From: an uncultured Alphaproteobacteria bacterium
GTDB taxonomy: Bacteria; Pseudomonadota; Alphaproteobacteria; UBA3830
Assembly: GCA_944390775.1 (NCBI GenBank)
Contig: CALXQQ010000022.1
Location: forward strand, 1 to 38,757
Direction of reading: 5' to 3'
DNA length: 38,757 nucleotides
Shown: one piece after another, positions 1-38,757 of the stretch
Layout: each line of letters starts with the position of its first letter
Position numbering within the stretch: the first letter of the stretch is position 1
Notes under the pieces: generated by a model
Database searches by the model: none
Told to the model about the DNA's origin: nothing
What the model saw: the letters and a program-made list of their open reading frames with translations, nothing else
Program-made: the position numbers and the translations under genes

Positions 1-501
1 ATGTGTCATGCGTGTTATTTCAACTTTATCAAGCGCGGACATATGAAAGATTTTCCTGCGATTGTCGAGAGATATCGACCAAAATTTCTTCCTACCGATA
101 GCATTCAAGCATGGGCGAGAGGGTACAAAACTCTTGAGATAATGTGTGCTCAATCTCCATATGGGGGGGAAATGGTTAAATTCAGCGCTGACACCGTAGG
201 AGTAAAAAACAATTCACGTGGAGGTCGAGGAGATATTCTAAATGATGAAGGCGCATCTTGTATAAATGCAACTGGCACATTTTACTTAAATATAGATACT
301 CCCAATAACTCAGGAGAGGCATTTGTTCTAACATTCGTTTGTAACTACCCTTTTTCAAACTCCTTCACTCGTATGTTATTTCACGGTGGTGTAAATACAA
401 TTCCTGATGCTGGTGGATTCGACGGAAGCGGAAAAGCATCAACATTTTTGCTATGGTCAAGAGCCACTGGTATCATAGACACATCTGCCTCAAATACATA
501 A
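1..501 (+). CDS. Hypothetical protein, probably 5'-truncated by the window edge
   Basis: The reading frame is open from the first base and stops at a TAA at 499-501. The ATG at base 1 is probably not the true start; the gene more likely begins upstream. The 166 visible residues contain no domain I can name with confidence. The C-terminal half shows a short hydrophobic strand followed by Cys and Tyr (LTFVCNYPF). Its layout resembles the C-terminal part of the TadE-like protein encoded at 13984-14758: a GE dipeptide, a hydrophobic strand, Cys-x-x-Tyr or Cys-x4-Tyr, and an F-rich strand just before a Thr/Ser-rich end. This hints at a paralogous pseudopilin, but the similarity is weak and judged by eye. 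The next gene has its own promoter, so this gene need not be co-transcribed with it. Confidence 0.5.
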   Translation: MCHACYFNFIKRGHMKDFPAIVERYRPKFLPTDSIQAWARGYKTLEIMCAQSPYGGEMVKFSADTVGVKNNSRGGRGDILNDEGASCINATGTFYLNIDTPNNSGEAFVLTFVCNYPFSNSFTRMLFHGGVNTIPDAGGFDGSGKASTFLLWSRATGIIDTSASNT

Positions 502-548
502 GGTCTATCTCAGCTTTTTCATCACTCCAATAAAAAATTATATTTTAT

Positions 549-577
549 TTGACATATCTTTTAAAAAAATGTATAAT
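549..577 (+). promoter_or_regulatory. Consensus sigma-70 promoter of the LRR protein gene
   Basis: A perfect -35 hexamer TTGACA (549-554) and a perfect -10 hexamer TATAAT (572-577) are separated by exactly 17 bases. The start codon at 607 lies 29 bases downstream of the -10, with an AAGGA ribosome-binding site at 593-597. This is the best match to the sigma-70 consensus in the window and suggests strong constitutive expression. Confidence 0.85.
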
Positions 578-606
578 GATCTTGGATAGTGTAAGGATAT
601 CAAACG

Positions 607-1620
607 ATGAGAATAATTATATGTTTGGCCTTATATATTGGATATATGGCCTGCGCGAAGGAAGTGATAAACAATCTACCACCCCAAAACGCACCTCAAA
701 ATGCTGCAGCCCTGGTTAGTATGGGTCTTAATAACGTAAAAACGACTGTGAAAAAAGCCAAAAAAACACCATCTGTCCTCGGCAGTGGCGTTAAACTTAC
801 AAAAGCATGGCTCAAAAAATACTTGAATATCAACACAAAAACCCTAACAATCCCTAATAACATAACTGCGATTGCTCCAAATTGCTTCGCAAATTTTGAC
901 GGCATTCGTACGGTGATTTTTGAAAATAATTCCAATGTGAGCCGCATAGGACAAGGTGCTTTTAGAAATAGCTCAATTGAAACTATTACATTCCCAGCGT
1001 CGCTAAACCTTATCGGTGAACAGGCTTTTGCTGAATGCCGTAATCTGAAAGAAGTGCACTTTGAACAAAATTCTCAACTGCAAATAATAGAAAAAAATGC
1101 CTTCGCAGACTCTACATTGGGCACAATACATATACCCGCATCTGTGACAATAATCGGAGATGGCGCATTCCAAGGTTGCTCTGAACTGGTATCGGTGTTT
1201 TTTGCTCCTGGAGCCGCACTGCAGACAATTGGTAAAAAAGCCTTCTATCGTTCGGGGATAACAAAAGTTTCTTTGCCAAAATCATTGCAGCTAATATCAG
1301 AAAATGCATTTGCCGATAGCAGATTATCATTTTTAGGTTTCGAAAAAGGATCGCAACTAAACGAAATCGGCTCTAACGCGTTTTCAGCAACACAAATACC
1401 TTGCGTAACTTTACCTGCTAATCTCATGCTAATCGATAATAACGCATTCGCTAATTGCAATAGTTTGAGTATGGTCGTCATAGAAACACCGTCCAAACTT
1501 CAAAAAATTAGTAATGGCGCATTCAAAGGAAGCGTAATGAAAAATATCACAATTCCTCAGCATACAGAAGTCGCTAATTATGTCTTCCCTGACGGATGCC
1601 AAATGATTAGACAAAACTAG
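607..1620 (+). CDS. BspA-type leucine-rich-repeat secreted or surface protein
   Basis: This 337-residue protein starts with a short hydrophobic segment (about residues 2-16) ending at Ala-Cys. It could be a signal peptide or an imperfect lipobox (YMAC). From about residue 80 it is a solenoid of five to six repeats of about 47 residues. Each has the LRR_5/BspA pattern of a Pro-containing strand, I-x-x-x-A-F, a turn, and a second I-x-x-x-A-F unit (for example IGQGAF, IGEQAF, IEKNAF, IGDGAF, IGKKAF, ISENAF). BspA-type repeats are known from adhesins and host-interaction proteins of bacteria and protists. A role in host contact is therefore an inference. AAGGA lies 9 bases before the ATG, below a consensus promoter. 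Its stop codon overlaps that of the convergent peptidase gene. The cleavage site and final location are uncertain. Confidence 0.85.
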   Translation: MRIIICLALYIGYMACAKEVINNLPPQNAPQNAAALVSMGLNNVKTTVKKAKKTPSVLGSGVKLTKAWLKKYLNINTKTLTIPNNITAIAPNCFANFDGIRTVIFENNSNVSRIGQGAFRNSSIETITFPASLNLIGEQAFAECRNLKEVHFEQNSQLQIIEKNAFADSTLGTIHIPASVTIIGDGAFQGCSELVSVFFAPGAALQTIGKKAFYRSGITKVSLPKSLQLISENAFADSRLSFLGFEKGSQLNEIGSNAFSATQIPCVTLPANLMLIDNNAFANCNSLSMVVIETPSKLQKISNGAFKGSVMKNITIPQHTEVANYVFPDGCQMIRQN

Positions 1621-3173
1621 TTAATACCTCTCACGGAAGATATTTGCTCGAATATCTTCCTGTGATACTCATTCAGCCAGTTCACTTCAAAAGAAGTTAA
1701 CATGTCCGTTAGTATGAATTTGTAATCAAATGGTACTAGCGATATCGTCTCAAATTCTAATAAACCATCTCTGGCTTTGCGAGTTAACATCATGTTTTCT
1801 AGCCGAATGCCAAAAACATTGTCCTCGTAAAAACCAGGCTCGTTGGACAAAATCATCCCTTCCTCAATAACTCCTTCACACTTGGACGAAATAGATACAC
1901 GCCCTTCATGCACCTCAGAAAGATACCCAATACCATGCCCCGTGCCATGCTTGTAATCCATGCCGTGCTTGGTCAATACTTCTCGCGCAATGCGATCTAG
2001 CTGCGCACCCGTAGTCCCCTCGGGAAATCGCGCCGACGCAAGCGCTATGTGACTCTTCAATACCAAAGTGTAGGCAAATTTCTCGCGATCAGATGGATCA
2101 TGAAACGCTACGGTTCTGGTAATGTCTGTCGTGCCGTTTTTATACTGCCCACCAGCATCAAGTAACAGTAAATTGCGGATAATCGTGTTGCGTGTCGGAG
2201 AATAGTGAATAATCGACGCATTCGCATCCGCTGCAGCAATGGTGCTGAAACTTTTCCCAATATATCTGTCGTTTTCTCGCCGAAATAATTCCAGTTGCTC
2301 AACAATGTCAAGCTCGCCAATCGATGGTCCATGTTCGTAAAACCAATCTATCAGCTTGATAAAAGCGATAGAATCCCATAAAGCTGCTCGCCGAATGTCC
2401 TCTATCTCTTCCTTCGACTTGATCGAACGCATCGCAACAATCGGATCTTCCAAAATTACCGTCGATTCGCTCATGAATTTGCACGGCGTAATCGCTGAAT
2501 CCATGCCTACACGATTCGCCCCTATGCTGCGTAAATCTGCCTCCGAAATCCTCGGATGGCCAATATCACACGCGTAGCCTTCCGGCATGTGTAAGCCTAT
2601 TTCTCCTCCCCTCGTTAAAAGTAAATAACTCAAAAGTACCGGAGTATAACGCACGGAAAGATCCCGCACATTCAATAGCCAGCTAATCGAACACGGATCA
2701 CAAAAAAGATACGCATCTAAATCATGATCTGCCATAAAACCTAATGTGAAACCTATCTTGTCTCGATCGTCAGCTAGCTCATATAGACTAGGATTCGCTA
2801 AGCCTCTTCCCTTGCCCAAAAAAGTTAACGGCCGTAGCGGCTTTTTTAAACAATCCGAATAAAATCGAAAATCCGCTATGGAAAAATAAGACGAATCATA
2901 ATAAAGATATTCATCCTTCGCCATGTTTTCCTTCAACCACTCAATAACCGCTTTGCTGCTCCTGTCAACAATGTCAAATTTGTCTAGGTCAACCGTACTG
3001 CGAGCAGCATGAATATAACGCCCATCAACAAAAATCGCTCCCTTCGATCGAGATCCTAAACGATCGTCGGGAATGGCAATAATTCCCGCTGAACACCTCA
3101 ACCCTGTTAAGTCAAATATTATATCAGACGCTAGATGCCAGAAAATGTTATCCTTTTTCTCAAATAAAATCAC
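1617..3173 (-). CDS. pepP: Xaa-Pro aminopeptidase, M24B family
   Basis: This 518-residue aminopeptidase P family enzyme removes an N-terminal residue preceding proline, using two metal ions (usually Mn) in the cytoplasm. The C-terminal creatinase or 'pita-bread' domain shows all five metal ligands: the two Asp of LLLDAGG and TTDITRT, the His of HGTGHGIG, the Glu of SNEPGFY and the Glu of IRLENM. The N-terminal half is the creatinase-like N domain, with the typical ISWLLNVRD segment. The length fits the long XPNPEP1-like branch rather than E. coli PepP. The start is a GTG at 3173-3171, preceded by GGAGG at a good distance. It lies 21 bases after the yqaA-like gene and is the last gene of the proS operon. 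In a host-associated cell it would help recycle imported peptides (inference). Confidence 0.93.
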   Translation of the reverse strand: MILFEKKDNIFWHLASDIIFDLTGLRCSAGIIAIPDDRLGSRSKGAIFVDGRYIHAARSTVDLDKFDIVDRSSKAVIEWLKENMAKDEYLYYDSSYFSIADFRFYSDCLKKPLRPLTFLGKGRGLANPSLYELADDRDKIGFTLGFMADHDLDAYLFCDPCSISWLLNVRDLSVRYTPVLLSYLLLTRGGEIGLHMPEGYACDIGHPRISEADLRSIGANRVGMDSAITPCKFMSESTVILEDPIVAMRSIKSKEEIEDIRRAALWDSIAFIKLIDWFYEHGPSIGELDIVEQLELFRRENDRYIGKSFSTIAAADANASIIHYSPTRNTIIRNLLLLDAGGQYKNGTTDITRTVAFHDPSDREKFAYTLVLKSHIALASARFPEGTTGAQLDRIAREVLTKHGMDYKHGTGHGIGYLSEVHEGRVSISSKCEGVIEEGMILSNEPGFYEDNVFGIRLENMMLTRKARDGLLEFETISLVPFDYKFILTDMLTSFEVNWLNEYHRKIFEQISSVRGIN

Positions 3174-3194
3174 GATAACCCCTCCGCTAACTAC

Positions 3195-3782
3195 CTAAGC
3201 CAGTAGTTTAAGTAAACCAAAGCCTAAGGCTACAACAATAAGAATAAAAAACATCGTCGCACCCTTGTGCTTCTCCATAAAATTTAGTACGTGGTCTCCA
3301 TAGCGCTTGCATACAAACGACAGCAACAAAAATCGAAAACTGCGAGCAATAATCGATGCTATCGCAAATATATACAAATTGACATGCGCAAATCCACTCG
3401 CAATCGTCACAATCTTAAAGGGAATAGGTGTGAGCCCTTTTAAACAAATAATCCAAAACGCCCACATGTCGCGACCCATCTCTTGCACCATCTCCGTAAA
3501 TTTGTCCGGAGTTATGTTGAAAAAATGTAAAATGGGTTGCCCTAACATTTCAAAACATGCATACCCAATGTAATATCCTAAAAATCCACCCAATACAGAT
3601 GCTAAAGTACATAATAACGCATACTGTATCGTGCGATGTTTGTTCTTCGCAACAACAACCGCTAAAATCGGATCAGGAGGAAATGGAAAAAATGAACTCT
3701 CAATAAACGAAATGATAAATAAAATCAATGTCGCATTTTTCCCTTCCGCTTGACGCATCATCCAATCATATATCTTGCTCAT
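3195..3782 (-). CDS. DedA/YqaA-like VTT-domain inner-membrane protein
   Basis: The 195-residue membrane protein has four to five hydrophobic segments. It carries the family marks of the DedA/VTT ('SNARE-associated') fold: the acidic re-entrant motif ESSFFPFPPD (about residues 28-37), a Gly-rich LGGFLGYYIGY segment, and the second re-entrant segment KGLTPIPFKIVTIASG. Relatives are implicated in lipid (undecaprenyl-phosphate or phospholipid) flipping and membrane homeostasis. The substrate here is unknown. The start codon lies one base after the dnaE stop (TGACATG), so translation is probably coupled. The YqaA branch is suggested by length and motif spacing, but a general DedA assignment is safer. 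Confidence 0.85.
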   Translation of the reverse strand: MSKIYDWMMRQAEGKNATLILFIISFIESSFFPFPPDPILAVVVAKNKHRTIQYALLCTLASVLGGFLGYYIGYACFEMLGQPILHFFNITPDKFTEMVQEMGRDMWAFWIICLKGLTPIPFKIVTIASGFAHVNLYIFAIASIIARSFRFLLLSFVCKRYGDHVLNFMEKHKGATMFFILIVVALGFGLLKLLA

Positions 3783-3783
3783 G

Positions 3784-6700
3784 TCACTCTTTCTCCGTTT
3801 CTTTTACGTTTTGAACTCCAACAATATTCCTTATGTCCAGAATGTCATACTGTCCAAGCGAATATTTATCTTCCAAAATAACTTTTTCAGGGAAATATAA
3901 CACTATCGTATATAAACCGCCCCTTCTGAAGTCTTTCTCCAATCTACCAAATTTTTCTAGCTCCTCTTCGGTAGAAATAATCACGCTTAACACTTTTTCC
4001 TTGGGAGGAGATGGTCGCTGCGGAACAAAATCCGCCGAATAACTGTACACATTAACGTTGTTCATGACCCTCACGTTTTTAGGATCAAATTCTGTTACTC
4101 TGTCCGTGTTTAACCTCACATTATCTTCACTTTTATAGCTCGATATGTTAAGCAAAACTATTTTTCCTACCTCAAGTAAATCGCGATAGCTTTCTAAGGC
4201 CTCCGCAAATAACGATACCTCTGCCGTGCCAGATAAATCAGATACAGATAAAATGCAAAATTTGCGCTGACTTCTGCTGCTTTTAATCGCCATATCATTT
4301 ATTATCACAAGCACTTGAGATCTGTCTGTCTCGCGAGCTTCTTGTAAATTGGAATAGCCCATCTTCTGACGAAATTCTTCGTACTGTTCCAAAGGATGCG
4401 CAGATAAATAAAAACCTATCGCGCTGAATTCGTGTTGCAATTTTTCAAGTTCCGGCCATTCATCACATTGCACCAATTCCGGATGACGCGTTTCAAATAA
4501 AAATTCTTGTGACATGTCTTGTTGACGCAAAGCAAGAATCTTGTCCAACGACATAAATAATTGATGCCGATTCGGATGCAATTTATCAAATACACCCGCC
4601 TTAATAAAATGCTCTAATAAACGTCGATTAAATACTTTCGTGGATGAAAGACGCTCAGCAAAATCAAATATTGAGAGAAATGGCCCTCTTGCCGTGCGTT
4701 CCTCTACAATGGTTTCAATCGCCGCTACACCACTCCCCTTTATTGCCGACAGACTGTAGATAATAGCTCCGCTGTCCTCGTCAATCGCAAATTCCGCGTA
4801 AGAAGAATTGATATCTGGCGGAAGAACCGTTAGCCCGTTGCGTTTCGCATCCTGAAAAAACACATATAACTTGTCTGTGTGAGTCATGTTCAGACTCATA
4901 ATCGCAGCCATGTACTCCACAGGATAATTCGCCTTAAGATAGGCCGTTTGATAAGTGATAATACCGTATGATGTCGCGTGTGATTTGTTAAATCCATAGC
5001 TGGCAAACTTGCTCATTTGATCGAACAATGTTTTTGCTACCGATTCTTTAACTCCATTAGCAACAGCTCCATCGATGAAAATTTTGCATTGAGCCTCCAT
5101 CTCCTCATGGTTCTTTTTTCCCATGGCTCGACGCAAAATATCTGCTTGTCCCAATGAATAGCTACTGATCACCTGCGCAATCTCCATGACCTGTTCCTGA
5201 TAGACCATGACACCATAGGTTTCAGATAAAATCGGCTCCAACTTCTCATGCAAATATGTGATTTTTTCATGGCCATGCTTGCAAGCAATATATCGAGGAA
5301 TATCTGCCATAGGTCCGGGCCTATACAAGGCAATTAACGCCATAATATCTTCTAGCCGATCCGGTTGCATTTTATGTAATACATCCTTCATCCCAGCACT
5401 TTCCATCTGGAATATGCCGACACAATTTAATGCCTTAAACAGCTCAAATGTTTTTTGGTCGTCTACAGGAATATCCTGCGTTGTTAAATTAATATTGTAT
5501 CTGCTATTGATAAGATCCAGCGCTTTCTGAATAACTGTTAAGGTGGTCAACCCTAAAAAGTCAAATTTTATCAAACCTGCTGATTCTATATATTTCATAG
5601 AAAATTGTGTAACAGGCATTGTGGATCTATCATCCTTATACATTGGAACTATGTCTCGCAAGTCCTTATCGGAGATAACCACACCTGCAGCATGTACTCC
5701 CGTCTGTCGATATAACCCTTCCAGATTCATGGCTATATCCATCAGCTTTTTGACTTGAGGATCATTGAATATTGCTTGCTGTAGCTCAGGCTCAGAATCA
5801 ATTGCCTCTTTCAAACTAATAGGATTCGTTGGTGTAAACGGTATAAGTTTCGCTAATTTATCAACAAAACCATAAGGCAAAGCAAGCACTCGACCAACAT
5901 CGCGCACAACCATCTTCGCCTGCAATTTACCAAAAGTTATAATCTGAGATACAGAATAATAACCATACTTGTTCTGCACATAGTTAATCACTTTATCTCG
6001 ATTAGTCTGGCAAAAATCGATATCAAAATCTGGCATGGATACACGATCAGGATTAAGAAATCGTTCGAATAGCAAACTGAAACGAATAGGATCAACCTCC
6101 GTAATATCAATAGCCCAAGCCGTAATTGATCCCGCACCAGATCCACGCCCAGGCCCTACCGGAACACCATTGTTTTTGGCCCAACGAACATAATCAGCAA
6201 CTATCAAGAAATATCCGCTGAATCCCATTTTTTGAATAACACCAAGCTCATATGTGAGTCTTGCGAAATATCGTTCTTTTATTTCGTTGAAGTCATTCTG
6301 ACTTCTGAAATGCTGCAACTTTTTCTCCAGACCGCTAGTTGCAAGATCAGATAATTCTTGATCTTGTGTTTTACCATCCTGAGTCTCGTAAATAGGCATT
6401 ATTGGTTTTATAAAACGCAAACCAAAAGCACATCTTTGCGCCAAATATTCCGTATTTTGAATCGCTTCCGGCAAATCTTCAAATAGCGCTATCATTTCTT
6501 CTGGCGATTTGAAATAATATTCTGGCGAAGAAGTAATACGCTCGGTATCGTATACTGTTTTACCTTGCTGAATACACAATAGAGCATCATGTGCTTCAAA
6601 ATCATCCGCCGACGCATAACAAACATTGTTCGTTGCTATTATGGGAAGATCCATATCATAGGCCATAGATAATAATGGCTCTTCCATCTTTTGCTCTTCT

Positions 6701-7218
6701 AGATTGTTGTGACGAGAAAGTTCTATATATAGACGTTTTTCAAAGTGTTTGTTGAAAAATTGCAGCTCTTCTCTTGCCGCATCCAGTTTATTTGCCAGCA
6801 GCAGCTTTCCCACATAGCTGTGAATTCCTCCTGTGGCTAACAGTAAATCGTCCGAATATTTTGCAAGCGTATCTCGACTAATTTCCGGAAACAATTCTGA
6901 CGAAGAACTAAGATGACTACTCGAAACTAACTGTATGAGATTTTGATAACCATTCTTATTTTTTGCGTACAAAAGAACATGGGTTGGTGTTGCACTATCT
7001 TGTTCTGCTTGAATATTGAGCTGAACAGCAATAATTGGTTGAATCCCTGCCTTCATACATTTTGTTGAAAACTCCATGGCTCCAAACAAATTATTAGTAT
7101 CTGTCACCGCGACCGCAGGCATCCGATGCTTTGTACAAAGATCAACTAAAGATTCTATGCGAATAGCGCCTTCCGCCAAAGAGTATGACGAATGAAGGCG
7201 AAGGTGAACAAATCTCAT
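3784..7218 (-). CDS. dnaE: DNA polymerase III alpha subunit
   Basis: This is the 1144-residue replicative polymerase catalytic subunit of the DnaE1 type. It begins with the PHP domain (LRLHSSYSLAEG near residue 6). It shows the polymerase motifs GPGRGSGAG and PDFDIDF (about residues 395-401, catalytic aspartates) and the thumb/fingers region with YRPGPM and the GYGFNKSH-like segment SYGFNKSHATSY. An OB-fold region follows near residue 970. Length is typical for alphaproteobacterial DnaE. Its ATG overlaps the lolD stop as ATGA (7215-7218), so it is translationally coupled to lolD. Several PHP His/Asp ligands appear altered, as is common in DnaE1, so metal-dependent proofreading by this domain is not implied. 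Confidence 0.97.
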   Translation of the reverse strand: MRFVHLRLHSSYSLAEGAIRIESLVDLCTKHRMPAVAVTDTNNLFGAMEFSTKCMKAGIQPIIAVQLNIQAEQDSATPTHVLLYAKNKNGYQNLIQLVSSSHLSSSSELFPEISRDTLAKYSDDLLLATGGIHSYVGKLLLANKLDAAREELQFFNKHFEKRLYIELSRHNNLEEQKMEEPLLSMAYDMDLPIIATNNVCYASADDFEAHDALLCIQQGKTVYDTERITSSPEYYFKSPEEMIALFEDLPEAIQNTEYLAQRCAFGLRFIKPIMPIYETQDGKTQDQELSDLATSGLEKKLQHFRSQNDFNEIKERYFARLTYELGVIQKMGFSGYFLIVADYVRWAKNNGVPVGPGRGSGAGSITAWAIDITEVDPIRFSLLFERFLNPDRVSMPDFDIDFCQTNRDKVINYVQNKYGYYSVSQIITFGKLQAKMVVRDVGRVLALPYGFVDKLAKLIPFTPTNPISLKEAIDSEPELQQAIFNDPQVKKLMDIAMNLEGLYRQTGVHAAGVVISDKDLRDIVPMYKDDRSTMPVTQFSMKYIESAGLIKFDFLGLTTLTVIQKALDLINSRYNINLTTQDIPVDDQKTFELFKALNCVGIFQMESAGMKDVLHKMQPDRLEDIMALIALYRPGPMADIPRYIACKHGHEKITYLHEKLEPILSETYGVMVYQEQVMEIAQVISSYSLGQADILRRAMGKKNHEEMEAQCKIFIDGAVANGVKESVAKTLFDQMSKFASYGFNKSHATSYGIITYQTAYLKANYPVEYMAAIMSLNMTHTDKLYVFFQDAKRNGLTVLPPDINSSYAEFAIDEDSGAIIYSLSAIKGSGVAAIETIVEERTARGPFLSIFDFAERLSSTKVFNRRLLEHFIKAGVFDKLHPNRHQLFMSLDKILALRQQDMSQEFLFETRHPELVQCDEWPELEKLQHEFSAIGFYLSAHPLEQYEEFRQKMGYSNLQEARETDRSQVLVIINDMAIKSSRSQRKFCILSVSDLSGTAEVSLFAEALESYRDLLEVGKIVLLNISSYKSEDNVRLNTDRVTEFDPKNVRVMNNVNVYSYSADFVPQRPSPPKEKVLSVIISTEEELEKFGRLEKDFRRGGLYTIVLYFPEKVILEDKYSLGQYDILDIRNIVGVQNVKETEKE

Positions 7219-7886
7219 AATTTCACATAAGACCCTTCACTAATATTAAACACACTGTTCATTTGCGATGCAAAATGATAATTATGCGTCGCAATAACTG
7301 CAGCCATTTTTGTATGCTCCATTATATTTAGTAAATCTTCAAACACAGATTTAGCCGTATCAGGATCCAAATTGCCGGTAGGTTCATCTGCCAACAACAA
7401 AACCGGATCATTTGCTAAGGCTCTCGCGACCGCAACTCGTTGTTTTTGGCCGCCAGATAACTCCGATGAATATGCTGAAAATTTGTGCTCCAATCCACAA
7501 ATCGCCAACAAATCCTTTGCTTTTTCCATCGCGTATTTTTTCTGCTTTCCCGCGATCAATTGCGGAAGCATGACATTTTCCAGGGCTGTAAATTCGTGTA
7601 ATAAATGATGATATTGATACACAAAACCAATTTTTCGCAGCCTAATAGATGTTTTTACATGATCTGACGCCATATCCAAATCGTTGTCGCATATCGATAT
7701 AGCACCATGCGTGGCATTATCAAGCAAACCCGCTATGTGTAGCAATGTAGATTTCCCAGAACCAGAAGGACCAACTAAAGCAACAAACTCTGATTCTCTC
7801 ACCGTTAAAGAAATATCGTGCAGAACAAAATCTTCTGTTGATCTATACCTTTTATATATATTTTTTAAAGTGAGTACATTATGCAT
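7215..7886 (-). CDS. lolD: Lipoprotein-releasing ABC transporter ATPase LolD
   Basis: LolD powers extraction of outer-membrane lipoproteins from the inner membrane together with LolC/E and hands them to LolA. The 223-residue protein has Walker A GPSGSGKST (from residue 39), a Q-loop, the signature LSGGQKQR, Walker B VLLLADEP and the switch His in ATHN. The open frame reaches back to 7946. The ATG at 7886-7884 was chosen because the product then begins in the usual way just before the first strand (MHNVLTLKNIYK), and because it overlaps the lolC stop by only 8 bases. The upstream extension would lie inside lolC. Its own stop overlaps dnaE. Confidence 0.93.
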   Translation of the reverse strand: MHNVLTLKNIYKRYRSTEDFVLHDISLTVRESEFVALVGPSGSGKSTLLHIAGLLDNATHGAISICDNDLDMASDHVKTSIRLRKIGFVYQYHHLLHEFTALENVMLPQLIAGKQKKYAMEKAKDLLAICGLEHKFSAYSSELSGGQKQRVAVARALANDPVLLLADEPTGNLDPDTAKSVFEDLLNIMEHTKMAAVIATHNYHFASQMNSVFNISEGSYVKL

Positions 7887-9114
7887 AGCGCAAAATTTCC
7901 ACAGGATTAAGTTTCCCCGCCTTGCGAGCTGGAAAAAACGTCGCAATAGACGATAGAACTAGCGAAAAAATTACAGTCACCAACACATCGCTCATACATA
8001 ATAAGGATGGCAAATGGGTCAGGAAATACACCTCTGGAGAAAATAGTTGCGCCTGAAAAATCCCCTCTATTAGCTGTTGAATCTTTTTTATATTCACAGC
8101 AAATAGCAGACCTAACACCGTTCCAATCAAAGTTCCACATATTCCTATAGAGGCGCCTACCACGAAAAATATGCGAGAAATAGCTGCGCGAGCAAGACCA
8201 ATTGTTCGCAAAATCGCGATATCGTGTTCTTTGTCGCGAACCAACATCGTCATACATGAAATAATATTGAAACTTGCAACCAGTGTAATAAGAGTAAGGA
8301 TTAAAAACATCACATTTCTCTCTATCTCTACTGCCTTCATAAATGAGCTGTTACTGGCCTGCCAGTCATTTATCATTGCAACATTTCCGTACTGTTTTTT
8401 CAAACCATCCTTTATATGAGAAATATCCATAGGATTATCTACAAATATCGAAATACATGTGATTTTTTCTTTTAGATTAAATAAGATTTGGGACATCTGT
8501 AACGGCATGAACAAAACATTGTTATCATACTCATGCATCCCCGAATTAAAAGTGGCAACTAAGCGAAACGTTTTTTTTCGAGGCATGATACCAAATCCCG
8601 TAGTACTCATCTCCGGCACCATTATAACAACAGGATCACCTATTGATAAATGCGCTTTGCGAGCCAGAGTTTCCCCCAAAATAATTGCATTTTCTTCCTG
8701 AAAATTGCGAATATCTCCTCGAATAATATTTTTGGATATCAGCTCTTTTCGACATATATCACTATATGGAATCCCATATGTGACAATGCCTCGCACAGCG
8801 CGATTTATCAACAATAACGCATGTCGCTCTGTTAGCAATTCTACATGTTGCACGCCCGCACTCTTGGATATATCTTCCGAAACCTTATCGTAATCTATGC
8901 TTACACTAGGATATAGAGCAAGGTGCCCATTAAAACCAATGACCTTGTCAGTAAACTCCTTGCGAAATCCATTCATAACAGACGTCACAATAATCAGAGT
9001 TGCAACGCCTAACACAATCCCAATTAACGAAAATCCAGCAATCAATGAGACAACTTTCTGCCTTTGCTTAGATCTTATATAACGCCACGCTATCAACAAC
9101 TCGATCTTACTCAT
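7879..9114 (-). CDS. lolC: Lipoprotein-releasing ABC transporter permease, LolC/LolE type
   Basis: This 411-residue inner-membrane permease belongs to the FtsX/MacB superfamily. It has an N-terminal membrane segment (about residues 20-45, with GIVLGVATLIIVTSVMNGF), a large periplasmic domain, and three C-terminal membrane segments (about 270-395). The LolC/E-typical stretch MTMLVRDKEHDIAILRTIG is the coupling-helix region contacting LolD. Only one permease gene is present beside lolD, so the complex is probably a homodimer or the second gene is elsewhere. The start ATG overlaps the proS stop in TAATG (9112-9116). Many alphaproteobacteria have a single LolC/E-type permease, so the exact label (LolC, LolE or LolF-like) is open. 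Confidence 0.92.
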   Translation of the reverse strand: MSKIELLIAWRYIRSKQRQKVVSLIAGFSLIGIVLGVATLIIVTSVMNGFRKEFTDKVIGFNGHLALYPSVSIDYDKVSEDISKSAGVQHVELLTERHALLLINRAVRGIVTYGIPYSDICRKELISKNIIRGDIRNFQEENAIILGETLARKAHLSIGDPVVIMVPEMSTTGFGIMPRKKTFRLVATFNSGMHEYDNNVLFMPLQMSQILFNLKEKITCISIFVDNPMDISHIKDGLKKQYGNVAMINDWQASNSSFMKAVEIERNVMFLILTLITLVASFNIISCMTMLVRDKEHDIAILRTIGLARAAISRIFFVVGASIGICGTLIGTVLGLLFAVNIKKIQQLIEGIFQAQLFSPEVYFLTHLPSLLCMSDVLVTVIFSLVLSSIATFFPARKAGKLNPVEILRYA

Positions 9115-10388
9115 TATTCACCATTCGAAGTAAATCTTTTAATAACCTCCTCCGGACTAAGCAATTCAACGTTGGAAGTTTTTCTGTTCTTCAGTTCGAC
9201 TTTCCCTTCGCGAATTTTCTTTTGTCCGACAATTATTTGATAAGGAATACCAATCAAATCTGCATCTGCCAATTTTTCCCCCACACTAATAGAACGATCA
9301 TCGTACAATACTTCGCGCTTCGAAGAAATTGCCTGATACAATTTTAAAGCTATATCTCGACACTCTTCATCCTGCTGATGCAAATTGAGAATAGTTACAT
9401 CAAATGGCGCCACCGCTTCCGGCCAGATAATTCCTCGATTGTCATGCGAAGATTCAATAATAGCCGCAATAAGACGAGAAATACCAATTCCATACGATCC
9501 CATTTCCGGATATAGCTTGTTTCCGTTTTCATCCAAGACATATGCATCCAACGGTTTGCTATACTTCGTGCCAAAATAAAAAATATGCCCAACTTCAATA
9601 CCTTTAGATACCATAAGCTCTTCCTTCGGAATAGGAGCCGTTTGACTATCATAACGATCATCTGTAACCGCATAAATTGATAGTTGTTCTTCCGCAGACG
9701 CATTGAGCAAACGCCCATCGTAAAATAATGTGCTCTCACCAGTCTCAGCTAAAATTTGAAATTCGTGACTCATGTTGCCACCAATAGCTCCCGGATCCGC
9801 TTGCACAGGAATCGCAATTAATCCCATCCTGCGAAAAGTATTGATGTATGAGTGAAATACTCGCTGATAAATTTCTTGCGCTTCAGCAAAATTGCGAGCA
9901 AAAGAATAACCATCTTTCATCAAAAACTCACGTCCGCGCATTACACCAAATCGAGGCCTGATTTCATCTCGAAATTTCCAGTGAATTTGATACAACATCA
10001 GTGGTAAATATTTATAGCTATGTACATATTTGCGAAATATGTCTGTCGCTTGTTCTTCATTGGTCGGACTATAGAGGAATTCTCCATCTTTACGATCTCG
10101 AATTCGCAACATTTCTTTTCCGTAACTATCATATCGACCACTTTCTTTCCATAACTCCGCTGGTTGAATGGTACTAAACAATACACGCTGACTGCCGATT
10201 TTGCTCTGCTCATCCGCAACTATAGCTATGATCTTCTCCATTACTCGCATCGCTAATGGCAGCCAACAATATATTCCAGATGCAGTTTTAGAAATCATGC
10301 CCGCTCTTATCATAAGTTGATGAGAAATAACAACCGCTTCAGATGGAACATCTCGTGAAGTCGGCGCAAAAAATTGTGAAAATAGCAT
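9114..10388 (-). CDS. proS: Proline-tRNA ligase, short form without insertion domain
   Basis: This is a 424-residue class II aminoacyl-tRNA synthetase charging tRNA-Pro. Motif 2 is clear (FRDEIRPRFGVMRGREFLMKD), as are motif 3 (YGIGISRLIAAIIE) and a C-terminal anticodon-binding domain (from about residue 330). The roughly 180-residue editing (INS) domain that sits between motifs 2 and 3 in E. coli ProS is absent. This is the known alphaproteobacterial form. An AGGAGG-type ribosome-binding site precedes the ATG at 10388, and a TATAAT (10422-10417) without a clear -35 lies upstream. It is the first gene of the six-gene minus-strand operon. Two tRNA-Pro genes, one with an unusual anticodon, lie at 28904-29075. 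Confidence 0.96.
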   Translation of the reverse strand: MLFSQFFAPTSRDVPSEAVVISHQLMIRAGMISKTASGIYCWLPLAMRVMEKIIAIVADEQSKIGSQRVLFSTIQPAELWKESGRYDSYGKEMLRIRDRKDGEFLYSPTNEEQATDIFRKYVHSYKYLPLMLYQIHWKFRDEIRPRFGVMRGREFLMKDGYSFARNFAEAQEIYQRVFHSYINTFRRMGLIAIPVQADPGAIGGNMSHEFQILAETGESTLFYDGRLLNASAEEQLSIYAVTDDRYDSQTAPIPKEELMVSKGIEVGHIFYFGTKYSKPLDAYVLDENGNKLYPEMGSYGIGISRLIAAIIESSHDNRGIIWPEAVAPFDVTILNLHQQDEECRDIALKLYQAISSKREVLYDDRSISVGEKLADADLIGIPYQIIVGQKKIREGKVELKNRKTSNVELLSPEEVIKRFTSNGE

Positions 10389-10527
10389 AGAATTACCTCC
10401 TAATTAGGTTGAAAAAATTATAACAAAATATATCTCTCCCTGCTACATAAAGACATATAGAATACGAAAGCATTAAATAGGTATTTAAATTTGGGCGAGA
10501 TATTAATAAAGATAAATTACATCACTA

Positions 10528-11670
10528 CTAGAGCGCCAAAATAATACCATTCGCAGGATTCCAACGTAAAAATACTTCATCATCCCACTGAATAGGTCTC
10601 TCCGCAGCTCTTACATAATTGATTACAGTAGCCAGTACAACTACCCCAGAACGTAATTGCACGTGATAAATTGAAACATCTCCCAAATATTCAATATCAC
10701 GAACAACACCACTGGTCCAATTGTATTCGCCTGTAGGCTTTTCCGTGGTAAGAATAATTTTCTCAGGACGAATCGCAACGCTAATCTGCGCACCCACGGG
10801 CATAGACGCAGAATGCGATATGTATAAATTGTTCTCAATTAACGGCGCTTTTATCACAACATGATCCGCCCGCTCTTCAACAATCATTCCATCAAATAAA
10901 TTGATAGAACCTATAAAATTTGCAACATATCGTGAATTGGGATATTCGTAAATCTCCGTCGGTTCTCCAACCTGCAAAATCCTTCCTTCATTCATGATGC
11001 CAATACGAGAGGACATGGTCATTGCTTCTTCCTGATCATGCGACACCATGATAAATGTCACTCCGACCTTCTCCTGAATATTAACCAACTCAAGTTGAGT
11101 GCGCTCTCTCAATTTTTTGTCCAAAGCAGCTAACGGCTCGTCTAACAAAACCAATTTCGGCTGCTTGACCAGACTGCGAGCCAAAGCAACTCGCTGCCTC
11201 TCTCCTCCCGAAAGTTGATGCGGCTTTCTCTCTTCATATCCGCTCATTTGCACCAACTCAAGATAGGCATTAACCCTCTCTCTAATTTCATTTTTATTTA
11301 TACCTTCCTGAATAAGTCCAAACGCCACATTTTGGCGTACAGTCATATGGGGAAACAAAGCATAGGATTGAAAAACCATACTTACCGGACGCTTATATGG
11401 AGGAGTATCTGTCATATCGATACCGTCAATGTAAATCCTGCCGGATGTACAAGTCTCAAAACCAGCCAACATGCGCAATAAGGTCGTTTTTCCACAACCA
11501 GAACGCCCAAGCAACGAAAACAATTCTCCACGATAAATAGAGAGAGATACGTCGTTTACAACAACGCGTCCGCCAAAAGTTTTCGTTAAGTTCTTTATTG
11601 AAACATAAGGATGCTTCTTGGGATCTTGCCAGGGCTCCAAATTGCTTAAACGTTTAGATTGAATAGTCAT
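10528..11670 (-). CDS. potG: Spermidine/putrescine-type ABC transporter ATPase, PotG-like
   Basis: The 380-residue ATPase has an N-terminal extension, Walker A GRSGCGKTT (about residues 55-63), the signature LSGGERQR, Walker B VLLDEP, and a C-terminal TOBE domain (about 285-375). The sequence follows E. coli PotG closely in several stretches, notably PHMTVRQNVAFGL, PHQLSGGERQR, ALDKKLRER, DQEEAMTM and VAIRPEKI. This points to putrescine or a related polyamine rather than maltose or iron. No permease or binding-protein gene adjoins it, which is unusual, since pot genes normally sit together. AGGAA lies 7 bases before the ATG, and only 8 bases separate it from the pntB stop, so it is probably co-transcribed with the transhydrogenase genes. 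Confidence 0.85.
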   Translation of the reverse strand: MTIQSKRLSNLEPWQDPKKHPYVSIKNLTKTFGGRVVVNDVSLSIYRGELFSLLGRSGCGKTTLLRMLAGFETCTSGRIYIDGIDMTDTPPYKRPVSMVFQSYALFPHMTVRQNVAFGLIQEGINKNEIRERVNAYLELVQMSGYEERKPHQLSGGERQRVALARSLVKQPKLVLLDEPLAALDKKLRERTQLELVNIQEKVGVTFIMVSHDQEEAMTMSSRIGIMNEGRILQVGEPTEIYEYPNSRYVANFIGSINLFDGMIVEERADHVVIKAPLIENNLYISHSASMPVGAQISVAIRPEKIILTTEKPTGEYNWTSGVVRDIEYLGDVSIYHVQLRSGVVVLATVINYVRAAERPIQWDDEVFLRWNPANGIILAL

Positions 11671-11678
11671 AGATTTTC

Positions 11679-13037
11679 CTACAATGCTCGTACAACTTCT
11701 TCTGTATTTTTCTTCGCATCTCCGAGAAGCATAATCGTGTTTTCAGCATAGAACAGCGAGTTGTCTACGCCAGCATAGCCAACTCCCATGGAACGCTTCA
11801 AAAACACCACAGCCTTGGCTCGACTCACCTCCAAAATCGGCATGCCATATATGGGACTGCCCGGATCTGTCTTCGCTGCCGGATTGGTAATGTCATTTGC
11901 ACCAATCACATATGCAACATCACAAGAAGAAAATTCTCCATTTATCTCATCCAGTTCAAATACCTCATCGTATGGTACATCAGCCTCTGCTAATAATACA
12001 TTCATATGACCAGGCATACGTCCAGCAACAGGATGAATTGCATATCGAACGCTTACTCCGCGTTTTTTCAATGTGTCTCCCAGTTCTTTCAAAGCATGCT
12101 GCGCTTTGGAAGTCGCCATCCCATACCCAGGAACAATAATCACTGACTGTGCACTCGCCAACATGCATGCGATATCTTCTGGCATTCCCTGATGAAAATT
12201 TGAAACAACATTTTGAGATTTTGTCGCTCCTCCACCAAAAGATGTAGAAAAAATCACATCCAACAGAGAACGATTCATGCCCTTACACATGATATAACTG
12301 AGAATCGCACCACTCGCTCCTACAAGAGCTCCAGTAATTATGAGCAAATCATTGTGCAGCGTAAAACCTATCCCAGAAGCCGCCCATCCAGAGTAGGAAT
12401 TCAACAAAGATACAACAACTGGCATATCCGCTCCACCAATCGGAATAACCAATGTCGCACCCAAAACCATAGATGCACATGCAAGCAACACAAAGGCAAT
12501 TAAACTTTTCGCATATATGAAGTAAATCAATAAACAAATGACACCACTTCCAAATGCAAAATTAAACGCTCTCGATATGTTGTGACCTTTGTATAATCCT
12601 TGCAGCTTTAAAAATGCAATCAAAGATCCTGTAAATGTAATAGCGCCAATCGCAACCCCTAATCCCATCTCAACAAGACCAGATATGCAAATGTTGCCAT
12701 TCTCCAATATCCCAAAAGAATGAGGCGAGCAAAAAACAGCACATGCAACCAAAACCGCACTCAAACCAACCAAACTGTGAAAGCCAGCAACCATCTGAGG
12801 TAGAGAAACCATCGATACACGAAGCGCAATAATATTGCCAATCGCAGCACCTGCACCTATCGTCCCGAACAACAGAGCAAAATCGTTCCTCCCAGCCTTT
12901 ATACACACCCCGACAATCGCTATCAGCATGCCAAATATGGCGATCCAATTTCCCAAACGAGAAGTTTGAGCAGATGCTAATCCCCTCAGGGCTCCAATAA
13001 AACATAAAGCAGAAATCAGGTACATTACATTAGTCAT
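11679..13037 (-). CDS. pntB: NAD(P) transhydrogenase beta subunit
   Basis: This 452-residue subunit has about nine membrane helices (residues 1-260, domain II) followed by the NADP(H)-binding domain III, marked by the VPGYGMATSKAQ fingerprint, HPVAGRMPGHMNVLLAEA, YVIGANDITNPAA and RSMGVGYAGVDN. Together with the alpha subunit it couples hydride transfer between NADH and NADP+ to proton flow, supplying NADPH. It starts 6 bases after pntAB. Confidence 0.96.
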   Translation of the reverse strand: MTNVMYLISALCFIGALRGLASAQTSRLGNWIAIFGMLIAIVGVCIKAGRNDFALLFGTIGAGAAIGNIIALRVSMVSLPQMVAGFHSLVGLSAVLVACAVFCSPHSFGILENGNICISGLVEMGLGVAIGAITFTGSLIAFLKLQGLYKGHNISRAFNFAFGSGVICLLIYFIYAKSLIAFVLLACASMVLGATLVIPIGGADMPVVVSLLNSYSGWAASGIGFTLHNDLLIITGALVGASGAILSYIMCKGMNRSLLDVIFSTSFGGGATKSQNVVSNFHQGMPEDIACMLASAQSVIIVPGYGMATSKAQHALKELGDTLKKRGVSVRYAIHPVAGRMPGHMNVLLAEADVPYDEVFELDEINGEFSSCDVAYVIGANDITNPAAKTDPGSPIYGMPILEVSRAKAVVFLKRSMGVGYAGVDNSLFYAENTIMLLGDAKKNTEEVVRAL

Positions 13038-13043
13038 AGGCCA

Positions 13044-13364
13044 TCAACGCTTTCGAAACATACTCAACATACGCCGAGTCAACATAAATCCACCAAAAAT
13101 ATTAACAGACAACAATAACACAGCTATCAAAGCTACACATTTTGCAACATCAGATTCGGCACGCAAAAAACCAAAAATCGCCCCGATAATGATCACGCTT
13201 GAAATAGCATTTGTCACAGCCATCAGAGGGGCATGCAGAGCCGGAGTAACCTTCCACACCACATAATACCCTACACAACACGCCAACAAAAATACCGTAG
13301 TAGCATGTGTATCTACATTTATAGATAACAGATCCGACAGAAGCCCATGACAAAACTGCAGCAC
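13044..13364 (-). CDS. pntAB: NAD(P) transhydrogenase alpha subunit part 2 (membrane part)
   Basis: This 106-residue protein has three to four membrane helices (about residues 22-40, 48-66 and 76-94) and the family segment VTPALHAPLMAVTNAIS. It matches the separate transmembrane alpha-2 subunit found in alphaproteobacteria. It starts with GTG at 13364-13362, preceded by GGAGGAGG. The soluble NAD(H)-binding alpha-1 subunit (pntAA), normally the gene just upstream, is not here. The upstream neighbour is the divergent rplS gene, and only 144 bases separate the two. A working enzyme therefore needs pntAA from another locus. Confidence 0.93.
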   Translation of the reverse strand: MLQFCHGLLSDLLSINVDTHATTVFLLACCVGYYVVWKVTPALHAPLMAVTNAISSVIIIGAIFGFLRAESDVAKCVALIAVLLLSVNIFGGFMLTRRMLSMFRKR

Positions 13365-13455
13365 AATCCTCCTCCTATGAAGTCGCGCCAGTGTACCAAA
13401 AAAACTCGATATACTCTAGTGACATATCTTCAACGACCTAATCTCCACTTAACTC

Positions 13456-13484
13456 TTGCAATTTTGTGCACTTTATGCTAAATA
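13456..13484 (+). promoter_or_regulatory. Probable promoter of rplS
   Basis: TTGCAA (13456-13461) and TAAATA (13479-13484) are 17 bases apart, a moderate sigma-70 match. GGAGG (13497-13501) lies 7 bases before the rplS ATG. The 144-base gap is shared with the divergent pntAB gene. Confidence 0.45.
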
Positions 13485-13508
13485 TGTTCTTCACATGGAG
13501 GATTCATT

Positions 13509-13910
13509 ATGAATACGCTTGAGAATTTTGAGAAGAATGAAATTGCCCGTTTAACGGCAGAAAAAAAGATTCCTGATTTTCGCCCGGGTGATACTGTAAA
13601 AGTTATGGTGAAAGTTGTTGAAGGTGAGAAAGAGCGTCTGCAGTCGTTTGAAGGAGTCTGTATTGCTCGTCGCAACCGAGGAATCGGTTCGTCCTTTACT
13701 GTGCGAAAGATGTCCTTTGGAGAAGGTGTGGAGCGAGTGTTCCCTCTGTTTTCCCCGAACATTCGAGTAGAGTTGGTGCGTCAGGGCGTAGTTCGTCGTG
13801 CAAAGTTGTACTATCTGCGTTCTCGTACAGGTAAGGCCGCTCGTATCGCTGAAAAGAACGTTTTCGCAAAGCAGGCGAAGGTCGTAGCCGAAGATATCGC
13901 ACAGGCTTAA
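13509..13910 (+). CDS. rplS: 50S ribosomal protein L19
   Basis: This 133-residue L19 sits at the 30S-50S interface. It has the characteristic [16 protein letters not shown], the [17 protein letters not shown] segment and the C-terminal [18 protein letters not shown]. The start has a good GGAGG. L19 usually follows rpsP-rimM-trmD. Here it stands alone between a divergent and a convergent gene with its own promoter and terminator, so the usual cluster is broken up. Confidence 0.97.
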
Positions 13911-13920
13911 TCTTAGCCGA

Positions 13921-13964
13921 GTAGGGTTGCTACTTGTTAAATGTAGCGACCTACCTTTCTGTTT
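13921..13964 (+). terminator. Rho-independent terminator of rplS
   Basis: The arms at 13921-13933 and 13943-13954 pair over 12 base pairs, with one bulged G and one G-U pair, around a 9-base loop. A T-rich tail (CTTTCTGTTT) follows. It lies 10 bases after the rplS stop. Confidence 0.75.
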
Positions 13965-13973
13965 CATTAAAAT

Positions 13974-13994
13974 CGCCAGAGTCTTATTTTGGCG
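13974..13994 (-). terminator. Weak terminator-like hairpin at the end of the TadE-like gene
   Basis: On the minus strand CGCCA (13994-13990) pairs with TGGCG (13978-13974) and is followed by ATTTTAAT. The stop codon of the TadE-like gene lies in the loop. The stem has only five base pairs, so the call is tentative. Confidence 0.3.
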
Positions 13995-14758
13995 GTGTTT
14001 CATCGAACATTCCGTCGTGCGGTGTAAAAATCGCGACTTCAATGAAAAAACTATGCCAGATACCGTTTATCGTTGTTGGGCGAGGGTTATGCATTAAAAA
14101 CCCAAAAACATTTCGAGCATTGCCGCAAAGACGCCCATCTGCAAAATGATAACTCGAACTATATCTCAAATGACATTCCAGAATAATTTTACACTCGCCT
14201 TCACGTATAGTTAAAGTCGGATATATTGCTGATGGAGAAACATTTGTTCTGTACCTCACAACGCAGGTGGGGCTATCAGAATATGCAAGTCCGTGCAAAT
14301 ATTGTGTGGTTGAATAATCTCCTTGTACTCTCCATTTAACACTCGCTCGACCGTTTGCTTCGCCTTTAACATAGTACCAATAACATTCAGGATAAAATCC
14401 TTTTACATAATAATGATCTTTTGGCGGTTTCATACTTATTCCAGGATAAACAGTTAAATAAGCAGAACAAGCTGCATACTTCAGATCATTCAGAGATATT
14501 CGTTTATTGCTTCTATTGGCAGACGCAGCTTGAACAATCTGAACCATTTGATTCGCTATAAATTTCACCTGCCGTTTATAACGCTGCATCTTGGGAATAT
14601 CGTACATGTAATAAATTAGAGAAAGAAAAACAGGAATGCTAAAAGCTAATTCTATTAGAATCGCGCCTTTTGATTTAAAATAACGACCGGCAAAAAAATT
14701 GCTATATTTGCCTAAAAGGGCTTGCCCCCCCCCCCTTGTTGACCAATTTTTTTAACAT
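13984..14758 (-). pseudogene. TadE-like pseudopilin with frame-breaking G11 tract (phase-variable or frameshifted)
   Basis: The minus-strand frame from 14758 begins with a good ribosome-binding site (AAAGGAA, about 6 bases before the ATG at 14758-14756), directly after the M48 peptidase stop. After eight codons it enters a run of eleven G (C11 on the plus strand, 14725-14735). Read as given, the frame stops at TAG a few codons later. With ten or thirteen G it would continue into a 257- or 258-residue protein. That protein has a classic TadE-type N-terminus, a KGAILIELAFSIPVFLSLIYY membrane segment with Glu at position 5 of the hydrophobic run, followed by an extracytoplasmic domain with several Cys. 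An internal ATG at 14607 would omit the membrane segment. Either the gene switches on and off by slippage, or it has decayed, or the run was misread. Confidence 0.7.
14725..14735. repeat. C11/G11 homopolymer tract
   Basis: Eleven consecutive C on the plus strand, in otherwise AT-rich DNA, sit at codons 8-12 of the TadE-like gene. Tracts of this length are prone to slipped-strand mispairing. Here the length decides whether the start codon is in frame with the rest of the gene. Confidence 0.9.
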
Positions 14759-14771
14759 AAAATTCCTTTCT

Positions 14772-16046
14772 TTATTGCTCGAGTCTTTTAATTACTCGTT
14801 CTAAATCCTCTGCTTTTTTTCGCGCAGCAGATTCGCGCTTGGCATCCAATAATCTCAAACTTTCAGAAATAAATTCACGAGCTAATGGATAGTTTTGCAA
14901 CAATAATTGCTCCCGAGCCAGCATATAACTCGCCATCCCTCGACGATTTTTCTGCCCGTAAGCCTTTGCTAACAAACGAAAAATTTCACCCGTAATCAAC
15001 TGATTATCCATCATGTTTTCTAAAATACGAATGGCCGTGTCTAGTTGCTGATTCGTTTCAATCAATATGCCAGCATACTCTATACCAATAAGATCATGAT
15101 TGAGATAAATATCCTTATAAATATTAATAGCATCATTTATTCTGCCTGAATCATGAAATAATTGAGCCAATAGTTCTTTGTAAAATATATCATGCTTGTT
15201 TTGTTCAACTATTCTCTCGATAAGAGAAATCGCTCCTTTTATATCTCCGTTTCGCCTCAGAAGCAAAGCCTTTTCATAATCGCTCTTCGGAAGAGAATAA
15301 TTATTCTGCTTTTGCAGTAAACTTCTGATTTTCGCCAAGACTCTATCATAGTTTTCACGCAATTTATCATCCGGATTATAACGAATGTTCATCCGTTTGG
15401 GCTGCAGCGCCGCTATACGATAGTCAGTTTTCGGATGTGTGCTAACATAGGCAGGTATACGATTAAATCCACTGAGAATATCCATTCGCCGAAATACTTC
15501 AAAAGCATCAACCAAAACATCCGCACCATAGCCTAACTTTTGTAAATAATCCGCCGCTAATGCATCTGCAGCCATTTCTTCATCTCTGGAAAATCGTAAA
15601 TATAGCCCCATCTCGGCCGCAGAACTTCCTAATAATAAAGCGAGCGCTGCTTCAGATCCTCCAAACACCGCTCCTAAAATACTCGCTAGCGCCGCAAGAC
15701 CAAAATTGCGCTGACTATTCTGCATTGCAGCGATCTTTCGCGTAATATGTCCCGCCGCTAAGTGCCCTGTTTCATGACATAATATCGCAATCAAATGTAA
15801 CGGATTCGGATAGGCTAAAATTAATCCCGAATTCACAAAAACATAGCCATTCCCAATTGTAAACGCGTTGAAATCATTGGAGATGACTACAAAAACTTTT
15901 GCAGAATCCGGTCTTAAACCCGCAACTTTAAAAATTTTCTGAACCATGTCTGTCAGTATCGTCTCTACCTCAGCATCTCGCAAAATTTGTAGCGAGGAAA
16001 CCGCGAAAAATTGTAAAAATACTAGTAAAGTCGCCAGCTTTCTCAT
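14772..16046 (-). CDS. Periplasmic M48 metallopeptidase with C-terminal repeats, BepA-like
   Basis: This 424-residue protein has a signal peptide (about residues 1-19), an M48 zinc protease domain and a helical repeat (TPR-like) tail from about residue 240. The zinc site is HETGH at residues 91-95, with the third ligand Glu in SRDEEMAAD (about 157). The architecture matches BepA/YfgC, the outer-membrane assembly protease and chaperone. A role in quality control of beta-barrel proteins is therefore likely, and a beta-barrel gene lies two genes upstream. Its ATG overlaps the gmk stop as ATGA (16043-16046). The TadE-like gene follows 13 bases after its stop. Confidence 0.92.
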   Translation of the reverse strand: MRKLATLLVFLQFFAVSSLQILRDAEVETILTDMVQKIFKVAGLRPDSAKVFVVISNDFNAFTIGNGYVFVNSGLILAYPNPLHLIAILCHETGHLAAGHITRKIAAMQNSQRNFGLAALASILGAVFGGSEAALALLLGSSAAEMGLYLRFSRDEEMAADALAADYLQKLGYGADVLVDAFEVFRRMDILSGFNRIPAYVSTHPKTDYRIAALQPKRMNIRYNPDDKLRENYDRVLAKIRSLLQKQNNYSLPKSDYEKALLLRRNGDIKGAISLIERIVEQNKHDIFYKELLAQLFHDSGRINDAINIYKDIYLNHDLIGIEYAGILIETNQQLDTAIRILENMMDNQLITGEIFRLLAKAYGQKNRRGMASYMLAREQLLLQNYPLAREFISESLRLLDAKRESAARKKAEDLERVIKRLEQ

Positions 16047-16603
16047 AGACAGACATCATTAATTATGCGCAAAATCTCTTCTACAGCTACACTTAAATCT
16101 GCATTAATTACCTGATACTCAAATTCAGACGCATGTGTCATGTCATCCTCCGCTTCCGATAAACGCTTCTGTATCACTAATTCAGAATCTTGAGAACGAC
16201 CCCTAATTCGCTTTTCTAAATCCTCTAAAGCTGGAGGAAGAAGAAAAATTCCACATGTGCTGTCCGGAAATACTTTTTTGATTTTGCGATAGCCTTCCCA
16301 ATTGACCAATAACAATGGTATTTTCCCCTCCTCGACTATATCAATAATCGTTTGCCGCAAAATACCATAATAGTTACCATATACCGTGGAATGTTCTACA
16401 AAATCACCCGCGTGAAGCCTCTCCTCAAATGACTCACGATTCAAAAATATGTAATCAATCCCATCACGCTCCCCAGGGCGTATTGGACGCGTAGTACACG
16501 TTACAACTCGGCTAACCCTAGAATCATTTTTCAGTAGCTCATTCGCAATAGATGTCTTTCCAACCGCAGATGGCCCAGAAAGAACAAGCACCGCACCTTG
16601 CAT
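16043..16603 (-). CDS. gmk: Guanylate kinase
   Basis: Gmk phosphorylates GMP to GDP with ATP. The 186-residue protein has the P-loop GPSAVGKT (residues 10-17), the GMP-binding segment TTRPIRPGERDGIDYIF, the SxYGNYYG motif and the lid region RGRSQDSE. Length is slightly short of the usual 200-210 but complete. AAGGAGG lies about 6 bases before the ATG. It ends in the start codon of the M48 peptidase gene. Confidence 0.97.
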   Translation of the reverse strand: MQGAVLVLSGPSAVGKTSIANELLKNDSRVSRVVTCTTRPIRPGERDGIDYIFLNRESFEERLHAGDFVEHSTVYGNYYGILRQTIIDIVEEGKIPLLLVNWEGYRKIKKVFPDSTCGIFLLPPALEDLEKRIRGRSQDSELVIQKRLSEAEDDMTHASEFEYQVINADLSVAVEEILRIINDVCL

Positions 16604-16656
16604 AATTCGCCTCCTTACCCCGCTCCTTATTATAAAAGGTCAGTCGCCTGAAATCA

Positions 16657-17520
16657 TTATCTCTTTTTTTTGCGACGTCTATGAGAACTGTCACTCATAA
16701 CTGTGTAAGAAGCCATTGCCCGAAATACAATCCGCTGAGCACTTATCTTGTGGTCAGAATATATGGTATAAAGATCCTGTCTAGCAGATACTCTTGAGCT
16801 TTTAGCGCGATTTAAGCTGAAAGACATCTCAATAATCGCCCCCCAAGTTTTATTGAACTTTCTTTCCGCTCCGAAAGCAACAAAGGGCACTATGATGCTT
16901 GCTGACACAATGTCTATTGGCTCTCGTCCATCCGGAGGATATTGAGCCAAATGTTGAACAGAATTGTGCTGATCATAATATCGACAAGTGCCTTTTACAA
17001 TGGATAGTCCAACTTTTCCAAATAATAATGACTGATACTTCTTTAAAGGAAATCCCAGCTTAAAAGCAATATTTGGTATGATCGCAGATGTCTCAAACTG
17101 CCCAACAGGATGATCAATATTATTCCCAATAAAATGATGCGTGCGTTTGAAACTATCATACGCTGCATTAATATCTGTCCATGCACCTTCTTTCTTTTTG
17201 GAAGAACAAATATCCGCGGTCATCTCTACCCCCCACAGCATTCCGCTTTTTGTGTAGGCCGCATATTCCGCTCCCAGTGTCAAACCAACAGGGCTAAAAC
17301 TGTGTTTATTCTCAGCGCTGTGAATCATCGAAGCTTTATATTGGTCTGTGCCAAACTTTATCCCTGCCAATATGCGTGTTCCGCCCATTGACACCGATTC
17401 ATTTTGTGATTTTTCACTAACATCCGCATAAACTTTAGGCTCAAATAGATCATCCTCTGCCAACAAAGTTTGACTGCCAAAGACCAAAATGCTAAACAAT
17501 AAATACCTTTTCATAATCAT
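16657..17520 (-). CDS. Outer-membrane beta-barrel protein, surface antigen-like
   Basis: The 287-residue protein has a signal peptide ending near LLA-EDD (residue 21), then alternating beta strands with short turns. These are characteristic of an eight-stranded OmpA/OmpW-like or rickettsial surface-antigen barrel (for example GVEMTADI, LLFGKVGLSIVKG, FVAFGAERKFNKTWGAIIEMSFSLN). The start was set at the ATG at 17520, not the upstream 17547, because AGGAG lies 7 bases before it and the signal peptide then begins normally (MIMKRYLLFS). Unusually, the last strand is followed by a basic tail, SSHRRRKKKR, rather than ending in an aromatic residue as most barrels do. Function unknown. Confidence 0.75.
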   Translation of the reverse strand: MIMKRYLLFSILVFGSQTLLAEDDLFEPKVYADVSEKSQNESVSMGGTRILAGIKFGTDQYKASMIHSAENKHSFSPVGLTLGAEYAAYTKSGMLWGVEMTADICSSKKKEGAWTDINAAYDSFKRTHHFIGNNIDHPVGQFETSAIIPNIAFKLGFPLKKYQSLLFGKVGLSIVKGTCRYYDQHNSVQHLAQYPPDGREPIDIVSASIIVPFVAFGAERKFNKTWGAIIEMSFSLNRAKSSRVSARQDLYTIYSDHKISAQRIVFRAMASYTVMSDSSHRRRKKKR

Positions 17521-17633
17521 CCACTCACTCCTACTTAAAAATCGCACAAAATCATAAAAAATTCAATATATTTTAACTACTTTTTAGTGAGTTGCTTTTT
17601 ACAATCTCAGACGGGTCAGAAGGATATTTAGTA

Positions 17634-19529
17634 ATGCAATGGCTGAGAAAACATAGCGTAGAAATCTTGTTAATCCTGCTCACAGGGCTAATTGTTAATG
17701 TTTGCACATATCTGATGATGCATGGTTGTGTTATGACATTTAACGATACCGATGATTATATGCGTCTTGTGCGCATGAAAGAATTGTTTCTGACTCGAGA
17801 TTGGAACAACAACGTAATTGCCCGATGCAATTATCCATTAGGAGGTGAATTACACTGGTCTCGTCTGTACGACATGTGTTGGTTTCCTCTAATGTGGCTA
17901 GTTCGAGCTTTCTGTTCGGATCAAGCCCGCGCTTTGGCAATAACAGGTTTCATTATTACTCCGATAATAGGCGCGATTGCTAGCATAGTATTCTTCAAAA
18001 TTATGCATTATATTTTCGAAGAGCGTTCTGCGTTCATTGGAGCCGTACTATTTGCCGCACATCCCATTTTAAGAGCTTCGATAGCATTTGGCCATCCTGA
18101 TTATCACGGATTCATAATATTTGTCATGCTGATGTTTGCTTTAAGCGTGTGCCATATAATCGCGACACGTTTCCAAAGCAGAGAGGCCTATATATTTATG
18201 GGATTTGCCTCTGCTGTTTGTATCTGGACTTCGCCGGAAACGCTTATCCCACTATTAGCTGTTGAGCTAGTTCTAATTGGAGTTGGTTTGGTGAAAAAAG
18301 CACAAATCCTAAACGGACTCTATGCGAAAAATATGATCGCAACCATTTGTATGATCACCCTAATTGCAAATGATATTTCACCAAAACTACTCGCGTTGCT
18401 TATAGCTTTAATGTTGCTGATGCTGCCTTACAGCACATTCTCATTAAAATATCTAAACGATTCCCTGATGAAAAATTGGCACATGGGAATTTTGCTTGTT
18501 ACCGTCTTAGCACTACCTTTGTTAAATCACAACATAGCATATGACAAAATTTCAATAGTGCACGTTGCTCTATATATGTACGGAGCACTTTTCTGTTCTA
18601 TCAGTCGAATATACGAAACTCAATCGCAAAAAACTCGAGTTTTGAGCATGCTTGCCTGGGGTATGTTAATTGCTCTCATTTATATTTCAATGTATCCCAA
18701 GTTTTTATATGGTATGGCTGCAGATATTGATGATTTCATAAAAACAATATGGTTAGATCACGTTTCAGAAATGAAATCACCATATGATTCTGATTTACAT
18801 CTTTTCTTCTATGGATTTGCAGCTTTAAATATCGCGGCAATCTATGCGAAAATATCTGAAATGATGAAATCACCTCTTCATGCAAAAGGTGTTATATGGT
18901 TGTGTTTTATTGCATGCACTATCGTTTACACAATATGCAGCAATTTCTCAGTACGAATGTTGCCATATGCTGTAGTGTTTTCCCTGCCTCTGCTGGTAAA
19001 CATGGGCATGAGCGATTTTACCATGCAAAAATTCAATTCGCTTGTAAGAATTTCAATCACGGCGTTAATCACTGTTTTGTTGCCGATAATCGCATCTGGA
19101 TCCAGTAATGATAACGAAGAAAACGAAAACAAAATTTCTAATAGACTGTATGAGGTCATAGATAATTTAAGTCCTACGCCAGTTGTAATTATGGCACATA
19201 CTAATGATGGTCCAGAGCTACTGTATCGCACGAAACATTGTGTTGTAGGCTGTCCGTATCACAGACAAACTGAAGGAATCGCTCGCTCTTACATCGCGTT
19301 GAATGGAACTTTTGATGAAAAACGCATCACTCACATACTAAAACAGACGCGAACATCTTATATCTTCGTGCGCAAAGCACAATTTACAGCAACGAATAAA
19401 TATTGTCTTGGAAAGATCTTGGCTATGCATACCATCGATCCGCAAAACTATCCTCTTCCTACATGGATAGAATTAGTTAAGTTGCCCGATGATCTGCAAG
19501 ACTTTGTAATTGCTCGCTACAAGCCCTAA
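17634..19529 (+). CDS. GT-C superfamily multi-pass membrane protein (putative glycosyltransferase)
   Basis: The 631-residue protein has about a dozen hydrophobic segments and a C-terminal soluble domain (from about residue 500). After the first membrane segment it has the acidic stretch FNDTDDYMRLVRMKEL, followed by YPLGGELHWSRLYD. The next loops contain HPILRASIAFGHPDYHGF. This layout of early paired acidic residues, HWSR, and an H-x-D/Y-H loop matches a family of uncharacterised alphaproteobacterial proteins related to STT3/PMT-type lipid-dependent glycosyltransferases. The donor and acceptor are unknown. The ATG at 17634 was preferred over 17592 because AAGGA lies 9 bases upstream and the first helix then begins normally. 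Its stop overlaps that of the convergent glycosylase gene. Confidence 0.65.
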   Translation: MQWLRKHSVEILLILLTGLIVNVCTYLMMHGCVMTFNDTDDYMRLVRMKELFLTRDWNNNVIARCNYPLGGELHWSRLYDMCWFPLMWLVRAFCSDQARALAITGFIITPIIGAIASIVFFKIMHYIFEERSAFIGAVLFAAHPILRASIAFGHPDYHGFIIFVMLMFALSVCHIIATRFQSREAYIFMGFASAVCIWTSPETLIPLLAVELVLIGVGLVKKAQILNGLYAKNMIATICMITLIANDISPKLLALLIALMLLMLPYSTFSLKYLNDSLMKNWHMGILLVTVLALPLLNHNIAYDKISIVHVALYMYGALFCSISRIYETQSQKTRVLSMLAWGMLIALIYISMYPKFLYGMAADIDDFIKTIWLDHVSEMKSPYDSDLHLFFYGFAALNIAAIYAKISEMMKSPLHAKGVIWLCFIACTIVYTICSNFSVRMLPYAVVFSLPLLVNMGMSDFTMQKFNSLVRISITALITVLLPIIASGSSNDNEENENKISNRLYEVIDNLSPTPVVIMAHTNDGPELLYRTKHCVVGCPYHRQTEGIARSYIALNGTFDEKRITHILKQTRTSYIFVRKAQFTATNKYCLGKILAMHTIDPQNYPLPTWIELVKLPDDLQDFVIARYKP

Positions 19530-20305
19530 GCCAAACTGCGCTGGTAGAAAAACATATATTGTTGAACAACACCAGCGTAGTCTTTCAAACTATCCTGTAG
19601 AGAAAAACTACCATTGTAATATGTGTCTATTGCTCGTTTTATCCACACATCTACGGGAAAAGCATCCAAATGATGAAGAGCAAACAAAGCAACACAAGAT
19701 GCTACCTTTATTCCAACTCCGGGTAATTGTTGTAAATGTGTCATCGCTGTTGCTTTATCATAGAGTGCTTGCAAATCAAACTCTCTGTTCACAACTTTTT
19801 GTACCAATTCATACAGATACTTCGCTCTATAGCCTAATCCTAAACTACGAAAATCCTCTACAGAGTGATTTTTCAATTCATCTGGTGTGGGAAAATGTGC
19901 ACCATTACATAAAGCAAGCACGGTTTTGCGTATCCTAGGAATGTTATTGCGTTGAGATATGAGAAAAGTCACCAACGTCTCCCATAAATCTTGTCGCAAA
20001 ATACGCAACCCCCAACCAAATTTCACAGCTTCTGTTAAAAATGGATCGTTTTGCGCAACTATTTTCCGCTTAATTTCAGAATAGTCCGTAGATAAATCAA
20101 AGTAATCATGCCAGATGTCATCAAACTCAGATTCCGAACAATGAAACAAACACAGATTTTCAATCTGCTGCACTTTCAAAACACGATTAAAAGCAGACAC
20201 AATCCAATACCCATCACAAGCTTCAAAGCGAAAACATTGCCCAGACGCAGCAATTTGCTCGAAACTCAAATCCGGAACAAACCGACGAACAACAGCCCCA
20301 GACAT
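19526..20305 (-). CDS. OGG1-type 8-oxoguanine DNA glycosylase/lyase
   Basis: The 259-residue HhH-GPD glycosylase removes oxidised guanine. It has the N-terminal SGQCFRF motif (residues 21-27), FLISQRNNIPRI (about 114-125), the helix-hairpin-helix LPGVGIKVASCV with the catalytic Lys at 200 (equivalent to human OGG1 K249), and the catalytic Asp at 219 in PVDVW. All key residues are present. The ATG at 20305 has AGGA 8 bases upstream and begins 17 bases after the dnaJ stop. The longer frame to 20338 would overlap dnaJ. Alphaproteobacteria normally rely on MutM (Fpg) for this job. The OGG1/AlkA-like form is more common in eukaryotes, Firmicutes and Bacteroidetes, so transfer is possible. It sits as the third gene behind dnaK-dnaJ. 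Confidence 0.85.
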   Translation of the reverse strand: MSGAVVRRFVPDLSFEQIAASGQCFRFEACDGYWIVSAFNRVLKVQQIENLCLFHCSESEFDDIWHDYFDLSTDYSEIKRKIVAQNDPFLTEAVKFGWGLRILRQDLWETLVTFLISQRNNIPRIRKTVLALCNGAHFPTPDELKNHSVEDFRSLGLGYRAKYLYELVQKVVNREFDLQALYDKATAMTHLQQLPGVGIKVASCVALFALHHLDAFPVDVWIKRAIDTYYNGSFSLQDSLKDYAGVVQQYMFFYQRSLA

Positions 20306-20322
20306 AGATTGTGTCCTACATA

Positions 20323-21489
20323 TCAAAGTTCTTGCCAAAACTCCTTAACTTTCGCAAAGAAACCGTCTGTTTTTGGATGCGAACGCTTCTCGCCGTCAAA
20401 CTCCTTCAGCAATTCCTTCTGACGAGCCGTTAAATTCACCGGCGTTTCAACATTCACATGAACATACATATCTCCGCGCAAAGAGCTTTTTACAATGCTC
20501 ATACCTTTGCCTCGCAATTTAAGCTGCTGCCCAGACTGCACTCCAGCAGGAACCTTTACAACAGCCTTCTTCCCATCAATAGTCGGCACTTCTATTTCTC
20601 CACCAAGCGCCGCCGTCACAAATGATATGGGCACTTCACAATGTATCTCGTTTCCATTGCGACTAAATAGCTTGTGAGACTTAATATTAACAAAAATATA
20701 TAAATCTCCAGAACTACCTCCTCGTAAACCTGCTTCGCCTTCCCCTGCCAAACGAATGCGAGCCCCATCTCCAACACCAGCTGGAATGGTCACTTTTATC
20801 GTGCGATTCTGAGATACACGACCAGATCCTCGACAGGATTTACACGAATTCTCTACAATATGCCCCGTCCCATTACACGCTGCACATGTCTTTTCAACAG
20901 CAAAAAATCCTTGTGTAAAACGAGTGCGACCAGTCCCTCGACAATGTGGACATGTTTTCGGTTTCGTTCCACCCTCTGTGCCCGCGCCATTGCAATCCTT
21001 GCACTTGACGTTTACACGCATAGACAGCTCTATATCCTTACCTCGGAACGCCTCTTCCAAAGTAATGGTGGCATCATATCGCAAATCGTTTCCACGCATT
21101 TCATCTCGGCCACTACCACGCATCGCATCGCCGAAAATGTCACCGAAAATATCCGAAAAAGGAGAACCTCCTCCGCCAAATTCAAAATGAAATCCGTTGC
21201 CGTCAAATCCCGCACCATGCGCATTACGAAATCCGCCCGATGCCCCTGGATTAAAACCACTGGCAGAAGCATTTTTATAAGCTTCATCGCCATAACGATC
21301 GTAAGCCGCTTTTTTTTGTGGATCTTTTAATGTCTCATATGCTTCATTGATGGATTTAAACTTCGCTTCAGCTGCTTTATCACCCTTGTTACGATCAGGA
21401 TGATATTGCATCGCTAATTTGCGATAAGCTTTCTTTATGTCCGCCTCGCTAGCCGATTTTGAGACCCCAAGCGTTTCATAATAATCCAT
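20323..21489 (-). CDS. dnaJ: Chaperone DnaJ
   Basis: This is a 388-residue type I Hsp40 and DnaK co-chaperone. It has the J domain with HPD at residues 30-32, a Gly/Phe-rich linker, the four zinc-binding CxxCxGxG repeats ([32 protein letters not shown]) and the substrate-binding C-terminal domains. An AGGAG site precedes the ATG. It lies 48 bases after dnaK, separated by a GC-rich hairpin. Confidence 0.97.
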
Positions 21490-21500
21490 ATTGTGCTCCT

Positions 21501-21527
21501 AAAAGGCGAGGCGCCTAAACGCCCCGC
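21501..21527 (-). terminator. Intercistronic hairpin/partial terminator between dnaK and dnaJ
   Basis: On the minus strand an 8-base-pair stem (21527-21520 with 21513-21506, one G-U pair, otherwise GC-rich) closes a 6-base loop. C and TTTT (21505-21501) follow. The dnaJ ribosome-binding site begins directly after. This would lower read-through into dnaJ or protect the dnaK message end, giving more DnaK than DnaJ. Confidence 0.55.
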
Positions 21528-21537
21528 AAAAAAGAAA

Positions 21538-23445
21538 TTATTTGTCTTTTACTTCGTAGTCTGCGTCAACTACATCGTCCGCTTTCTGCTGCGATGAAGC
21601 TTGATCAGCCCCCGCTCCAGCCGCAGACTCCGACTGCTGTGCCGACTGCGCAGCTTGATACATGCTCTCGCCAGCCTTAGACATAGCCTGCATCAGCGCA
21701 TCTGACTTCTGCTTCAATTCATCGACATTTTCACTGTCGAGAACTTTCTGCAAATCTTCCACCGCAGCATTGATGTTGGCTTTCAATTCTTCAGAGATCT
21801 TATCCCCGTTTTCAGATAACATCTTCTGAGCACTGTTTACCATCTCCTGCGCCATGTTTCGTTGAGTCACTAGCTCTTTGCGACGTTTGTCTTCCTCAGC
21901 ATGAGCCTCAGCATCTTTCATCATCTGCTGAATTTCATCATCGGATAAACCACCTGACGCCTTAACGCTAATCGCTTGCTCTTTGCCCGTAGCCTTGTCT
22001 TTCGCCGACACATGCACAATGCCGTTAGCATCAATGTCGAATGTAACTTCAATTTGTGGCATGCCTCGCGGAGCAGGAGGAATACCCGTCAAATCAAACT
22101 GACCCAACAGTTTGTTGTGTTCCGCCATCTCTCGCTCACCTTGGAACACCCGAATCGTCACACCTGTCTGATTGTCCGCTGCAGTCGAGAAAATCTGACT
22201 CTTCTTCGTCGGAATAGTCGTGTTACGATCAATCAAACGCGTAAACACACCACCCAGAGTCTCAATACCCAACGATAACGGAGTAACGTCTAGCAGCAAT
22301 ACGTCTTTTACATCTCCCTGCAAAATACCGCCCTGAATAGCTGCACCAACAGCAACAACTTCATCCGGATTCACGCCCTTATGAGGCTCTTTTCCAAAGA
22401 ATTTCTTCACACACTCAACAACTTTTGGCATACGAGTCATACCACCAACCAGCACCACTTCGCTGATGTCGCTCGCTGAAATTCCCGCATCCTTTAAAGC
22501 CGCTTTACATGGCTCGATCGTGCGCTGAATAATATCATCAACTAATGACTCAAACTTCGCTCGTGTCAGTTTTACCACCAAATGCTTTGGTCCAGATGCA
22601 TCAGCAGTTATGAAAGGTAAGTTGATCTCTGTCTCCATCGCACTAGACAGCTCAATCTTCGCTTTCTCCGCCGCTTCCTTCAATCTTTGCAATGTCATGC
22701 TGTCATTGCGTAAATCTATACCATTGTCGCGCTTAAATTCATCTGCTAAATAATCAATTATGCGCTTATCAAAGTCTTCACCACCAAGGAAAGTGTCTCC
22801 ATTCGTCGCTTTGACCTCAAACACTCCTCCGCCAATTTCCAAAATCGATACGTCAAATGTTCCACCACCAAGGTCATAAACAACTATAAGTCCACTGTCT
22901 TTTTTGTCTAAACCATAAGCTAACGCAGCAGCTGTAGGTTCGTTGATAATACGCAGTACTTCTAGACCCGCTATCTTTCCAGCATCCCTCGTCGCTTGCC
23001 TCTGCGCATCGTTGAAATAAGCCGGAACTGTAATAACAGCTTGTGTAACTTTCTCTCCTAAGTAGTTCTCAGCTGTCTCTTTCATCTTTTGCAAAACAAA
23101 CGCGCTTATCTGGCTCGGACTGTATTTCGTGCCATGAGCACTAACCCAAGCATCTCCATTAGGAGCAGCTACAATCTCATATGGCGAGTTGTATTTCTTT
23201 AAATAATCGTCATCCTTACGACGACCAATCAATCGCTTTATAGCATAGAAAGTGTTCTTGTGGTTCGTAACGGCTTGCCTCTTCGCAGCCTGTCCAACCA
23301 GTTTTTCTCCTTTGTCCGTGAAAGCAACAACAGACGGTGTCGTCCGTGCACCTTCCGCATTTTCAAGAACTTTTGGATTTGCGCCATCCATAACGGCAAC
23401 GCAAGAATTTGTTGTACCTAAATCGATACCTATAACTTTACTCAT
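21538..23445 (-). CDS. dnaK: Chaperone DnaK (Hsp70)
   Basis: This 635-residue Hsp70 has the ATPase domain ([14 protein letters not shown] at residue 5, [25 protein letters not shown]), the linker [19 protein letters not shown] and the substrate-binding domain, ending in a Gln/Ala-rich lid and the DADYEVKDK tail. The open frame runs on to 23649. The start at 23445 is fixed by the family N-terminus [11 protein letters not shown] and by AAGGAG about 6 bases upstream. Two tandem promoters lie in the 150 bases upstream. Confidence 0.98.
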
Positions 23446-23504
23446 AATAATCTCCTTCCATAGGCAAATTAAAAACCGCAGCGCCTCACCATGAGCACCC
23501 TGCA

Positions 23505-23532
23505 AACATATAAAGCCATCAACACCTGTCAA
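23505..23532 (-). promoter_or_regulatory. dnaK proximal promoter P2
   Basis: On the minus strand TTGACA (23532-23527) is followed after 16 bases by TATGTT (23510-23505), leaving a leader of about 55 bases before the dnaK ATG. Confidence 0.5.
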
Positions 23533-23565
23533 TGACCCGCCGAGTACCATTACCCGACGTTCTAA

Positions 23566-23594
23566 TATATAAATCATATGAAATAGCATGTCAA
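23566..23594 (-). promoter_or_regulatory. dnaK distal promoter P1
   Basis: On the minus strand TTGACA (23594-23589) is followed after 17 bases by TATATA (23571-23566). Alphaproteobacterial RpoH promoters also have a TTGAC-like -35 and a C-TATAT-like -10, so heat-shock control is possible and cannot be excluded. Confidence 0.6.
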
Positions 23595-23824
23595 CTGTTT
23601 TTTTGTGGCAAAAACAGAAAAACTCAACACAAATGCTCAAAAATATCATTCATATGGTGTGTTAAAAAAGTATTACCCCCTGTGTTTTCAGTGGTTGTAT
23701 TAGCAATTGTTGCAAAAAAACCACACAACACAAAAATATTTATTTAACCCTTCCTTAACCTTTATTTTGTTGCCAGATACCAATCTATATGGTAAATGAA
23801 AATGCAAAATTTAGGAGAATGTCA

Positions 23825-25126
23825 ATGAGAAACCTCTTTCTGAAAATTTCAGTAGTTACTCTGGCTGCACTAGCCAATAACTCTTTCGCAGAAAACTCAG
23901 ATCTGTTGCTTCATGAATATATCGAAAAACAATTGCAAGATATATGTATACTAAGCAAATTCTCATTCGATGGCCAAATAGAAATTACAGCCGCTCATTG
24001 TAAACAAGCTAACCCTGAAACCTTGGACACAATGTTTATTTCCTCTCAAGGCCATATAGATTTCACATACAGCGATCTCTGTGATTATGGCCGATTCGGC
24101 GCAACTATGGTCTGCCGTACACGTTCGGGATTAATAAAAAAGAGCGGAGCAATCGTAGAACAGGGATTCATTTTCTTGGAAACTGGATCATATGGACTGT
24201 TTAAAGTCGGTTATACAAAAACAGCCGGTAGCGCTTTCTCAATCAGCGGCGAAGATTGTATGACCGGATATACAGGATTCGGTAGCGGTTTCCTAAACTC
24301 ATATTACAATACATCTTCTGGTTCCATTATAGATTCTGGTTTTAAATATGATGACGGATCTTCAGCAAAAATCGTATGGCTATCACCAGTAGTCAGAGGC
24401 TTTTCTGCCGGACTGTCTTTCACTTTTAATGGAATGTACCAAAACCCCTTCCATAGCAGTACTTTGAAAAAAGATCGAGATTTTTCCGCTAAAAGAAGCT
24501 TCGAAACACGAACCGATTACCAAAAACACGTGTTTACCGGAGGTGTAGCATATGAATACGGTGCTCCAGATAGCTTCAGCGGAAAAATCGCTGTGGCTGG
24601 ATGGGCAGGAAAAACAGCTTCTAAATTGGGCGATGAAAAAATACGTAATGTCCGCGGATATAATATAGGCTTGTCTCTGCAATATCAGGAGTTCTTAGCC
24701 GCATTTAGCTTTACCGATATGACCCATTCGTTTTTAGCAAATCAATACGCCAATAGCGATTCGCCAATATTCCAAAATGGTGTCGCTTACGATATCTCAG
24801 ACGAAGGAGTAGGCCTAAAACCCGGAGCAGATGCCGGAAAAGTATACACAGTCGGATTAGCATACAACAACGGTCGCTGGCATACATCAATTGGATACCT
24901 CTATTCCGCAACAAAAATGTCTCATAACGAAAAAGCAACAGGTAAAGTACTCTCTTGCGCCGTAGAATATCGCTTTGATAAAACTTGGAGCGCTTACTGC
25001 GAATATATCAATATAGTAACACGTACGTGCGATCGCGCAATGACTTATGACGTCGCTGTAGACGGAAAAGCTTTCTGCAATAACAGAGCTAACTTGTTTA
25101 TGATTGGATCAAAAATAAAATTATAA
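23825..25126 (+). CDS. Porin-like outer-membrane protein
   Basis: The 433-residue protein has a signal peptide (MRNLFLKISVVTLAALANNSFA, cleavage before ENSD). A short helical segment follows, and then a long series of amphipathic beta strands resembling alphaproteobacterial general porins (FLETGSYGLFKVGYTKTAG, GFSAGLSFTFNG, YNIGLSLQYQEFLAAFSF, AGKVYTVGLAYNNGRWHTSIGYLYS, CAVEYRFDKTWSAYCEY). It ends in FMIGSKIKL rather than the usual terminal Phe. The start at 23825 was chosen because AGGAG lies 7 bases before it. The longer frame from 23789 would add twelve polar residues before the signal peptide. Eleven Cys are unusual for a porin. A bidirectional terminator follows. Confidence 0.75.
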   Translation: MRNLFLKISVVTLAALANNSFAENSDLLLHEYIEKQLQDICILSKFSFDGQIEITAAHCKQANPETLDTMFISSQGHIDFTYSDLCDYGRFGATMVCRTRSGLIKKSGAIVEQGFIFLETGSYGLFKVGYTKTAGSAFSISGEDCMTGYTGFGSGFLNSYYNTSSGSIIDSGFKYDDGSSAKIVWLSPVVRGFSAGLSFTFNGMYQNPFHSSTLKKDRDFSAKRSFETRTDYQKHVFTGGVAYEYGAPDSFSGKIAVAGWAGKTASKLGDEKIRNVRGYNIGLSLQYQEFLAAFSFTDMTHSFLANQYANSDSPIFQNGVAYDISDEGVGLKPGADAGKVYTVGLAYNNGRWHTSIGYLYSATKMSHNEKATGKVLSCAVEYRFDKTWSAYCEYINIVTRTCDRAMTYDVAVDGKAFCNNRANLFMIGSKIKL

Positions 25127-25163
25127 AAAAAAGAGGCGTGATTCTACGCCTCCCGTTTTTTTA
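25125..25163. terminator. Bidirectional terminator between the porin and symporter genes
   Basis: GAGGCGT (25133-25139) and ACGCCTC (25146-25152) form a perfect 7-base-pair stem with a 6-base loop. T7 follows on the plus side, and A8 before the stem gives a T tract on the minus strand. It serves both convergent genes. Confidence 0.9.
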
Positions 25164-26477
25164 TCGATCTTCTTTCCAAATATATAACGCAATTGCGGTA
25201 ATCGCTGATGAAATAATAAATAATATAGCAGGAGATGTTACACAGCCCGTAGTGTGTATCAATTTTGGCGCTAACATTAACGCACCTCCCCCAAAAACAG
25301 CCATCGCTATATTATGCGCTATCGATACCCCAAGTAGCCTTACCGATGTGGGAAATATCGAACAAATTGTCGCTGGAATCGGACCATAGTATATCGCAAA
25401 TAACACGATTATCCCAATCTCTGCCATTATCACAGATAGAAAATCTCCACTCTGCATTATGTTGAAAAAAGGCCATACAAACGCTATTAAAAATATACTG
25501 GCCGTAATCATTTGCGCCCGTTTCCCAAACCTATCAGCACACCATCCGCCAACCAAAATCATTATAGCTAAAAATGGCATGCAAATGTTCTGAATTAAAC
25601 AGGATGTATTGTGACTAATATGTAGAAATTCCTCAAAATACGATACTAAAAATGTCGCAATCAAAAAATATCCACTCGCAGTAAGAGCATCTATGCAAAC
25701 AACTAGAAAAACACCCTTCCAATGATTCGAAAATAAATTCATAAGAGATTGTGTCATGTTCATTTGCGGCGCCGTATTCGCCTGCTTCTGATGCTCCAAA
25801 AATTCCTTGGGATCCTCAAGTCGATGCTTAACATAGTTTGCAATCGCTGTGCCAAAAACACTCAAAATAAACGGTATCCGCCAACCAAAAGATTCTAGTT
25901 GCTGTGCATTACATACAGAATTCACACACGTCGCAACACACGCACCCATGATAAATCCACTAACTAAACTAAATGGAGCCCACGATGAATAGGTCGCTTT
26001 GCGCTTCCGACTCGCGTGTTCGTACAAAAATACAATGGTTCCGCCAAATCCTCCTCCTAATGCTAAACCTTGTATGAACCTTATCAGGATTAACAAAACT
26101 CCCGCTGTCATCCCCATCTGCTCATACGTAGGAAGTACCCCCATGAGAGTAGTTGGTATCGCCATCATGTAAATCGAAATAACTAACGCTTTCTTGCGAC
26201 CAAGAATATCTCCAATGTATCCAAAAACAGCCGCTCCAATCGGTCGCGCTAATAACCCCGACGCAAACGTCCCTAAAGAAGCAACTAATTGTAAGTATGT
26301 GTCTCCACTCGGAAAAAATAACTTTCCTATGATCGTTGCAAAATAACTATAAACCGCAAAGTCATACCATTCTAACGCGCTTCCCGCAACGCACGATATT
26401 ATAACTTTCTTCATTCTTTGAAATTCATCCCTCGACGAAATCTCTTCAGGCTCTGCAGTAGCAATATCTGTCGACAT
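25161..26477 (-). CDS. MFS metabolite:H+ symporter, ProP-like
   Basis: This 438-residue, 12-helix major facilitator belongs to the MHS family. It has the characteristic ALEWYDFAVYSY (helix 1), GYIGDILGRKKAL (the MFS loop 2-3 motif), RFIQGLALGGGFGG and ADRFGKR (loop 8-9). ProP-like carriers import osmolytes, dicarboxylates or other small metabolites and are expanded in rickettsia-like intracellular bacteria. The substrate here cannot be read from sequence. The start at 26477 has GGAG 6 bases upstream; the longer frame would start at a GTG inside that site. The gene is divergent from the cyclodipeptide-synthase kinase gene, and their promoters overlap. Transport of the cyclic dipeptide is a possibility, not a demonstrated role. 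Confidence 0.88.
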   Translation of the reverse strand: MSTDIATAEPEEISSRDEFQRMKKVIISCVAGSALEWYDFAVYSYFATIIGKLFFPSGDTYLQLVASLGTFASGLLARPIGAAVFGYIGDILGRKKALVISIYMMAIPTTLMGVLPTYEQMGMTAGVLLILIRFIQGLALGGGFGGTIVFLYEHASRKRKATYSSWAPFSLVSGFIMGACVATCVNSVCNAQQLESFGWRIPFILSVFGTAIANYVKHRLEDPKEFLEHQKQANTAPQMNMTQSLMNLFSNHWKGVFLVVCIDALTASGYFLIATFLVSYFEEFLHISHNTSCLIQNICMPFLAIMILVGGWCADRFGKRAQMITASIFLIAFVWPFFNIMQSGDFLSVIMAEIGIIVLFAIYYGPIPATICSIFPTSVRLLGVSIAHNIAMAVFGGGALMLAPKLIHTTGCVTSPAILFIISSAITAIALYIWKEDR

Positions 26478-26503
26478 ACATTTCTCCACAAAATATAGAG
26501 AAG

Positions 26504-26532
26504 ATTATATGAAAAAAATATGAAGACTGCAA
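26504..26532 (-). promoter_or_regulatory. Promoter of the ProP-like symporter gene
   Basis: On the minus strand TTGCAG (26532-26527) and a perfect TATAAT (26509-26504) are 17 bases apart. The start codon is 27 bases downstream. A second possible promoter (TTGACA 26613-26608, 18 bases, TTATCT 26589-26584) overlaps the divergent kinase promoter. Confidence 0.75.
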
Positions 26533-26596
26533 ATAATCAACTCCATAGATATAAGATATCTCATGACAATCACAAAAATGATTAGATAACCATAAG

Positions 26597-26624
26597 TTGT
26601 ATAAGTCTGTCAATATGCTATACT
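26597..26624 (+). promoter_or_regulatory. Extended -10 promoter of the CDPS-kinase gene
   Basis: TTGTAT (26597-26602), 16 bases, then TATACT (26619-26624) preceded by TGC, an extended -10. The ATG lies 30 bases downstream. Confidence 0.65.
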
Positions 26625-26653
26625 CGAAATTGTGAGTTGTGTGGAGGTGTGTC

Positions 26654-28879
26654 ATGAAGTCTAGTGGTATTATGATTCCCAAAAGTCAGGAGTTTATTAA
26701 TTCTGAATCTATGAAGATTTTCATAAGATCTGAACATGTGCTAATTGGAATTAGTCCGTTTAATAGCTATTTCAGCGATAAACGTATGACTCTAATATTT
26801 TCTTGGGCTTTCAAACATTTCAACAATGTCAATCTATTCATTCCTGATAAAATTTCCGCTTATACATTGCAAGCAGTTGGATATGACGAAAAAAAAGCAC
26901 AACAGAAAACCAAACGCCAGGATAGATATTTGCGCCATAAGGCTGTGCGAGCTCTAATGAGTCTGGGATTCAGCGAAAAAGAGTCTGATGCAAAAATTAT
27001 ATACCTAAGCGATGTTTTAAATAACCAAAATTATATAGAAGCCTATAAACTGTGCGTAGAGCGTTACGAAAATGATAACGAGTTCTATGAAAACTGTCTT
27101 TCTACATCTAAATGGGTTTTGGATGGAAAAGTAAAAAATGATAATCCGATAACTGAAGAATCTCTTCGGATTGCATCAAAATATTTCTTGGCAGAATTAC
27201 CACTGTATATCAATACTCCAGGAATTTTGGGAGTAAAAGAGTCTCTGTTTGTTTATAAGGATACTCCAGAATTTTTACGCCGTATCTATGCAGATAAATC
27301 TCTCATGTATCCCGGACAAGGATATGCTTCTGTGTATTTTGAAGGAGAAACTGACGAAGAACAACATAAATCAAAATCAGATAATCCACAAGTTGTGCTG
27401 GATAGCATAATGGAACATGCTGCTTGCTGCATATATTGGAAAAATCGAGAAGGCGTCTATATGGGATGTAACTCGATGGAAGCAGAAATTCTTGGTTTTC
27501 AATCTCCTGATGAAGTTATTGGAAAAACCGATTTCGATTTGTCTTGGAAAAAAATCTCTTCAATTCTTAGGGAAAGTGATCAGAGAGTTATGAAGACTGG
27601 TAAGCCTGAGCAGATAATGGAATATCCAATACTTGCAAATGGAAAACAAGCAATTATGCTAACAACTAAAGCTCCTCTGTACGATAATAACAAAAAAATC
27701 GTCGGAATTGTCGGAACTTCTATTGATGTTACAGATAGCTATAGAGTAAATGATCTCGCCAGAGAATACGAAAGACAACAACTTGATCTTCAACAACATA
27801 GACAATTCAAGAAAATGATCTATCAAATATCACATGATTTACTATCCCCTCTCGTGAGTTTGAAATATTTTGAAAAATCATGTGAAGAAGTCTCAAGCGA
27901 AAACATGAATATACTTCGAACTGCGATTGATTCAATAGATGGAATACTGAAAGCAATGTTAGATCATTATAGAAATGATAATTTCAGCGAATCCGGCACA
28001 ATGAAACAAAATATCCTCGTGTCTCCAGCAATCTCGGAAATAGTAACTCAAAAACAAGCAGAATATTCTCATAAACATTTTGTTCAAGGTGAAGATAAAC
28101 ATGGAAATTTCGCTGTTATTACATATACACCTTCTCCGGACTGTTATGATCTATGCATAGAGTGTGATCTGTACAGTTTTAAGCGAATGTTATCAAACTT
28201 GATAAATAACGCAGTAGAATCCGTAGATAACAAAATAGCTGAAGTAAATATAAAACTGTATAAAGAAAATAAACAAGTCAGAATAGATGTTTGTGATAAT
28301 GGTCGAGGAATTCCTCCTGTAATAGCTGGTCAGATTATGCAGAAAGAAAAAGATGCTTCTGTCACAACGAAAATTGGAGGATATGGTCTTGGAATATCTC
28401 AAATTCAAAATACTGTCGAACAGTATAATGGTAGAATTAATATAAATTCACAAGCTCAATCAGGTACTGTATTTTCTGTTATTTTTCCGGCATGTAGTAT
28501 TCCTAATTGGATTACAAGCAAATTGTTTTTTAGAAAAAATAGTGTCGTTATTGTGGTATGCGCGGAAGATTATGTTCAAAAGATTCTAAAAGATTCGATA
28601 GGACACCCATCAATAAAATTAAAATTTATACCAACCATCTCTCAAGCGGAAGATTTTATAAAAAACTTCAATAAAACTAGCTCGTTTTATATATTAATAG
28701 ACTATGATGGTAGAGGACAAGACGATCGCGTATCATTCATCTTAGAAAACAAAAAACAAACTATCATTATTTCAAAACATTATATGGATAAAGCTATGCA
28801 TATGTTTGCTAAACAACATGGTGTTAAAGTGTTACCAAAACAAATCCTATCATATGTATTGGTGAAAATTACAGATTAA
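26654..28879 (+). CDS. Cyclodipeptide synthase fused to a PAS-histidine kinase-receiver protein
   Basis: One 741-residue polypeptide carries four modules. Residues 24-230 are a tRNA-dependent cyclodipeptide synthase: HVLIGISPFNSYFS with the acyl-accepting Ser34 (AlbC Ser37), a basic helix (about 79-100) for tRNA binding, YFLAELP with Tyr177 and Glu181 (AlbC Tyr178, Glu182), and Tyr201 (AlbC Tyr202). Asn37 matches the NYQ subfamily, but Lys202 follows the Tyr. Residues 245-365 are a PAS domain. Residues 385-615 are the kinase core: phospho-acceptor His394 in SHDLLSPL, N-box NLINNAVE, DNGRGIP and GYGLGI. Residues 630-740 are a divergent receiver with Asp683, Ser707 and Lys729. GGAGG lies 6 bases before the ATG at 26654. 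No membrane segments are visible, so the protein should be cytosolic. Known CDPSs make cyclic dipeptides from two aminoacyl-tRNAs; signalling by the fusion is inference. Confidence 0.92.
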   Translation: MKSSGIMIPKSQEFINSESMKIFIRSEHVLIGISPFNSYFSDKRMTLIFSWAFKHFNNVNLFIPDKISAYTLQAVGYDEKKAQQKTKRQDRYLRHKAVRALMSLGFSEKESDAKIIYLSDVLNNQNYIEAYKLCVERYENDNEFYENCLSTSKWVLDGKVKNDNPITEESLRIASKYFLAELPLYINTPGILGVKESLFVYKDTPEFLRRIYADKSLMYPGQGYASVYFEGETDEEQHKSKSDNPQVVLDSIMEHAACCIYWKNREGVYMGCNSMEAEILGFQSPDEVIGKTDFDLSWKKISSILRESDQRVMKTGKPEQIMEYPILANGKQAIMLTTKAPLYDNNKKIVGIVGTSIDVTDSYRVNDLAREYERQQLDLQQHRQFKKMIYQISHDLLSPLVSLKYFEKSCEEVSSENMNILRTAIDSIDGILKAMLDHYRNDNFSESGTMKQNILVSPAISEIVTQKQAEYSHKHFVQGEDKHGNFAVITYTPSPDCYDLCIECDLYSFKRMLSNLINNAVESVDNKIAEVNIKLYKENKQVRIDVCDNGRGIPPVIAGQIMQKEKDASVTTKIGGYGLGISQIQNTVEQYNGRININSQAQSGTVFSVIFPACSIPNWITSKLFFRKNSVVIVVCAEDYVQKILKDSIGHPSIKLKFIPTISQAEDFIKNFNKTSSFYILIDYDGRGQDDRVSFILENKKQTIIISKHYMDKAMHMFAKQHGVKVLPKQILSYVLVKITD

Positions 28880-28903
28880 ACACTTGATCCGACCGAAAAT
28901 TAC

Positions 28904-28980
<77 letters not shown>

Positions 28981-28997
28981 ACATATACAAACAACAA

Positions 28998-29075
28998 TGG
29001 TCGGAGCGAGAAGATTTGAACTTCCGACCCCCAGCTCCCTAAGCTGGTGCGCTAACCAGGCTGCGCTACGCTCCG
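28998..29075 (-). tRNA. tRNA-Pro with anticodon AGG
   Basis: A 78-base tRNA on the minus strand has C1-G72, an encoded CCA end, and anticodon stem CCAGC/GCTGG around the loop TTAGGGA. The anticodon is thus AGG. All arms pair. It shares the D arm and most of the acceptor and T stems with the tRNA 17 bases downstream. Bacterial proline tRNAs normally carry GGG, TGG or CGG; A34 is rare and would need deamination to inosine, or be read unmodified. Confidence 0.93.
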
Positions 29076-29316
29076 TTCGAACTAATGCTAACTCATAAAC
29101 TATAATATATCAATTAAAATGTTGTTGTTCGTTGAGATGTGAATTGTGTGGAATATGTTAATTTTTGGTTAACAAAGCCTAGCAGAAGCATATGAAAATA
29201 TTAACAAAATGTTAATATTCTTTACATTTCTAGGCCTGTGAAAAACATCATCATGATATGTGAATAATGCTGCATAAGATAAAATTTACATTCGAATCTC
29301 TAATTGTGTGCTCTAG
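29076..29316. promoter_or_regulatory. AT-rich intergenic region with CtrA-like and DnaA-like boxes
   Basis: No gene is visible. The region holds a perfect TTAA-N7-TTAAC box (29158-29173) that also fits the CtrA consensus on the other strand. A second TTAA-N7-TTAA box (29201-29216) lies inside a 9-base-pair inverted repeat (29197-29205 with 29211-29219). TTATTCACA DnaA-type 9-mers lie at 29259-29267 (minus) and, just past the edge, at 29317-29325 (plus, overlapping the addA stop). A one-mismatch version is at 29237-29245. The arrangement recalls CtrA-controlled origins or promoters of alphaproteobacteria. Confidence 0.45.
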
Positions 29317-32300
29317 TTATTCACAAGTTAATTCATGCAATTCTGCTGACTTTGTCCACAGAATCGCAATTTTGATTTTGTTGTTTTTAAATTGTTTGCT
29401 GTTAGCTATGAAATCTTTATAAAAGTATAACTGTTCTAAATAATTTTTTGGTGTTGGTTTTATGGGATGTCCACTTTTAAAATCTATTATCCATATCTCA
29501 TTATTAATAAAAGCTAAAAGGTCGATACGTCCCAGGCGTCCTTTGTATACAAATTGTATCTCAGATAGTGAATTGTCTTTAAATAAGTATGGAAATTTAG
29601 TAATGATATTTTCTACTTCTAACATAGCTTGTTGTTTTTGATTGTCGTTTAGTTTTGAAAAATATTTGTTTGGAAGTGGTGGTATGTTTGATATGTGTTG
29701 TCTTAAGAGTTCGTGAACATAATCTCCATATATTGTTTGAATAGATTGAAAATGAGATTTTGCGATAGTTTTTTCTTCTTTTTTTAAAAACCAATCAGGT
29801 AGTTTTTTAGGTTGATATAGGTTTATAGTAGAATGATTCGAATTATCTTTAAAAGTGAAATTACCTCTAGTGTAAACAGTATCATTTTTTAAAAAATCAG
29901 AATTTATATGTGAAATTAAATAATTATACCAGCAATTTTCATGCATCTTGTTTTTTTGAGCGAAAATCCATAGAAAATCTTCAGCTCGTGTCATCGCGAC
30001 ATAAAGTAAGTTTAAGGATTCTTGTTGATCCATTTTTTTTAATTCGTCACAAGCTTGTTTTATTCGATGCGGACGCAGCGATGAATCGAAATCCCAAACA
30101 AAGTCTCCATTGTCTAGAGAAATTAGCTGATTTGATCGATGTTTTATAAAGTGAGTATCTGCTAAAATCACAAACGGAGACTGTAAACCTTTGGAGCTGT
30201 GTACCGTCATTAATCTTACACAATTTTCTTGTAGTTGGTTTTCACTTTTAACTTGATGTTCAAATGAATCAAACCAGCGCAAAAATGCAGATAAACTCGG
30301 AGTATTATTCGATTCATACTGCAGAATCAGCTGAAGGAATTTATCTAATTTATCCAAACATTTAGCTCCAAGTCTGCTGATAAATTTTTCACGATTACCA
30401 TCGTTTAATACATGTGTGAAAAAATTGTACGCAGATAATGTGGTTGATAAGTCGATGTATGTTTTAAGCGATGTTGCAAAATCAAGATCTTGTATGGATT
30501 CCCATAAATTTGTATTTTTTCTATCGTTACATAATGTAAGTAGTTGCTCATCATCTATTCCAATAATTGGAGATTTTAAAACTCTTGCGCATGTCAAATC
30601 ATCATATGGAGATAGCACAAAAGTCGCTAAGCAAATTAAATCTTCAACTATTGGATCTTCCCCCAAAACGATTCTATCAATATCTCCTACAGGAATATTT
30701 CGTAGATGTAATTGATCTATTATTAGTTCCATTACTTTTACATCTCTGCGTCGAAATAGTATTAAAAAGTCTTCAGGTGCAACAGAACGATTTTTTGATG
30801 GAACAAATACTCGTTGTTTAATTGTTTCCTCTATTTGGTGAGCTATGTTATAAGCTAGCTTGAAAGCTGCAGAATCTGTTTCTAAATCGCTTTCTTCTTC
30901 ATCTTCAAAAGGATCCCATATTTGTATAATTCCATCTTGTTGATCTATTCGATTGCTGATGTGTTTTGTATTTGCAAAGATATCTTTAAATACATCATCA
31001 ACAAAAGAAAGTATATTTGAAGTCGTTCTATATGATTTGTTGAGCGTAACTTCATGAAATGTCTGACCACATTGCTTGGCAGCAGATTTAAAAAATTCTA
31101 ATTGTTGTTGAAAAACAGCTAGATTTGCTCCTTGAAATGAATATATGGATTGTTTCGAGTCTCCAACAACAAAAATAGTTTTCGTAGATTTATGATGAGA
31201 GAAAAAATCCTGAGTTAGTTGTTGAATAATTTGCCATTGAGCCGGACTTGTATCTTGTGCTTCATCTATAAGAATATGATGAATTCCATTGTCAATTTTG
31301 TATCTTACCCAATCAAATTGATGTAATAATTCCGTTGTGTGATGAATGATATCATTATAATCAATACAGTGGTGTTGTTGTTTTAAAGTTCGAAAATTTT
31401 TCAATATGTCGTTTACAATCGAAAAATATGAAATGTTGAATTTTGCTGCCTCAATGCGCTTGTTCATTTCAAAGAATGATTGTGCAAGAATGGCTGTTTT
31501 TTCCATATTTTTTTGAGTGTTTTCATCGACATTTTTTGTGCATAGCTTGCTGAAGCAGGTTCCGTCTTTGGTTAAAAATGCATCAATAAAAGATGCAGAA
31601 CAGCTGTTTATGTTATTTAGTAAAATGTTTGCTTTTTTTGCATCTGTTGATTTTCCTGTTTTCAGAAGGCTATTTGCAAGATCTTGAAACATTTCTTTAT
31701 GGTTGATGTGTAATTTGTCTTCAAGTTTCGAAACAATAAACTGGACTTTTTGTTCTTCAGATAAATGAAGAAGATCAATATCTATATCGTAGCAATCGGC
31801 GTATTTTTTTTCAAAATCCTGAATTCCAAATAGAAATTTTTCTAATTCTAGTAGTGTGTGATCTTCTATAAAGATATCAGATAAATATTCTGAAATGCGT
31901 AACCAGTGTTCTTGAAAATGATCATTGTTCATCGTAATGGAAATAGATTCTTTCCATAGTGCTTGCTTTTGAAAATCATCGCACAGAGTTATTCCTGGTA
32001 AAAGTTGTGTTTCTAGAGGAAATTTCTTTAAAATTGAAAAGCAAAAGCTATGAATGGTTTGTATATTTACCCAGCTTTTGCTGTTGGTACTTTGTTTAAT
32101 TAGTTGATTAATTAGATCTTCATCTACAGATGGAAAATCTTTTCTTAGTTCAGATAAATTTGTGTTGCTGATTTGATATATAGAGCGAATTAGTCGCTCT
32201 GACATTTCTGTGGCCGCTGCATTCGTATAGGTTAGACATAAAATATGTGAAGGATTTACACGATGTAAAAGCAAAGATATGATTCGATCCATTATGCTTT

Positions 32301-32370
32301 TAGTTTTGCCTGTACCCGCAGATGCAGATATCCATATTGATGAGTAAATGTCTTTGATTTCATTCAGCAT
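29317..32370 (-). CDS. addA: Double-strand break repair helicase-nuclease AddA
   Basis: AddA is the helicase and nuclease subunit that resects double-strand ends for RecA. The 1017-residue protein has UvrD-type motifs in order: Walker A ASAGTGKT (residues 16-23), LTYTNAAATEM, DEAQDTSPAQW, VGDSKQSIYSFQGA, TVHSSKGLQSPFVILAD and LLYVAMTRAEDF. The RecB-type nuclease site follows near the C-terminus (GRIDLLAF then IIDFKSG). It is somewhat shorter than typical alphaproteobacterial AddA (about 1150) but all motifs are present. The ATG lies inside the end of addB with an 11-base overlap, so translation is coupled. Confidence 0.95.
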   Translation of the reverse strand: MLNEIKDIYSSIWISASAGTGKTKSIMDRIISLLLHRVNPSHILCLTYTNAAATEMSERLIRSIYQISNTNLSELRKDFPSVDEDLINQLIKQSTNSKSWVNIQTIHSFCFSILKKFPLETQLLPGITLCDDFQKQALWKESISITMNNDHFQEHWLRISEYLSDIFIEDHTLLELEKFLFGIQDFEKKYADCYDIDIDLLHLSEEQKVQFIVSKLEDKLHINHKEMFQDLANSLLKTGKSTDAKKANILLNNINSCSASFIDAFLTKDGTCFSKLCTKNVDENTQKNMEKTAILAQSFFEMNKRIEAAKFNISYFSIVNDILKNFRTLKQQHHCIDYNDIIHHTTELLHQFDWVRYKIDNGIHHILIDEAQDTSPAQWQIIQQLTQDFFSHHKSTKTIFVVGDSKQSIYSFQGANLAVFQQQLEFFKSAAKQCGQTFHEVTLNKSYRTTSNILSFVDDVFKDIFANTKHISNRIDQQDGIIQIWDPFEDEEESDLETDSAAFKLAYNIAHQIEETIKQRVFVPSKNRSVAPEDFLILFRRRDVKVMELIIDQLHLRNIPVGDIDRIVLGEDPIVEDLICLATFVLSPYDDLTCARVLKSPIIGIDDEQLLTLCNDRKNTNLWESIQDLDFATSLKTYIDLSTTLSAYNFFTHVLNDGNREKFISRLGAKCLDKLDKFLQLILQYESNNTPSLSAFLRWFDSFEHQVKSENQLQENCVRLMTVHSSKGLQSPFVILADTHFIKHRSNQLISLDNGDFVWDFDSSLRPHRIKQACDELKKMDQQESLNLLYVAMTRAEDFLWIFAQKNKMHENCWYNYLISHINSDFLKNDTVYTRGNFTFKDNSNHSTINLYQPKKLPDWFLKKEEKTIAKSHFQSIQTIYGDYVHELLRQHISNIPPLPNKYFSKLNDNQKQQAMLEVENIITKFPYLFKDNSLSEIQFVYKGRLGRIDLLAFINNEIWIIDFKSGHPIKPTPKNYLEQLYFYKDFIANSKQFKNNKIKIAILWTKSAELHELTCE

Positions 32371-34696
32371 AGCGCCACTCTTTTGTTCTTGCTAAGTGTA
32401 CGTAGGCATTATTATATTTAAAACATCTGTTAGGGATGTATGGAGAACAATCTACAACGTACTTTTTTAATGTAGATTTTATATTTACAAGAGTTTGTTC
32501 ACATAATAAGTCGACTTCATTTTTGGAAGAGCAAATAGTGATAATCTTGTTACCATCGTTGTTGCCAGTTAGCTTCCAAAATTCTAGAGCTATTACAGAT
32601 GAGTTTTCTAATGAAAAACCATTGTTTTTCGCAATAATTGCTTCCATAGGTAGTTGAGGTTTTTCGCTATTATATACTTGTTTTTTTGATGGAACTATTC
32701 CTGTTTTGTAGTCAATGATATGAAGATTTTTATCAACTATATCTATGCGATCTGCTCTGCATTTTATTTTCACAGAGTGGTCGGAATCTATGGGTAGGTC
32801 ACATATTCCTTGGATTTCGCACAGAGATAATTGTGGGTTATTGTTATGTTCGATGAATTTGTAAATCGAAGGAAGACGAAATTGCCACATTCCTAGGTCA
32901 GATAGGCTTATGCCATATTTTTGCAGAATGTTATTTGTGATTTTTATCATGTTGTCTGCTGTTCGCTCTTTTATAGATAAAGAAAAAGTGCGTTCCAAGA
33001 TTTCGTGAAGCAAGATGCCTTTAGTATTTCTACCATTTGTTGATATATCGGGTAGACGCAAAATTTTTTTTACGTAAAACTCATAAGGATCGTTTTGCAG
33101 TAGCTCTATATCTGAGACAGAAATTTCAGACGGAAAGTATTTTGATGTTGGATTTGGTTGAACACATTGTACTTTAGGACATGATGATACGAAATCTTTG
33201 AGCAACTCATATTCACAAATATTGTGGCACGATGAATTTCTCGACATTATGTAGACATCTGGTTGTGAGAATAATTGCTCTAGAATTGCTCGATGCAAGT
33301 CATTTTGATTTGTAGATTCTGCAATCCACGAGTCCGTATATTTGTATGTATCAATTCCATCAAAAATGATAATTTTATCTGCAGATAACAATTGAGCATC
33401 ATAAATATTAACTATGGTTATATTGTCGCTACACTCGAGGTTTTTGCGTGTCGATATTGAATTTAGATATTGTTTGAAAAACAAGGTAAATTCGTGCAGA
33501 GATATTTTGATATCTAGTTTGAAAGTGTCAATTTCGAATAAATCTTTGAATGATGGCATTATACCTTTAGCGATATCAATAAACCATGAGATCCATTCAT
33601 CAATTGTCATCATTGATGGAGTTTTTTGTTGTTTAATCAAACATAAATCTGGAAAGTCATTTCCATATTTTTCTTTAGCCTCAAAAAAATTCCGAGGTAA
33701 TATGTTGATTCGTTTAAGTTTTTTTTCGAACTCAAAAGCAGAAGAAATGCCGCATGACTTTAAAACATCTAGAGCGAGTTCACAATCATAACGATGATAA
33801 ACCATGTCAACTATTTTGAGTAAAAACAATCCTTCTCGTGTGTGTGATAATATTGTTGAACTGTTTGCAACTATATTCCATTTGAGTAGATATGCTTCTA
33901 AAGCTCTTGTTGTTTTTTTGTCGGGAGTTATTATTAGAACTTTCTGTCCAAAACTTGTGAATTGTCTAGCAAGTGTTGAAGCTGTAAATAGTTCTTCATC
34001 CATGTTTTTTATTTTAAAGTATGTAATCTTATTAACAGGGTTATCCACAGGAAAAAGTGTTTTATTACAGTGTGTTATGTTTTTTAATTCACAATTTATT
34101 TTATAATTAACTGTGTCGATATCTTCTAATCCTCTGCAGAAAATTATACCACCTTTAGATTGTGCAATTTCGTTTAATATAAAACTCATGGTGGAATCAA
34201 TAGAGCTTAGACCAACACAGATAGTTTTGTTTTTTTGTATTAAACTACGCACTTGCTCTTTGTTTACATGATACATTTGCGTGGCCTGTTTGATCAGAAT
34301 ATCTATGCAATTCGCTAATTTCTGAGTATCACTACAATAGTTGTATATGTAGAAAGTTTCATGATTGATTTGCTGAGTTATTGAAGAGGATATGAAAAAT
34401 TGAACATCTTTTGCAAAACTATATAAAGAGTTGAAAGGTATGTCGCTACAGCTGCTATGTAAACATTCTATTATTTGTGGTAATGGAATATCGATATTAA
34501 TAAGATCTTTTAATGCAATAATTGAAGGTAAAAATGCGCAATCGAGATTCTGTTGTAAGTATCTAGTCAGATCGATACAGCTACGTTTTGTAGGGAGAAT
34601 AATTATACTATTCAATATCTCAGGTTGCTGTTTTAGAATGGAAAGAATCGCAGACCATGTATTCATACCAAGAGGGACATTATAACATACAGCCAT
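32360..34696 (-). CDS. addB: Double-strand break repair protein AddB
   Basis: This is the partner subunit of AddA, with a vestigial helicase fold and a second RecB-type nuclease. The 778-residue protein begins YNVPLGMNTWSAIL, then IILPTKRSCIDLTRYL. It ends with the nuclease motif CRADRIDIV followed by HIIDYKTG. The frame runs back to a TTG at 34750. The ATG at 34696 was chosen because alphaproteobacterial AddB proteins begin just before a similar N-I/V-P-x-G segment. Its ribosome-binding site (GAAAG) is weak, so the start is not certain. Confidence 0.92.
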   Translation of the reverse strand: MAVCYNVPLGMNTWSAILSILKQQPEILNSIIILPTKRSCIDLTRYLQQNLDCAFLPSIIALKDLINIDIPLPQIIECLHSSCSDIPFNSLYSFAKDVQFFISSSITQQINHETFYIYNYCSDTQKLANCIDILIKQATQMYHVNKEQVRSLIQKNKTICVGLSSIDSTMSFILNEIAQSKGGIIFCRGLEDIDTVNYKINCELKNITHCNKTLFPVDNPVNKITYFKIKNMDEELFTASTLARQFTSFGQKVLIITPDKKTTRALEAYLLKWNIVANSSTILSHTREGLFLLKIVDMVYHRYDCELALDVLKSCGISSAFEFEKKLKRINILPRNFFEAKEKYGNDFPDLCLIKQQKTPSMMTIDEWISWFIDIAKGIMPSFKDLFEIDTFKLDIKISLHEFTLFFKQYLNSISTRKNLECSDNITIVNIYDAQLLSADKIIIFDGIDTYKYTDSWIAESTNQNDLHRAILEQLFSQPDVYIMSRNSSCHNICEYELLKDFVSSCPKVQCVQPNPTSKYFPSEISVSDIELLQNDPYEFYVKKILRLPDISTNGRNTKGILLHEILERTFSLSIKERTADNMIKITNNILQKYGISLSDLGMWQFRLPSIYKFIEHNNNPQLSLCEIQGICDLPIDSDHSVKIKCRADRIDIVDKNLHIIDYKTGIVPSKKQVYNSEKPQLPMEAIIAKNNGFSLENSSVIALEFWKLTGNNDGNKIITICSSKNEVDLLCEQTLVNIKSTLKKYVVDCSPYIPNRCFKYNNAYVHLARTKEWRYAE

Positions 34697-34757
34697 AAAA
34701 CAACTTTCATTATATTTCAGATAGTTACCATAAGTATATGAAATAGGCAAGATTTCT

Positions 34758-34880
34758 TTAGGGGAATTTATTTTCGCTCAAGAGATATTCTTTTGAATGT
34801 GCGATTTTTGCAGAAATTGATATGAATTCTATAGAAATGAAATGATGAGCCTTAAAATTATACAGATGAAGATGCTTCAT
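34758..34880 (-). CDS. Possible small protein or leader peptide upstream of addB
   Basis: A 40-codon frame (MKHLHLYNFK to SENKFP) starts at an ATG (34880-34878) preceded at 8 bases by a strong AAGGAG (34894-34889). It ends 61 bases before addB. AGGAG can pair with CTCCT next to the start codon around a three-base loop, so the ribosome site may be masked. No similarity is recognised. It could be a leader, a real small gene, or a remnant at the edge of the decayed region. Confidence 0.3.
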   Translation of the reverse strand: MKHLHLYNFKAHHFISIEFISISAKIAHSKEYLLSENKFP

Positions 34881-35279
34881 AGGAGTTTCTCCTTTTAAGA
34901 GTGCATGTGGCGGTATTAATTGTATTTAGTGATGCATTTCTCCAATGCTGTTCGCATTTATCCGATTAAATTGAGCTAAGATGTCGCACTAGCGTACAAA
35001 TATTCTCGTGTATGATTTTATTGCTTTCTCAACGCTACCAAATGCCATCTACTTGTATCGGTTTGTTTTGATATTGTACTACAGAAAAAATTCTTGCAGT
35101 AATGTTATAGTATCTAAATTACGCATATAGCTATAAATTTGCTAAAACAAAAATTTTACGGTTCTAACTCTGAAAACGCTTAAAGCTTTAGCTCTATTCC
35201 TCCAATCTATATCTTATTACATTCCTTCAATTTCATGTGCAGCTTTGCTCTCATATACGATATATGTTTGATGGTTTTT

Positions 35280-35520
35280 TCTAAGATATCAAACACTTAA
35301 TCGTTAAATAAATGGAGCTTTCTCTTATCCAAAAATTGAGAGAGTGTTGCAAGATAGTCGTACTTTTCGCTTTGCCATATGTCGGATTTTCTCTCCGAAC
35401 CTTAAAAACTTTGTCTAAGTTCTGCATTGCCACATTGCTGTCGAGGAATGCTTGGTGACTTGCGACGATATATAATTTCGCTATCTAAGCATTTTAAAAT
35501 ATTGCGCTTTCTACAGAATA
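35280..35520 (-). pseudogene. Relic of an IS481/IS3-like transposase
   Basis: On the minus strand one frame reads ...FLDSNVAMQNLDKVFKVRRENPTYGKAKSTTILQ... around 35340-35450. The segment resembles the linker of integrase-type transposases just before their catalytic core (V/L-R-x-E-N-P-T-Y-G-K-x-K-I-x-x-I-L). Stops and frame changes occur on both sides, and no catalytic triad is readable. Limits are approximate. Confidence 0.4.
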
Positions 35521-35865
35521 TTACATGAAAAATACCGAAACGCAATAATAAATCTCAGATCAAAACACGATCATTTTTTACAAATTTTTTTCTGAAGGCG
35601 TAGTCGTATAATTTATAAAATTGCTATGGAAAAAATAAAGTCTATGTCTAGCATTCTTTGATTAACCATTTGAGGTGATACCTTCTATTAAAATTATGCC
35701 TCTCATTTCGCTCCTTTTACTTCATTTGTTTTCTTTCTTACTGAACTTTGATAAACTGCAGGTGTGCAGATGTCAGATTGTTTAACAATTATGGAGAAAA
35801 TATAGTCTTTGTTGAGCAACGGTGTTGTTGCTTAGGCATCACTATGGAGGGGTGAGGCAGATTGA

Positions 35866-36230
35866 TGATCAAAAGTCTTGAAAATGAGATTTGGTTGTAA
35901 TGTCTGCTACAACAGCAGCATCAACTTTTTGAGCATTTATTTTGATTGGCATTATGTGAATATTTGTCAAGCTATTTAAAGGTTTGAGAGATTATTGGTA
36001 TGAGTAGTAACCCATTAAAAATGATGGTAAATTATTCTTAATAAGGTTTACAAATTTTGATCGATGCTGCGGAGATGTAAATTCTGCGATTTCCAAAAAA
36101 TCAGCAGAAATGTTAATACAAAAAAGAAAAAACATATACAGCAAGCAGAGTTTATAACAATTCTAAAAGGGGAATCCTTGGTTTTTTAAAATATATATCA
36201 GACATATTTATTATTTTGCAAGCAGAAAAA
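35866..36230 (+). pseudogene. Decayed IS5-type transposase (copy D, divergent)
   Basis: Broken plus-strand frames match the transposase of the right-end elements. S-L-x-N-E-I corresponds to T-L-A-D-G-I, NICQAI-stop-RFERLL to NICRHIQRLEPML, and ILIDAAEM-stop-ILRFPKNQQK to ILIDSTEIQIQRPKKNQRQ. Many stops and frameshifts are present. It is more diverged than copies A-C and is probably a related but distinct element. Confidence 0.6.
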
Positions 36231-36870
36231 CAAAAATTTCCAAAAACACTACAGTTTTACTTGCTGTTCGCTTGGATTACCATACAATCATGTATAACAT
36301 TCATCTCTTTTGTAAATATATAAACGATATCCGTTTCGCAATGTGGTTATTGTTTTTGTTTGCTTTCTTTTAGGTGGAAGATGGCATATACTATGTGGTT
36401 GCTTGTCTGTAGGTATTCTGCTTTTCTGGATATCATCTTTGAGATTATTTCAAATTGTAGGATGATTGGTATTTGCTTTAAATGAATTGTGTCGACATAT
36501 TTTATGGTAAAATTGGGTAACATGTTGATATATATATTGGTTATTCAGAAGGTCTAGTTTGTTGAGTTTGTGTATTGCGTATAAAATATGTTACAAGCAA
36601 AGAATGTAATTGATAGACAAGCTAAAGAGTAAAAGTAAATGTTTTGTTGAGAGGTATCTTGATAAACGCGATGAGTATTGAGCTTAATGAAATGATAAAA
36701 TAGGCAAATGTTGATAGGGAGAAGACTATCTGTTTTGTCTGTATTTTTTTTTGTGCTAATCAAACTTGGTGAGATGTGCTTGAAAGAAAGATTTGTCTTG
36801 GGAGATAGGGGCGTCACTATTTGTGGTTATAGTGTTTTTCTAATTTTGATGGTATATATTTTACATTTGT

Positions 36871-36886
36871 TGTTTCACGTGAAACA
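36871..36886. promoter_or_regulatory. parS centromere-like site
   Basis: The 16-base palindrome TGTTTCACGTGAAACA is an exact match to the widely conserved parS consensus bound by ParB. It lies in non-coding, decayed DNA. parS sites cluster around the chromosomal origin in most bacteria. Confidence 0.85.
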
Positions 36887-37028
36887 GGTTAAGAGATATT
36901 CATATGTTGGCAAAAGTGCTCAGGCTCGTTATATGTAGAGTAGGGTGTGAGAAGATAGTTTGTTTGGGGTGTTAATTTTGTTGTATTAACTTTAGTGTTT
37001 GTTAAATATATGTGGAAAATAGTAAACT

Positions 37029-37730
37029 TATTGCGAAAGAAGTGAGAAGATAGCAAAATTTCGATAAATTGTGTAATAAAAGTAAAGTTTTTTATAAGGT
37101 TGACAGATGTAACGTTGGAGTAATTTCACGAAATTGTTATCAAAGTGAGACTGCAATAGGAAAAGTTTCAAAAGAAAAAGGAAGTTTTTTAGGAGGGGCT
37201 TCCAAGATAAAAACCTTGGAAAATGAGATTTTATTATTTCTATTTTTTATCGATTTTATGAAAGTTTTCATTTTTTTTTGAGGAGAGCTGTTTGACCTCG
37301 ATGACTAAAACATTTGTCGATACATTCAATGTCTCGAACAGATGCTGGCAAATATCATAAAGATCATCAAAAACATATGGTTAAGTTATTATGATCTTGA
37401 GGTAATTTTGGCAAATGTTATGGATTTTTAGGTTCAGAGACCTAAGAAAAATCAGAAGAAATTTTAATAAGAAAAGAGAAAATATATAATAAATATTTTG
37501 AATTTATGACGATTTAATTGGCAAAATCTAAACATTTCAAATGCTATAGTAGCAGAACACATGATTTTAAAATTCGAAAAATGTCATATCATAAACTGTA
37601 TCCAACAACGCTTTTGCTGTACAAACGACGACGAAAAGTCTCTCTTTCGTCTGAATGAATCTCTTACTATCACGCCCTTGTATCGAAACAAATGATCGTT
37701 GAACATGCATTCTCTTAACTCAATAAACAT
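37029..37730 (+). pseudogene. Decayed IS5-type element, copy C
   Basis: Left end TTGCGAAAG...TAGCAAA (about 37031-37056) is followed by a degenerate transposase. Fragments LCNKSKVFYKVDRC and SKIKTLENEILL, and DNA matches to copy A through the first catalytic Asp region, the THDFKI segment and VEHV-F, are all visible but broken by stops and indels. The start-codon region is deleted (about 45 bases relative to copy B). Homology breaks off at about 37730, exactly where the inverted-repeat end of copy A begins. Confidence 0.8.
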
Positions 37731-38363
37731 CTTGCGAAAGTCTATGGTTAGCAAACACGAACAGCGATTGGTCTATGCGGTTAATTGTTATGAAAACCGC
37801 AAGTTATAAATTCCGGTGATTACATTGAACCTCATGTGCAGTTTTTTGCGGAAATTTCGGTAGATAGAGCCCAAAATTTTGAATTTTTTGAGATGGGAAA
37901 ATACATGTTCGACACTTACTCGTTTCGATGCAAGTGTGTGATTATGCTCCTTTTGTTCCGCTGTTAAAGGACTTTTTCGCCGTCGTTTGTGCGGCAGAAG
38001 CGTTTTCGGATGCTGTTTTTGCAAACCCTGATATCCAGAATCTGCCAGAACTTGAACATCTTTCGGGATATGATCGGACATTTTTCGAATTTTAAAATCA
38101 TGTGTTCGACCACTATAACATTTTGAAATATTTAGGATTTTTCCATTTGTATTGGTCATGATTTCGAATTTCATCATATGACGTTTCTTCTTCCCAGAAT
38201 AAAATTGTCTCTGATTTTTCTTGGGCCTCTGAATCTGAATTTCCGTTGAGTCTATCAAAATCCTCTCAAGATCAGACTGGCTCAACTCTCTGTTTTTGCT
38301 GATCTTAATAACATCTGCCAGCATCGGTTCGAGGCGTTGAATGTGTCGACAAATATTAAACCT
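37731..38363 (-). pseudogene. IS5-type transposase, copy A, 5'-truncated, interrupts copy C
   Basis: The coding part runs from about 38360 to the stop at 37788 on the minus strand. It gives the complete C-terminal two-thirds of a DDE_Tnp_4-type transposase. The three catalytic residues lie in ILIDSTEI, LADSGYQG and SVEHVFSHLK. The element end TTGCGAAAGT...TAGCAAA at 37732-37754 is oriented inward. The N-terminal part is missing. At 38364 the sequence changes abruptly to the left end of copy B in opposite orientation. The open frame upstream of about 38360 is antisense to copy B and is not transposase. Confidence 0.85.
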
Positions 38364-38757
38364 CTTGCGAAAGTAGAGAGGGGATAGCAAAAGAGTGAGA
38401 AAAGTGCGAAACTCAACAAAAAATAAATAAAAATGATGAGTTTCGATAAATTGTGTAATCAAAGTAAGTTTTTTGCAAAGTTGACGGGGATAAAGTTGGA
38501 GCAATTTTACGAAATTGTTCGCAAAGTGCATCCGCAATGGGAAAAATTTCAGAAGAAAAAGAAGGTTTCAGGTAGGCCCTCCAAGATAAAAACCTTGGCG
38601 GACGGGATTTTGTTGGTATCGATTTACTATCGATTTTATGTGAGCTTTCAATTTTTGGGGATGCTGTTTGACCTCGATGAATCAAACATTTGTCGACACA
38701 TTCAACGCCTCGAACCGATGCTGGCAGATGTCATTAAGATCAGCAAAAACAGAGAGT
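38364..38757 (+). mobile_element. IS5-type insertion sequence, copy B, left end (runs off window)
   Basis: The left end CTTGCGAAAGT...GATAGCAAA (38364-38391) is followed by a transposase frame starting at ATG 38433 or 38436. It stays open to the window edge (107 codons or more). It encodes an HTH_Tnp_4-like N-terminus (MSFDKLCNQSKFF, GRPSKIKTLADGILL, FLGMLFDLDESNICRHIQRL). The last 70 bases are almost identical to the same part of copy A, in inverted orientation, so the copies are recent relatives. This copy looks intact as far as visible. Confidence 0.85.

Follow-up and report, generated by a model that had tools for sequence, protein, structure and literature searches.

What would a cyclodipeptide synthase (CDPS) do at the head of a sensor histidine kinase? 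CDPSs are usually treated as secondary-metabolite enzymes, and cyclic dipeptides as bacterial signals have often been proposed and rarely proven. The question is raised by a gene in the window, by which we mean the whole 38,757-nucleotide stretch of DNA analysed here (contig CALXQQ010000022.1 of an uncultured alphaproteobacterium), in which an earlier note had read a CDPS and a sensor kinase in one open frame.

That reading is borne out by the domain matches. The frame runs uninterrupted from either GTG 26639 or ATG 26654 through the stop ending at 28879; the ATG, already taken as the start in the earlier note, is the better one because of the GGAGG that precedes it by 6 nt, and the protein is thus most likely 741 aa long (Table 1). 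Counted from the GTG, the protein matches the Pfam profiles of CDPS (PF16715) at aa 22-232 (9.6e-58), PAS_4 at aa 259-369 (1.1e-14) and HATPase_c at aa 513-618 (2.5e-17), and these lie in order along the chain with a His box before the last. The PF16715 match, which the earlier note had proposed as a check, scores 195.9 bits against a cut-off of 27 and covers positions 8-218 of the 220 in the profile; TIGR04539 scores 212 bits against a cut-off of 45 on the same part. The N, G1 and G2 boxes of the HATPase_c domain are found at aa 518, 548 and 575. By sequence, the closest solved structures are CDPSs, first the cyclo(Leu-Leu) synthase 6ez3 (1.7e-27), and for the C-terminal half histidine kinases; the kinase part also matches many kinases of the window's family. 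A single-sequence AlphaFold2 model of the CDPS domain reached a pLDDT of only 39.7.

Table 1. Features of the fusion gene and its divergent neighbour, in window coordinates.
Feature	Position	Strand	Remarks
CDPS-PAS-HisKA-HATPase-receiver fusion gene	26654..28879	+	741 aa from ATG 26654; alternative start GTG 26639
Shine-Dalgarno GGAGG	26643..26647	+	6 nt before ATG 26654, read directly
Cyclodipeptide synthase domain, aa 17-227	26702..27334	+	catalytic S34/N37/Y177/E181/Y201; K202 replaces AlbC H203
CDPS-PAS linker	27335..27412	+	gene boundary of relatives falls here (junction sequences)
PAS_4 domain, aa 254-364	27413..27745	+	Pfam
HisKA-like region	27812..27964	+	His394 in SHDLLSPL, His codon at 27833; sub-threshold here, significant in homologues
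HATPase_c, aa 508-613	28175..28492	+	N box NNAVESV, G1 DNGRGIP, G2 GGYGLGI
Receiver-like tail, diverged	28526..28876	+	D683 aligns with homologues' phospho-acceptor Asp; own Pfam match absent
MFS transporter, divergent, neighbour only	25161..26489	-	membership of system putative

The two remaining parts named in the earlier note, a HisKA-like region and a receiver-like tail, stand in their key residues (in the tail E638/D639, D683, S707 and K729 are kept), but in the window protein they miss the Pfam thresholds that homologues reach. HisKA has an E-value of 0.1 here, below threshold, and 1.1e-6 in homologue L025, and the tail has no Pfam match here, with receiver matches of 1.1e-7 and 1.1e-9 in L037 and L013. 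No transmembrane segment is seen in the protein (maximum Kyte-Doolittle-19 of 1.1), so that the PAS domain is predicted to be cytosolic.

Could two genes have been joined by chance, by an error of annotation or assembly, or by a sequencing error, as the earlier note had considered? The window does come from a draft genome, with 50 contigs, a size of 1.01 Mb and a completeness of 97.9%. Set against this are the uninterrupted frame and the recurrence of the arrangement. Among 50 genomes of the window's order, bona fide CDPS genes occur in three. Two of these, G000 and G061 (contig 2), carry CDPS-kinase fusions with different linkers, and G061 belongs to another genus of the window's family. Its fused copy is a CDPS-PAS-kinase of 711 aa preceded by a SemiSWEET-like gene, and on its contig 92 a separate CDPS is followed by a PAS-kinase-receiver protein; close paralogues within this genome thus differ in whether they are fused. 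In G018, the row of genes reads SemiSWEET-like, stand-alone CDPS, PAS kinase. A further order of the class contributes three genomes (G069, G457 and G458) with four CDPS genes, two of them in G458, each directly upstream of a PAS kinase. As a result, all eight bona fide CDPSs found in the two orders are either fused to a PAS kinase or encoded directly upstream of one. The arrangement also reaches a second class: on the Legionella lytica plasmid pLlyPCM2298_1, the CDPS WP_252582640.1 overlaps by 14 bp the gene of the kinase WP_252582639.1, which is built as PAS-HisKA-HATPase-REC-Hpt. Among 398 sampled genomes of the phylum, a CDPS was seen only in the window's own genome. The small size of that genome, together with how the lpx genes are arranged in a relative, suggests an alphaproteobacterium whose genome is reduced.

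Because the fusion recurs, and because four further genomes and a complete, named plasmid record show this gene order with the genes unfused, an artefact or a chance fusion is very improbable; contamination or assembly error was considered and rejected on this recurrence. The search for the same domain order in other genomes, suggested earlier, supports a broader claim than the original: two genomes fuse the pair, and where it is not fused its members persist as conserved neighbours. One of the G458 CDPS genes (L085:4323-5092) is split by an in-frame stop, with an intact PAS kinase following at 5136-6308.

A kinase neighbour is no general property of CDPS genes, as other neighbours are found elsewhere. 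Of six loci with CDPS-like genes elsewhere in the class, at least four have an XRE-type regulator next to the gene. XYP-type CDPS-like proteins of about 200-280 aa are encoded directly after an XRE-type HTH gene (protein about 215 aa) at L040:765-2154, L041:1171-2644, L042:791-2163 and L044:834-2058, which makes a second regulator pairing, spread across several families of the class. On three Streptomyces plasmids (L111:2995-5915, L112:2995-5915 and L113:2959-5879), a CDPS is flanked by divergent MerR/ArsR metal regulators on one side and a heavy-metal P-type ATPase on the other, which suggests a metal-linked cyclodipeptide.

Tailoring enzymes were not seen beside the window gene or at the loci of its relatives. 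Since fusion or adjacency is repeated without such enzymes, synthase and sensor are almost certainly coupled in function; the domain order and the conserved fusion or adjacency can be read directly from the sequences. The most likely form of this coupling is that the ligand of the PAS domain is the CDPS product. Our best explanation, to which we give a probability of about 0.5, is an enzyme-sensor module in one chain, in which the CDPS would make a cyclodipeptide that is read by the PAS domain. The N-terminal CDPS would take two aminoacyl-tRNAs and form a cyclic dipeptide, the activity and the identity of the product being predicted from the domain. The dipeptide, either accumulated in the cell or returning from outside, may bind the cytosolic PAS domain and thereby set the activity of the histidine kinase, in a direction of signalling that runs presumably from enzyme to sensor. 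From there phosphate could travel, by way of the receiver-like tail, to a response regulator not linked to the gene. Possible partners for phosphotransfer exist, as eight receiver-domain matches lie elsewhere in the window genome, none of them linked to the fusion gene. Synthase and receptor are thus linked physically or by gene order, with the kinase as the putative receptor of the product. Counting against this explanation, among other points, are a receiver tail that Pfam shows as degenerate in the window protein and the silence of conserved adjacency on which part controls the other.

The active site bears on whether a product is released at all. Residues S34, N37, Y177, E181 and Y201 of the window protein align with S37, N40, Y178, E182 and Y202 of AlbC, and the catalytic Ser34, Tyr177, Glu181 and Tyr201 given in the earlier note are correct to the residue. 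What it had overlooked is that the residue after Tyr201 is Lys, neither His nor Pro. Two types of CDPS, NYH and XYP, are distinguished by the residues at AlbC positions 40/202/203 (PMC5935735). With N-Y-K at these positions, the window protein is a CDPS and yet can be filed in neither subfamily. Lys203 is found in all eight alphaproteobacterial-type kinase-linked copies and gives a new signature, N-Y-K, as compared with NYH or XYP; the L. lytica copy is canonical NYH, and the tree of CDPS copies leaves unsettled whether the NYK copies form one clade. Judged by alignment, the catalytic set of the window CDPS is intact except for this signature. Since H203A impairs AlbC (PMC5935735), Lys at that position is a point against the enzyme-sensor reading. 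In the fused G061 copy (L038:10708-12843), Cys replaces the cyclisation Tyr202, and the separate copy of the same genome keeps Tyr.

It is here that a serious rival, though a less likely one, has to be weighed. In this alternative, the second of the two models in the earlier note, the protein is a sensor of charged tRNA: occupancy of the CDPS by an aminoacyl- or dipeptidyl-Ser, rather than a released product, would report amino-acid supply to the kinase. CDPSs bind aminoacyl-tRNA, and small genomes suggest dependence on the amino acids of a host. His203 is absent from all eight alphaproteobacterial-type copies. Moreover, AlbC Y202F accumulates dipeptidyl-enzyme (PMC5935735), and the Cys at this position in the fused G061 copy suggests that product release may fail in at least one of the fused copies. 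On the other hand, seven of the eight alphaproteobacterial-type copies, and the L. lytica copy as well, retain Tyr202, and a diffusible product fits better with what is seen at most CDPS loci, where synthase and kinase are separate proteins.

The surrounding genes also argue against charged-tRNA sensing, as SemiSWEET genes accompany many of the loci. PQ-loop proteins transport sugars or amino acids. Of 27 strong SemiSWEET/PQ-loop matches in the order, 16 lie at most 350 bp upstream, on the same strand, of a CDPS gene or of a gene with one of two other N-terminal domains, types A and B (described below), and ten of these are within 20 bp. With about two targets per genome and roughly 1000 genes, we estimate the chance expectation for such adjacency at well under one. 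Because a SemiSWEET-type gene stands beside many relatives and the cyclisation Tyr is kept in all but one copy, we lean towards a released product. In the enzyme-sensor reading, a SemiSWEET-type facilitator of this kind could let the product cross the membrane, and the module would then serve in quorum sensing or in sensing of a host compartment. It counts against this explanation that a SemiSWEET gene is not found beside the window gene, the best match in the window genome being weak (7e-4).

The window gene has among its neighbours MFS, AddA/AddB-like, DnaK and DnaJ genes, and scans for promoters and terminators gave results at chance level. The window also holds two large open frames (17592-19529 and 23789-25126; 645 and 445 aa) with no Pfam match at 1e-4. 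A further tract of about 3 kb (34751-37787), next to a DDE transposase gene (37788-38537), has no open frame of 100 aa and no Rfam match and looks like decayed sequence. At L098:2244-2960, only 13 bp separate a SemiSWEET-like gene from a stand-alone receiver fragment behind it, which resembles the tail of these kinases and is perhaps a remnant of the module.

Most related kinases in the window's family have no PF16715 match and carry instead one of the two N-terminal domains mentioned above, of about 240-290 aa; type A or type B is found on 35 kinases of the family. A set of CDPS-like proteins (set X), three of which score above the PF16715 cut-off, served as an intermediate for comparison. 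In hhalign, type A scores 93.9% and type B 96.8% against set X, and set X scores 98.6% against true CDPSs; controls give at most 5% with column-shuffled profiles and below 1% with reversed ones. Direct matches to bona fide CDPSs are weak (13.5% for type A and 0.2% for type B), so that membership of both types in the CDPS superfamily, reached via set X, is likely and not proven. At the catalytic positions, type B has Ser in 24 of 24 domains, the second Glu in 23 of 24 and Tyr-Pro in 24 of 24, which is the XYP pattern, and type A keeps Ser and Tyr-x-x-Glu-Glu. The constant Tyr-Pro of type B is a further point against charged-tRNA sensing. Type B is present in 25 of 50 genomes of the order, a scan that served as positive control for the class-wide one; the latter found no type B outside the family, a weak negative since no genome sampled there is known to carry type B. 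The kinase tree requires several swaps of N-terminal type, with weak deep forks and a long branch for the window protein.

Exchange of type A, type B and CDPS domains among related kinases would fit a kinase able to drive several different enzymes, and this leads to a second alternative, in which control runs in reverse. The kinase and receiver would regulate the CDPS, and phosphorylation would tune its output of a cyclodipeptide aimed at the host or at competitors, and the PAS domain would sense the redox state, a metabolite or the like. PAS_4 domains have many ligands, and the fused protein has its receiver tail at the C-terminus. Where the genes are separate, however, control would need a hypothetical contact through which the kinase reaches the enzyme in trans, and no tailoring or biosynthetic genes for a finished effector lie nearby. 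We regard reverse control as improbable, more so than the sensing of charged tRNA.

Taken together, the CDPS-kinase arrangement points to an undescribed signalling system, with either a self-made chemical signal or a readout of charged tRNA. Published surveys of CDPS fusions name methyltransferase, P450 and ABC-transporter partners and no kinase. In the parts of the open-licence literature covered by a full-text search, there is no report of a CDPS-histidine kinase or CDPS-PAS fusion or pair, which supports the earlier impression that no such fusion had been described. More broadly, and tentatively, there could be an undescribed class of two-component systems, in which a tRNA-dependent peptide-bond enzyme of the CDPS superfamily would form the input of a PAS kinase. 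It would comprise at least three types (CDPS-NYK, type A and type B), be coupled to SemiSWEET in one order, and range across bacteria with small genomes and Legionella. A part in sensing the interior of a host is suggested by the likely setting, namely bacteria with genomes of 1 Mb and a Legionella associated with amoebae. If the enzyme-sensor reading is true, cyclic dipeptides gain a dedicated synthase joined in one chain to a candidate receptor, and the question of whether they are signals becomes directly testable; the alternative would provide a case of charged tRNA feeding a signalling protein. A true class of this kind would link the substrates of translation directly to cell-cell or host signalling.

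Several known systems resemble the one in the window. In CqsA/CqsS and LqsA/LqsS, the synthase of a small-molecule autoinducer likewise adjoins a sensor kinase; the window synthase differs in being tRNA-dependent and unrelated, its kinase is soluble and has a PAS domain, and both may be in one chain. The SLC5/STAC sensor kinases (CbrA, CrbS) are similar in that a kinase is fused to a domain handling a small molecule, which is a transporter there and a tRNA-dependent synthase here. The stand-alone NYH CDPSs (AlbC, YvmC and BtCDPS 6ztu) and the S. haemolyticus cyclo(Leu-Leu) synthase 6ez3 are 30-35% identical to the window CDPS domain and share its profile match and the equivalents of Ser37, Tyr178, Glu182 and Tyr202. 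Unlike these enzymes, the window system has Lys at 203 and a fused or paired PAS kinase, with no tailoring enzymes nearby. A further likeness is p1_BGC1 on a plasmid of L. lytica PCM 2298 (PMC11828895), where the CDPS gene overlaps the start of a PAS-HisKA-HATPase-REC-Hpt kinase gene; it differs from the window in its separate genes and canonical NYH signature, and passages of that paper list a CDPS gene cluster and leave the kinase unmentioned. Finally, known fusions join a CDPS to a P450, methyltransferase or ABC-transporter domain (PMC5816076), and in these, as in the window protein, the CDPS is N-terminal and its partner C-terminal. Their partners are tailoring or export domains, whereas the partner in the window protein is a signal-transduction kinase.
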